Part shown: piece after piece, positions 1 to 64,000 of the stretch
Numbering within the stretch: position 1 is the first letter of the stretch
Layout of the letters: the number at the start of each line of letters is the position of its first letter
NCBI GenBank assembly: GCA_015039365.1
Contig: WION01000046.1
Span: 1-64,000, forward strand
Direction: 5' to 3'
DNA length: 64,000 bases
DNA from: Amanita rubescens
Lineage: Eukaryota > Basidiomycota > Agaricomycetes > Agaricales > Amanitaceae
Notes under the pieces: generated by a model
Told to the model about the DNA's origin: nothing
What the model saw: only the letters and a program-made list of their open reading frames with translations
Databases searched by the model: none
Translations under genes and position numbers: made by a program

Positions 1-54
1 ATGAGACAGTTTAAAGCGAGAAACCCAAATGATACGCACTATAACTGTCTGTGT

Positions 55-468
55 CTAGATCCATGTGGTCCCGGCCCATACTAGAACCAGTTTTTCTTGC
101 TCATTCATGAAGCAGGATTGCACCATAGTGGCTACGTTGTGCGGCTGCGCGGAGCTCCAAACCATGGTGTCGAACCACGAACGCGTTTCTTGGTGAAAGA
201 GATATTTGCAAAGAGTTCGCATGAACGGGCGGGGAAATACAGGGCGCTCAAATCTGCCACGAGATGGTCCAGAATGAGGAAGCGGAGACCGCTTTGGGCG
301 GAACAAGAGGGTGCCATTCAGGTCCAGTACAAGAAGCTTCTTGGAAAGTGGCGGAGATAATTCCGAAGACGCGGCTCTTGTCGTATGCAAAGTTGCGCGA
401 AATTGGCAATTCGCATTCGACCTTGTCTTGACGGTTGACCGCGTCGCTGCGCGGATGATGGTATCCAT
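55..468 (-). CDS. NIF/FCP1-type HAD phosphatase-like protein, N-terminal part
   Basis: The 137-residue reading frame carries the hallmark of the NLI-interacting-factor/TIM50 branch of HAD phosphatases: a hydrophobic strand followed by DLNGTLL near residue 50, then FERPVFPRPF and VWSSAQPHN, which match the usual RPxxxxFL and WSSxxPxxV blocks. These enzymes remove phosphate from serine, typically on the RNA polymerase II tail, or act as presequence-translocase subunits. The second motif-I acidic residue is Asn, as in many fungal family members. The first 40 residues are basic and Ser/Thr/Ala-rich, which could be a mitochondrial presequence. A TAG ends the frame right after the VWA block, where family members normally continue for over 100 residues. 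The rest may lie beyond an intron outside the window, or the gene may be truncated. Confidence 0.6.
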   Translation of the reverse strand: MDTIIRAATRSTVKTRSNANCQFRATLHTTRAASSELSPPLSKKLLVLDLNGTLLFRPKRSPLPHSGPSRGRFERPVFPRPFMRTLCKYLFHQETRSWFDTMVWSSAQPHNVATMVQSCFMNEQEKLVLVWAGTTWI

Positions 469-1068
469 GTTTTGTGTTGTTGATGTTTATTATTTTATTT
501 GCAACGCAGCACGTGGCGATTTCAAACTTCCCAGCTGGCAACGACATAGCCAACGATGCGTGCCACTTGGCGACTTTCAATGAGTGACCGTGAAACAAAT
601 CATTCTTTCCACAGACATCGTCGTCCCGAGGCACGATACCGCCAACCCCTGGACGAAGCCATATCTTTTCTGACAAAATTTCATTACGAATTTGACCTAC
701 AACAAGGAAAGACAAATCCACGATTACTATCCAAGTGACTCACCTTGTCTCACAACCAATATCCAGACCTGTGTCCCCATTCACGAATGACAGGATGGGG
801 TGGTTTTTATAATTATATGGCGCGGATTCGTTGAGTGCAAGAGCGAAGGCTCCAACCTTAGCCATTGCCATGTTTATTAACTTGGAAGACGCCGAAGAAC
901 TTGTAGGTGATTGAGCCCACTTGAGTCTCCCGTTTTTCAGTGGGGCTGAATGCATACGAGATGTTTCGTAGGCATGTCATCCAAAAATGTGACTTTAACG
1001 TCACATAAACCCTCGATTAAAACAGATGAGGGCGACTGTGCAGTCGGCTCTCGTCCTCTCTCGTCCTT
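469..1068. other. intergenic spacer, no gene recognised
   Basis: This divergent spacer between the phosphatase start and the KRE6-like start should hold both promoters. Short frames on either strand show no domain-like composition. Confidence 0.5.
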
Positions 1069-2752
1069 ATGCCTACCCTTCCAGGAACATCGAAGAGGCG
1101 GCTCCCGAATCCCCCCACTTTGATATCTCTTCCAGCACCGGTACGAGAGTCTGGTCGTTCCAATGAAGAGCCCGCATCGTCGCATTCTTCACGATCTTCC
1201 TCCGATAGTCACTCCTCGGGTAGTCCTGGATCATCTCAGGGGCCAACGTCTTCGCAATCAAAACTTTCCTCGGGGTCCATCTCCCCACCCCAGGAGTCTT
1301 CTCCAGAGTCAAGTCGACATGCTTCAGAAGTGACATTCGCTTTACCGCCTCCAAACCGCGCCATCCCCTTGAAGCGACACTCGCCTCTTAATCCTGCATC
1401 TTTTTCCAGCCTCCCTTTTTCTCACCCGAAGCCGCAAACGAGACCTAGTATCAGCCCATTGATACTAGAAAGCTACAGGAAGAACTCCACTTCTGCCACT
1501 TCTTCTCGTTCGTTTGGCTCGCGCCTGCACTTGAATCGTAGCACCACGGATGAAAATTTCTTTTCTCCACCAGCCTCACCTTACGCTCCCAGCTCCTCCG
1601 TATCCTCCACATTGGGAGGATCGAGTCTTTCCCTTCTGCCAGACGGGAAACATGGATCCGTTCTCCTTACGAAGGACGGCAACCTGATTCCTTTCCCGTC
1701 TGACCTATATTTGGTTGATAACGAGCCTATGAACGATGAAGACATGGCTTACACTTCTAATGAAAAGTTATTTCAAGTCGGCAATTATAACGTTTCCCTG
1801 CGGGGTATAGGCAACATTGTCACACTTGTCCTCCTGGTTACCGCCATTGCCGCATTGTTCATAATATATCCCATATTTTCGTTCTATCTTTACAGCAGTC
1901 AGAATACGGAGATATCGAACAACGGCAATTCAACCAATCTAAATGCCAGAAGTCAATCGCCTCTATCGTAAGTCGTGCGCACTCTAAGAATAAACGTACA
2001 TTCATTCCCGATCTCTATGAGTTATAGCATGGACTCCGGTAGTAAACACCCATCGGACGTTCTCAAAGTTGGAGCATCAGAGTACAAGCTGACTTTTGCC
2101 GACGAATGGGAGATGGATGGGAGGCGTTTTGGCCCAGGTACGTTCGCGATATGCTTCCTAAACAGTGAATATATCCGTTTGTAGGCCAGGACCAGGACTG
2201 GATTTCCTCAATCGACGACGATGCGAGTACGACGAGACAAGGATATCTTATATTTTCTCAACAAGCACACCTGCAAACGCGTATCCCGCAATGCCTCCCT
2301 GACGGCGGGTTCATTGACGTTGGCTTTTTCGTCGAAGGTATTCAGGAACGATGGCACGCCTACGTGAGCCTTTCTGTGGTGTCACAATATTATTGATTTT
2401 ATACCCGCTGTGCTATCGCCATAGTGGTCGGGAAACTGGTCCGTCATAAAAGATGGCGACGCGCATTTGACGGATGCGCTGTATATATCCACTGTCATAG
2501 GGCCGTTCGTGGTAACGCTGCATATGGAATTCGATGGCGGTGAGTCGCTGGGTAGCAAGCCGTTTGGTTCGGTCACTTAACTTTAGCTTGACTATAGGTG
2601 TTCGTTCACCAGCGGCTGTGGATTACGTCCGGTTTTACTCACCTCGGGCAAAGTACGCTTGCGGGGATGATGCTCCTCACGTCGCTCTTTACTTGAATTT
2701 GAGCGAGCACGGAGTAAATCATTCATACTCCAAATCACGGCCCGCTAAGTAA
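1069..2752 (+). CDS. KRE6/SKN1-like type II membrane protein lacking the GH16 catalytic core (copy 1)
   Basis: I read five exons, 1069-1967, 2028-2137, 2185-2363, 2425-2539 and 2598-2752, giving 485 residues. Residues 1-240 are Ser/Pro-rich and cytosolic-like. One transmembrane segment follows at about 248-275, then a short luminal part. Family blocks are recognisable: YKLTFADEWEMDGRRFGPG corresponds to the LVFSDEF..PGR.F.PGD block, GFIDVGFFVEG to GYIEVSASFPG, WSGNWSV to WPGAWTM, and AVDYVRFYSPR to RIDYVRVYQR. Between the WSGNW block and the DYVRFY block only about 40 residues remain, where other copies in this window have over 200, so the stretch with the GRGAPEIDIFE active-site motif is absent. 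Known KRE6/SKN1 proteins promote beta-1,6-glucan synthesis in the secretory pathway; this one is predicted to be non-catalytic. The frame is open throughout. Confidence 0.7.
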
Positions 2753-3229
2753 CCCGTGTGTTGATTTTGTTAAGAGAACGAACGATCTATTACTCGTCGC
2801 ATACCGGACACCTATTATTTTCATTTCTAATGCCTAGATTGATAGAGTAGTTCTTTTGTAGTGCTGCCAGAGGCGGAATATTGGGCGAACCAATTAGAAC
2901 GCCGTTATTTTCCGATATAAACATGTACAAATTGAATTTGATCCTTCTTTCTTCCAAAAATGCTCGCCTGGTGGGGTGAGTTGAGCTTAGAGCCGCACTT
3001 GACTCTAAATAGCTATGATCTATTTATAGTGATGTTCCGAGCAGCTTACGGCCGCCAACCAAGTCGGACTCCAAGCAAGTGAACAGCGCTGCATGTTGCA
3101 TCGAGCGTAATCCCGCGCTTCTGTTGGTGCACGACACACCTCAAGTGTTCATATCGCTGCCATCGACCCCCGTCAGGCCCTCAATACAGCATCCATACCC
3201 ACCATCTATGCTAAGCGGCTCCAGTGCCG
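2753..3229. other. intergenic spacer
   Basis: No gene recognised. It is AT-rich after the stop of copy 1 and should contain the promoter of the FHA gene. Confidence 0.4.
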
Positions 3230-3833
3230 ATGCATCCAGATTCCAATCGTAACACAATCTTTCGCATTCAATTAACGCCCTACCTCGACTCTCCTAATCC
3301 TTTTCAATTTGACGCCATCACGCGCGACCTACTTGAGTCTGGCACGATACTCCAAATCGGGCGGTTTACGGACCGTGGCGGATTAAGCTCCTCTGAAATC
3401 AATGCCCTAGGAACCGATAGACTCGTCTTCAAGTCCAAAGTCGTCTCGCGCAAACACGCCCAGATTTGGGTTGGGAATGGAGGGAAATTCTTCATCAAGG
3501 ATACCAAGTCGTCCGGTGGAACATTTCTGAACAATCGTAGGCTTAGCCTGGCAAATCAGGAAAGTATCCCGTTTCAGCTCAACGATGGGGATATTTTGCA
3601 GCTCGGAGTCGATTACCGGGACGGAACAGATGATTTTTGCAAGAACGTAAAGATCAGGGTGGCGTTATGGACGGTGCGGGAGGTGGACGCTTCCCAGTAT
3701 GTATTCCATATCTTTTCACTTTTTTCTTCAGGTTTTGACGATCTCTCCTAGGGTGACCGTTGATAGGCATCATGCCTTACTCCGGACACCCGTATCAGCC
3801 TCTCCTACGTTTCAAGAGTCGGGGTCGGAATGA
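3230..3833 (+). CDS. FHA-domain protein
   Basis: Exons 3230-3696 and 3752-3833 give 182 residues. The first ATG in the open frame is at 3230; an upstream stop lies at 3212. Residues 38-150 form a forkhead-associated domain, which binds phosphothreonine peptides. Visible FHA landmarks are QIGRFTD, the VSRKHAQIW strand with the key Arg and His, and SSGGTFLNN, followed by PFQLNDGDILQLG. This arrangement resembles the fungal Far10/Vps64-type FHA branch. Those proteins are normally longer, with a coiled coil after the FHA domain; here only about 30 residues follow. The second exon overlaps, in another frame, the proposed first exon of the downstream kinase K1. The two could be a single FHA-kinase gene split by an undetected splice or frameshift. 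Confidence 0.65.
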
Positions 3834-5531
3834 GTCATTACATGATATTAATTTGCAACACATCCGGCGGCGGCGCTCCCAAGAACCGCTTCCCGATGAA
3901 ACGGTTGACGCCACGCCTGATTATCAGCAACAGAGCCATGAATCTTCGTAAGTATGCTTTGATCCATACTCTAGTCCTGCCAGTGGTCGATTAATGATAT
4001 TCCAGCGCACTCTCGTGAGCGACTTAGCTCTGTATTGTATTCTACATCTCAATTACTCTTAGTCCATCCTTAGTTCTACCGCTGCTACTTGCGCTCCTCA
4101 AAGCAGAGGTACGCACCTGGAAGATACAATAGCAGTCAACTCATGATTGCCAGCCGATCACTCCCAATAGCTCAAAAGTGGGACAATTGCCCGTCCAACT
4201 TATGAGCACATTATTGACTCTAGGAAACTATGACGCTACCGCTTCCGGAATCAACGCTGACTCTGACGTGGAATTATTACTTGATTTCATTATATACGTA
4301 AGTTTGTTTGTATCACATCAGGTAGACTTGACGTATTTCACTATGAAGTTGCTCGATAAAGATCATTTGTCAAATCACACCATGCCAGACGCGAACCGAA
4401 AAGCCAGGTGGCTCATGTTCAAATTATTGGCTCAGAGACCGGTCACACCAAAGTCTCTTTTCATTACGGGCGTCGCAGCCGAGTTGAACCTTGGTTATCT
4501 TGGTATTGGCGGCTTCGGGTGCGTATTCAAGGGTGAATATCGAGGGAAGCAAGTTGCTGTGAAAGTATTGATTGATGGCCATAGAAATGTAAGTTACGCG
4601 CAACATCTCCGAACGAGTTCGTGCAGGTTTTACCTTATCAACCAGGATTCTGTGAATAAAGACTTTTGTCGAGAAGCCTTGGCATGGCGGTCGTTATCTC
4701 GTGATCAGCATATCCTTCCACTGCTAGGGATCTTCGAAGAGGGATCACGATTATTCCTGGTTTCGCCGTTCATGGAGAACGGGACGTTGGGTAGGTGGAG
4801 AAGGAGCCGGCGACCAAATGTCGAGGAGATACAGAAGCGGGTACGATTACCATATTCCGCGTTTTGTCATTCATTCTTTAACGTATCAACATTTCCTCAG
4901 ATATTCGAAGTAGCCGAAGGTATGCAATATATTCACTCTCAAGGAATCGTTCACGGCGATTTGCGTGGGGTTAGTATCTTTAAAGCACTTTCACAATCGT
5001 TGACTCTTCTCTCTTTAGGAGAATGTTCTACTAGATGCTTCTTTCCACTCGCGAATCACTGATTTTGGATTGACAAGGCATTCAGATGTTACAATCACCA
5101 ATTCTGCTACATCATTAACGTTACATTTCGCTGCTCCAGAGCTATTCGGAATGTGCAACAAATGTGGCCAGTTCGAATGTGATTGCCGCGGTACGGATTT
5201 GAAGGATACACACATGAGAAGAAAAACTTCCCAAACGGATGTCTACGCGTTCGGCTGCCTTTATTACGAGGTGAGCTCCAGTCACAGTACGGCGAGTCGG
5301 TCCTTAAGGGAACATGTACAGATTTATTTCGGCATCGCACCATTTTCAGATCTGGGCGAGTATCAGATAATCAAGCGTGTCACAGATGGGGAGCGTCCTT
5401 GGCGATTAGAGACCCCCAGGATGGGAGATGTTACGTGGGATTTGATTCAGAATTGTTGGGCTCCCAATCCGTCTGCCCGTCCGAATATGGAAGACGTTGT
5501 AGTGGAAATGACATCCATCTTGCGTACTTGA
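3772..5531 (+). CDS. TKL-like protein kinase K1 with a Cys-rich activation-segment insert
   Basis: Proposed exons: 3772-3947, 4006-4014 (9-nt micro-exon, optional), 4063-4108, 4154-4297, 4349-4588, 4646-4840, 4901-4969, 5019-5270 and 5322-5531, giving 446 residues. The N-terminus has a polar, Arg-rich stretch, then the half-module LPLLLALLKAE and the helical module shared by all kinases here. Kinase landmarks are GIGGFGCVFKG (P-loop), VAVKVL (Lys), HGDLRG (catalytic Asp), ITDFGLTR, APELFG and DVYAFGC. It therefore looks catalytically competent. The segment after APELFG is longer than in the paralogues and contains CNKCGQFECDC, a CxxC...CxC pattern that could bind metal. It is the only plus-strand kinase in the window and the most divergent. 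The first exon is the least certain part. Confidence 0.75.
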
Positions 5532-6011
5532 AAACCAAATGTATTCACCAAGGATTGTGAACACTGAATAGCTTAGTGGTTGACGAGCCCTAGAGGCCCC
5601 CTTGAAGCTCGTCCACCACCGACGCTGGATCCCAGGTAGTCTGCGCCATAGCTATAAGATCAATCGTAATATATCTCTAGCGTCGCATTAGCATGACTGA
5701 AATGGTTGCTTTTAGTCGTTACCAGGCAGACGTGGACTCAGAAGTACGGCCCGGGACTCTGTTATCGATCACGTTCAGCCACAGCCGTAGAAATACGAGT
5801 TGCGAAATATTTCATCTCACATGCGAGAAACCCGTATCCACATGCTGGAGAACAGATGATGCTTCGATGAGTACGTGGGTAGAGGACAAGTTTGCATGCG
5901 GTGGAGAGGGGCGTTTTTATCCGATCCACACCTGTGACCTCCCTTTGCCTGAGCTACCCTTGGACAGTAGATTCCTAAGAGCGTTTTCATGGCTTATAAA
6001 AATTCACCTTA
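5532..6011. other. intergenic spacer downstream of K1
   Basis: No supported gene. An open frame over 5693-6100 runs into the tRNA on the other strand and is rejected as coding. Confidence 0.45.
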
Positions 6012-6095
6012 TGTCCGTAGCTGGAGTCGAACCAGCGGCTTCTCGGAATTGCGATCAACCACAACGAGATGATTTAACCACTAATCGATACAGAC
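6012..6095 (-). tRNA. tRNA-His (GTG) with a 12-nt intron
   Basis: Read on the minus strand, a complete cloverleaf is present. The acceptor stem pairs GTCTGTA with TACGGAC (one G-T pair). The D stem is GATT/AATC. The anticodon stem is TCTCG/CGAGA, with loop TTGTGG...C and anticodon GTG. The T arm is GCTGG-TTCGACT-CCAGC. The B box GGTTCGACTCC is perfect. Nineteen bases lie between the anticodon stem halves, so a 12-nt intron sits just 3' of the anticodon at the canonical eukaryotic position. A discriminator A follows the acceptor stem, and no CCA is encoded. Confidence 0.93.
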
Positions 6096-6555
6096 CTTGA
6101 TACGCAGCAGTGATTTATAACGCATAATATCACGTATTTCGGCAACGCCGGAGTTTGATCCCCTTAAACACATGATGCGCCCACAGCGCGCGCGTTATTG
6201 TTATAACCTCGTCGTCTGCTTTCACTGGCATCTTTTACTTGCCTAGCAAAGTTCATTAGGTGGGCGAACAGTCTGTCCAGAAAACCACAGGGCTAGCGGA
6301 TTTGAGAAATTTCAGGGCCAGCGCTCTCTACCTAGAATGTTGTGCGCGGCATTAGAATTTCAACTTTGACACTTTATGAATTACCTTTGTAGTTGCGTGC
6401 ACCGTCGATTGTGCTGGTCAGCCCCCTCTTCCAACCGATTCGTCAGAGGCGGAAAGAATGATCATTGTTTGTTCCTATTTACGATATAACCATTACGCGG
6501 ACTACCCCGGCTTTCAAATTCAAGTTGCACACGTTCAACCACCTCCTGCGACAAA
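6096..6555. other. intergenic spacer between tRNA and F-box gene
   Basis: No gene recognised. The upstream regions of both the tRNA (minus) and the F-box gene (plus) lie here. Confidence 0.4.
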
Positions 6556-7987
6556 ATGAGCTGCAAAACGATACCAACTGAGATTCTATGCCAAATTTTC
6601 CTCTCTCTCTGCAAAGAACCTATTGCCATCCACGTGCTGGACAACAAATCGCACTTCGACGTATTCCCGTGGGCTGTAGGACAAGTTTGCAAACGCTGGA
6701 GAGATATATTTTTATCTTATCCATCCCTGTGGACTTCCCTTTCCCTGGAGTACGTCATTGATAGGAACATTCAAGATGCAGACTTGGATCCGGGTTTTCG
6801 CTGAAATGAATCGACGTACAACATTGTACATAGAACGATCCAGGCAGCTGCCACTTGCCATAATCGTTAACGTTGCTATTCAGAACTTCATTTCCGATCC
6901 GGAGTTAAGTCAACGATTTCCTAGGGCTGCGTGGAGATCATTGCTGTCATGCTCCAATAGGTGGAAAGGGGCGGATCTGGTGCTAAGAATCGAGCGTACC
7001 ATGGTTGACGATCTTCTTGAATGTCAAAATAAATTCTCAATGCTTGAGTCGATGAACCTGGAAGTAATGACTGAATACAAAGATTCCAAACAACGGGGCA
7101 GCGCGTTTGCGATGGCGCCGCGCCTTACCGAGCTTAAATTTAGACACTATAGAGCGAATTGCAGATGGCTTTTTCCTTGGTCGCAGTTGAAGAAGCTTGA
7201 CATAGAAATGTATGACGACTGGGATGCTGTTCTATCGCAGCTCCGAAACGTAGAGGAGCTACGGTACTTCTCTTACGTCGGTTATCCGGATTCCGATCCT
7301 TCATCTGCAATACGGCTTCCCCACGTCCGGTTCTTGGAAGCTCCCATGATTTACTCTGGCGGGTTGTTCGATCGGTTCGAAATGCCCTTACTGGAACATC
7401 TCTGCCTGTATGGCTGTATGCCACGCTTTGTTTTTGCAGAGGAGGGGTGGAAGGCGCAAATGGCATCATTGATCAATCGCTCGTCCTGCCGCATTCGCTG
7501 TTTGACGCTTCAATTCGCTGGCAACAAATTGACACGCGATATTGCGGAGATGCTATCTACTAGCATCGAGCGCCTGTGTATCAAGGACCCATTTGGAGAG
7601 GTCATTCATCCGTGTATTCGGTTCATTGCCGATTCCGATGATGGTGTCCACTTACCCAATCTGCAAGAATTGGAGGTAATATGCTGCCCTGGACAAGTTA
7701 GCAAGGGGTGTTTGGCAACGATACTTTATCTTTTGAAAGTACGGGGCAAAGCATCGAGGTTGGCACTTGGGGTGGTACCGCTCAAAAAAGTGACGGTCCA
7801 ATTCAAATTAAGATATTGCAATCTGCAGGCGCAATGTTGCGGGGGCTTGAGGGAGGAAGCGAAGATTGAGATGCTGGATAAAGTGATGGAAACGATGTGC
7901 AGTTGGTCATCTATTGCTGACATATCCTTTGACAAGACACATTCCCAGATTAGTATTAAGCCACATTTAGTGAAGAATAGTCGATAG
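6556..7987 (+). pseudogene. F-box/LRR-like protein, interrupted by a frameshift
   Basis: The first frame (6556-6803) begins with an F-box: IPTEILCQIFLSLC, then WAVGQVCKRWRDIFLSYPSLW, the pattern by which basidiomycete F-box proteins dock on Skp1 in SCF ubiquitin ligases. The second frame (open to 7987) carries EMNRRTTLYIERSRQLPLAI and then a long leucine-rich region with irregular repeats, as in the substrate-binding half of this large family. The two frames differ by one base and overlap at the TTTT run near 6795-6798; removing one T joins DLDPGF to AEMNRR naturally. I found no GT-AG intron of suitable phase at the junction. It is a recently frameshifted gene, a sequencing indel, or an unusual splice. 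The joined product would be about 475 residues. Confidence 0.75.
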
Positions 7988-8861
7988 TCAATGTAATATG
8001 AGCTGTTGTCCTGCTATTACCCTGCGCAGCAAGGTCACCCGCAAGGTAATAAATTCACAAAAACTGCAAAACGTGGGAAACATTCAAGATAAGATGATAA
8101 GGCACCACTTCGACTCGGTTTTCCTCTTCATCCTTCCTGTGTAGAGAAATCGGGCGCAAGGTTCGTGTCGGCGCTCCAGCGACAACATGGACGCGAAATG
8201 TGACTTGCGGCCTGCATTGCCCTATTGACCCCTATTTACGCCCAAACTTAATCATCAACGGCGATCGATCACCGATCCACCGGCAGCTGATCAAGATCCC
8301 GATCACGTCCCTGTGGCTGTGCCCATTCTCCTGATCGCACGTTCCTCATTCAACAAACCGCGCGTACACACGCACGATAAAGTAGTAAAACCACGACATT
8401 CCCAATTGTACTATTACATATCCCATTGAACCCGTAAAACTGAAAGAAAAAAAAAACCTCCTCCACGGCCGAACACCGGAAAACACCTTATCACCGCGCC
8501 AAGCCATCAATCAAATCGCAAAAAATTACACATCATCACGATCGTCGTCTCCATCACAACAAATCACGAATCACACGCGTGTCGTGTCCCCCCTAAGCAT
8601 GCGTACTCTCACTAACCCCTTCCGAATCGAAATACCCTCCTCCTGGCCCTTCCAACCCAAGCCCAGGAGGATTATCCTCCCCACCACCAGTCCTACCCAC
8701 CGACCTCGAGCGCGGTGTAACCGAATACAACTCGAGAGGTGATACGACATAGCTCGCGTCTACCCCTCCCGGAGAGGGTGGTGGTAAATTTGCTATTAGC
8801 GCCGGGGAGGAAGCTAGAGGGTTGTCGGAAGAGATTGGTAGAGAAGGGAGGAGACTAGTCA
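7988..8861. other. intergenic spacer
   Basis: No gene recognised. It holds the 3' flank of the F-box gene and of the minus-strand membrane-protein gene. Confidence 0.4.
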
Positions 8862-9783
8862 GTAGTCAGTAGTAGAAGAAATGCCGGGAGTAATAGTAGA
8901 CCCAGACCCAGACCCAGATTCGAGCGCGAGAGGGAGCGAAACAGACCTCGTTATACTCTCTGGAAGGAGCGGTAATTCGGGCGGTCGTAGTCTTTCGCTT
9001 CTCCTATTCCCTCTTTCCCTGTCCCTGTCCCTTTCTCCCCCTCGTTCACGTTCACGGTCTCCACCCCGTTCTCGTTCCCTTTCCCTATCCCGTTCACGAT
9101 CACGATCACGACCAGGACTAGGACTAGGCGTAGGCCTCCTACTCGACCTCCCCGATCTCTGTACATATTGTCCCACCTCTCCAATCCCAAACTCCACCCC
9201 CAGGACCAGGACCGGGACCAACGGTATACACAGGCGGAGGCGGCCTAAGCGTTCCTCCCGAACTGGCAGAACCAATAGTCCCACTACCAAACAGAGACGG
9301 CGGTGAGAGCACATCTTCAAAATCACCACTTTCAGGCCCATACCCGTAATAGTCGTAAGTGTCACCACCACCCACCACCACCACCACTGGTACTACCAGA
9401 CTGGGGAGGTTCAACCGTTATTGTTCCTAATCCCGTTGAGATAGTGGTAGCGGTAAGAGGTGGAGGAAGTGTAGCGGAAGGCGGAGGTGAAGGTCCATCT
9501 GTTGGGAAAGGCGTAGGAACGCGTCGAACTCCTCCGGGGCTATTAGCTCTACGCGTCGTCATCGTAATCGTCGTCGTCGCTTCTGGTGCGGAATCTGCGG
9601 AAGAATTGGATTGTTCAGAGTATCCTCGTTGGATTTGTCCCGTGCCTTGTTGGATTTGTCCGGCTTGTTGTTGACTCCACCTCTGTTGTTGTTGTTGTTG
9701 TTGTTGTTGGAAGGCGGGTTGAAGATCCTCCCCACTTGGCGTACGTTCGATCGACTCGGCATACCATGACCTTCCTCCTCCCC
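8862..9783 (-). other. low-complexity C-terminal coding extension of the polyQ membrane protein, read in several frames
   Basis: Downstream of the main frame the minus strand stays protein-like but changes frame. One frame covers 9362-9802, with SWYAESIERTPSGEDLQPAF and a short Q run. Another covers 9139-9414, with GDTYDYYGYGPESGDFEDV. A third covers 8862-9190, an RD/RE repeat tract ending in GISSTTDY. The switch near 9371 falls inside a GGT run with one extra G, so a single-base indel would restore continuity. This suggests a long, disordered, Pro/Arg-rich tail broken by indels, or short introns in repetitive sequence. The exact structure cannot be settled by eye. Confidence 0.45.
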
Positions 9784-10351
9784 CTAACCCTCCCCCCACC
9801 ACCGCCCTCCTAGTAGCAGTCGTACCCGTAGCCCAAGATCGGTGCGTCTCAGGTGAAGACGAAGAAGAAGGTTCTTGTCCCTCGCCTTCCGCGATCGGGA
9901 ATAAATCCGGAGGACGGGAAGGTGGAGGAGGTGGCGGGGTATGATAGGGTGATAAGAATCGGCTGTTGGTGGTGGTGGTGTAGTTGTGTATCGGTCGGTG
10001 GGGTTGATACGAGCGGATGTGGGGCCGCCGGGGGAGAGGGGAGGCATAGCTGGGATGAAGGGTGTTGTGTCTGGGGAGGTGTGATCTTGTAGTCCGGGAG
10101 GAGTGGGAGTGGTGTTGAGGAGAGGAAGAGGTGTGGTGTAGAGGCCATAGCCGCCTGGGGGGTAGAGGGGGGACAAGTCCGCGGGAGAGAGGGCGTGGAG
10201 GGATTGAGTTGAGGAACGGCGGAAGCGGGAAATGGGATCTTGTGGGGATGGCGGGATAACCGGGGCGAAGACCGGTTGAGAGGACATGAATGCCAGGGAG
10301 GGCGGGCCCGGTTGTTGTTGCTGTTGTTGTTGCTGCTGCTGCTGCTGCTGT

Positions 10352-10386
<35 letters not shown>

Positions 10387-11595
10387 TTGCTGCTGCTGTT
10401 GCTGTTGTTGTTGGTCGGGAGCAGTAGGGGCATAAGTTGGCGCCCAGGGGTATTGACCGTTCGCCATGGCGGTTTGTACGATTTGTTTGTATGTTTCATT
10501 CCAAGCTTCGTCTATACCGCCGTACTGGGAAAACGTGGATAGAATGAGGCAGAGGTATATGACGCCTATGGCGAGGAAAACGGAGACGATAATTTTGACG
10601 TCGAGGGGGATGGGGTAGAGGCCATGAAGTGGAGTTGTGCTGCCCGAGGTCTGCCAGACGACGGCCATGAGACAGACGACGAAGAGGATGAGGGACCAGG
10701 ACAACCAGACAAAGGGGAGGGAGAGGAGGACAAAGACGTTCCACCAAGCGCCGTTGTCTGGGTGAAGAGCGTCCTGAAGGGGTTGTGAGTGTCTGGAGTT
10801 GGCAAAAGAGAGATGACATACCCTAGCCCACTGCATTGCTTTGTGGGGTCTTCGCATCGTTTCGAAGCGAATAACGTACAAGCAGCCAAAGATGAGGCTC
10901 ATGAGCGCGCTGATGAGGGACATGAGGGCCGTACACTGAACGAGAGGCGACCCTGCTCCCCCAAGTTGAAAAACGTTGTAAATGGCAGTGAGGAGCAGGA
11001 CGGAGACGATGTTGAGTGTGTTCCATTCTTTGAGGGTGGAGTCGATAAAGTCGCTCCATGAGCGCTTGACTTCTTCCCAATGGCGTGGTCTGAGAGAATT
11101 GACTGTTGGACCACCAACATAGTGGGAAGCTATTTCGTGTTCTGTGAGACTGACGCGTACGAAGATTTGGTAGACGCGTGCACGATAGAAGAAGGGGAGG
11201 AAGAGAAGCAAAGCAATGTAAACGAAGCGAGGTAAAGAGATTATAGCGCGTAGGAGTCCTTGAAGGTCGTTGGTGGAGGGGAGGAGATCTGGCATTACGG
11301 GAGGGAGTAGATTATATTGTGGAAAAGCAAGTGGAGCGCGCCAACTATCAACGTAATTTGGTAAAGGTTGGATAGGCGCGGTCGATTGAGGAGGCTGCTG
11401 TTGCTGTTGCTGTTGTTGCGGAGGCTGTGTGTACATACCTGTAATTGAAGGGATTTGCGGTTGCTGCTGCTGCTGTGAATAGAATTGGCGCCAATAATAA
11501 TCATCTGTAACAGGGGGTTGTTGTTGTTGCTGAGGCAGGGGCAAAATTGGCGGAACGATCGAAATCGGAGTCCAAGAAGAAGCCATGAATTTCAT
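9784..11595 (-). CDS. polyglutamine-containing multi-pass membrane protein, conserved fungal family of unknown function
   Basis: The frame starts at ATG 11595, with a second ATG at 11586. The N-terminus has several short Q runs. Hydrophobic segments follow, near IISLPRFVYIALLLFLPFF, NIVSVLLLTAIYNVFQL, CTALMSLISALMSLIFGCLY, WWNVFVLLSLPFVWLSW/SLILFVVCLMAVVW and IIVSVFLAIGVIYLCLIL, giving at least five membrane spans. A 48-nt phase-0 intron (10774-10821) lies between KAMQWAR and DALHPDNGAWW; the frame happens to stay open across it. The SRHWEEVK-like loop and the WWNVFVLLSLP stretch recall an Agaricomycete membrane family that I know only as hypothetical. A 34-residue glutamine tract precedes a long Pro/Ser-rich tail. 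The gene is divergent from KRE6 copy 2, with 38 bp between the start codons. A second, degenerate copy of its first codons lies beside KRE6 copy 4. Confidence 0.65.
10312..10413 (-). repeat. 34-codon mixed CAG/CAA glutamine tract
   Basis: Thirty-four consecutive Gln codons, a mixture of CAG and CAA. The mixture suggests the tract is selected as protein, or is old, rather than being a fresh pure trinucleotide expansion. Confidence 0.95.
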
Positions 11596-11633
11596 AATAT
11601 TATAATATTGCCACGTGTGTTTCTTTTTCTCTC
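11596..11633. promoter_or_regulatory. very short bidirectional start region
   Basis: Only 38 bp separate the ATG of the polyQ membrane protein (minus) from the ATG of KRE6 copy 2 (plus). The segment is AT-rich, with a TATAATATTG stretch and CCACGTG, an E-box-like hexamer. The same CCACGTG sits just upstream of the start of KRE6 copy 4. Confidence 0.5.
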
Positions 11634-13837
11634 ATGACCGACCCCCTCGAAGACGATGCCATCCGTTCTGGCACGTCTACTCCTCATGAGTTCTCCGGAC
11701 TCCTTTCTCACTCTCTCTCAGACAATCAACTCACTTCTCGTACAACTAGATTCTCTTCTCCCCTCAACCCAATGTCACCGCGCAGGTTATCATCCCACGG
11801 CTCAATGATACTTTACCGCCTCGCAGAGGACAAGACGGCGCTACTTCCACCGAGATTCGCGTCTGCCCGAAACTCCCTCATTTCAACATCAGGAGACTCC
11901 TACGTATCATTTAGGTCAGACTCAAAGTACCCCTCCACCGTCCTCAAAGGCTCTCACCAAGGCCTCGTACCTTACGAGTATGATCCCACACACGACCAAC
12001 TCGATCCCCCAGACGATGAAGACCAACTCCACGATCCTCGCTCAGACGTTTACCTCAAAGCTGACGCCAATGCTATGCCGTGGAGAGGCATCCTCAACGT
12101 CGGCCTCTTAATCCTTATCATTCTCGGCCTCCTCACTCTTTTCATCTTTTACCCCGTGTATACCTGGTACACTCAACTATCCAAGTACGCCGCAGAAGCC
12201 AACAACATTCGCGTCAACGCAACCGGTACGGTTCCTATTCTCTTCCGCTAGCAACTTCTCACCATTTTGACATTTTCATAGGCCAATCACCGTTACTGTG
12301 AGAACTTATTCCTATTTCCGTCTTCCCCTTCTTCTCATCCTCTCCAGAATCCATCTCCCGGACCTAATAGACACCAGCAACCCCCACCTCTGCAAAAAAA
12401 CGAACGGGTTTCGACGGTCAAGAATACGACCTCGTCTTTTCCGACGAATTTAACACCCCTGGCCGGACTTTTTACCCTGGCGACGACGCTTATTGGGAGG
12501 CCGTCAACCTGTGGTACTGGCGCGACGGGCGATCTAGAATGGTACGACCCCTGGTCAAATCACCACACGCGACGGTTACCTCGTCATCACCATGGACTCT
12601 GCCGACACCGTCCAAGCCAACCTCACCCCCAACTCCACCGCCCCCTTTACCTGCCGCAGACAACCACGCCCTAACCTACCGCTCCGGCATGCTCCAATCA
12701 TGGAACAAATTCTGCTTTTCAAGCGGGTACATCGAAGTATCAGCATCCTTCCCAGGCCCGGACCAAAACACGCAGGGATACTGGCCGGGCGCATGGACAA
12801 TGGGAAATCTCGCAAGACCAGGCTACCCTGCCACCACTTCCGGATTGTGGCCGTACACCTACGATTCGTGCGACGTCGGGACGTTCCCTAACCAAACCTA
12901 CCCAAACGCCTCATGCGCCCGCTTCAGCCGTCTACTCTGCTTTTTCCAGAGCCAAATACAACTACGCCCTAAGCTGGTTACCAGGCCAACGTCTTTCCGC
13001 CTGTTCATGTCCCAACTCTGACCACCCAGGTCCATCCCATTCTACAGGCCGAGGTGCACCCGAAATCGATATATTCGAAGTTGAAAAAGATAAAGTAAAC
13101 CCGACGGGTCAAGTCGCTTCTCAAAGCGCGCAATTCGCACCGTTTACGCATGATTACGTTTATGCGAACGATACGCAGGACGAGTTTGTTATTTATAATA
13201 CGAGTGAGGCGAGGCCGAATACGTATAGGGGGAGTGCGGTGCAGCAGGCTGTGTCGAGTTTGGCGACTGTGCCTGGTGATATGTTTCAAGGGAGTGGCGC
13301 GGTGTTTCATACCATGGGTGCGTGTGGGGGTGTGTTTCATTTGAATACTGACCGACCGAGATTAGGCTTCGAGTATTGGGCCGATCCATCCGATAGACCC
13401 AATAATTTTATCACATGGCAAGTTGACGGGTCCCCGAGTTATCGACTTGGAGCGAGCGCTGTAGGTCCTGATACGGGTACGAACGGAACTGGAGTTGGAC
13501 AACGACTTATACCGGAAGAACCCATGTCGATCGTGCTCAACCTAGGCATATCACCGAATTGGCAAACCATCGACTTAACGACGATGATCTTTCCCGCTGA
13601 GTTGAGGATAGACTATGTGAGGGTGTATCAGAGAAAGGGGAGTAAGAATGTCGGTTGTGATCCGGCTGGGATATCCGACGATGGAGTATATTAATAATCA
13701 TATCGACGCGTATACGAGTGAGTCTTTTCCTTTTTTTCTCTTTCTCTCCCGAATTTGACGACACGCGTATAGATCCGAATATGACGACGTGGGAGTGGCC
13801 GATACCAACGAATAGCGCTTACCATGGAGGTTGCTGA
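11634..13837 (+). pseudogene. KRE6/SKN1-like GH16 protein, copy 2, with multiple single-base frameshifts
   Basis: The N-terminal part is intact: a Ser-rich cytosolic region, the YEYDPTHDQLDPPDDED stretch and one transmembrane span (ILNVGLLILIILGLLTLFIFY). The luminal GH16 part keeps recognisable blocks: LVFSDEF, SGMLQSWNKFCFSSGYIEV, WPGAWTMGNLARPGYPATT, the active-site GRGAPEIDIFEVEKD, WQVDGSP and RIDYVRVYQRKG. Compared with copy 4 it has at least five one-base insertions (about 12525, 12547, 12648, 12910 and 13671), each breaking the frame. Kinase genes on both sides are open, so blanket sequencing error seems unlikely but should be excluded. Functional homologues are ER/Golgi type II membrane proteins needed for beta-1,6-glucan; this copy should not give a full enzyme. 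Confidence 0.8.
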
Positions 13838-14187
13838 ACGGTATACAGAGAGAGAAGAGAAACGGCATATGGACTCCCTCTTTTTTTATTTTCTTTCAAA
13901 AACGACACTTTTGGACCCATTCTGTACACATTATCGTCCCTCCGCACGTATGCTACACTCTTTTTTTGTTCAGATTGCGCTCGCTTTTTTCTTTCTTTTC
14001 CTTTATTCAATCGTTAAAGTATTTGTAGTAGGGAGGGGTAATGTGCGGGGGTAGAATGTGATGCAGGTGAAAGAATAAAGGAGTAAATGTGTGCGCGGGG
14101 ACGAGATGAATTGATGTATAGGATGGCATAACGTTCTCGAAGAGATACATATGAATGAAGCAGATTTGTCTGCATACATATAGATAA

Positions 14188-15576
14188 CTAGTACCGGTTC
14201 AAGATCAGGCATATCAAGCTTTCTACAACATCCTTCATTCTTGGTCGTTCCGATGGTTCCCTCGTCCAGCAGTGCTGAATTATGTCCCACGCCTCGTCAC
14301 TCAAAGGTGGCTGATCTTGTCGAGGCGGTAGTACGCCCCGAGAGACGAGTCTCATGATTTGAAGCTCCCTTCTACCCGCAAAAGGCACAGTATCATAATG
14401 AATCTTGGCAGTTACAGTAAGCAAGAGCCATGTCAATATGCTTATCAAAACTTACTTGATAATAAAGGCATCCAAATGCATAGACGTCCGACATTTGCGT
14501 TCTCAGAGGAACGACATCATCAAAGGTGTCATCATCCTCCGAGAGTCCAAACAACTCTGGGGCTGCGAAGTTGATTCGGAGGGCTCCTGATCCGGTGTTT
14601 GTAGCTGCCGAGAGACGTGTTAATCCAAAGCCAACAATCTGAACGTGGAAGTTGTCATCCAGGAGAACATTTGCCTAAAGAAAAGGGTCAGGATTTCAAC
14701 ATGCTAAATATTCAGGTGAAATACCCCATTGATATCACCGTGAACCAGGCCTTCTGAATGGATGTATTCAAGGCCTTGAGCCACTTGCAGTATCTTCCAT
14801 GATATGAGCATCTATGAACGGTGGAAGGAAGAGAAACCGTACGCGTTTTTCTATCTCAGCTATCGATGGATTTGTTCGCTGACGCCAGTGGCGTAGAGTG
14901 CCATTCCTCATATATGGCGAGACAAGGAAGAGTTGTGGTGCCATTCCGTCAAGTTTACGTTTGTGGATTCCTAAAAATGGGAGCACAAACTTGTGTTTCA
15001 GAAATTGCCACGTCAACGCTTCACGACAAAAGGCCTGTTGGCGTAAACGGCCTGGTAATAATGACCAGTTAAGTGACTTACAACGTCGTGCAATACTTTG
15101 AGAACAACAACAGCCCCCTGTAGTTTGCCCCTGAAAACGTACCCGAACCTACCCATACCAATGTAATCGCGCTTGACAGGTATACCGACTCCAGTCACTA
15201 TCAAGGATGGTGGAATAACGGGTATCTTTGAGATAACTTTGATCATGAATCGTCTTGCTCGCTGGTCAATGTTCACGCCAGTTGGATCCTGGTTTAGTAA
15301 GCGATGATCGCGATGCAAGTGGAGCATGAAATCCAACAGATTCTTCGCGTCTAAGGCTTGGCTTAAATCTCCTGCGACATTGGCATAGTCTTCCCTGGAT
15401 AACAGCTTCCATACAAGATCGATAGTCGTCACGTTTACGACAGACGCAATGGAAGATCTGGGCTAATGGACGTTAATAGAGTGCATTCTGCATTTCGCGA
15501 CGTTGCATACTTTCTTATCGTTGAGCAAAGAGAGTAATGATAAGAGGGTACTGTTTAGTATGCGAGGAGGGTTATA
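14188..15576 (-). CDS. kinase unit K2 (predicted pseudokinase, DFG to GFG)
   Basis: Exons 15511-15576, 15082-15462, 14843-15034, 14725-14793, 14456-14674 and 14188-14403. The shared module (LLSREDYANVAGDL ... RARRFMIKVISKIP) and the kinase fold are intact and open. The metal-binding DFG motif reads IVGFGLTR: Asp is replaced by Gly. The catalytic loop is HGDING rather than HGDLRG, and the ATP lysine context is VVLKVL. The loss of the DFG Asp predicts weak or no phosphotransfer while the frame is preserved, as expected for a regulatory pseudokinase. The partial paralogue K6 (26013-26705) shares its divergent features. Confidence 0.85.
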
Positions 15577-18523
15577 CTATGGATTGGAGAACATTAGTAA
15601 AGTATTCTCAATAAGAACTTCGCTCTGCGTACCGAGGTACTAGTAGTGCCGGATGTTGATGCCACTGGGAATCGAAAGAGGGGCATCGAATGAGTTATGG
15701 CAATCAGGCTTTCAACAACATCTTTCATTCTCGGTCGTTTCTGTGGTTCCGTCGCCCAGCACTGCCAATTCACCTCCCATGCCTTATCACTCAAAGGTGG
15801 CTCCACTAGTCGACGTGGACGTTTACCATGAATGACAAGGACCATGATCTGTACATCTAGCCTACCAGCAAATGGTATGCTATCATAATGGATCTGGCCA
15901 ATTCAGCGAGGGTGTCAGTACATTTTTATGACGCACTTCATAACAAAGACATCCAAACGCATAGACATCTGACATTTGCGTTCTGGCTGGCTCAACAGCG
16001 AAGGGGTCGTTGGCATCCTCAAGCAATCCAAACAACTCTGGAGCCGAAAAGTTGATATGTTTTGCTCCCGATTGGGTATTCGCAGCGTCTAAGAGTTGAG
16101 TTAATCCGAAATCTGTAATTTGAACGTGAAGATTGCCATCCAAGAGCACATTGTCCTGAGGAAAAGGCATCAACATTGCGGAATATCATGCTTGAGTTGG
16201 AATACCCCTCGCAGGTCACCGTGAACAATCCCTTCCGAGTGAATGTATTCCATGCCTTGGGCCACTTCCAGTATCTTCGTTGGTGGTGAGCATAAACAAA
16301 GAGCAGAAGAACGAAAAGCCATACACGATCCCATGTCTCGTTAACAGATGGTTTTGCGTTCTTCCGCCATTGGGCCAGCGTGCCATTCTCCATATAAGGG
16401 GAGACAAGGAACATTTCCTCTTGTTGTTTATAAATTCCCAGGAATGACAGTACGAACTCATGCTTGAGCGTTGCCCACACAAATGCCTCTCGACAGAAAG
16501 CCTATTAGAACAAAGGTCAATAGTAATTCTAGAACATAGACAGGAAGGACTAACAACATTGTCACCGGTTCGATACAATGCTTTCAGCGCAACAATCTCC
16601 CCCCGTAATTCTCCCTTGAAAACGCGCCCGAACCCACTATCTTGAATGTAACCGGGCTCGACCGGTACTTTGACTTCAGTTATGATCAAGGACCGTGGTA
16701 TCACGGGGTTCGTAGATATCATTTTGAACAACAACCGTCTTGCCCGTCGGTTGAAGTCGATAGACGCATCCGGACTTGATAAGAGACGATTACGAAGCAG
16801 GTAAAGAATAAAATCCAACAAATTCAAGACATCTGAGATCTCGCTAAGTCGTGTGGCAACGCTGATGTAGTCTTCGGGGTATAACAGATTGCATAGAAGA
16901 TCTATAATTGTTGTGTTTATCACGGACGTGATCGAAGATCTAGGCTACGGCTCGATATCAGATTGCGTTCCGCGGTTGAGATGCTGTGTACCTTCTTGTT
17001 TTTGAGTATAGAAAGTAGTGATGAGAGGGCATCACCGTCACCAGGACTGCGAGGAGGCTGATATGGATTGCCAGAGAATATTAGTCAAGTGGTCTCAATA
17101 AAAACCTTGGTCGACGCACATTGGCTAAGAACATTGACTTAGATATAAGCATAGCAATCAGGCTTTCAATGACATCTTTCATTTTCGGTCGTTTCCGTGG
17201 TTCCATTGCCCAGCACCGCTGAATCACCTCCCATGCCCCATCATTCAAAGGTGGCTCATCTTGTCGATCCGGTCGTTCATTTCGAACAACTAGGGCCGTG
17301 ATCTGTAGTGCTGACCTACCAGCGAAGGGTATACTATCATAATAGATCTAGCCAAATCAGTAAGGGTATCAATATGTGTTTACGACGCACTTCATAACAA
17401 AGACATCCAAATGCATAGACGTCTGACATTTGCGTTCTGGGTGGCTCAACAGCAGAGGGGTTGTCGGCATCCTCAGGCCATCCGAATAACTCTGGGGCTG
17501 CAAAGTGGAAATGTTTTGTTCCCGATTGGGTATTCGTAGCGTCTAAGAGTCGGGTTAATCCGAAATCTGCAATTTGAACGTGAAGATTGTCATCCAAGAG
17601 TACATTGTCCTGAGGAAAAGGTGTCAACATTTCAAAATATCATGCCATTTCAGTTGGAATACCCCTCGCAGGTCACCGTGAAAAATCCCTTCTGAGTGGA
17701 TGTATTCCATGCCTTGGGCCACTTCCAGTATCTTTGTTTGGGGGTGAGTATCAACGAGAAGCAGAAGAACGAAAAGACGTACACGATCCCATGTCTCGTT
17801 AATAGATGGCTTTTCGTTCTTCCGCCAATGGGCCAGCGTGCTATTCTTCATATAAGGCGAGAGAAGGAACATTTCCTCTTGTTGTTCATAGATTCCCAGG
17901 AATGGCAGTACGAAGTCGTGCTTGAGCATTGTCCACATCAATGCCTCTCGACGGAATGCCTGTTGGAACAGAAACGAACGATGACATTTAGAACTTGAAG
18001 CGCATGAAGGACTTACGACGTTGTTATCACACTTGTGCAATACTTTGAGCGCGACGATTTCCCCCCGTAACTCGCCCTTGAAAACACCCCCAAAGCCACC
18101 ACGACCGATGTAATCGCGCTTGGCCGGTACTTGGACATCGGTCACCATCAAAGACCGTGGTATCACGGGTTTAGTAGATATGATTTTAAGGGTCAACCGT
18201 CTTGCCCGTCGGTTGAAGTCGATAGACGCATCGGGACTTGATAAAAGACGATTACGAATGAGGTGAAGCATAAAATCCAACAAATTCGCGACATCTGAGG
18301 TCTCGCTAAGCTGTGTGGCAATGCTGACATAGTCTTCAGGGTATAACAGATTGCACAGAAGATCCATAGTTGTTGCATTTACGACAGACGTGATGGAAGA
18401 TCCAGGCTATGGCCTTCGTCAGAGTGTATTCCCCACTGCAATGACGCGCACCTCTTTGTTGTTGAGCATAGAAAGTAGCGATGAGAGGGTGTCACCGCCA
18501 CTTGCACCAGGTCCATGGTCCAT
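14188..18523 (-). CDS. predicted tandem triple-kinase protein (K4-K3-K2)
   Basis: Eighteen exons, all multiples of three and all phase 0, can be joined into one 1159-residue protein: unit K4 (residues 1-385), K3 (386-779) and K2 (780-1159). The links are GT-AG introns 17058-17119 and 15577-15632. The exon after each link starts with PPR and continues into LLSxLN, the half-module that begins every kinase here. K4 starts with ATG at 18523. K3 and K2 have no ATG in their first exons: the ancestral K3 ATG is now ATA, and the K2 upstream ATG is followed by an in-frame TAG. They are therefore hard to express alone. If linking introns are not used, K4 stops at 17081 and K3 at 15594. The order would be active-looking kinase, kinase with a degraded P-loop, and pseudokinase. 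The single-transcript model is inference; the three domains are certain. Confidence 0.6.
15594..17057 (-). CDS. kinase unit K3 (TKL-like, degraded glycine loop)
   Basis: Exons 16992-17057, 16555-16944, 16325-16501, 16206-16274, 15937-16155, and 15893 down to 15633 or 15594. HGDLRG, ITDFGLTQ, APELFG and VALKAL are retained, so the catalytic Asp, DFG Asp and ATP Lys are present. The glycine loop reads IQDSGFGRVFKG where the others have IGRGGFGGVFKG, so two loop positions are changed, including one conserved glycine. The first exon has no ATG. A GTTAGT donor is used at 16554. It sits between K4 and K2 and is best explained as the middle domain of a fused protein. Confidence 0.82.
17081..18523 (-). 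CDS. kinase unit K4 (TKL-like, active-looking)
   Basis: Exons 18452-18523, 18017-18406, 17783-17959, 17663-17731, 17391-17609, and a last exon from 17347 to 17120 (if spliced onward) or 17081 (if read to its TAA). The N-terminus MDHGPGASGGDTLSSLLSML leads into the shared module (LLYPEDY ... RARRLTLKIISTKP). Kinase landmarks are all present: GRGGFGGVFKG, VALKVLH, HGDLRG followed by N in DNVLLD, IADFGLTR, APELFG, DVYAFGC and CWAMEPRKRPKMKDV. HGD replaces the common HRD, as in all paralogues here. Substrates are unknown; such TKL kinases are often expanded in Agaricomycetes. Confidence 0.88.
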
Positions 18524-18660
18524 GCTGGATGCGGTTCTCCGTGATATGGTGCGAAGGATGTCTTCGGCGCTTAATCGTGTGAATGGCGGACAAAAAAGGC
18601 CTGCTGTCCCATTGGGGCGGGATGGGAGCTTGTCACTGCCATCGGTAAACCTAACAGGTC
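18524..18660. promoter_or_regulatory. shared divergent spacer with conserved motifs (K4 / KRE6 relic)
   Basis: Two motifs recur upstream of the kinase clusters. GCTTAATCGTGTGAATGG lies at about 18569-18586, and a GTAAACCTAA box at about 18644-18654. Related copies lie upstream of K5, K7 and, in part, K9 and K10. Confidence 0.5.
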
Positions 18661-19085
18661 TCTCCCCCTCCTTCGGCCGAGGCGCACCAGCCTAAAACCG
18701 ATATCCTTGAAATCGAGAAGGACATAGGCCAGGTCGCTTCTCAGAGCGCACAATTCGCGTCGTTCGCGCACGATTACGTGTATTTGAGCGATTCAGAGGC
18801 CGAATACGTTGAAGGAGTGCGGTGCAGCCTGAGGGTGTGTAGCGGAGGTGCCTAGTGATATGTTTCAAGGGAGTGGAACGGTGCGCATTTTTTATCTCTC
18901 TACCTCTCTTCTTATTCGAATGCTTTGAGTAGTGGGCCGACCTATCCAACGGACGAAACGGAATCTTCGCGTGAGGGTTGGGTTTTGCGCCAAAATGGAG
19001 AGGGACTGACGAGGCTCACAGATCCGAATTTGATGACGTGGCAGTGGCCTATCCCGATGAATAGCGCTTACAATGGAGATTGTTA
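18640..19085 (+). pseudogene. KRE6 relic R1 (C-terminal half)
   Basis: A degenerate match to the KRE6 3' half starts at FGRGAP, immediately followed by a stop, and passes through VPSDMFQGSGT to the terminal NSAYNG block. Several stops and an internal deletion are present. Confidence 0.7.
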
Positions 19086-19109
19086 GAGGGCCAGTCTCTA
19101 CAACCCGGC

Positions 19110-21132
19110 ATGCGCACACAAAGTATCCCTCCACCGTCCTCAAAGGTTCTCCCACCATACGAGTACGATCCCACCCACGACATACCTCCTCGACGAGTCG
19201 ACGACTATGCCCTCCGCTTCAGCACGTCTTCTCCGGCCTCCTCTCAGACTCACACGACTCAATGATCATCGATCGCATCTCACCTCTACCTACAACCCCC
19301 TCGTCTCCACCTCGGGCGACTCCCACATATGCTTCATGTCGGACTCAAAGTGTCCCTCCACGGCCTCGTATCGTACGAGTACGATCCCACCAACGATCAA
19401 ATCGATCCCCCAGACAACGAAGACCTCCTCCACGATCCTCGCTCTGACGTCTACCTCAAAGCCGACCCCAATGGCATGCCATGGAGAGGCAAGGTCTACC
19501 TCTTGATCCTTATCATCCTCGGCCTCACTCTTTTCATCTTCTACCCCGTGTATACGTGGTACACTCAACTGCCCAAGTACGCCCGTCATTCTCCCTACTA
19601 CTAGGTCCTTCTCACCGTTTTTCATGTCACAGGCCAATCACCACTATGACAAGACAACCTCTTTCTATTTTCGTCTTCTCCCTTGACTCTCTCATCATCT
19701 CCAGAATTCAACTCCCGAACCTGGTAGACACCGCAACCCCCAACTCTTCAAAAGCGTGAACAGGCTTCGACGGCAATGAATACGAACTCGTCTTTTCCGA
19801 CGAATTCGAAAATGCCGGTCGGACGTTTTACCAGGCGACGACCGCTACTGGGAAGCCGTCAACCTCTGGTACGCTGCGGCGGGCGATTCAGAATGGTACG
19901 ACTCACCACACGCGACGGTTACCTCGTCATCACCATGGACTCTGCCGACACTCTCCAAGCCAACCTCACCGACCTAACCTACTGCTCCGGCATGCCCAAT
20001 CATGGAACAAATTCTGCTTTTCAAGCGGGTACATCGAAGTATCAGCATCCTTCCCAGGCCCGGACCAAAACACGCAGGGATACTGGCTGGGCGCATGGAC
20101 AATGGGAAATCTCGCAAGACTAGGCTACCCTGCCACCACTTCCGGAATGTGGCCGTACACCTACGATTCGTGCGACGTCGGGACTTTCCCGAACCAAACC
20201 TACCCCATCATGTCAGCCCCAGCCTCAGCCGTCTACTCCGCCTTTTCCAGAGCCAAATACAACTACGCCCTAAGCTGGTTACCAGGCCAACGTCTTTCCG
20301 CCTGTTCATGTCCCAACTCTGACCACCCAGGTCCTTCCTTCTCCATAGGCCGAGGTGCACCCGAAATCGATTTATTCGAAGTGGAAAAAGATAAAGTCAA
20401 CCCGACGGGTCAAGTCGCTTCTCAAAGCGCGCAATTCGCACCGTTTACGCATGATTACGTTTATGGGAACGATACGTAGGACGAGTTTGTTATTTATAAT
20501 ACGAGTGAGGCGAGGCCGAATACGTATAGAGGTGCAGCAGGGTGTGTCGAGTTTGGCGACTGTGCCTGGTGATATGTTTCAAGGGAGTGGCGCGGTGTTT
20601 CATACCATGGGTGCGTGTGTGTGCGCGCGTGCTTGTTTGATTACTGACCGACAGAGATTAGGTTTCGAGTATTGGGCCGATCCATCCGATAGACCCAACA
20701 ATTTTATCACATGGCAAGTTGACGGGTCCCCGAGTTATCGACTTGGAGCGAGCGCTGTAGGACCTGACACGGGTACGGGCGGAACTGGAGTTGGACAACG
20801 ACTCATACCGGAAGAACCCATGTCGATCGTGCTCAACCTCGGGATATCGCCGAATTGGCAAACCATCGACTTAACGACGATGATTTTTCCCGCCGAGTTG
20901 AGGATCGACTATGTGAGGGTGTATCAGAGAAAGGGGAGTAAGAATGTCGGTTGTGATCCGGCTGGGTATCCGACGATGGAGTATATTAATAATCATATCG
21001 ACGCGTATACGAGTGAGTCTTTCCGTTTTTTTCTCTTTCTCTCCCGAATTTGACGATACGCGTATAGATCCGAATATGACGACGTGGGAGTGGCCGATAC
21101 CAACGAATAGCGCTTACAATGGAGGCTGCTGA
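19110..21132 (+). pseudogene. KRE6/SKN1-like GH16 protein, copy 3, disrupted
   Basis: The copy runs from the SKYPSTVLKG region to the terminal PIPTNSAYNGGC. The cytosolic part is frameshifted. The transmembrane block (LLILIILGLTLFIFY) remains. The GH16 active site reads GRGAPEIDLFEVEKD and is intact. Clear lesions are CAG to TAG at the DTQDEF position (about 20477-20479), a lost splice donor after the GCCAATCACCACT micro-exon (AT instead of GT, near 19646), and a deletion after TLQANLT that removes about a dozen residues. It is highly similar to copy 2 in sequence and in its 3' flank, but the lesions differ, so the copies decayed independently. Confidence 0.8.
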
Positions 21133-21139
21133 ACGGTAT

Positions 21140-21163
21140 AGAGAGAGAGAGAGAGAGAGAGAA
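21140..21163. repeat. GA dinucleotide microsatellite
   Basis: About eleven GA units lie just after the copy 3 stop codon. Shorter GA tracts sit at the same place after copy 2 and relic R2. Confidence 0.85.
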
Positions 21164-21189
21164 ACGGCATACGGACTTCTCTTCTTTTT

Positions 21190-22132
21190 TTTCTTTCAAA
21201 AAACGACACTTTTGGACCCATTCTGAGGTGAAAGAGTAAATGAGTGAGATGAATTGAAGTATAGGATGGCATAGCGTTCTCGAATAAATGAGTTGCTTCG
21301 TGGTAAGAGCAACGTGAGGAAGTGTCATCAAAGCATTTGTGTGTGACAAGAGATACATGTGAATAAAGCAAATGTGTCTGCATAGATATCCCGTCCCATC
21401 CAGACCTTGGCGATGCTCGAGTCCTTCAAGATACTGTTGGTGTCAACTTCAAGCGTGACTTCAATTTAACGAACACCGCGAGGAGCAGGAGGAATACAAT
21501 GTTACACGCGAAGAACAATAGATCGCTGATACGATACGAATAATCACCGAGTACTCTACAACAACTTGAATGTTGGACCCTACACGAGTAAATACAGCGC
21601 CGATTCGGAATAGGAGTAAGCAGTGGAGATCGATAGCTATACGATGTAAGGTATTGATACGTATGGACCGTTGATAGTAGCAGGAAAACGGAAAAGCAAG
21701 GTAACCGACCCGGAAAATACAAATTATACAATAGATGAAAAAAGTCTTTCTGTTCGTCACCCACGGAGAGATAGTCGTTACAATCATTATATGTATCAAA
21801 TAACCAGCCATAGAAATATAATAAAGCATCAGACATGAAACACATAAATAATAACACGAGTCCGTGAGGGAGCAATAGAGACGAGACGGAACAGAAGGGA
21901 ACAAACAAGAAATGAGAGTCGCAATTCCACAATATTCGGGAAGAGCCGCCATCCTTGGCGTCCATCCATTGCACGCAACGCACAGCTTGCAGTGCTTTCG
22001 TTATCATCAAAAGAAATCTTATACGGGAATCCAATCGTCTTCGATCTTGGTCCGAAGCACGATCGGTTTGGTATCTTCAGCGCCACTGGACGCTTCTAAG
22101 CTCTCCTCGGCGTCAGCAAGCACACCCTCAGA
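21190..22132. other. spacer with T-rich minus-strand frames and a zinc-finger gene tail
   Basis: The left part matches the 3' flank that also follows KRE6 copy 2. On the minus strand, 22022-22132 continues the zinc-finger frame past its TAG for 37 acidic codons, ending in IEDDWIPV. The hydrophobic minus-strand frames at 21426-22034 look compositional, and I cannot assign them. Confidence 0.4.
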
Positions 22133-22680
22133 CTACAAGTTCCCAAAGTCCACTTCCATTTCATCAGCACCGTCCTGTGAGATAAGGCCATTCAGCATAG
22201 CCTGCCTCCCTCCGACGGGACTTCCATTCATAGAAGCCAGTTTTTGCACTTTGGCACACTCTGCTCCTCCTTTAGAGCGCACTGTCAAAAGAAGAAAAGC
22301 ATTGTCGAAGTTTGAGTAGCGAACGAGAATGAAAAAAAAAACACGCACGGTGCCTATTAAGCGCATCCATCCTCACGAACTGTGTCGAACACCCTTCACA
22401 ATGGAACGGGCGATGACGCGAATGAAGTGCCTCATGTCGCTTGCAATCATGCTGTCTAGCAAATGCCTTGGTACACCCCGGCCAATGACAGACAAAAGGT
22501 TTTTCTTCATTGTGAGATCGCATATGGCCTATTCATCACGATTCAATCACCAAACTTCAACAGAAAAAAAAACATCGCGCGCTCACCCTTCAGGTTAAAG
22601 CTTCTCGTAAACGAGCTCCCACATCCAGGGACGGTACACACGAAGGGCGCATTCGCTTTTCGTCTATTAACACTGGCATC
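22133..22680 (-). other. C2H2 zinc-finger module within the fusion
   Basis: Finger 1 has CTVPGC with HMRSH, completed across intron 22529-22586. Finger 2 is CHWPGC with HEALH. Finger 3 is CEGC with H and GGAEC, across intron 22282-22348. These should bind DNA. An in-frame TAG at 22133 precedes 37 further acidic codons, so the parental protein was probably longer. Confidence 0.8.
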
Positions 22681-24164
22681 ACCGTCGCCAGGACTGCGAG
22701 GAAGCTGATATGGATTGCCAGGGAACATTAGTACCGGGATACTAGTAGTGCCGGATGTTAATGTCACTGGGGATCGAGAGAGGGGCATTGAATGAGATAC
22801 GGCAATCAGGCTTTCAATGACATCATTCATTCTCGGTCGTTTCCATGGTTCCCTCACCCAGCACTGCTGAATCACCTCCCATGCCCCATCGCTCAAAGGT
22901 GGCTCATCTTGTCGAGGTGGTCGTTTATTTTGAATGACAAAGGCTATGACCTGTCCTTCTGGCCTACCAGCAAAAGGTATACTGTCATAATAGATCTGGC
23001 CAAATCAGCAAGGACATCTGAGCATGTTTTTATGACGTACTTCGTAATAAAGACATCCAAATGCGTAGACATCTGACATCTGCGTTCTGGCTGACTCAAC
23101 AGCCGAGGGGTCGTCGGCGTCCTCAAGGCATCCGAATAACTCTGGTGCCGAAAAGTTGAGGTGTTTTGCTCCTGATTGGGTATTCGTAGCGTCTAGAAGT
23201 CGGGTTAATCCGAAATCGGCAATTTGAACGTGAAGATTGGCGTCCAAGAGGACATTGTCCTGAGGAAAAGGCGTCAACATTTCAAAAGATCCAGCTTCAG
23301 TTGGAATACCCCTCGCAGGTCACCATGAACAATCCCTTCCGAGTGAATGTATTCCATCCCTTGGGCCACTTCCAGTATCTTCATCGGGCGTGAGTATCAA
23401 CGAAGAGCAGAAGAAAGAGGGTCTCACACGTTCCCATATTTCGGCAACGGATGGTTTCGCGTTCTTCCGCCATTGGGCCAGCGTACCATTCTTCATATAG
23501 GGCGAGACGAGGAACATTTCCGACTCTTGTTGTTTATAGATTCCTAGGAATGGCAGTACGAACTCGTGCTTGAGCATTGCCCACATCAATGCCTCTCGAC
23601 AGAACGCCTATGGCAACACGAGTCAACGATAAAACTGAACAAGGGCAGGAAGGACTTACAACGTTGTCACCGGTTTTGTACAATACTTTCAGCGCAACGA
23701 TCTCCCCACATAATTCGCCCTTGCAAACGCCCCCGTACGCACCACCACCAATGTAATCGCGCTTGGCCGGTACTTTGCATTCAGTCACAATCAAGGATTG
23801 TGGTATCACGGGGTTTGTAGATATGATTTTGAGCATCAATCGTCTTGCTCGTCGGTTGAAGTCAATGGTTGCATCCGGAGTTGTTAAGCGACGATCGCGA
23901 AGCAGGTGAAGGATAAAATCCACGAAATTCTCAACGTCTGAGTTCTCGCTAGCCCATGTGGCCACGCTGATGTAGTCTTCGGGGTATAACAGGCTGCACA
24001 GAAGATCAATAGTTGTTGCGCTTATGACAGACGTGATGGGAGATCCAGGCTACAGGCTCGTTATCAGATCGGGTTCCGCGGTTTGAAATGCAGCGTACCT
24101 CCTTGCTTTTGAGTATAGAAAGTAGCGATGAAAGGGCGTCACCGTCACCGGGATCATGCTGCAT
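22133..24164 (-). CDS. kinase K5 fused in frame to a C2H2 zinc-finger protein
   Basis: Exons 24099-24164, 23660-24049, 23428-23607, 23310-23378, 23041-23259, 22587-22995, 22349-22528 and 22133-22281 give 553 residues. Residues 1-400 are a complete kinase unit: GGGAYGGVCKG, VALKVLY, HGDLRG, IADFGLTR, APELFG. The C-lobe exon has no stop. It reads through MFPGNPYQLPRSPGDGD, the start peptide of a downstream kinase unit, into a zinc-finger region with APFVCTVPGCGSSF. Three fingers follow at about residues 425-510 (two C2H2, one ending GGAEC), in the order seen in a widespread basidiomycete C2H2 factor with a MDALNRHLRS signature. The spacer that ends other kinase units with a stop is deleted here. 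Expression as one protein is inferred. Confidence 0.7.
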
Positions 24165-24325
24165 GTCGTTGGCTGGATACTCTGTGGCACGACGTGGTGG
24201 TAGGTGTGAAGAATGTCTTCAGCGCCTAATCGTGTGAACGGTGACCAAAACAGGCCGTCCATCGAGGTTGAATGTGGGTTGGTTGTTGTCCGAATCCTGG
24301 TATAAACCTAACCCTAGGGTTGGTC
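24165..24325. promoter_or_regulatory. shared divergent spacer with conserved motifs (K5 / KRE6 relic R2)
   Basis: It contains GCCTAATCGTGTGAACGG near 24223-24240 and AAACCTAACCCTAGGGTT near 24303-24320. The second is a telomere-repeat-like box also seen upstream of K7 and K9. Confidence 0.5.
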
Positions 24326-24419
24326 TTGCGTTTGCCGTGACGGCCCGAGCCAACCGAACTTCCCAAGTTCAACCAACCATCCGTGTCGTCTGTGACATTC
24401 AGGTGCTCTTAACACAAAT

Positions 24420-25662
24420 CCACGCCCTTCTCAATTCCAGCTTCCGCATCAGAGGATGCGGCGGAGTTGCCAAGAGTTGGTGGCTCTTCGTAAGTGGTAT
24501 ACCAGGACAGTATTCACGTCGGTCTCAAAACTCCTCCACAGTACTCAAAAGCACCCTTCACGGCCTTGTACCGTATGAGTACGACCCCGCACACGACCAA
24601 CTTGCACCATGTAATGACTCTGGAGACCTCCTGCACGACCCTCACTCACGTCAACGCCATGCCGAACTCCTCTAACTCATCTTTATCATCCTTGGTTTAC
24701 TCTCTTCAGTTCTTACCACTACACTCGACTATTCACGTTCACCGCAGAAGCCAACAACACCCTCCTCAACGCAACCGGTTTGTATCCCGTGCTCCCACTC
24801 TAGCACCGCCTCGAGTCACGGACCAATCACCGCTACTTTTTATATTGTCTTACCCAGATACTGGCACGGCGCGTTGCTGGCAGGAAATATTGCTAGGTCA
24901 GGGTATCCAGCCGCCACGTTGGGGACCTGGCCCTACACTTACGACTCGTGCGACGTCGGAACATTTCCTAACCAAACTACGCCATACTCTAAATCCAAAA
25001 AATCCGGAGTCCAAGATTAGCTGTGCCACAGCGTTGACGTAGTCTTCAGCCTGGAGATAAGATCAACAATCTCTGCGCTCATGACAGACGTGAGGGTGTG
25101 TCGAGTTTGGCGGAGGTGCCACCGAGCGAAGGGAGCGGGGCGGTCTCATACCATGGGTGCGTATACTCCTTTTTTAAAAATTCAAGCTGACCACTCGTAG
25201 GCTTCGAGTATTGGGTCGACACATCGACTTGATCACCTGGAAATTCGACGGTTCTCCGACTTGTCGACTCTGAGCGAGCGTTGTAGGCCCAGACACGGGT
25301 ACGAACGGAACTAGAGTCGGGCAACGACTTGTACCCGAAGAATCCATGTCGATCTTCGCGTGCGTCTGCGTTTCTCACTAACCCCCGTACTGTCGTTGAA
25401 CTAAGTGACTATGACTAGCGAATTGGCGAACCGTTGACTTGACTTTCCTGCTGAGCTGAGGTTCGACTATGTAAGAGAAAGAGGAGTAAGAATGTCGACT
25501 GTGATCCCGCTGGGTATCCGACGATGGAATAATCATATCGACGCGTATACGTTCGTGCTTCTCTTTTTCTCTCCCGATAGAAAACTTGACCAAACGTGTA
25601 GAGCCGAATGACAACGTGGGAATGGCACCAACGAATAGCGCTTCCAACGGGGGTTGCTGAAC
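24420..25662 (+). pseudogene. KRE6 relic R2
   Basis: Scattered blocks remain: PYEYDP with DQL, a membrane-region remnant, LRLVRRRN-type out-of-frame traces of the YDSCDVGTFPNQT block, GFEYW, and the 3' end near PTNSA. Many stops and deletions are present. Confidence 0.65.
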
Positions 25663-26012
25663 GCGGCGAGGCAGTATGAAGAGAGAGAGAAACTATTATC
25701 GTCCTCCGCACGTATGCTATACACACTTTTCTTGTTCAGATTGCGCTCGCTTTTTCCTTTCTCTTTTTATTCAGTCATTTTCCATGCGTTTTCCATGGTA
25801 GAGCATTTGTAGTCAGGAGGGGTAATGTGTGGAGCGTGTGGGTAGAATACAATGTGGTGAAAGAGTAAAGGAGTGAAGTGTGCGCGGGCAGGAGATGAAT
25901 CGAAGCATAGTGTTCTCGCAGACGTGATCGAATGAACGAGTTGCTTCGTAGCACTTTGCATGACAAGAGATATGAATGAGGAAAATTTGTCTGCATACTA
26001 TATAGATAAGTA

Positions 26013-26705
26013 CTACCGGTTCAACATCAGCCACATCAGGCTTTCTACAACATCCTTCATTCTTGGCCGTTTTGATGGTTCCCTCGTCAAGCAACGCTGA
26101 ATTATGTCCCATGCCCCATCACTCAAAGGTGGCTCATCTAGTCGAGGCGGAAGTACGCCCCGAGTGACGAGGTTCCAGATTTGTACCTCGTTTTTACTGG
26201 CAAAAGGTACAGCACCATAATGGATCTGTGCAGTTAAGCAATAATCTTGTCAAAATGGTTATTAGTAAAGCTTACTTCATAATAAAGGCATCCAAATGCA
26301 TAAACGTCCGACATTTGCGTTCGCAGAGGAACGTCATCTCTGAAAGAGCCGTCATCCTCCGAGACTCCAAATAACTCTGGGGCTGCGACATTAATGCTGA
26401 AAAATCCTGATTTGGTATTTGTAGCTGCTGAGAGACGCGTTAAACCGAAGCTAGCAATCTGAACGTGTAGGTTTTCATCCAGGACGACATTCACCTAATA
26501 AATGAAAGGGTGAGGGTTTTAACATCTAATAAATGAAAGGGTGAGGGTTTTAACATGCGCTGTTTACGACAGACGCGATGGAAGATCCGGCTTAAGGCCG
26601 TTAATAAAGTGCATCCTGCGTTTCGCAAACGTTGCGTACTGTCTTATCGTTGAGCAAAGAGAGTAATGATAAGAGGATACTGTCTAGTACGCGAGGAGGC
26701 TTATA
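26013..26705 (-). pseudogene. kinase K6, internally deleted and lacking its N-lobe
   Basis: The first exon (26640-26705, YKPPRVLDSILLSLLSLLN) and the start of the next exon remain. The module, N-lobe and HGDLRG exons are deleted, and the sequence resumes at the activation-loop exon (26279-26494) and C-lobe exon (26013-26227). The DFG motif reads IASFGLTR, so it was already a pseudokinase like K2. At the deletion scar a 31-bp unit is present twice (26495-26525 and 26526-26556). The acceptor of the second exon has also lost a base, shifting the frame. Confidence 0.8.
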
Positions 26706-26722
26706 CTACGGATTGGAGAACA

Positions 26723-28189
26723 TTAGTAAATTATTCTCAATAAAAACTTCGCTCTGCGTACCGATGTACTAGTAGTGCCGGATGTTAATGTCACTGGGGA
26801 TCGAGAGAGGGGCATTGAATGAGATATGGCAATCAGGCTTTCAACGACATCTTTCATTCTCGGTCGTTTCCATGGTTCCCTCGCCCAGCATCGCTGATTC
26901 ACCTCCCAGGCCTCATCACTCAAAGGTGGCTCTTCTAGTCGATCCGGACGTTTATCTCGAATGATAAGGGCCATGATCTGCGCTTCTGGCCTGCCAGCAA
27001 AAGGTATACTGTCATAGTAGATCTGGCCAAATCAGCAAGGAGATCTGAGCATGTTTTTATGACGTACTTCGTAATAAAGACATCCAAATGCGTAGACATC
27101 TGACATCTGCGTTCTGGCTGGCTCAACAGCCGAGGGGTCGTCGGCGTCCTCAAGGCAACCGAATAATTCTGGCGCCGAAAAGTTGAGATGTTTTGCTCCA
27201 GATTGGGTATTCGTAGCGTCTAGAAGTCGGGTTAATCCGAAATCGGCAATTTGAACGTGAAGATTGGCGTCCAAGAGGACGTTGTCCTGAGAAAAAGGCA
27301 TCAACACCCCAAAATATCGTGCTTCAGTTGGAATACCCCTCGCAGGTCTCCATGAACAATCCCTTCCGAGTGAATGTATTCCATGCCTTGGGCCACTTCC
27401 AGTATCTTCGTTGGGTGTGAGTATTAACGAAGAGCAGAAGAAAGAGGTCTTACACGTTCCCATATCTCGGTAACGGATGGTTTCGCGTTCTTCCGCCATT
27501 GGGCCAGCGTACCATTCTTCATATAAGGCGAGACAAGAAACATTTCCGACTCTTGTTGTTTATAGATTCCTAGGAATGACAGTACAAACTCATGCTTGAG
27601 CATTGCCCACATCAACGCCTCTCGACAGAATGCCTATTACAAAAGTCAACGATAAAACGAAACGAGGACAGGAAAAGCTTACAGCGTTGTCACCGGTTCT
27701 ATACAATACTTTCAGCGCAACGAGCTCCCCACGTAATTCCCCTTTGAAAACGCCCCCGTATGCACCACCAGCAATGTAATCACGCGTAGCCGGTACGTTG
27801 ACTTCAGTCACGATCAAGGATCGTGGTATCACGGGTTTCAAAGAAATGATTTTGAACATTAACCGTCTTGCCCGTCGGTTGAAGTCAATAGTTGCATCCG
27901 GAGTTGTTAAGCGACGATCGCGAAGCAGATGAAGAATAAAATCCAGTAAATTTACGACGTCTGAGATTTCGCTAAGTCGTGTAGCAACGCTGATGTAGTC
28001 TTCGGGGTATAAAAGATTGCATAGAAGATCGATGGTCGTTGGGTTTACGACAGACGCGATGGAAGATCCAGGCTGCGCCCTTCGTCAGAGTGCGTTCCGC
28101 ATTTTGCAATGACGCACCTCCTTCTGATTGAGCATAGAAAGTAGCGACGAGAGGGTGTCGTCGCCACTTGCACCGGGACCATGGTCCAT
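26723..28189 (-). CDS. kinase K7 (TKL-like)
   Basis: Exons 28118-28189, 27683-28072, 27454-27633, 27337-27405, 27068-27286, and 27022 to 26762 or 26723. It starts MDHGPGASGDDTLSSLLSML, almost as K4. The module has LLYPEDYISVATRL and RARRLMFKIISLKP. Kinase motifs are VALKVLY, HGDLRG, IADFGLTR, APELFG and DVYAFGC. The P-loop is IAGGAYGGVFKG, with Ala for the first glycine. A donor at 26761 and an acceptor at 26706 could splice K7 to the broken K6 exon in frame, as in K4-K3-K2. Read to the stop, it ends FLLRIIY. It is very similar to K5. Confidence 0.87.
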
Positions 28190-28325
28190 GCTAAGGACGT
28201 CTTCAGCGCTTAACCGTGTGAATGGCGGATAAAAAAGGCCAGCTGTCCCATTGAGGCTGGACGGGAGCTCGTCACTGCCATCAACTTTCAGGTCGCGGTA
28301 AACCTAACCCTAGCGTTGGGTAACC
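28190..28325. promoter_or_regulatory. shared divergent spacer with conserved motifs (K7 / KRE6 relic R3)
   Basis: GCTTAACCGTGTGAATGG near 28207-28224 and GTAAACCTAACCCTAG near 28298-28313 match the motifs in the K4 and K5 spacers. Confidence 0.5.
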
Positions 28326-28389
28326 CTACGCAAACTGTCATGTCGACGCCATTCCGTCACGCTACCGCTACCGCGATGAACGTGGACAT

Positions 28390-29655
28390 GCGGTGTGGGT
28401 TGCATCCGCTCACTTGAACATGAAACTGTCCCTTTCTCCCGCCAACATCATGTGCCTCTACTCGCAACGGAGTCCCGTGGTGGTGCCAGCCAATCACCGC
28501 TACGTTTTCTATCACCTACTGCCCCCTGTTACTCTCCACTTACGAAATCCAACTCTCAGATGTAATCGATCCCCACCGGGAAGTCATCAACCGGCGCCAC
28601 AGGAGATCTAGGATGGCACGACCACTCTCAAATCACCACCCGCGACGGGTACCTCATCACCACCAAACACCTCCAATCAAACCTTACATACAATTCCTCA
28701 GTCACCACGTTTACTATCGGCGACAACGACAACGACACCTACCGCTCGGGCATGCCCCAATCTTGAAACAGATTATGCTTTTCGAGCAGGTGTCAGCTTC
28801 TTTCCCCGGTCAGAACTAAAACACTCAGGGATACCCAGCGAGTGAACGATAGTTACCTGGTCATGGTCTCTCTTGGCCCGGTCCCGACCAGATTCCTCCC
28901 CTCCTGCCGAAGCACACCAGAAATCGATATCTTTGAGACCAGAAGGACAAGGTTAACCCCACAGGCCAAGTCGCTCCTCAGAGGGCGCAATTCGCGTTGT
29001 TCACGCACGATTACGTGTATTTGAACGATTCAGAGGATGATTTATAATTCGAGCGAGATGAGGCCGAATACGTATGTAGAGCCTGGAGTGCGGTGTGTGT
29101 CAGGGCGTGTGTCCCTAGTGATATGTTTCAAGGGGGTGGAACGGGGTTTCAAACACCACGGGTGCGCGTTTCTTATCTCTCTCTACCTCCCCTCTCTCTG
29201 AGTTTTGTGATTGTGCCCCTGCCTGCCGCCTTAGTGGGCTGACCCATCTAACGAACGAAACGGATCCATCACCTGGCAAGTCGACGGATCCCCGCTTCGG
29301 AGCGAGCGCCGTAGCCCCCAATACTGCCACCAACGGGACTCAAGTCAGGCAATGCCTGATCCCGGAAGAACCCGTATCGATCATGCTCAACCGCGGATTG
29401 GCAGACGATTGATTTGAATCTTTCCGGCGGAGTTGAGGTTCGATTATGCGAGGATCGGAGGACGAATGTGGGGGTGGCCCGGCTGCGTATCCGACGATGG
29501 AGGATATTAATAATCATATCAAGGCGTTTACGAGTGAGTGTTGGGTTTTGCGCCAAAATGGTAGAGGGACGACGAGGCTCACAGATCCGTATTTGATGAC
29601 GTGGCAGCCGATACCGACGAATAGCGCTTACAATGGAGGTTGTCAGGGGGCCAGC
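28390..29655 (+). pseudogene. KRE6 relic R3
   Basis: Remnants appear in the normal order: YRSGM, TPEIDIFE in a shifted frame, HDYVYLND, MFQGG, WQVDGSP, LIPEEP, FPAELRFDY and the 3' PIPTNSAYNGG block. Stops and indels are frequent. Confidence 0.7.
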
Positions 29656-29960
29656 CTCTACAAACTTGCATGCACACACTTCCCAAGGCTTCAACCTCGA
29701 CGTAGCCACCTCTCCCAATCCCAATCGCGTCTACTCATTACTCACAATATGATTCGTATTCTCCAAAGAATTCAAAACACCAGGACGGACATTCTGTTTA
29801 GGCGGTGACCTTTACTGGGAAGCTCACAACCTCTAATCTGGCGCGACGGGCGATCCAGACCCTTCCCAATTTTCGAGATAGTCTAAGTTTCTGCTTCATG
29901 CACAATTCCAGGCGAGGTCATCCAAGGGTCTGGACAGGCGCGCGGATGATGGAAAATCTC
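29656..29960 (+). pseudogene. KRE6 relic R4 (fragment of the GH16 start)
   Basis: A second, shorter remnant resembles the EYELVFSDEFENPGRTFYPGD to WEAVNLWY region and a trace of the WPGAWTMGNL block, all out of frame. It separates R3 from copy 4. Confidence 0.55.
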
Positions 29961-30004
29961 ACTAGACCGGGATATCTGGCCATGATACGTACCTGGAAAG
30001 TGAT

Positions 30005-30100
30005 GCCAATAATAATCGTCCACCGTTGCAGGGGGCTACTGAGGCAGGGGCAGCAGGGCGGAACGATCGGGTTGAATTCCCAGGAAGCTATTATTCCAGT
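30005..30100 (-). pseudogene. remnant of the first codons of the polyQ membrane protein
   Basis: Sequence just upstream of KRE6 copy 4 (CCAATAATAATC, GAGGCAGGGGCA, GGCGGAACGATCG, then CCACGTG) matches the 5' end of the membrane-protein gene at 11490-11630 in the same order and spacing. The duplicated block that produced copy 4 therefore extended across the divergent promoter and about 35 codons of the neighbour. Confidence 0.75.
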
Positions 30101-30121
30101 TTCATTTGCCACGTGTGGCTC

Positions 30122-32239
30122 ATGACGTACTTCCTCGACGACTATGCCCTCCGCTCCAGCACGTCTTCTCGTTCGTTCAACCCCATATCTCCGCACAGGC
30201 ACTCTTCACGCGACTCAATGATCCTCTATCGCCTCGCCAACGACAAGACAGCGCGGCTTCCCCCAATGTTCACCTCCACCCGCAACCCCCTCGTCTCCAC
30301 CTCGGGCGACTCCTACATATCCTTCATGTCGGACTCAAAGTATCCCTCCACCATCCTCAAGGGTTCTCCCCACGGCCTCGTATCGTACGAGTACGATCCC
30401 ACCAACGACCAACTCGATCCCCCAGACGACGAAGACCTCTTCCACGATCCTCGCTCTGACGTCTACTTCAAAGCCGACCCCAATGGCATGCCATGGAGAG
30501 GCATCCTCAACGTCGGCCTCTTGATCCTTATCATCCTTGGCCTCATCACTCTTTTCATCTTCTACCCCGTGTATACCTGGTAAACTCAACTATCCAAGTA
30601 CACCGTAGAAGCAAGCAACATCCGCATCAACGCAACCAGTACGGCTCCCATTCTCCTCTAATACTAAGACCTTCTCACCGTTTTTCATCTCACGGGCCAA
30701 TCACCACTGTGAGAACCTCTTTCTATCTTCGTCTTCTCCCTTTCTCATCCTCTCCAGAATTCAACTCCCAGGCATAATAGACACCGCAACACCCGACTCT
30801 GCAAAAACGCGAACAGGTTTCGACGGCGAAGAGTACGAACTTGTCTTTTCTGACGAATTCGAAAATCCCGGTCGGACGTTTTACCCAGGCGACGACCCCT
30901 ACTGGGAAGCCGTCAACCTCTGGTACGGTGCGGCGGGCGATTTAGAATGGTACGATCCTGTCCAAATCACCACGCGGGACGGGTACCTCGTCATCACCAT
31001 GGACTCTGCCGACACTCTCCAAGCTAACCTTACCCCCAACTCCACCGCCCCATTTACCGCCACAGACAACCACAACCTAACCTACCGCTCCGGTATGCTT
31101 CAATCATGGAATAAATTCTGCTTTTCGAGCGGGTACATCGAAGTATCAGCTTCCTTCCCTGGCCCAGACGAAAACACGCAGGGATACTGGCCCGGGGCGT
31201 GGACGATGGGAAATCTGGCAAGGCCAGGCTACCCTGCCACCACTTCGGGAACGTGGCCGTACACCTACGATTCGTGCGACGTCGGGACGTTTCCCAACCA
31301 AACTTACCCAAACGCCTCTGCGCCCGCTTCAGCCCTCTGCTCCGCATACTCCAATTCCGAATACAACTACGCCCTAAGCTGGCTCCCAGGCCAACGTCTC
31401 TCCGCCTGTTCCTGCCCCAACTCTGACCACCCAGGTCCATCCCCCTCCAGAGGCCGAGGCGCACCGGAAATCGATATTTTTGAAATTGAAAAAGACAAAG
31501 TCAACCCGACGGGTCAAGTCGCTTCTCAAAGCGCGCAACTCGCACCATTCACGCACGATTATGTTTATTTGAACGATACGCAGGACGAGTTTGTTATTTA
31601 TAATTCGAGCAAGACGAGGCCGAATACGTATAAAGGCTGCGCGGTGCAGCAGACTGTATCGAGTTTGGCGGAGGTACCAAGTGATATGTTTCAAGGGAGT
31701 GGTGCGGTGTTTCATACCATGGGTGCGTGTGCGGGTGTGTTTCATTTGATTACTGACCGACCGCCCGTTAGGCTTCGAGTATTGGGCCGACCCATCCAAC
31801 AGACCTAACAACTTCATCACCTGGCAAGTCGACGGTTCCCCGACTTACAGACTGGGAGCGAGCGCTGTAGGCCCCGACACCGGTACAAACGGAACTGGGG
31901 TCGGCCAACGACTTATACCGGAAGAACCTATGTCCATCGTGCTCAACCTAGGCATATCGCCGAATTGGCAAACCATCGACCTAACAACGATGATCTTTCC
32001 GGCTGAACTGAGGTTCGATTATGTGAGGGTGTATCAGAGAAGGGAGAGTACGAATGTCGGTTGTGATCCGGCTGGGTATCCGACGATGAAGTATATTGAT
32101 AATCATATCGACGCGTATACGAGTGAGTACAGTTACGTATCTTTTTGAGGAGGGGCGCTGATGAGACGCGGCAGACTCCAATTTGACGACGTGGCGGTGG
32201 CCGATACCGACGAATAGCGCTTACAATGGGGGTTGCTAG
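30122..32239 (+). pseudogene. KRE6/SKN1-like GH16 protein, copy 4, luminal domain intact but membrane part broken
   Basis: This is the best-preserved GH16 copy. From QLPGIIDTATPDSAKTRTG (about 30765) to the terminal NSAYNGGC the luminal domain is open. It includes YRSGMLQSWNKFCFSSGYIEV, WPGAWTMGNLARPGYPATT, YDSCDVGTFPNQT, GRGAPEIDIFEIEKD (catalytic block), two short introns and RFDYVRVYQR. The N-terminal part is open from ATG 30122 through the transmembrane segment, then TAC to TAA at 30581-30583 truncates it (YTW stop). The acceptor for the next micro-exon has also changed (CACGG for CACAG near 30691). It could only yield a short membrane peptide, or an internally initiated soluble GH16 domain. 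Confidence 0.8.
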
Positions 32240-32775
32240 GCTTTTTTTCTTTTTCAAAATTTGAGAACATTGCACACATTGCCTGTTCAGACTGCGCTCG
32301 CTTTTTCTCTTTCTTTCTTTATTCAGTCGTTTTTATGGTAGAGTACTTGGAGTAGGGTGGTGTAATATTACGGATGTAGGTGAAAAAGGAGCATGATTGT
32401 GTGCATGGAATATGGCAGGGCCTCGGGGGGACGGGAGAGAAATGCATCCTATTCTACCCCAATCCTTCTTCAACACTCTTCCAATCGAACAAGACCTATA
32501 TGTACAACTGGTCTCAGCGCAACTCTCTCCGTGCTCACCAGGCACGACTGGTGGGAAAGTGTGCCTGCAGGTCGCCCTTCCATATTCATGGGACGTGGTG
32601 TCAATTGCTTCATCTCGTCCGCCGTACCAGAAATCAGCGGGTCCTCGTCTGAAGGGCCTACCGCAGCTTGCCTCGAAACATCCTTCTCGCAATAGTACGT
32701 GCGCCGACTCGTCTTCCTTTTTCGGGCACCTACACAAACAAAGCATCACAAACGGCTCCGCCATTCAACACCATC
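32240..32775. other. spacer between KRE6 copy 4 and the Crinkler-type gene
   Basis: The left part is the KRE6 3' flank shared with 39900-40030. No further gene was recognised. Open frames at 32380-32760 show no domain features. Confidence 0.4.
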
Positions 32776-34995
32776 ATGTCATCCGTCGGGTGCCTCGTTA
32801 TCGATCATATGAAGGAATATCTTTGCGAGATCATTGTGCCTATATCTCCTCAAACGACTATCCTCGAACTGAAGCAGCTGCTCAAGGGGATGGAACCAAC
32901 GATCCATGGCGACGTCCACATCCACACGCTCGAGGTGTGGAAATGTGCTGCCCTGGAGGCGTCCGACGATGTCGATCTAGAAGAACTCAAAGAAACCCTC
33001 CTCAGGCTCGACCTTTCCAACAAGCAGATTGCCCGTATGCCTCGTCCAACTTTAAAGGTGTTGAGCCTCGGTTTGAAGGAGGATGAGAGGCTACTAGTAC
33101 AATTGCCCAGTATGTACCCCCATTTACCCTTGCTATATTCACGTGATTTACCTCATGTCAGGTCCTCTCTGGTGCCTCTTCGTCGATCATGATCAGAAGC
33201 CTGTTCGCTTCGTCTCTGTCACCATATCTCCTGGGACCAATGTATTGAACGTGAAGGAGATGGTCTTAGAGAAGGCCCGTATTGAAATTGGCCTCACCGA
33301 CCCCGCAGTGTGGAGATGCTTTGGTTTGAAGGTACGAGGAATGGGAGAAGACGACCAAGCATTTGAGGCACGAGTCCGTACCTTCGACCTTTCTGACAAA
33401 CGGCATGCCGAGAGGCTCTGTGAAACGAGTGCCGTGTTGAAACTCAAGGTGCCACCGGATGAGATGCTGCTGGTACAGTTCCCCAGTATGTACTCTCTTT
33501 CAATCCTGCTATACGCAAGTGATTCACCATCGTAGATATCCGGCAGGACAAGCGCAAACATGACGAAAATGACGATCCGCCATCACAACTCAAGCGTCTG
33601 AGGATGGAAATTGCGGAAGCGCCGTCGCTCCTAGCTGTTTCTTCCGAATTCCAAAAAATCACGGGACCAGAGCATGGCATTGCCTTCAATCGTCCGTTCG
33701 AACCCTTTACGATTCCTCTCGTACTACTTCATGAAGCCTTTGCGATCTTCAAAGATAGGTGTGAAAAGGCACCTTCGGAGCGAGCACTCATTTGCCTCAG
33801 TAAACTCGTCCCTGTCGCCTGCGAATGGCACGGTCTGGAGCTCTCCCGGAGGACGGCAATTCAGTCCGTAATCGCGCAACACACGGGTCTCCAGTTCCGC
33901 GAGCAGAAAGTCCCGGGTACCGAATTCACGACCGATGGAAACCTTGCCATCATCGTCATGCCGGCAGCTATCCGAGAATGCAAGAAGGAGCACGGAAATG
34001 TTCTCAACCAGGCCATCCTATACTATGCAAACTTTCTGAGCAAAACCCATGAGGATCACCGTCGCTTTTACAACTTCAACACACGTTTTCCGAGCATTCT
34101 CATGGTAGATATGGGTACGTCTGCTCATTTATCGCCCGTTCACTTGTTCAAGGTATATGCAGGTCCGTATTTGGGATTTTACGGCGCTGTATGGGACGGG
34201 AAGCGCGTAAGGGTCGAACCTCTCACGCCTCTCTTCGATCTGTCGACCCATTGGAGGGAAACGAAAGCCAGATGCGCCATCGCAGCCTCCTTCGATGCAC
34301 TCATGATTGCCGTTAACAGTATTGAAGCACATTACAATTCAATCGAAGCCGAGGCCAACGTGAATTCCCCACCAGAGAGGTACGATCGTGACCTTCAGAA
34401 AGCTCGCGGATATCCGTTCTTGACATCTTACGAAGACAACGGGCAGGAAATAAATTTCATGTACAATGAACGGCTCCACGACGAAAAGCTTATCTTCTCC
34501 GCCGCCATTGTCAACCAGCCTGACTCCGAAGAATTCGTTGTCAAGTTCACACCGTGGTATTCGGAGGACGCGCATAACTGTCTGTCATCCCACAATTTAG
34601 CGCCGAGGCTTCGGCGATGCGTTCGAATATCTGCGGATTGGATTGCGGTCATCATGGACAAATCAAAGTACCGAGTACTCTTTGGTCTACAGCTCTCCGA
34701 CGCTGACAAGGAGAAGGTGCGACATAAAGTGACGAGCATGGTGCGAATGCTACATCAAGAAGGGTTTGTTCACGGGGACATTCGAGAAGCCAATATTCTT
34801 ATCGACTATAAGTCGCTTACATCTGATGATGTGAAGATTCACCTAATCGACTTCGATTGGGCCGGGCCTATTGGAGAAGCCAAGTACCCAGCTGAAGTCA
34901 ACAAGATAACTATGAGACGCCCGGATGGTGTGGAGGGTGGCGGGCTCATCACTAAACAGCATGACATTGAAATGATATCGTTTCTGTTCGCGTAA
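32776..34995 (+). CDS. Crinkler-type protein: two ubiquitin-like N-domains, NLS and kinase-like C-domain
   Basis: Exons 32776-33109, 33162-33485 and 33536-34995, with a further likely 48-nt in-frame intron at 34115-34162 (VDMG joined to PYLGF). Exons 1 and 2 each encode a Crinkler-like ubiquitin-fold header ending in a LLVQ(L/F)P block, with LDLSNKQIAR and FDLSDKRHAE at equivalent places, so the header is duplicated. Exon 3 opens with RQDKRKHDENDDPPSQLKRL, a bipartite nuclear signal. The C-terminal domain carries HGDIREANILI and LIDFDWAG, the catalytic loop and a DFD-type metal motif of the kinase-like fold found in Crinkler effectors and many basidiomycete proteins. Crinklers act in nuclei of the producing or a neighbouring organism. 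No signal peptide is visible, which is common in this class. Confidence 0.75.
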
Positions 34996-35390
34996 TGTTT
35001 TTTTTTTGCATCATCAACATCCCTTTCTTTGAAGGACTTGAACGTAGTGTCTTTGTAATTACCCATAGATAATCAAATCTAATCATCTCTGCAAGCAGTC
35101 AACTCGGGCTTACTTGTAGGCGTTGCCCATCCCCATCATGGAAGAACTCTGTTTCCAGCATGCTCACCAATGAACACATTGAAGCTACATTTAGCGCGAA
35201 GAGCGTACTGCAGAGCTCAATACTAGTAGTGGCCTAACCGCACCTATGTCACCCTGTATTCGACTCATCGCACCGTGAAAACGCTGAGCTCGCTAGAAAG
35301 TCTATCACATGGTGCAGCGACCAAGTGCCGCCCCCGATGAGCAGGCTAACTACTAAGCGCGCCAAACACCGTTACATGACATATCTGCTG
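34996..35390. other. intergenic spacer
   Basis: No gene recognised. Confidence 0.4.
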
Positions 35391-35690
35391 CCTCGCAGAC
35401 AACAAGATTGCCCTCGCATTGCCTGCCGTCGCCTACAACCCATCGTCCCCAGATGACTCGCAATATGGTTCATATTCCCCAACGAATTAAAAACACCATG
35501 AAGGTCAGGCTACCCCGCAACGACTTCGGGAACGTGACCCTACATTTACGACTCGTGCAGTGTCGGGACATTTCCCACCCAAACCTACCCAAACGCCTCT
35601 GCCTCCACAGTCTGCTCCGCGTACTCCAAATTTTACGCCCTGAGCTGACTCCCGGCCAACGTCCCCCCGCCTGTTCCTGCCCACACTACA
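35391..35690 (+). pseudogene. KRE6 relic R5
   Basis: It contains out-of-frame traces of [26 protein letters not shown], then of NASA, ALS and LPGQRLSACSCP. It ends just before the stop codon of the DUF4238 gene on the other strand. Confidence 0.65.
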
Positions 35691-35691
35691 T

Positions 35692-37140
35692 TCAGAACCT
35701 TAGTCGCCCTTTCAGACCCGGCAAGGAAGCTGCGATATCGGATTTCGTCGAAGATGAGGGAGTGCTCCTGTTTACAGACGGCTCGGGGACCGACGAAGAG
35801 GTTTGCACTGACGGGGGATTGGACGTCCTTGTCTCCCTCGGAACAAGTTTGGAATAAAGCGGCTGTAATTTCGGTCGCTCCGCCACGTCAGCAAAATAAG
35901 TAACCTTCCAATACCGTGCAAGTAGCTCTCCACACAGCTTCGTGTCTTTGAATGATAGGAAGCCATTCTTTCTCACCTCACGAAGGAACACGAAGTTAAC
36001 TTGGTCCGTCTGCTCCGGCGTGAGTTTGGTGATCGTGAAGGTGAATTCATCTTTTTGGCCGGGGCCCGCTCTGTACTGATGGATATTTTCGTCCATTGGG
36101 AGGTCGCCAACAGTTTTAGCGACCGGCGGGATCTTCGGAATCTTATCCAGGTTACTGTTGATTAAAATCTGCCTGCCCCTTGCCATCATGTTTATCATGT
36201 TTTCCCGGAGGCGAAGTACAAACAACATCGTGGGACTGATAACGAACAATCGGTGCAGTCCTAGTTGGAGCGTTTCTGGAAGGCTGAAAAGACCAGAAGA
36301 GAAGTTTGCCAGGCCCTCGAAGAGCCCCAAGTTATTATCCGTCAAGACGAATTCGCGTCCGGGTGCAGCCTGCCAAATCTGCAGGTAATAACACCCTCCC
36401 AGCGTCGCATACGAGTTTGCAACCGTTCCGTAAGGGTCTTTGGTAGGATCCGCACGAGGGCCGCCGGAACCAAACACGTACTCAGACCCCCGTTTGATCA
36501 AATCGTTGTGCGGGGTATCGAGGATGTATGCCAAAGCATGCAGCCACATGTCCAGAGCCGTAGCGGACCCTCCACCACGCTTCGCCGCAGCCTCAGTGGC
36601 AAACTCTTCAATCCACTGCGGCGCGGCGGCGTTATCGGGGTGGTTCACGTCGAAGAAGTGGTGTGATATGGGGACTTTTCGAAAGAACATGATGAAGATG
36701 AACTTGCGGAGACGTTCGAGCTTCTCCCGCGAGATGACGACATCCCGACCACTCGCTGCATCTTTGTGCATCAACTGGATGAGTTCAACCGACGGGTTTT
36801 CGACGAGCCGGCCAAGCTTGGTCTCGACTTCATCAATGTCATTGATGTTTTTGTAGTCTCGATAGAGGTTGTGGACACCATAGGCATCGTCAAACGAGAG
36901 TTCATCTAGAACCTCAGTAGAGAGATTGAACACACGAAGCTTTCGAGGGTCTTTGCCCGTCCGCTTTTTCTGTTGATCGACTTGCTTCCTCGTTCTATTA
37001 CGAAGACGGAAAGGCGCCGTCACCTTGTGCACTGGCATAGCTTTGAAGTAACGCACTCACAGGGGTGGGGTACTCTGGAAGTACTTGAGGATGAAGCGGG
37101 GAATGGTATGGTGGTACACTTTGGGGCGAGGACGCGGCAT
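35692..37140 (-). CDS. DUF4238-domain protein
   Basis: Two exons, 37061-37140 and 35692-36994, joined by a 66-nt intron, give about 460 residues. Exon 1 encodes MPRPRPKVYHHTIPRFILKY, matching the HHxIPRFxLRxF start of DUF4238 proteins. Exon 2 continues with basic KQVDQQKKRTGKDPRKLRVF, LSTEVLDELSFDDAYGVHNLY, ENPSVELIQLM and later VLTDNNLGLFEG, a layout usual for this family. DUF4238 proteins are found in bacteria and fungi; their function is not established and some occur in mobile regions. The C-terminal 50 residues are Ser/Pro-rich. The frame is fully open and sits among KRE6 debris. Confidence 0.75.
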
Positions 37141-37384
37141 CTGTTTGCTGGGAGGAAGAAGGCGCTTGGACCTCCTCTTGCTCTCGTACCACGTGGCACT
37201 CCCTACTAGTACTAGAATTCAGCTAGAACGAATCAGGGCGAATTGCTCCGAATAGCGTTGGCTGGTTTGGCGTGGTTTGATTAGTAGGGTTTGCAGCGAG
37301 CTGGCTGTGCAACCCAATCTCAGATGATGCGGCATGACACGGCATTGCCTGCTGATGTAATACGGCAATCAAGCCGCAGTTAAA
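37141..37384. other. spacer upstream of DUF4238 gene
   Basis: Probable promoter of the minus-strand DUF4238 gene. Nothing else recognised. Confidence 0.35.
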
Positions 37385-38060
37385 AGAACGTTATAAAGAC
37401 CTTGGCCTCGGAATGCCTATGTTGAGCACGGTCGACATGGGTTCTTTCGGGATTAGTTGTTGTCCAAATTGATGCCCGTATCGGGGCCTGCGGCGCTCGC
37501 TCCGAGGCGGTAAGTCGGGGGTCCGCCGACTTGCCTGGTGATGAATTGGTTTTATCCGTTGGATGGGTCGGACCAGCCTGCGGGCGGGGCCACAATCACA
37601 AAACTCAGAGAGGGGAGGTAGAGAGAAACGCACGTAATTCGGCCTCAAATTATGAACGACAAATTCATGGTCGTTCAAATACACGGCGTGCGCGAATTGC
37701 GCGCTCTGAGAAGGGACTTGGCCTGTGGGGTTGACCTTGTCCTTCTCGATTTCAAAGATATCGATTTCCGATGCGCCTTGGTCGAAGGAGGGAAAGGGAC
37801 CTCGGTGGTCGGGACTGGGTCAATGTCCGAACCGGGGAAGAAGTTGACACCCGCTCAGAATTTGTGGGCGGTAGTTGAGGTTGAAATTATCGCTGATGGT
37901 AAATGGGGCGGTGGAGTTGGGCGTAAGGTTTGGTTACATGTGTCTGGTGATGATTTGAGAGTGGTCGTACTGAGCGGAGAGTGACATGATGACGTCACCC
38001 CCGACCCAGACCAAAAGCCTCGCCAGACCGGCCACCTCGCTCTGTTTAACTCGTCCACTC
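37385..38060 (-). pseudogene. KRE6 relic R6 in inverted orientation
   Basis: Read on the minus strand, blocks recur in KRE6 order: EIDIFEI with DKVNPTGQVPSQSA traces, HAVYLNDHEFVVHN, WADPSN, LIPKEPMSTVLNIGI. The other relics of the GH16 region are on the plus strand, so an inversion is implied. Stops are frequent. Confidence 0.65.
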
Positions 38061-39480
38061 ATACAGGGCCAGCGTCAGCCCCACAGGGATAACTCTACCA
38101 CCTCGCAAACAAATTCTCCTCCGCGAGCAACTCGTTCATCCCCACCTCGTACATCTCCCCACGTCTAACGCGATTCTCAAACGGCCCATCTTGACCAGCC
38201 CAATACAACAAGGTTTGGGATCGTGAAACGAACTTCACAACCCCGAACCTATCCTGGCGGTCCTCCATGACCGCGCTCCACCTTCCACTCGTACTAGTTT
38301 TGCTCCAATAACAACCACGCGCTGGCTGTTACAAACGTCCTGTCACTCGCGTCCTGCCCCGACGGCGTTACCACGGTCTCGCACTGTACAAGTACGATCC
38401 CACATTCACCATGTCTGCACGCCGCCTTCTACTCAGACTACTTTTACTCCGAAACCGACATGTTCAGACTCAAAGGAAAACATGGTGTGGGGGCGCAGTA
38501 TACGCTGTTCAGCACGAACGGGTCTGTGTATCTGAATGATACATTGGACTCGGACGGGTTTGATTCATGATACGAACGAGACGAAGAGTCGTCCTTCATA
38601 GCGCCACGGGTGAGGACTCTTTACGGTCCCTGGGGCTACTCTGTAGCTAACAATTGACGCGCGAGGTTGCGCACTCGGCTGATCAGTCCGTTGAACCATT
38701 TATCACTTACGGAATGCCAACGTATCGTATCGGTTGCGAGTGCGTATAGCCTGGTACCACACCTCCTCCCAACTGGACTCAAAGCTTGCCCATCCCCACT
38801 TCCAACCCACTTCACGAGGTTACGACCCCATCCTCGACCGGCTGGAACGACTTAGTGGCGAGGACCTGCACCGCCCAGTCTGAAGATTATCTTAAAGTAC
38901 CACAGAAGCTGCGTTACTGCAACGGGCCCGTTCCCTTCTCTTGGATTCCTTCCTCGCATTGTCGCAGAACAATCCCGGTACCATGATTTTTTTTTCCGAT
39001 TTCGTAATTTCCATATTCATTATTTCTTCTACAGACTCCAACTACCGGAGCGAATAGACAACTGAAACGCGCAAAGCGTTTTATGGGCAGGAGTAGTTGG
39101 AGCTGGTATTCGCGTCGTGAAGGATGAGCAGACGTTTTACCCGGGTGACCGTAGCGGACGATCTACTAGAGTGAGCCTCCGCAAGTAAGAAACCCTTTAT
39201 CTAATGACAATCTCCCCGGCCGGGTTACGGTTTGTATGCGGGTGTATTGAAGAAAGGGACGCGAATGTGCATGAATTTTGGAAGAGTAATTGAGGTTGGT
39301 CGCCCGAAAAAGTTTTATGCGCATTAGTACGAGTAAGTCTCCCATTTTTCAGAGTTCTGAGCACGAGAGCCGAGTACTGATGAAGCACAGAATCGAACGT
39401 TTGAGCTTGACGGCGCAACAGCGGCCAGTACCGAAGAATACAACTGTACGCGGACTAAGCATAGAAGCGCTCTCGATAAC
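38061..39480 (+). pseudogene. KRE6 relic R7, strongly decayed
   Basis: Faint but ordered traces of the GH16 and C-terminal region include a counterpart of TTMIFPAELRFDYVRV at about 39195-39245. The block 38800-39480 is repeated, with many changes, at about 58220-58970. Confidence 0.5.
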
Positions 39481-39689
39481 CAAAGTACTACACTGGGCCT
39501 CAACGCCTGTTGCACCTTCACCTTCAGCTGAAACAGGCCCTTTCGAGTTCCATCCTCAATCTCACACCCGCCAGAAGACCCCTCAGGCTCCAGTCCTCGT
39601 TCGCAAGCTAAAAGTGGTGCAGAAATAAGAGTAAGCCCCGACATCCTGCCCTCGCACATCGACTATATGCGCACAAATCGGGGCTGCTT

Positions 39690-39925
39690 TGCGCACGGGC
39701 CATGGTTGAGCCCATGTTCATCGTCCTAGGCATATCAGCGAATTGGCAAACAACCGACCTAACAACGACAATCTTTCCGGCTGAACTGAGTTTCGATTAC
39801 GTGAGGGTGTATCAGAGAAAGGGGAGTACGAATGTCGGTTGTAATCCGGCTGGTTATCCGACAATGAAGTATATTGATAATCATATCGATGCACGTATTT
39901 TTTTGTTCAGACTGCGCTTGCTTTT
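39690..39925 (+). pseudogene. KRE6 C-terminal fragment
   Basis: A better-preserved piece reads EPMFIVLGISANWQTTDLTT, then FPAELSFDYVRVYQRKGSTN and YPTMKYIDNHID, followed by the usual 3' flank. It is younger than R7. Confidence 0.75.
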
Positions 39926-41249
39926 TTTCTTTCTTTATTCACCCGTTGATATTGTAGAATACTTGTATTAGAGTGGGGTAACGTTAAGGGTGTGGGTGTA
40001 ATCGTGTGCAGGGAATACAGAGCCTCGGGAGACGGGGAGAGAAATGCATCCTATTCTGTCGACTGGATAAGAGAAAACGTGCCGTAAACTCGGGTTGGCA
40101 TGAATCGTAAAGGAGCAATACGGTAACTATGGATTTGAATGAACTATGAGCTCACGGGATACCGCTGTGGTCCGTTTTAGCATCCCGCATCAAAGTGGAA
40201 GGGAAAAAGGAGCGCTCACTGTGCCAGCCTGATATGCAAAAGCAATATTAGTAAAGTGTTGTCTGGAGAAGAATTCTGGTAGATCTGTCTTGTCTGCGTA
40301 CGGTCGAAGGACTTGGAGTGCATATATCCCTATCCAACAAGGAGGTAGTACTGGGATTACTAAGCTATTATCGCCTGTTTTAGTTGTCTGAAGTAAAAAA
40401 AACGGAAAGCTCACATAAGACAGGGCTGAGGTATATTTTAAGTATATTAGTTTGTAGATAAAGCGAATGCTTACAAGTGATCGTGATGAAGACTGATATA
40501 CAAAGGATAAATCATTGTCCAAATAATTCAATATACGCACCATTGGTGAAAGAATAGACGGATTCTACGCCATCGAGAATGATTAGTAAAAAGTGGTTCA
40601 TAAAAGAATTTAGTCTGCGCACTTGTTCCGGTTTTCTTGGTGGTTCACGCCGACGACTGGTTGATAAATGGATAGACTGAAACATAGCCTTCAATCTTCC
40701 TGAAAAACTCTTCTTATTATGATCCAATGGCTCAACGGATCGTCGCCAATTGAGGATTGACTCTTCATTGCGTGCCCTCGATTGGCGGAATGGCGCACTT
40801 GTTCGTGGGGGACGCATTGGATATTCGGTGTGCCGGGAGTCATCAGAGTACTAAAGCGATCTGATTCAACCCGGCTCCCAACTCAGTAAAAACAATGCTT
40901 ACTACGGGTGATTCAACGTGCGTAGGTGAGTAAGACAGCCTTGAAGATGTACTTTGCTGTGCTGGCACTTCTCCGTATGCCGGATAAATGCCTCCGTCAC
41001 GACGTTTTCCTTCAATGAGAGTCGGACTAGTAGTCGACATGGTTTTAGCTGACTGCGGTAGGTTGTACGCTGTAATAGAACTCTGCGTTTTAGAGGAGTG
41101 AACGGGCGGGGGAAAGGATTTCGCTGCGCCAGTGATAGATTCGTGTGGCGTCTGGAATATAGTAGGATTACATAATTTAATGGCACCAGTAAAAAGGAAC
41201 GCGCACAGTTGATGGAGGACGCTGAAACACAACCGGATACATTAGTAAA
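39926..41249. other. unassigned region downstream of the double kinase
   Basis: Minus-strand frames 40843-41232 and 40512-40817 are Ser/Pro-rich and Arg-rich (TSRLSYSPTHVESPVVS; RRREPPRKPEQVRR). They could be C-terminal exons of the double-kinase gene or a small separate gene. I recognise no domain. Confidence 0.35.
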
Positions 41250-44227
41250 TTATTGTGCATGGAAAAACTGGGTGGATGTTATGATTCGTACCATCCGGGC
41301 GGTTGGATCTTGGAATAAAAACACCAGGCTTTTCGTGACATCCTTCATGCTTGGCCGTTCCAACGCCTCCCTCCCCCAGCATCGTTGAATCACGTCCCAT
41401 CCTCCGTCACTCAAAGGTGGGTGATTCGGTCGTGGTGGTTGTTCCCCTCGAAAGTGGAGGCTCCAGATTTGTAAGTCCGTTCTACCTGCAAATGGTATAC
41501 TATCATAATGTATCTACAGAATTCAGAAGTGTAACAATGTATTTATTGTGACTCACTTCGTAAAAAAGACATCCAAACGCATAGACATCCGTCATTTGCG
41601 TTCGGGCCGGAACACCATTAACATCGTCATTTGTAGGGAGGATCCCGAATAACTCGGGGGCCGAAAAGTTGAGATGTTTAGCCCCAGATTGGGTATTCGT
41701 GGCGTCCGAGAGTCTGGTCAATCCGAAATCGGCTATTTGAACACGAAGATTGGAATCCAAAAAGATATTTTCCTAAGAGAATTATCAGCACTCATATGTA
41801 GCGTGTTTTAAGTAGAATACCCCGCGAAGGTCGCCATGAATTGCGCCTACTGAATGAATATATTCAATGCCCTGTGCCGCTTCCAGGATCTCGAAGGGAA
41901 GTAAGCGTCAATAAAGAGCCAAGGAGAGGAACCGTACCCATTCTTCTATCTCGGATACTGATGGATTTTCTTTCTTCCGCCATCGGGCCAGCGTACCATT
42001 CGTCATAAAGGGCGAGACAAGAAAGAATTGGGGCACTTTTCCATCCAAAACTTCGTAGATTCCATAAAATGGCAGCACAAACTTGTGCTTGAGCGATCCC
42101 CACATCAACGCTTCTCGACAAAAGGCCTGTTGGAGAACAATAAACAACACCTTTATTAGAACGACGTAAATGGCTTACGACATCGTTGTCAGACTTGTAC
42201 AACACTTTCAGAGCAACAACTTCCTCCCGCATTTTTCCCTCGAAAACGCGCCCGAATCCGCCGCTACCAATGTAATTGCGCTCGGTTGGCATGCAGACTC
42301 CCGTTACAACCAATGACGGTGGGATGACAGGCATCTTTGAATTGAGTTTGAACATCAGTCGCCTCGCTCGTCCGTTGATGTCTATGGTTGGATCCGAATT
42401 GCACAAGCGGCGGTCGCGAAGCAGGTGAAGCAAAAAATCCATCAAGTTCTGGACGTCCGAGGCTTGGTCAAGTTGTTCCGCAACGCTGAGATAGTCTTCT
42501 CTAGTCAAGATCCTACACACGAGATCGATGATCGATGCATTGACGACAGACGTGATACAAGTTCCGGGCTATAAGCTCATTAGTACTATGCGGATGCGTT
42601 TTCTGATATCGCTATACCTTCCAATCCTTAAGAATGAAAAGCAGAAATAAGAGGGGATGACGGTCTGGATCGGACATCATCATATCACTGATGTCTTTTA
42701 TAGCTGGTCGTTCCGACGGCATCATCGCCCAGCACCGCTCGATCAACTCCCAAGCTTCATCTTTCAAAGGTGGGTCGTCCAGTCGAGGCGGACGCACGCC
42801 TTGAGAGACAAGGGCCATGACTTGTAAGCCCTGTCTACCGGCAAAAGGTATGTTGTCGTAATGGATCTGCGTAATTCAGTAAGAGAATCCGCATATTAAT
42901 TATAACTCACTTCATAATAAAGACATCCGAACGCATATATGTCCGACATTTGGGTTCTGGCTGGATCATAAGCTGAGTCGTCGCCGTCCTCGACGCGTCC
43001 AAACAACTCCGGGGCCGCGAAGTGCATATGTTTCGCTCCAGACCGCGTATTCGTTGTATCTGAGAGTCGGGTTAACCCAAAGTCGGCGATTTGAACATGA
43101 AGGTTGGCTTCCAAGAGAACGTTGTCCTAAAAAGGATTGTCAGTTTCCCAACAAAGCATGTTTCCGGATAGATTACCCCTCGGAGGTCGCCATGAACCAT
43201 GCCTTCGGAATGAATGTATTCGATGCCCAGAGCTACTTCCAGTATCTTTCAGACGGGTGAGATAAAGGGTAAGTCAACCAAAGAAAAGACCTACGCGTTC
43301 TTCTATCTCGAATACTGATGGAGCCGCCTGCTTCCGCCACTGAGATAAAGTGCCTTTCTCCATATAGGGAGAGATAAGAAAGGCCGTTCCATCTTCGTGT
43401 TCATCGATTCCCAGGAATGGCAGCACAAATTTGTGCTTTAGCGATCCCCACATCAAAGCCTCTCGACAAAAGGCCAGCTGGAACCGAAATAATAAAAAAG
43501 TTGCGTTCAAATGAGAACGAGACGTCGGACTTACAGCATTATCATCGGACTTGTATAACACTTTCAACGCAACGGGTTCTCCCTTTAGCTCGCTCTTGTA
43601 AACGCGCCCGAACCCACCACCGCCAATATAATCTTGCTCCGCAGGCTGGTTGACTCCAGTCGTGATTAAAGACCACGGTATGACAGGCGTTTTTGTTATG
43701 ATTTTGAACATGAACCGCCGTGCTCGCCGGTTGAAGTCGTCCTGATTTGGTAAGAGACGATAGCGAAGTATGTGAAGTATGAAATCGAGAAGATTTTGGG
43801 AGTCCGAGGTAAGATCTAGCTGTGTTGCAAGGTTGAGGTAGTCTTCTCCGGATAGTAGCTTGCACATGAGATCGGTAGTGCTTGCGTTTACGACAGACGC
43901 GATAGAGGAACCGGGCTACGAGGTCTTGAGTAGGTATATTCCGCGCTTAAAAATGCTACGCACCTCCTTGGCATTGAGTATAGAGAGTAACGGTGGGAGG
44001 GTATCGCTCTCGATATCATTCTTCATGTCGTATGACGTTTTTGGCGTCCTCACACCTCTCGACGGACCAACGTTCCGCCTATACTCATGGAGTTCCTGCG
44101 CAGTCATTTCTTCCAACGTTTCTAGTTTCTCCGACGAGTCCTCTTCAGCCCATTCAATAAACTCTGGCCTTTGCAGTGCATCCCTAGTAAACACGATTGC
44201 GGAGCTTCTGAGCTCCTTGGGGACCAT
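41250..44227 (-). CDS. predicted tandem double-kinase protein (K9-K8)
   Basis: Eleven exons, all phase 0: 43964-44227, 43535-43915, 43295-43477, 43177-43245, 42911-43126, 42618-42866, 42179-42568, 41938-42126, 41821-41889, 41557-41772 and 41250-41513, giving 829 residues. The K9 C-lobe exon has no stop. After PAIKDISDMMM it runs directly into SDPDRHPLLFLLFILKDWK, the half-module that should begin the next unit, and then splices to K8 (PGTCITSVVNAS...). This is the clearest evidence that units are translated together. Both kinases look competent: GGGGFGRVYKS/GSGGFGRVFEG, VALKVLY, HGDLRG, IADFGLTR, APELFG. The N-terminal 65 residues are unique and rich in acidic and basic residues. K8 has no ATG of its own. 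The 3' end might splice further at 41291. Confidence 0.75.
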
Positions 44228-44329
44228 TGTCGAGTTGACCGGTCAGACCGTGCGACGGATGCAGAGGGGGAGAGCCTTATCGCCCAGAGAGGTTCTCAGC
44301 GGCACCTGATTATGTGACGGTGACATAGA

Positions 44330-45110
44330 AAAGCCAGCGCTGAGCGCTCGTTCCAAATGTTGACGGTGAGGTTGTGGTAAACCTAAACCCTATGTTAGGG
44401 GTCCGAAAATGATGTGGCGAATCGACAACCAGCAAACACGATTATCAGGCTCGTTCATCTCGAGCGCCCAACCCCTCCGCACCCGTGTGACTCTGTCTCC
44501 AACCACGAGCCTCGGAAGAACCTGACGTTGCATTGCAGACGACAAGACCGCCCTCCCTCACCCCAGACAAGTCGTATGTACCCAAGTTCAAGTCAATAAA
44601 AGCGGCTATCGTGCGAGGACGGCCCTCCATCGGCTAGCTCGAACCACCAGACGACGAAGACATACTACACGGTCCTCGCTTGGGCCAATATCATCTTAGA
44701 TGGGACGCCGTCATGCTATCGTGATGCATGCTCAACTTCGGACTTTTTTTTCATGCCCCGCCTCCTCAGATTTTCATCCTGTCTTTTATCACCCATAGTA
44801 TGCACGGTTACTATTATCCAAGACCGTCGCGGCAGCCTCCAACGTCCTTATCGACACCGTAGGTACGCATTACACTTTCTTCCTTGCCTTCGCCTCCTAA
44901 CCGTTCTCAACCACGTAGCAGATTTCCCTGATACTATGCCTGCATCTCCTCGCTGAAAAACTACGGCGGCTAACGCCAAATCCACTAAAAACGCGTAAAT
45001 CGTTCATTGGAGAGTATAATAGCTGGTGTTTTCCAAGGAGTTAGGAAAGATGTACGTTGCTCTATTGCTAATGGTATAGAGTATCAAGTCATTTCACATT
45101 CTAAAATATT
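44330..45110 (+). pseudogene. KRE6 relic R8 (cytosolic and membrane region) with shared flank
   Basis: It begins by the telomere-like box GTAAACCTAAACCCTA (44377-44392) upstream of K9. It retains traces of DPPDDEDLLHDPRS, of MLNVGL and of the membrane segment. The part from 44640 onward recurs at 48840-49310 and 52540-53020. Confidence 0.65.
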
Positions 45111-45178
45111 GCCTTGTGGGACAAGAGGGCCAACTAGATGCAATCAACGCGACATTACGATATTGCTGCAAGCATGAA

Positions 45179-45436
45179 CTATGACGATACTAGGAGACCA
45201 AGAAGTTTGTCCGTCAACTTTAACACCAACCGCGTACGACGCTCCTCGTCCAACTCTGCACCGTTGACCATGGTCGCGAACAACGCCCCCGCCTTGGGCG
45301 CATCAATCACGATATCCTCGATTACCTCGGCCATCGGTGTCAATCCTTCTTCAAATGCATCGGGAGAACATAAGCCCTTGCTCTTCGCCCGCCTAAATAG
45401 ATCGGCAACAAGTCTTGCATCCGGCATTCCTTTCAC
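45179..45436 (-). pseudogene. eIF4G MA3-domain fragment
   Basis: The 85-residue frame LVADLFRRAKSKGLCSPDAF, then MAEVIEDIVIDAPKAGALFA and ELDEERRTRLVLK, matches the MA3 domain near the C-terminus of fungal eIF4G translation factors. The DIVIDAPKA core is diagnostic. Nothing upstream continues the protein, so it is an isolated 3' gene fragment. Confidence 0.7.
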
Positions 45437-45549
45437 CGTGAGTTTGCACCTCCCTATTAGTTAATCACACGTCAATCCGACTTTTTCTCCAGGGTCATCG
45501 ACTGTGAGAACCCGCGCGTTTCTTTTTTCAGATTTGACACTAACAGAGG

Positions 45550-45767
45550 GGGGGTGGTTACAGCTCTCCAAGTTGGCGACAAGTATCGCGTCACTACACC
45601 GGTCAACTGGAAAAGGAGCGATGATATCATCGTTCACTCTAACGGAGAGGCATCCCCAGCTACACGATCCACAAGGTGACTTTTTTCTTTAATGGTGCCG
45701 TTGACCCAAAGCGATACTGACCGTGTTCTAGCCGTACTTGAGGACTACGCCCCTCAAGATAGACTAA
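45550..45767 (+). pseudogene. 1-Cys peroxiredoxin 3' fragment
   Basis: The frame GDKYRVTTPVNWKRSDDIIV, then after an intron-like gap PYLRTTP near the stop, matches the C-terminal end of Prx6-type peroxiredoxins. The exon junction is out of phase and the catalytic N-terminal part is missing, so it is a remnant. Confidence 0.65.
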
Positions 45768-45848
45768 CCACTGCTGTCGTGCGTAGAAAAAAACTTTTTT
45801 TTGTTATATCATATAAAAAGTGATCATCAACACTTGACGTTTTGTGCA

Positions 45849-46399
45849 TTAAGCTGAACCCGCTTTCCGCGCAGCGCCATATGTAACCTGGCCCGGGCGC
45901 AATCCCTCTTTTTCCATCTCAATTGGCTCATGTAAACGGTAAACAATGTAACCGTCGGAACCGCCTTTCCACCATCCGATTAGTCTCTTTATTGCCGGCC
46001 CCTCGAATAACTTTCGCAGATCGTTGCAAAATTCCCCAACCTTTTCCAACTCTTCAGAGCCGCTCAGTCCAGATACGTGCTCAATGATATAACCCTTTTG
46101 GTCGAAGACTACCAAGCGGTGCCCCGGTTCCCCATCCAAACCTTTCGCTTTTGCGCCCAAGTATACTCGTCCCGATAGTCCGCCTGGATCTTAAAATCCT
46201 TGATTCGTTTGTCCAGCATGTCTTTCGGGAGCTGTATAACCGGATGTATCAGACTCTTCTCCTTGCTTCAATAACTATGTGTACGTACCGCTTTAAACAA
46301 GCTTTCAGTTGTGGCCCGGCTGCTGTCATCGGAGCTTACAGGCAGAGCGAACGCGGCAGAGATGACGATAAAGAGGATTGCAATAAATGAGAAGCGCAT
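45849..46399 (-). pseudogene. small secreted protein S1, one frameshift
   Basis: Exon 1 (46289-46399) encodes a signal peptide, MRFSFIAILFIVISAAFALP, then SSDDSSRATTESLFKA. A 57-nt intron follows, and exon 2 begins at 46231 with LPKDMLDKRIKDF. The frame stops at 46109, but a one-base shift near 46160 continues the protein to 45849 with LIGWWKGGSDGYIVYR, closely matching S3. The mature protein lacks cysteines. Function unknown; a secreted effector-like or niche protein is possible. Confidence 0.65.
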
Positions 46400-46694
46400 G
46401 TTGTGGCAGGTCCAGCCTGTGGGGAAGAATGAAAATTTGCACCGCTGGATTGTATTTTCGTCATTTGCTAGTACTCGGGTATGATGGGGTTGCTAGCACG
46501 GATAATATCAGTTTCAACTTTTAATCAGTGATGCATGATGCACGATGCGTGATGCCTGTTGTTGACGCAGAATGCTCCGACTCTACCCACCCTCCCTTCA
46601 GCTTCTCTATCCGCGCCGCGTGGTAATATTCGAGATAGCTCCGGCACTGCCCTTTCTGCTTGGAGTGCATCCCTCTGAGGCGCTCGCTTGTATA

Positions 46695-46982
46695 CTAACC
46701 CTTCTCATGGATGATTGCTGCGATGAACCCCGGCGCCGAATGCAAAACGACCCCTGCCTCCCGTTCCGCAGTAAATTCGGCCTGGTAGCTGTTAGTAAGA
46801 TCCGTGACTTGTTTCCCTTTTACGTTTGGCGGAAGCTGTGTAAGATGAGGATTCTTCTCCTGTTATGCACGTACTTCCTCAGGCAAGCGTTCGGTGACTT
46901 TGCGGCTGTCATCTGGGCCCACAGGCACAGCGAACGCGGCGGAAATGATGATAAACGGGATTGCAATAAATGAGAAGCGCAT
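46695..46982 (-). CDS. small secreted protein S2 (short, 82 aa)
   Basis: Exons 46875-46982 and 46695-46835 are joined by a 39-nt intron. The signal peptide MRFSFIAIPFIIISAAFAVP is almost identical to S1 and S3. The mature part starts PVGPDDSRKVTERLPEE and then LPPNVKGKQVTDL. After that it diverges and stops early, at ...AAIIHEKG. It lacks the GYIVY tail of S1 and S3. The intron sits at the same position as in S1 and S3. Confidence 0.65.
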
Positions 46983-47380
46983 GTTTGGATATTTTTGCAG
47001 GACCAGCCTGTCACTGTGAGCTGTGTGGTACCTGGCTTGTATTCATCTGCTTCATTTGCTACTCGGGTATGACGGACTAGCTTCCAGCATCGATAACATC
47101 AGTTTTAGCAGGTTTTAACCCCCAAATGGTGATGCCAGTCGTTAATGGTGTATGGTGAGGCTCAGCGGCTGGCCCGATGGATCCTTGAGGACTATGCCCA
47201 ACTTGAAGTACAGATAGGTAGACCGACCTGAGAAAAGTAATAAAAAAAAGGAGCGGGATTGAGTAGGTGAGCAATGCAAACAATGCAAACAATGCAACAG
47301 CGATGCGGTCAAGGACCTGGGAGGAGACATGGCAGACGGGACTCCGACGACGGCAGGAAGGCAGTGGAAAAAAGGGTGAT

Positions 47381-47866
47381 TTATATGGAGGGGAGCCACG
47401 GAGGTGTATGATAAACAATGTAACCATTATAATCATCCGTCCACCACCCGATTAACGTATGGGGACCGAAGGATTTGAGATCTTCGGAAAATTTCTGCAC
47501 CTCTATCAACAACTTTACGCCGCGAGCCGGTCCAAACATGGCGCGCTTGATTTTATAACCCTCCTTCACGACCTCCGCGTCCCACGGCCCCTTCCCAGCA
47601 CGATCATGCTTCCCTCGTTCTTTAATATATTCGGTTTCATAGCGTTTCCGGATAGCAGTATCCATGATTCGTTTGTCTATTAAGTCTTGCGGGAGCTGTA
47701 TATCGGATATGAGGACTCTTGTACTGTTTCAATGTCTATATGTACGTACCTTTTTAAGCAGGTCTTCAGCTCCAACCTGACTGCTGTCATCGGAGCCGCT
47801 GCCTATAGGCAAAGCGAACGCGGCGGAGAAGATGATAAAGAGGATCGCAATAAACGAGAACCGCAT
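47381..47866 (-). CDS. small secreted protein S3 (intact family member)
   Basis: Exons 47750-47866 and 47381-47695 with a 54-nt intron give 143 residues. The signal peptide is MRFSFIAILFIIFSAAFALP. The mature protein is charged, without cysteines, and ends with TLIGWWTDDYNGYIVYHTPP. The WW...GYIVY tail is shared with S1. This is the only fully intact long member of the three-gene tandem, so it is the reference for the family. I know no named domain for it. Confidence 0.75.
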
Positions 47867-48839
47867 ATTTGAATATTTTGCAGGACCAGCCTGTGGGGAA
47901 AAATGAGCCGTGCACATGGATTGTATTTATCTTCGTCATTAATTGCTACTCGGGTATGACGGACTAAGGTTGATGGATGCCAGCATCGATAACATCAGTA
48001 ACCAGAGGTAACCAGTGATGTCTGTTGTCAACGCACCGGTTCGAAGTACTAGGAAGTACTATGGTACAGTTGGTACCTGGTCACGGCTGGTCACGGATAC
48101 CATTTTATCACTTGGAGCACAGCATATCCGAGGTCGATTGTGAGGCATGCACGGTTAACGGCTTTCTTAATGCCTGTTAAAGCAGAGGAAAAGAGGACGA
48201 GATGCACTTGCCTCCTCTCGTACCCAAACGACAGTGGACACCGCATTGAAGCCCGATCGAATTCCCTAACTTGAAGAGCTCCTTGACAACTCCCCCATCT
48301 TGCAGGTCGTACGTGAACTCCGGTTTCGGCATGCATGACGACGTCCCAAACATATCCCCGTCCCCGTCTCACTCGCGCCGTCGCTGGTGGAGAATTCAGC
48401 CGCATGTACGCGTCCAAGTCACTACCGTTTGTGATCTTTGCAGGTATCCGGGGTTTGAGAAAGAGAAGGCCTTCGACGTCGTTCCGATCTAAAATTGGCC
48501 AGTTCGAAAAAGGGGACCATGGCGCTATGTTTGGTCTCGATCGCGCCTGGGACGATAGGTCTCTGTTTGAGAAGGTATGATGGCGCATTGTCTGATCTCT
48601 TCTACTCATTGCACCGAGTAGAGTCGGGCCATCCGCAGACCGGTGAGGGTCACGTCACGGTCCTGACTGGTCGGCCATCAGTCGGCAACTCAACCTCGTT
48701 CCCCACAACCATGTCCTACCCGGCTTCCGGTCGCACAGCGCACTGGTTCGAAATGGTCTGCGAGGGCTATCTGGTCGTCATTACTAGTAAAAGCGTTTTG
48801 TGACGAGACGGCGTTCTGGGGATGGACGGTATCATTACT
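47867..48839. other. unassigned region
   Basis: A 172-codon frame on the minus strand (48091-48609) overlaps shorter plus-strand frames. None shows a recognisable domain, and I do not call a gene. Confidence 0.35.
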
Positions 48840-49320
48840 GAAGTTGGGTGTCTATCGTTCTAGATGCCAGGACGCCGACATGCATCATGATGGACGCTCA
48901 ACGTCGGACTGTCACCGCTTTGTCATACTCTGCCTCCTCATTTTCATCCTTGGTCTCTTTTCGCCCATAGTATGCACGACTATTATCCAAGACCGTCGCG
49001 GAAGCCTCCAACGTCTGTATCGACACGGAAGGTACGCATTACACTTTCTTCCTTGCCCTCGCCTCCTTACTGTTCTCAACCATGTAGCAGATTTTCCTAC
49101 TATTATGCCTGCATCTCCTCGCTGGAACTCAACTAACATCTATCATACACCATGACGGCTACCGCCAAATTTACTAAAAACGTGTACATGGTTCATTGGA
49201 GAGTAATACTAGCTAGTGTTCTCCGAAGAGTTGGGAAATATGTACAGCCTGTATATTGTTACTCTATTTTTAATAGTAGAGAGTATTGCGTTTTAAAATG
49301 TTGCCATGAGGGCTCGAATC
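48840..49320 (+). pseudogene. KRE6 relic R9 (membrane region)
   Basis: It contains a MLNVGLS-like block, the membrane segment remnant LLIFILGLFSPIV, and the flank shared with R8 and R11. Confidence 0.6.
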
Positions 49321-49334
49321 GCTTGATCGATGCA

Positions 49335-51778
49335 CGTTTGGAAATCCTCAGTCGCTTGCCTTCATTGGTCATAATACAGAATCTGTAGATCGACGGGCTC
49401 CAAAGCCGGCAGAGAAATACCGGCCTGCGGTTGGCCAAGCTTGCCCGATTAAGTAGCGAATTGTCCCATGTTCAGATACCGAGTTCCCAAACCAGTGCCA
49501 GAGACGCCGCCGCCAATGGAAGCTTGTCGAGATGGAGCAGAAGTAGGACCCAATAGTACCTGCCAACTGTGACCAGAACCACCACGGGTCGTCGAGAGCT
49601 GATTGACAGGTTCTATGCCAATTGTATCCAAAGGAGGAAGCGACTCTGGTCTTTCCTTGCAGATTGACGTAAACTGTAACAAAAAATCGCGATCATATCT
49701 GCAAAGCATGAATATTTTACCACTGCAGCGCACGATTTGCGATCAACGTACCTAAATTTGCCTGCTTTGGCTCCTACATTAAGCTCGGGGTCCTGGACTG
49801 GAGATACCTGGAGGATATGTAACACTACCAAGATCTTCAAGCGGACGACGTATCAGGGTGAGGGGTGACGACGGTCCAGAATGTGTTAAATCGAGAGGCC
49901 CGGGCCGCCGTCTCGCAGAAAGCGCCGTGTCGATGCGAAGTGACCCTCCAGACTTCTCTTTAACATCATCCTTGCTCGAAGGAAGTTCGCCCTCCTCTGG
50001 CTCCGGCGTTAGCGCCTCTTCTTCTTGGGGCGTGACGCTCTCGTCGGGATGGGTTGGCTCTTCCAGCGGCTTGGTGCGAGGCTGAGGCATATGCTTTCTC
50101 TGAGGCTGATATAAATCGTAGTAGATGTCTGCCCAAGGAACAAATTCGGTCGTAGTACTGAACGTTGATATGGCGTCCTGCAACATCCCATCATTTCGAG
50201 CACTGGTTGGGGGTGACACACATTGAGATTCTTTTTTCTTCTTTTTTTTCTTTTTCTTTTTCTTCGTCCCGTTTAGGCATTGAGAAATAGCCGTCATCTG
50301 TTCTGCGACACCTTTCATTCTTGGCCGTTTTGGTGGCTCCATCACCCAACACTCCCGAATCAACTCCCATGCCCCGTCACTCAAAGGTGGCACATCCAGT
50401 CGAGGTGGATGGTTACCTCGAGTAACAAGGGTCATGATTTGTATATCCTGTTTACAGGCGAATGGTATACTATCGTAATGGATCTAGGCAATTCAGCAAG
50501 GGGCGTGCGTCGATATATTTCTGTGACACACCTCATAATAAATACACCCAAATGCGTAAACATCTGACATTGGCGTTCTTTTTGGCTCCTCAGCTGAGGG
50601 GTCGTCAGGATCTTCAAAGCATCCAAATAACTCGGGGGCTGCGAAGTTGAAATGTTTCGCGCCAGAACGGGTATTCGTAGCATCCAAAAGACGAGTTAAA
50701 CCAAAATCCGCGATTTGAACGTGCAAGTCGTCATCCAAGAGGACATTTTCCTGAACAGACTCGTCAGCATTTCATCAATACATGTTCTAGGCAGCATACC
50801 CCACGGAGGTCACCATGAACGACACCTTCTGAATGGATGTACTCCATGCCTTGGGACACTTCAAGAATCTTGCTGGGATCAGTGACGATGAACTAGAGCG
50901 GAGGAAGGAAACACCATACGCGTTCTGTTATTTGGGCTATCGATGGATTTGTGGTCTTCCGCCATTGGGCTAGAGTCCCATTCTTCATATACGGCGAGAC
51001 GAGGAAGGCCATTCCATCTTCCTCTTCATAGATTCCTATGAATGGTAGTACGAAGTTGTGCATAAGGGATCCCCACATTAAAGCTTCTCGACAAAAGGCC
51101 TGTTGGAAGGAGAATAAACAACGATGACTCAAGAGTAGACGCGTATTGAAAACTTACAAGGTTGCTGGCATCATGTTTGTACAGCACTTTTAGCGCAACG
51201 ACTGTGCCCCGAAATTCGCCCTTGAAAACGTTGCCGTAACCACCGCGACCTATGTAATCGCGCTTGTCCGGCATGTCGACTTCAGTTACGATGAAGGATC
51301 GTGGCACGACGGGCGTCTTTGATATGATTTTGAACATCCAGCGTCTTGCTCGCTGGCTGACATCCGTGGTTGCATCCTGGTTCGTCGATAGATGACCACG
51401 ACGAAGTACATGCAGTATGAATTCCACCAGATTCATTACGTCTGATTCCTGTCTTATCTCTTCCGCAATGTCGACATAGTCGTCCCTCGATAACAGTCCG
51501 CGCAGAAGAGCGACGGACGTGACGGAAGATCCGAGCTACTGACACTTGAAGCAGAGTGCATGACTAACCGCTTCGCAATGTTGCGTACCTTTAAGTCGTT
51601 AAGAATAGACAGCAATGACGAGAGAGCATGGCCACCCGGATCAAGTGACATGTTGTTTGGAGACGTCCGGAATGCCCCCTCGGGATCGGCGAGCTGCTCC
51701 AACTCGGCCTGAGGAAGTTGAGTTCTAGGACTATTTCTGGGGCTAGTGTAGCTCTGGCGAACGACTTAAGCGTCTAAT
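49335..51778. repeat. near-identical segmental duplication, copy A
   Basis: This 2.44-kb block recurs at 53024-55465. By eye I find two single-base differences: one extra C near 49791 and one extra G near 51551. Identity drops abruptly at both ends. Confidence 0.9.
49779..51651 (-). CDS. kinase K10 with polylysine tail, C-terminal tail frameshifted
   Basis: Exons 51589-51651, 51158-51535, 50920-51099, 50800-50868, 50532-50750 and 49779-50483 give 537 residues. Kinase motifs are GRGGYGNVFKG, VALKVLY, HGDLRG, IADFGLTR and APELFG. After the C-lobe (MEPPKRPRMKGV) come eleven consecutive lysines and an acidic, Pro-rich tail with TPEPEEGELPSSKDD. An extra C at about 49791 shifts the frame, so the tail ends SSPGPRA. 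The paralogue K11 continues for a further 95 or so residues; the matching sequence is still present down to 49449 but out of frame. The ancestral promoter motif CTAATCGTGTGAATGG is retained upstream (51774-51789). Confidence 0.85.
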
Positions 51779-52330
51779 CGTGTGAATGGTGCCAAGACAA
51801 GGCGGTGACCTCGAGGCTGTTAGGTCACGGTTGCCATATTTGTAGTAAAAGTAGTGCTGAATTCTAAACACGGCGTTTCCAGGCTGATGATGGTAGACTT
51901 GACCCATATCATGGTGTAGAGTTGACGCGGGGTGACGTCACACTTGCCACGTTTCGCGACTGCATCCAGGTCCGCATGCTGCCCTCTTCGCAAACTACTT
52001 TCGTTCCAAGAACTGCCCCGGTATGGCATTCGACCTATCCTCATTCACATGTTCAGACTCAAAAATGAAAACGTGAACGTGAATGGTGAGGTTTGGTTAT
52101 ATGAGGATTTATCGAGGACGCGGTGGCTGCGTACTATCCGTGGAGGATATTAATAATCATATCGAGGGGTATACGAGTGAGTGTTAGGTTTTGCGCCAAG
52201 GTGGGAGAGGGGTGCTGACGAGGCTCACGGATCGACGTGGCAGTGGCCGATACCAACGAATATGCGCTTACAATGGGGTTAGAGCTTAGAGCCTTAGAGG
52301 GCCAGTCCCCACAAGCCGGCGTGCGCATAC
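51779..52330 (+). pseudogene. K10 upstream spacer and KRE6 relic R10
   Basis: It begins with the promoter motif GTGTGAATGG, then a stretch repeated at 57627-57960, then a KRE6 C-terminal remnant (YPWRI and PIPTNEYALTMG traces). Confidence 0.6.
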
Positions 52331-53023
52331 AGGGACATGAAGTAGTCAGACGAGGTGGGACAGGGGGAAATACGGCCACACGGATTCGACTTTTTATAGT
52401 CCGCACGTACGTACACTACTCGAGTTCCCTTCGCCTACAACTCAACCATCCCAGATGACTCGTATATGCCCAAGTTCAAGTCAAAATAAAAGCAGCCATC
52501 AGCCATTTCACCTTACCGCTTGTATCGTACGAGTACTTCCCAGCCTCGAATCACCAGACGACGAGCTGACATGCCACTACACGGTCCTCGCTTGGGCGAA
52601 TATCATTTTAGATGGGGCGCTGTCACGCCATCGCGATACATGCTCAACGTCGGACTGTCACTGTTTTTTTCATGCCCCAGTTTCATCCTTGGTCTTGTTT
52701 TACCCATAATACGCATGGCTATTATCCAAGAACTTCGCGGAAGCCTCCAACGTCCGTATCGACACTGTAGGTACTCCTTACACATTCTTCCTTGCCCTCG
52801 CCTCCTTACCGTTCTCAACATGTAGCAGATTTTCTCGCCGAAAAACTACGACGGCCGCGACCGCCAAATCTACTAAAAATGTGTACACGGTTCATTGGAG
52901 AGTAATACTAGCTGGTGTTTTCCGAAGAGTTGGGAAATACGTACAGTATTATATATCGTTACTCTATTGCTAATGGTATAGAGTATCAAGTCATTTCGCG
53001 TTCTAAAATGTTGCACGAATCCT
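52331..53023 (+). pseudogene. KRE6 relic R11 (cytosolic and membrane region)
   Basis: Traces of LVSYEY, PDDE and MLNVGLS, and of the membrane region, plus the flank also found after R8 and R9. It abuts the duplicated kinase block. Confidence 0.6.
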
Positions 53024-55465
53024 CGTTTGGAAATCCTCAGTCGCTTGCCTTCATTGGTCATAATACAGAATCTGTAGATCGACGGGCTCCAAAGCCGGCA
53101 GAGAAATACCGGCCTGCGGTTGGCCAAGCTTGCCCGATTAAGTAGCGAATTGTCCCATGTTCAGATACCGAGTTCCCAAACCAGTGCCAGAGACGCCGCC
53201 GCCAATGGAAGCTTGTCGAGATGGAGCAGAAGTAGGACCCAATAGTACCTGCCAACTGTGACCAGAACCACCACGGGTCGTCGAGAGCTGATTGACAGGT
53301 TCTATGCCAATTGTATCCAAAGGAGGAAGCGACTCTGGTCTTTCCTTGCAGATTGACGTAAACTGTAACAAAAAATCGCGATCATATCTGCAAAGCATGA
53401 ATATTTTACCACTGCAGCGCACGATTTGCGATCAACGTACCTAAATTTGCCTGCTTTGGCTCCTACATTAAGCTCGGGGTCTGGACTGGAGATACCTGGA
53501 GGATATGTAACACTACCAAGATCTTCAAGCGGACGACGTATCAGGGTGAGGGGTGACGACGGTCCAGAATGTGTTAAATCGAGAGGCCCGGGCCGCCGTC
53601 TCGCAGAAAGCGCCGTGTCGATGCGAAGTGACCCTCCAGACTTCTCTTTAACATCATCCTTGCTCGAAGGAAGTTCGCCCTCCTCTGGCTCCGGCGTTAG
53701 CGCCTCTTCTTCTTGGGGCGTGACGCTCTCGTCGGGATGGGTTGGCTCTTCCAGCGGCTTGGTGCGAGGCTGAGGCATATGCTTTCTCTGAGGCTGATAT
53801 AAATCGTAGTAGATGTCTGCCCAAGGAACAAATTCGGTCGTAGTACTGAACGTTGATATGGCGTCCTGCAACATCCCATCATTTCGAGCACTGGTTGGGG
53901 GTGACACACATTGAGATTCTTTTTTCTTCTTTTTTTTCTTTTTCTTTTTCTTCGTCCCGTTTAGGCATTGAGAAATAGCCGTCATCTGTTCTGCGACACC
54001 TTTCATTCTTGGCCGTTTTGGTGGCTCCATCACCCAACACTCCCGAATCAACTCCCATGCCCCGTCACTCAAAGGTGGCACATCCAGTCGAGGTGGATGG
54101 TTACCTCGAGTAACAAGGGTCATGATTTGTATATCCTGTTTACAGGCGAATGGTATACTATCGTAATGGATCTAGGCAATTCAGCAAGGGGCGTGCGTCG
54201 ATATATTTCTGTGACACACCTCATAATAAATACACCCAAATGCGTAAACATCTGACATTGGCGTTCTTTTTGGCTCCTCAGCTGAGGGGTCGTCAGGATC
54301 TTCAAAGCATCCAAATAACTCGGGGGCTGCGAAGTTGAAATGTTTCGCGCCAGAACGGGTATTCGTAGCATCCAAAAGACGAGTTAAACCAAAATCCGCG
54401 ATTTGAACGTGCAAGTCGTCATCCAAGAGGACATTTTCCTGAACAGACTCGTCAGCATTTCATCAATACATGTTCTAGGCAGCATACCCCACGGAGGTCA
54501 CCATGAACGACACCTTCTGAATGGATGTACTCCATGCCTTGGGACACTTCAAGAATCTTGCTGGGATCAGTGACGATGAACTAGAGCGGAGGAAGGAAAC
54601 ACCATACGCGTTCTGTTATTTGGGCTATCGATGGATTTGTGGTCTTCCGCCATTGGGCTAGAGTCCCATTCTTCATATACGGCGAGACGAGGAAGGCCAT
54701 TCCATCTTCCTCTTCATAGATTCCTATGAATGGTAGTACGAAGTTGTGCATAAGGGATCCCCACATTAAAGCTTCTCGACAAAAGGCCTGTTGGAAGGAG
54801 AATAAACAACGATGACTCAAGAGTAGACGCGTATTGAAAACTTACAAGGTTGCTGGCATCATGTTTGTACAGCACTTTTAGCGCAACGACTGTGCCCCGA
54901 AATTCGCCCTTGAAAACGTTGCCGTAACCACCGCGACCTATGTAATCGCGCTTGTCCGGCATGTCGACTTCAGTTACGATGAAGGATCGTGGCACGACGG
55001 GCGTCTTTGATATGATTTTGAACATCCAGCGTCTTGCTCGCTGGCTGACATCCGTGGTTGCATCCTGGTTCGTCGATAGATGACCACGACGAAGTACATG
55101 CAGTATGAATTCCACCAGATTCATTACGTCTGATTCCTGTCTTATCTCTTCCGCAATGTCGACATAGTCGTCCCTCGATAACAGTCCGCGCAGAAGAGCG
55201 ACGGACGTGACGGAAGATCCGAGCTACTGACACTTGAACAGAGTGCATGACTAACCGCTTCGCAATGTTGCGTACCTTTAAGTCGTTAAGAATAGACAGC
55301 AATGACGAGAGAGCATGGCCACCCGGATCAAGTGACATGTTGTTTGGAGACGTCCGGAATGCCCCCTCGGGATCGGCGAGCTGCTCCAACTCGGCCTGAG
55401 GAAGTTGAGTTCTAGGACTATTTCTGGGGCTAGTGTAGCTCTGGCGAACGACTTAAGCGTCTAAT
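53024..55465. repeat. near-identical segmental duplication, copy B
   Basis: Partner of 49335-51778, offset 3687-3689 bp. It ends at GCGTCTAAT, inside the conserved promoter motif. Confidence 0.9.
53138..55338 (-). CDS. kinase K11 with polylysine stretch and full C-terminal tail
   Basis: Exons 55276-55338, 54846-55223, 54608-54787, 54488-54556, 54220-54438, 53441-54171 and 53138-53387 give 629 residues. It is the same as K10 through the kinase and K11-lysine stretch. Here the frame continues (SSPDPELNVGAKAGKF), splices at 53388-53440, and ends with YDRDFLLQFTSICKERPESL and GTGLGTRYLNMGQFAT. The whole kinase looks competent. Its promoter differs from K10: the motif is cut after CTAAT by a probable transposon, and the missing half lies at about 57628. 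The tail's role is unknown; the lysine run could act as a nuclear or membrane-binding patch. Confidence 0.85.
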
Positions 55466-57607
55466 TCCCGCTACGTAAGTAGTGGGTTCTAGACCAGCCA
55501 ACCAGCCAGTGATCGAGGTCACGTGAGGTTCGTTACCGTCACGTCACCCTGCGGGATGCGATCGATCATTCCGCCGTTTAACCGCCAATCGAAAGGATGT
55601 AGCGGATAACGGGATACCTCGCGGAACCGCCTGGAATAAAAAAAGGAGGACAGAACGTCAGGATTGAAATAGGTCAACTGTCGAACTGATCCGACACGTT
55701 GCACGGGAAACTAAAGGCAACATGATGGCGTTGTTGACCTGGACAGTCGTGTATACACGAGAGTGTTTGGAGCTGTTAGATCCCACAACAGCGATCCACG
55801 GAGAGCAGCCCTTCGTCCTTTTCTCTTTTTCTTTTCCTCGCTGCATCTGACTCACTAGATGATGTCTAAGTGCCACAGTAGCGCCGGTATCAGCCATCAG
55901 CCTAGTCATGCACAGGTGCAGAAGAAAGAAGTCAGATTGAGGCAGAGAGTGCGGGTCCCTGCACGATTCTTTCGACGCATCTCAGTTATCACTTTCCCCA
56001 TGTCCAAAGCTTGGATCCCCAGTTCTGACCGACCGAGAAGGCAAGCTGTCGTCGAGAACACCGACAGCGGTGGCGAAAGAGAACGCTTGGACGGATCTAT
56101 TTCTTACATCCTCGCCAAATTGGGTGTCCAACATCAGTACCCGGAACTTCAGTGCTGTCTCCCGTGAACTGGAACCAGATTTTGTCACCCTTCCCTATTG
56201 AATAGCCCATAGTAAGTTTCATTTTACTGCACGCTAGATCAACTTGAATGAGAGTCCAAGGTGAAGGTTACGACTCGGAGTCGAACTCAACAGTTTACGA
56301 TTCTGAGAAGATCAGGTGTGGTTGCGTACCTATCTGCGAAGAGGATGGAAGAGTAGGTGAGCAGTGTTTTTGACGCGTCGGCGATGCTTATCATCTTTAT
56401 CCAGACATTGGACAGTTTTTGCGAGAAAGGAGTAAAGAGAACCTGGCCAAGGATGTCGGTTTGAAGAACCGGATGAACGATCAACAGCATTTTCGGAGAC
56501 TCGTGAGTTGTATATCACTCTTGAACGTGACGGTGGTGAACATTTGCACTAATCCGAATGCCAGGTTATGTGCTATGCGCGTCAGTTCTGTCCCCGTCAT
56601 ACTATCATAAATTGACCCAAGAAACCCGACAATACCGAATGGGTGGGCACAATGTAGGACCGGTATGTCCTTTTTTCTTACTACGTTGCGTACTGATCGA
56701 GAGCATCGCATAGGTACGCTCTCAATGACGAGTAGCCGACGTCAGGAGCGCGGGATTAGCAGCAATAGAAGACTCGGAAAGTCTTCTACGTGGTGGAGAC
56801 AATGGAGAGTTTGTAGAACTCTCAGTGAGATCAATACTGGCGTTGAACAGTTCGACATATGGCCGGTCTCTTCCTCTCTTCTTTGAAGAGAGGACAAGAT
56901 TTTACTGGCAAGCTCGATCGAATCCCGTCTGAGTTAGACTATAGCCTGCGACAGTTGATCAGGAAAGTGCAAATCTTCTGTATTGAATAGCTGACATCAA
57001 AGCTTTCGTCACGCGCGCGCCGGTAGTGGATCAACCAGCACGCGAGGAGGGTCACAACAGAATCAGTAGAGAACTTGGGTAAGTCATGGCTCGCCAGTCA
57101 AATTCCATACTCGACTGGCCAACAGGATTGGCCTGGAAGTCAGGTGGGAGAACGAGCGGCGTCAGGGCCGCTACAGTCTAAATTGAATGCATAAATCACA
57201 AATGGACCACTGTGGGTGATCACTAATGAGCACGAGTGATCATGATGCATGATGGCTCAATGATGCTCTGATTAATGATGTTAACGTCTGTTCATCGTGG
57301 TCCACCAATGGTCACGACAGTTCACGATGAGATGATAAATAGATAAAATTTAGATCACGAGTGATCACCTCGGTTCACGATGTTTTACTAGTGATTTACA
57401 ATGATCATGCATTATCACTCGTGTTCACTTGTTCACATTTAGGGTGGTGGCGAGTGATCACCATATTTGTCCAATTCCGAGTAGCAAACGCAAGACATGT
57501 TGGACGACGTGTACCGTATGACCGAAGAAAAGTATTGACGAAATCGCGTTTGTTTCTAGTTTTCTCTATGTAAAATAAAGTTTAAGCAAATTAAAAACGT
57601 AGCGGGA
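55466..57607. mobile_element. probable non-autonomous DNA transposon
   Basis: The 2.14-kb block is flanked by 11-bp inverted ends: TCCCGCTACGT at 55466-55476 and ACGTAGCGGGA at 57597-57607. It lies exactly where the K11 promoter is interrupted: the left flank matches K10 up to CTAAT, and from 57628 the sequence matches the K10 promoter again (TGTGAATGGTGCC). No transposase was recognised. Small minus-strand frames (for example 56481-56711) are unassigned. A clear target-site duplication is not visible. The exact right end might include the palindrome at 57611-57626. Confidence 0.6.
57220..57460. repeat. subterminal repeats CGAGTGATCA
   Basis: CACGAGTGATCA occurs near 57229 and 57357 and GCGAGTGATCACC near 57449. 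An inverted partial copy, CACTCGTG, lies near 57416. Other TGATCA and GTGATCAC words are scattered between. Such clusters near one element end resemble transposase-binding sites. Confidence 0.55.
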
Positions 57608-57610
57608 CTT

Positions 57611-57626
57611 GCGGCACTAGTGCCGC
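57611..57626. repeat. perfect 16-bp palindrome GCGGCACTAGTGCCGC
   Basis: A perfect inverted repeat lies between the inner transposon end and the resumed promoter sequence. It may be part of the element end or a hairpin target. Confidence 0.7.
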
Positions 57627-58560
57627 TCTGTGAATGGTGCCAAGACAAGGCGGTGACCTCGAGGCTGTTAGGTCACGGTTGCCATATTTGTAGTAAATGT
57701 AGTGCTGAATTCTAAACACGGCGTTTCCAGGCTGATGCCAATGGTAGACTTGACCATATCATGGTGTAGAGTCAGCGTTGACGCGGGGTGACGTCACACT
57801 TGCCACGTTTCGCGACGACTGCGTCGTTTACTACCACGGTCTCTTCACTACTTTCGTTCCAAGAACTGCCCCGGTATGCCATTCGACCTATCCTCATTCA
57901 CATGTTCAGACTCAAAAATGAAAACGTGAACGTGAATGGTCAGGGCGCAGTCGTGCTAATTTGAGCGAATCTCGGAGGCTGAATACGTGGAGTGCGGTGC
58001 AGCAGGTCAAGTTCTAGCAGAGGTGCCTAGTGATATGTTTCAAGGGACTGGAACGGTGTTTCAAACACCATGGGTGCGTATTTCTTATCTCTCTACCTCC
58101 CCTCTCTCTGAGTGTTGTGATAGTGGCCCTGCTCGTAGACTTCGAGTACTGGGCCGACCCATCCAACGGACGAAATGGATTCAAACCATGCCCGCCCATC
58201 ACTTCCAGCCCACTCCCCTCAGTCTGTGCCACGAGGTTACAACCACATCCTCGACCGGCTGGAACGACATAATGACGGAGACCTACACGGCCCATACTCT
58301 GATGCTGATAACATCCGCGTCAATGCAACGGGCACGTCCTCAAATCCTTCCTCGCCCTGTCACAGAACAATCACGGTGCTATCACATTTCTCTTCAGATT
58401 TCGTCAACGTATTCATTATTTTTTCTACAGAGTTCAACTGCAAGAGAGAATAGATGGCTGAAGCGCGCAAGGTATTCAATGGGAAGGAATGGTAGGAGCT
58501 GGTATTCTCCGTGTCGGACGAGTTCGTGAAGGATGAGCAGAACGTTTTACCCAGGTGACC
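57627..58560 (+). pseudogene. displaced K11 promoter half and KRE6 relic R12
   Basis: The first 330 bp match 51779-52105. Then KRE6 traces follow: MFQGTGTVF, EYWADPSN with GRN, and later NIRVNATG and FNCKRE-like pieces. Frames are broken. Confidence 0.65.
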
Positions 58561-58970
58561 GTAGCGGACGATCTAGAGTGAGCCTCCGCAAGTAGCAAAC
58601 CGTTTATCTAACGACGATCTTCCCGGCCAGATGACGGGGTTGGTATGCGGAAGAAAGGGATGCGAAGGCGCATGAATGCTGGGAGTAATTGAGGCCGGTC
58701 TCCCGACAAAGTTTTATGCGCATATACGAGTAAGTCTGCTATTTTTTTAGAGTTCTGGGCAAGTACTGATGAAGCACAGATTCGAGCTTGACGGCGCAAC
58801 AGTGGCCAGTACCAAAGGATACAACTTTACGCGGACTAAGGTGCATGAACACTGGGAGTAATTGAGACCGGTCGCCCGACAAGGTTTTATACGCATTTTG
58901 ATGCATATACGAATAAGTCAAACAGTGGCCAGTACCCAGGAATACAACCTTACGCGGACTAAGCATAGAA
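58561..58970. repeat. internally duplicated relic block
   Basis: A segment beginning GCATGAA.GCTGGGAGTAATTGAG occurs at about 58668 and 58842, and CAGTGGCCAGTACC at about 58798 and 58922. The whole block resembles 39170-39480. Confidence 0.65.
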
Positions 58971-59545
58971 GCTATCGCCATAAAATACGCATAAATGCAC
59001 TTTTTCCGTTTCCCTCGCTCGCGATAGCCAGTACACATGCATTCCCCTCACACTTACGTTCACGATGTCTTCCTTTTCAAAATCTGTTCGTATTTGGTCT
59101 CTATTCGATCGCTTATTGTACAGTATAGGTCACCGAAACGTTAATATCAAAGAATTTGACTCGAGTGGATAGAACGTGATGCGGGTAAAGCAACTTGTTG
59201 TCTTTTTACTGCTAACGTCCAGCTAATCAATTGCAGGCGGTTCGCTTTCGGAATCCTACCGCAATCAGGCTTAGCATACAATTCTCAGCGGCTTACAAAA
59301 AGAAAATTCTTACGTGACGTCTTGTCTTTCGATCGGGCAAATGGTGTTGTTATTCTTGAACGATACCAATAAAAGGAAACTGTCAGCGTACCGTGGAAGT
59401 AATACCAGATGTTGATCCAACGTGATTGTCAGGTTCCTACCGTGATTTGGTTCAGGAAAGTAACGCAGCTCTAATGAAAAATATGCCTACATCATGTACG
59501 TGTTTTCGTTTTTGAGAGGCCTGGCGTGGTGATGGGATATATTGG
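58971..59545. other. spacer downstream of K12
   Basis: No gene recognised. Confidence 0.4.
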
Positions 59546-62500
59546 TTACAACACTTGCTCAGTGGTAGAAAGCGCCAATCTGCTCACTGTACTACTATCA
59601 AGTGTTGATGAAGATGGGGATTCTTCTCGCAGAGTTTCATTGTCAGCGTTGCTTTGGGGAGACACAGATTGCGACATCGCTATCATGCTTTCCACGACGT
59701 CATTCATTCTTGGCCGTTTCAACGGTTCCCGCACCCAGCAACGCTGAATTACGTCCCATGCCTCATCGCTCAGAGGCTGCCCGTCTAGCCGAGGCGGAAG
59801 TACCTCTCGAGAGACAAGAGTCAAGATCTGCATGTCCGTTTTCCCGGCAAAGGGTATACTATCATAGTAGATCTACTAGACAAGTCAACATCGAAGGAGG
59901 ATCAGCATATTCGTCATGACGCACTTCATAAGAAAGGCATCCAAACGCGTAGACATCCGACATTTGCGTTCTGGGCGATGGGTCGTCGGACGGATCGTCG
60001 TCATCCTCGGAGATTCCGAATAGCTCTGGGGCGGCAAAATTCAGGTGTAGCGCTCCCGATCTCGTATTTGTAGCTTCTGAGAGTCGAGTCAAACCGAAGT
60101 CAGCGATTTTGACATGAAAATTATCATCCAAGAGGACATTTTCCTATAGAGCAAAGTCAACATTGTAACGTAGTGAGTCTGAAGTAGAATACCCCGCGGA
60201 GATCGCCATGAAATGCGCCTTCTGAATGGATATATTCCATTGCTTGCGCGACTTCCAGTAACTTACGAGATTTAGACGTAGAATGAAAGAAGAACTTGTA
60301 TGTAAACGTACACGTTCTTCAATAACGGCTATTGGTGGATTTGCTTGTTTCCGCCATCTGGCTAGAGTACCATTCTTCATATATGGCGAAACAAGGAAAA
60401 ATTGTGGCACAGGTGTGTCTTTGATTTCATGGATTCCTAAGAATGGTAGTACGAACTTGTGGTCGAGGGATCGCCACATCAATGCCTCTCGGCAGAAGGC
60501 CTGTTGGTCTTCTCATCAACAATCACATTATAACAACAACTCAAAGACAAACTTGAGACATACAACTTGGTTATCAGACTTATACAACACTTTCAGTGCG
60601 ACAACATTTCCCCCTTGTTTGCCCCTGAAAACGCGCCCAAAGCCGCCTCCACCAATGTATTCACGATCGACCGGTATGCTGACTCCAGTTACGACCAAGG
60701 ACGGTGGAACGACAGGTATCCTTGAGATAACTTTGAGCATAAACCGTCGTGCTCGCCGTGTGATATCCATAGCGGTGGAATCCTGATGAGATACACTATG
60801 ATCAAGAAGCATATCAAGTAGGTGATCCAACAGTTCACTGGCATCCGAGGGATCATTTATCTGAGTCACGAGGTTAAGGTAGTCCTCTCGGGATAGAATA
60901 TCGTACACGAGGTCGCCGATTGTTTCACCTAAAGTGATGGGATATAAATACTATTGGTTTGGTTCTTAAGTGTAGGACATGGCGGCAGGTATTGAAACGG
61001 CATACCTTCGTATAGCGATGTTTGAGTATATGCAATAGCAATGGAAAGGCGTAGGTGTCAGGATCATACAGCATTTTAAATGATGGCATAATGTGCATCT
61101 TTGAGAAAACTTCCAACATAAATCGTCTTCCACGCCGGCTCATGTCTACTGTGGAAGAATTCTGATTTGAGAAAGGATAGTACTCAAGCATCATCAGTAA
61201 GAAATGCAACAGATTGTTGGCATCAGAGACTTGGTCTAGCCGTGCCACGGTATCGATGTAGTCTTCCCTGGATAGAATGTGGCGCATGAGGTCGGTCATC
61301 ACTGGATGTTCTTCGGCGGTTTCATCCACCCACTGTTAGCTCTTGAGAGAGTGATTTCACGGTTTAAAGTGTCACGTACTGGGGCTTGATACTTGAGCAT
61401 GTAGAGGAGCAACGGGAAAGAATAGTTTTCAGGATCATCTGATGGGATTGGCAATGGTTCAACGTATGTCTTTGACATAATTTTCAATAGGAACAGTCTT
61501 CCTCGCTGCCAGATCATGTCCGAGTCTGCATTGTCAAAATCCATGTAGAAAGTATTACCAAGTACGAAATCCAGCAAATTTGTGGCGTCTGCGGCACGGT
61601 CAAGCTGTGCCACAATGTCTATGTAGTCCTCCTGGGATAGAATCTCATATATAAGGTCCCATAGTGTGTTGTCTATACAAAGGGGCCCGGAGAAACGTAT
61701 CGGCTAGTACCAGCTTTTATGAGAGTGCATCCCCAATTGGAATTTTACGCACCTTGGGCATCTCAGTGTTGACTCGGAGTATAGCAACGATCAGTTGGAA
61801 AATCTCGCTGAAAGGATGATATGGCATGTTGGAGTTGGACAATGATATACCTTGAGTCTTTGCGGTCACTTCCAATATAAATCGGTTTGCTTGTCCTTTC
61901 AAGTCTGTATTAGGTTGACAAGAGGCATAATAATGAAGTCTGTGGCATATTAAAGTCAACAGATTCCCGGCCTCTGGGTTATGATGTAGCTCTTCCTTGG
62001 AATAGACGTCATCTTTTCTTGATAGAATCTCACTCATAAGATTTACTGCCAATTCATTTGTTGCAAGAGGATATCCAAGCTATTGGCCGTTAAAAGAATG
62101 CATCCCTTGTTTGAAATGCTGCGCACCTCCACATTGTTCAGTATATAAAAGAGAGATGGGAACATATTGCTGTGAGGATCATACGATATGTTGGACCGTG
62201 GTTCGCCACACATTTTTGAGATAACTGCCAACATGAGTTGCCTCGCCCGAAAATCGTGATGTGGATCAGGTGGTAAAGGGAAACGATCAAGCATACACGT
62301 TATGAATTCCAACAAATTTATGGCGTCCGAGAATTGATTCACCTGTGAGGCAAGGGTGATGTAGTCCTCCCTGGATAAAATCTCGATCATAAGGCTGATC
62401 CATATCGTTTCGTTATCAATGAACGTAGCAGATTCGGGCTATTGGCTCTTAAGTATAATGTGTTCCAGTTTGATAGGTTGCACACCTTAGTTTTGAGTAT

Positions 62501-62911
62501 GGAGAGGAGTAATGGGAATATATAACTGTCAAGATCATGCGGCGGTATGTTGGACAGTGGGACACCATGCATCCTTGAGATAACTGCCAACATGAATCGT
62601 CTTGCTCGTCGGTTCATGTCTACGGTGGCGGGATCCTGATTTGATAACGAATGATTTTGAAGCCGAAACCGTATCAAATCTATCAAATTCTGGGCATCCG
62701 AAACAAGGTCTAACTGCGTCACGAGGTAAATGTAGTTGTCCCTAGATAGAACCTTGGACAATAGGTTGAATGGTGATGTGGACAATGAGTGGATACACTC
62801 CGGGTTTGAAATACGGTCGCGTACCCCGTTGCGGAGTGCGGAGAGCAACCACGGGAAGGTGTTATCGCTGCCAACATCATGCGACACCACTGGCATGTTG
62901 TGCCCTTCCAT
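59546..62911 (-). CDS. kinase K12 with six tandem N-terminal modules
   Basis: Ten exons, all phase 0: 62486-62911, 62127-62438, 61753-62079, 61380-61703, 61006-61332, 60564-60950, 60312-60500, 60193-60261, 59925-60143 and 59546-59872, giving 968 residues. The first five exons each encode one copy of the module that occurs once in the other kinases. It has an ILSREDYI-type helix, a SDAxNLLxF helix, an RxRRFMLxVxSK helix, and a DPDxYxFPLLLxILK helix. The sixth copy is joined to the kinase (GGGGFGRVFRG, VALKVLY, HGDLRG, IADFGLTR, APELFG). There are no stops or frameshifts in any module. Modules 1-5 are divergent from one another, so the array is old and maintained. It may form an alpha-solenoid binding surface. 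Confidence 0.82.
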
Positions 62912-62959
62912 GAGTCAGATACGCGCTGCAGTAACTGGAGCGTCTTGTTCGGCTGGACA

Positions 62960-63250
62960 GAATCTGATTGTGTGGTGGAGGTCATCGTCTAGTGGTCTGA
63001 AGATCGATGGTTTGGTCGTGCTCTTGTAGTACAAGGCCGTGAGGGTATGTCAGAGAATGGTGGTAGTATCGAGTCTGACTTGAAAGTGAGGAAAAGTCTA
63101 TGGCGCTTAATGCAAAGGCGAGGGATGCGAGGACAGACGCGGACGGGAACAAAGTATTCTCACCATCTACAAGGCTATACATCGTTGGGAAACATGGAGC
63201 GGAAGAGTTGAACGGGGGAAGAGAAATATTTGAACTTGCCGTCGAGGGCG
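62960..63250 (-). pseudogene. KRE6 N-terminal relic R13, inverted
   Basis: The minus-strand frame has DFSSLSSQTRYY followed by YPHGLVLQEHDQTIDLQTTR. This lines up with the cytosolic SDSKYPST...PHGLVSYEYDPTNDQLDPPD of other copies. It lies directly upstream of K12, but on the same strand as the kinase. Confidence 0.55.
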
Positions 63251-63486
63251 TTGTTGTGGAACATGCACGTGCAGGGGTCTGAAGAACCACAGCGGCCCTA
63301 GTGATCTTACGTCAGCGATCATCCGAGTCGTACTCATAACTAGAGGTGTGGGCCACCGCTTTGCGTGGCAGGGTCCGAGGCCATACCCCACTCCTGTTAC
63401 TGTCCAGCGATGACCCCTCCATCTACACCTAATATCCTGGTGTTATAGCTATCAGTAAATTGGACCATTCCTCAAGCTAAAAGCTA
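63251..63486. other. spacer
   Basis: No gene recognised. Confidence 0.35.
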
Positions 63487-63720
63487 CATTATCGACTGCT
63501 GAGCTAGGCTGATACAAGGAAAAACAAAGCCAGCTAGTAAGGACAGTAGCAGTGACTGTCGATTAGAATACATAACAACGTGAAACTCCAATGCTCACCA
63601 CATCATCATACATTATCGACTGCTGAGGCTGATACAAACGAAGCCAGCTAAGGTCTGTAGCAGTGACTGTCAATTAGAATACGTAACGACGTGAAACTGC
63701 AATGCTCACCACATCATCAA
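63487..63720. repeat. imperfect tandem repeat, 124-bp period, two units
   Basis: Both units start CATTATCGACTGCTGAG (63487 and 63611) and end near GCTCACCACATCATCA. The second has small deletions. Confidence 0.85.
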
Positions 63721-64000
63721 TACCTTTTCCCAGTGTTAGTTTGTCTTAGTAAAGGTAAGTACGGTTTCAGATTGTTAGCAGCGAGGACTCAGTGAGGAGG
63801 AGAGAGAAAAGATGAGCAAAAGATCGTAGCAGACGTCATCGTATGTCGAAGTCGACAATCGGCCGACATCATCATCGAGAGATGCACAAAAATGGAATGA
63901 GGATGAGATGGGCAATACTAGCATCAGATCAGTTGTTGAATCATCAATGATGTATGCGCAAAAAGTGACTCTAGTAAATCTACGGGCGCAGCGTGCGCTA
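63721..64000. other. spacer at window end
   Basis: No gene recognised. Confidence 0.35.

Follow-up and report, generated by a model that had tools for sequence, protein, structure and literature searches.

Amanita rubescens is an ectomycorrhizal mushroom, and the stretch of its DNA analyzed here (the window, 64,000 nt) is part of contig C396 (274,980 nt) of a 75.7-Mb genome. The genome set of PMC7550596 includes this species, and an A. rubescens database protein, P0002, aligns to contig C396. At 59546-62911, on the minus strand of the window, lies a gene that we modeled with ten exons and nine GT-AG introns, all in phase 0, encoding 968 residues. Six diverged modules of about 105 residues, carried by six exons, are followed by a TK/TKL-like kinase. 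The parts of the gene are as follows.

62825..62911, minus strand: N-terminal segment (MEGHN...FPWLLSALRNG), the counterpart of exon 1 of the paralogs (alignment, hydropathy)
62753..62824, minus strand: former intron 1, read through in frame or spliced as 72 nt (DNA alignment of six arrays)
62486..62803, minus strand: module 1, position type p1, whose 5' end overlaps former intron 1 (profile, tree)
62127..62438, minus strand: module 2, type p2 (tree, leave-one-out profile)
61753..62079, minus strand: module 3, type p3, with the weakest leave-one-out match and the highest dN/dS (profile, tree, dN/dS)
61380..61703, minus strand: module 4, type p4 (tree, leave-one-out profile)
61006..61332, minus strand: module 5, type p5 (tree, leave-one-out profile)
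60678..60950, minus strand: module 6, kinase-proximal type (profile, tree)
60564..60677, minus strand: linker and start of the kinase domain (YIGGGGFGRVFRG...VALKVLYK) (gene model)
60312..60500, minus strand: kinase exon (AFCREALMW...IEER) (gene model)
60193..60261, minus strand: catalytic-loop kinase exon (...FHGDLRG) (gene model)
59925..60143, minus strand: kinase exon with DFG and APE (ENVLLDD...LSYE), matching PK_Tyr_Ser-Thr at E 5.3e-10 (Pfam, gene model)
59546..59872, minus strand: last kinase exon, C-terminal tail and stop (gene model)

The coordinates proposed for the six module exons in an earlier, sequence-only reading of this DNA were exact. All exon lengths were multiples of three and all exons were flanked by AG and GT, with an ATG start in exon 1. 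The linking introns, described there as phase 0 and about 47-55 nt long, measured 47, 47, 49, 47, and 55 nt and were all in phase 0. For exon 62486-62911 the coordinates and frame held, but the exon includes a stretch that is intron 1 in the paralogs. DNA alignment of six arrays revealed a 29-nt gap in this gene where the acceptor region was deleted, and this deletion explains why the former intron stays open in frame. The same stretch could alternatively be spliced out as an in-frame intron of 72 nt (62753-62824). The database protein found for this gene, P0054, is labelled "partial" and covers only the kinase part (residues 700-968); other database models of the modules may exist beyond the length-limited protein searches. 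No membrane helix was detected by hydropathy, for which the 19-residue maximum over the whole protein was 1.56, and no signal peptide was recognized on inspection by eye.

The six-module tandem array is real. As the sequence-only reading had proposed, the six exons encode the same pattern: each module was matched by a profile built from the other five, with E-values from 3.8e-34 to 2.3e-13, the latter for module 3. The E-values refer to a search space of 5,477 open frames (30 residues or longer) taken from 264 kb of contig C396, and modules 1 and 6 were trimmed to the module itself. The identities among the six modules ranged from 25 to 48%, with a mean of 38%. The slowest-changing positions were mostly leucines and the RRARRFM..V segment. 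Of 97 windows of the module alignment, 6 showed helical periodicity, starting at columns 25, 35, and 62-65; that the module is helical is thus a fair guess. The alpha-solenoid receptor or scaffold guessed at in the sequence-only reading, in which helical repeats would stack, is a candidate fold. The view that no named domain corresponds to the module also stood. When the six modules and 18 domains of the module family were searched against Pfam, no model scored above its cut-off, and a PDB profile search returned no matches at E 10. Two weak Pfam matches were rejected as chance, i.e., Proteasome with module 1 only (E 0.00098, 19.3 bits, cut-off 22.4) and EAD9 with one of the 18 domains (E 0.048). 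Searches of four proteins against NCBIfam left the module unmatched; they returned matches to kinase-like, GTPase, and further P-loop models, nearly all of which scored well under the cut-off.

The boundaries of the repeating unit had to be redrawn. The pattern had been described as ending with DPDxYxFPLLLxIL, and while the repeat itself holds, it is better drawn as starting at that motif. In the single-module kinases, the segment corresponding to this array tail is the first exon. When the array tail was compared with the N-terminal ends of 23 proteins from databases (four from environmental samples), the exon-1 segment was the best within-protein match in 18 (the misses being P0036, P0037, P0043, P0047, and P0049), with a mean of 12.1 bits compared to -2.9 bits for shuffled sequences (maximum -0.06 in 300). 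Moreover, wherever the single-module kinases of A. rubescens were readable, their phase-0 intron had the same position. Thus, one unit consists of an FPLLL segment, an intron and a core, and each array exon carries one core plus the first segment of the next unit.

The module is also not foreign to kinases. It is the kinase's own pre-kinase segment, single in the neighboring kinases and multiplied here. Its last 57 columns matched the segment that precedes the kinase domain in proteins of Mycena and Marasmius, with an hhalign probability of 95.6 and a score of 51.2, compared to 17.9 for the best of 100 column-shuffled decoys; row P0014 was reduced to 2 residues in this comparison. The module thus represents, in Amanita, a pre-kinase segment that Agaricales kinases share and that has no name. 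Direct matches of the module to the Mycena kinases P0060, P0061, and P0063, with which it shares homology over these 57 columns, were weak (E 0.003-0.05). Different from the gene described here, these Mycena kinases have one copy, of which only the last part is recognizable; the first half of the module was not recognized outside Amanita. The single-module kinases of A. rubescens, A. brunnescens, and A. thiersii are similar in having the same module just ahead of the kinase, and differ in having one module instead of six.

The statement that the other kinases have one copy is correct for the window, where all ten other module loci were single (E 0.01), but not for the genome, in which at least 22 loci with six modules were found. 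Rather than a single gene, the array marks a gene subfamily: five further six-module loci lie on contig C396 outside the window. In total, 264 kb of this contig contained 39 module loci, six of them with six modules and 33 with a single module, which at one locus was split in two. Among 26 grouped loci on other contigs, 16 had six modules, two had five, one had four, six had two and one had one. These counts are lower bounds, as they were merged from five module searches with 150 candidates scored in each, and the grouping covers loci with neighboring modules, leaving out many additional single loci. The module loci are not all independent, because contigs C266 and C77 are near-copies of positions 148-185 kb of C396 (99.85 and 100% identical, respectively, over two 3.3-kb stretches compared) and are probably its haplotigs in the assembly. 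The best matches of the four-module locus, on contig C5, were p1, p2, and p5, and this locus seems to lack types p3 and p4. Within the window, identical modules 3.7 kb apart (51263-51532 and 54951-55220) probably arose when a single-module kinase was recently duplicated in tandem.

Among 65 fetched proteins, tandem modules occurred only in A. rubescens (P0001-P0004, P0007, and P0023, the last with one partial module), and single modules ahead of a kinase were found in A. brunnescens and A. thiersii. Three protein searches yielded at least 4 homologs among 8000 proteins scored, 9 among 3569 and 60 among 895. Because these searches need shared 5-mers and limit the length, the failure to see tandem modules elsewhere is weak evidence. 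No description of this six-module array was found among the titles and abstract openings listed in literature searches.

In a tree of 72 modules, the copies grouped by position across genes. The p1 modules of six arrays formed a clade with UFBoot/SH-aLRT supports of 99/96, and those of five arrays, without A183, formed clades p2 (100/97), p3 (100/100), p4 (100/100), and p5 (100/98). One clade (100/100) also held all 31 upstream-type modules, among them the first module of each of P0003 and P0004. The tree is built on few columns and leaves many forks unresolved; an identical module (S54) and fragments of less than 80 residues at 77948, 81118, and 239141 were left out. As a six-row group, p2 had a support of only 56/0, and module 3 of A183 grouped with position 2. 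Modules 5 and 6 of A183 formed one merged row and this array was excluded from the p5 grouping. By its placement, A183 is an older or reshuffled relative. The grouping largely by position indicates that the order of the six modules was established before most of the genes duplicated and that five arrays descend from one six-module ancestor, without homogenization between modules. The mean identities within the six arrays ranged from 36 to 42%, broken modules left out. With a separate identity at each position, the array would be an ordered six-part assembly and not a repeat of variable length.

A possible origin of the array is suggested by double genes in the order module-kinase-module-kinase. 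All three that were tested, at 41321-44011 of the window (minus strand) and at 136647-139347 (minus strand) and 243677-246438 (plus strand) of contig C396, were open. Each contains ten introns, all in phase 0, and is free of stops and frameshifts from residue 1 or 2 to residue 743 or 764 of the 799-residue reference, HGD and DFG are present in both kinases, and the frame is continuous across the junction. These genes suggest read-through fusion and are a plausible intermediate type. Adjacent module-kinase genes would have been read through into one frame, and loss of the inner kinase would have left a module, the FPLLL exon-1 segment and a second module, giving a two-module kinase such as P0003 and P0004. 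Amplification of the exon unit would then have yielded five copies ahead of the kinase-proximal module. A single fusion with later amplification of the exon would be expected to leave all upstream-type modules in one clade, as observed. This path of fusion, inner-kinase loss and amplification is inferred from possible intermediates.

The sequence-only reading had described the copies as diverged but open and apparently maintained, and this was borne out. Three arrays of contig C396 (the one described here, A148, and A177) and two of contig C147 (L003 and L006, read from module 1 on) had an open frame wherever they were aligned; the frameshifts introduced by the aligner into A148 and A177 sit at intron 1, which is lost in the gene described here and spliced in P0002. 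Under a neutral simulation with 0.22 changes per site, a value chosen at about half the pairwise dS, 11.8 stops were expected in 669 codons and none of 1000 runs was free of stops; only stops were counted, with frameshifts excluded. Across five arrays, including the broken A84 and A154 and leaving out A183, dN/dS was 0.17 for the kinase (dS 0.43) and 0.41-0.73 for the modules (dS 0.32-0.68). Thus, constraint acts on the modules, though far more weakly than on the kinase. Per-column change was high in two loops of the module, where dS was also raised and the alignment is in doubt. The idea that these loops are positively selected contact surfaces was dropped, as their omega values of 0.58 and 0.47 compare to 0.51 for the rest.

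The same data bear on whether local duplication produced the array as a by-product that does little, in which case the kinase with the last module, translated from an internal start, would be the functional protein. Such a reading would fit the kinase-only extent of P0054, the relaxed dN/dS of the modules relative to the kinase, and the state of the six arrays of contig C396, two of which are broken (A84 with one stop, A154 with a frameshift and a stop) and a third of which, A183, has a frameshift in the kinase. It is nevertheless quite unlikely, given five arrays that stayed open where about 12 stops would be expected under neutrality, and a six-fold order that was retained after duplication. 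The copy nearest to the gene described here, on contig C5, contained several frameshifts and one stop. At the A154 locus, the annotation has two separate proteins, P0007, with three clean consecutive modules, and P0058. In the models P0001 and P0002 the catalytic-loop exon is in another frame, with an intron read through and HGDLRG lost; spliced alignment of the A148 locus restores the usual HGDLRG reading. Two JGI-sourced sequences, P0040 and P0050 (from contigs of 1,219 and 1,400 nt), cross four kinase intron sites without an intron, as judged by eye, which suggests that transcripts of related kinases exist. No such intron-free sequences were found for the array.

The catalytic residues of the kinase are intact, including the lysine of VALK, the glutamate of CREA, HGD, N, and DFG. 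Its nearest solved kinases include Lyn, Abl, CTR1, RIPK1, RIPK3, and Lck, and TK and TKL kinases scored similarly in phmmer searches against PDB. FslK kinases are fungi-specific kinases close to tyrosine kinases that represent a TKL expansion of Agaricomycetes (PMC3937382). The TK-specific motifs given there are DL[RA]A[AR]N, P[IV][KR]W before APE, and L or M in GxR(L/M) (PMC3937382). All three are absent here by inspection of the sequence alone, which reads HGDLRGEN, LNFAAPE, and REVLPPR (RGVLPPR in the paralogs), with a proline at the presumed site of the third motif. Similar to FslK kinases, the kinase comes from the same fungal class, lacks the TK-diagnostic residues by inspection and is present in many copies, and it is probably of the FslK class. 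Additional domains occur in 16 of 241 FslK members (PMC3937382); the gene described here differs in having its pre-kinase segment six times.

FslK and Laccaria TKL expansions were suggested to serve mushroom or mycorrhizal biology (PMC3937382; PMC2838846). In line with this, the array might be a developmental or symbiosis scaffold that docks fixed partners in order for phosphorylation by the kinase, as its mostly fixed number and position-specific identity would allow. We consider this rather doubtful, as many tandem copies with broken members would be unusual for a core scaffold.

In A. thiersii P0045 (AMATHDRAFT_5234), the module is preceded by a NACHT-type NTPase and followed by the kinase; NPHP3_N passed its cut-off (55.1 bits, cut-off 24.8), whereas NACHT itself stayed below (24.8 vs. 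26.7). The architecture of P0045 is NLR-like with a C-terminal kinase. In A. rubescens P0010, on a contig of 1,667,397 nt, the module lies between a P-loop GTPase and the kinase (MMR_HSR1 37.0, cut-off 21.9). Because an NTPase or a GTPase precedes module and kinase in these proteins, the module occupies the junction between input domains and the kinase.

Fungal NLRs with repeat arrays combine NACHT with WD40, ANK, or TPR, and in their highly identical arrays a high repeat identity goes with a variable copy number. By analogy, these proteins and the gene described here share a repeated input region and a conserved other end; different from the high-identity arrays, the repeats here are 38% identical on average and mostly six in number. 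An immune-type receptor is a further candidate, in which the six-domain region would detect non-self or damage molecules, the kinase would signal as NACHT-kinase proteins would, and birth-and-death evolution would reflect an arms race. The density of module loci (39 in 264 kb, some of them open and others broken), the fast modules next to a conserved kinase, and the NACHT-type NTPase ahead of the module in P0045 are all compatible with it, and the N-terminal NLR domains that served as search seeds in PMC9815663 already included kinase domains. A module dN/dS below 1, with the two loops close to the rest, does not indicate positive selection, however, and the module number is mostly fixed. Moreover, no NACHT or NB-ARC NTPase was matched in the seven of ten exons scanned, nor in P0001 and P0003. 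We therefore regard an immune receptor as possible but rather unlikely.

To our knowledge, the inputs of mushroom TK/TKL-like kinase families are not known. The architecture of the gene described here is observed, and its function can be proposed from sequence. Our preferred reading, to which we assign a probability of about 0.55, is a cytosolic TK/TKL-like kinase, probably of the FslK class, whose pre-kinase domain was multiplied to six as an input platform. The placement of the module between input domains and kinase, together with the cytosolic features of the protein, would favor such a platform with module 6 as the coupler. Modules 1-5 would form an extended platform that binds partners or assembles oligomers, module 6 would couple it to the kinase, and the kinase would be activated by proximity or by relief of inhibition. 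IRAK and RIPK kinases combine a helical interaction domain with a TKL kinase and may work in a like manner, a TKL kinase being paired with a small domain for interaction; the nearest solved kinases, moreover, include RIPK1 and RIPK3. Unlike in IRAK and RIPK, six copies are present here and no Death-domain match was found at the sequence level, where PDB gave 0 matches and Pfam no Death family, the weak EAD9 match aside. A more tentative and rather improbable extension is that the gene represents an undescribed class of fungal sensor kinases, made by fusion and inner-kinase deletion, in which six non-equivalent helical units in fixed order each recognize a different partner and the terminal kinase integrates their signals.

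For mushroom TK/TKL-like kinase families, the module family provides a defined candidate input domain, unnamed in Pfam. One, two or six copies of the module stand ahead of a conserved kinase, the fused double kinases are a plausible intermediate, and the number, order and need of the modules offer a testable handle on how these kinases are switched. The gene family is also a probable example of a multi-domain protein built by gene fusion and domain loss.

The window contains other genes as well; the Pfam scan of its frames covered 10 of 35 long frames. Strong matches to SKN1/KRE6, of beta-glucan synthesis, were found at 12675-13694, 19760-20479, and 30609-31808 (plus strand), between the kinases. 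An open frame at 33523-34995 (plus strand) had weak protein-kinase and Kdo-kinase matches, and a DUF4238 protein is encoded at 35692-37056 (minus strand).
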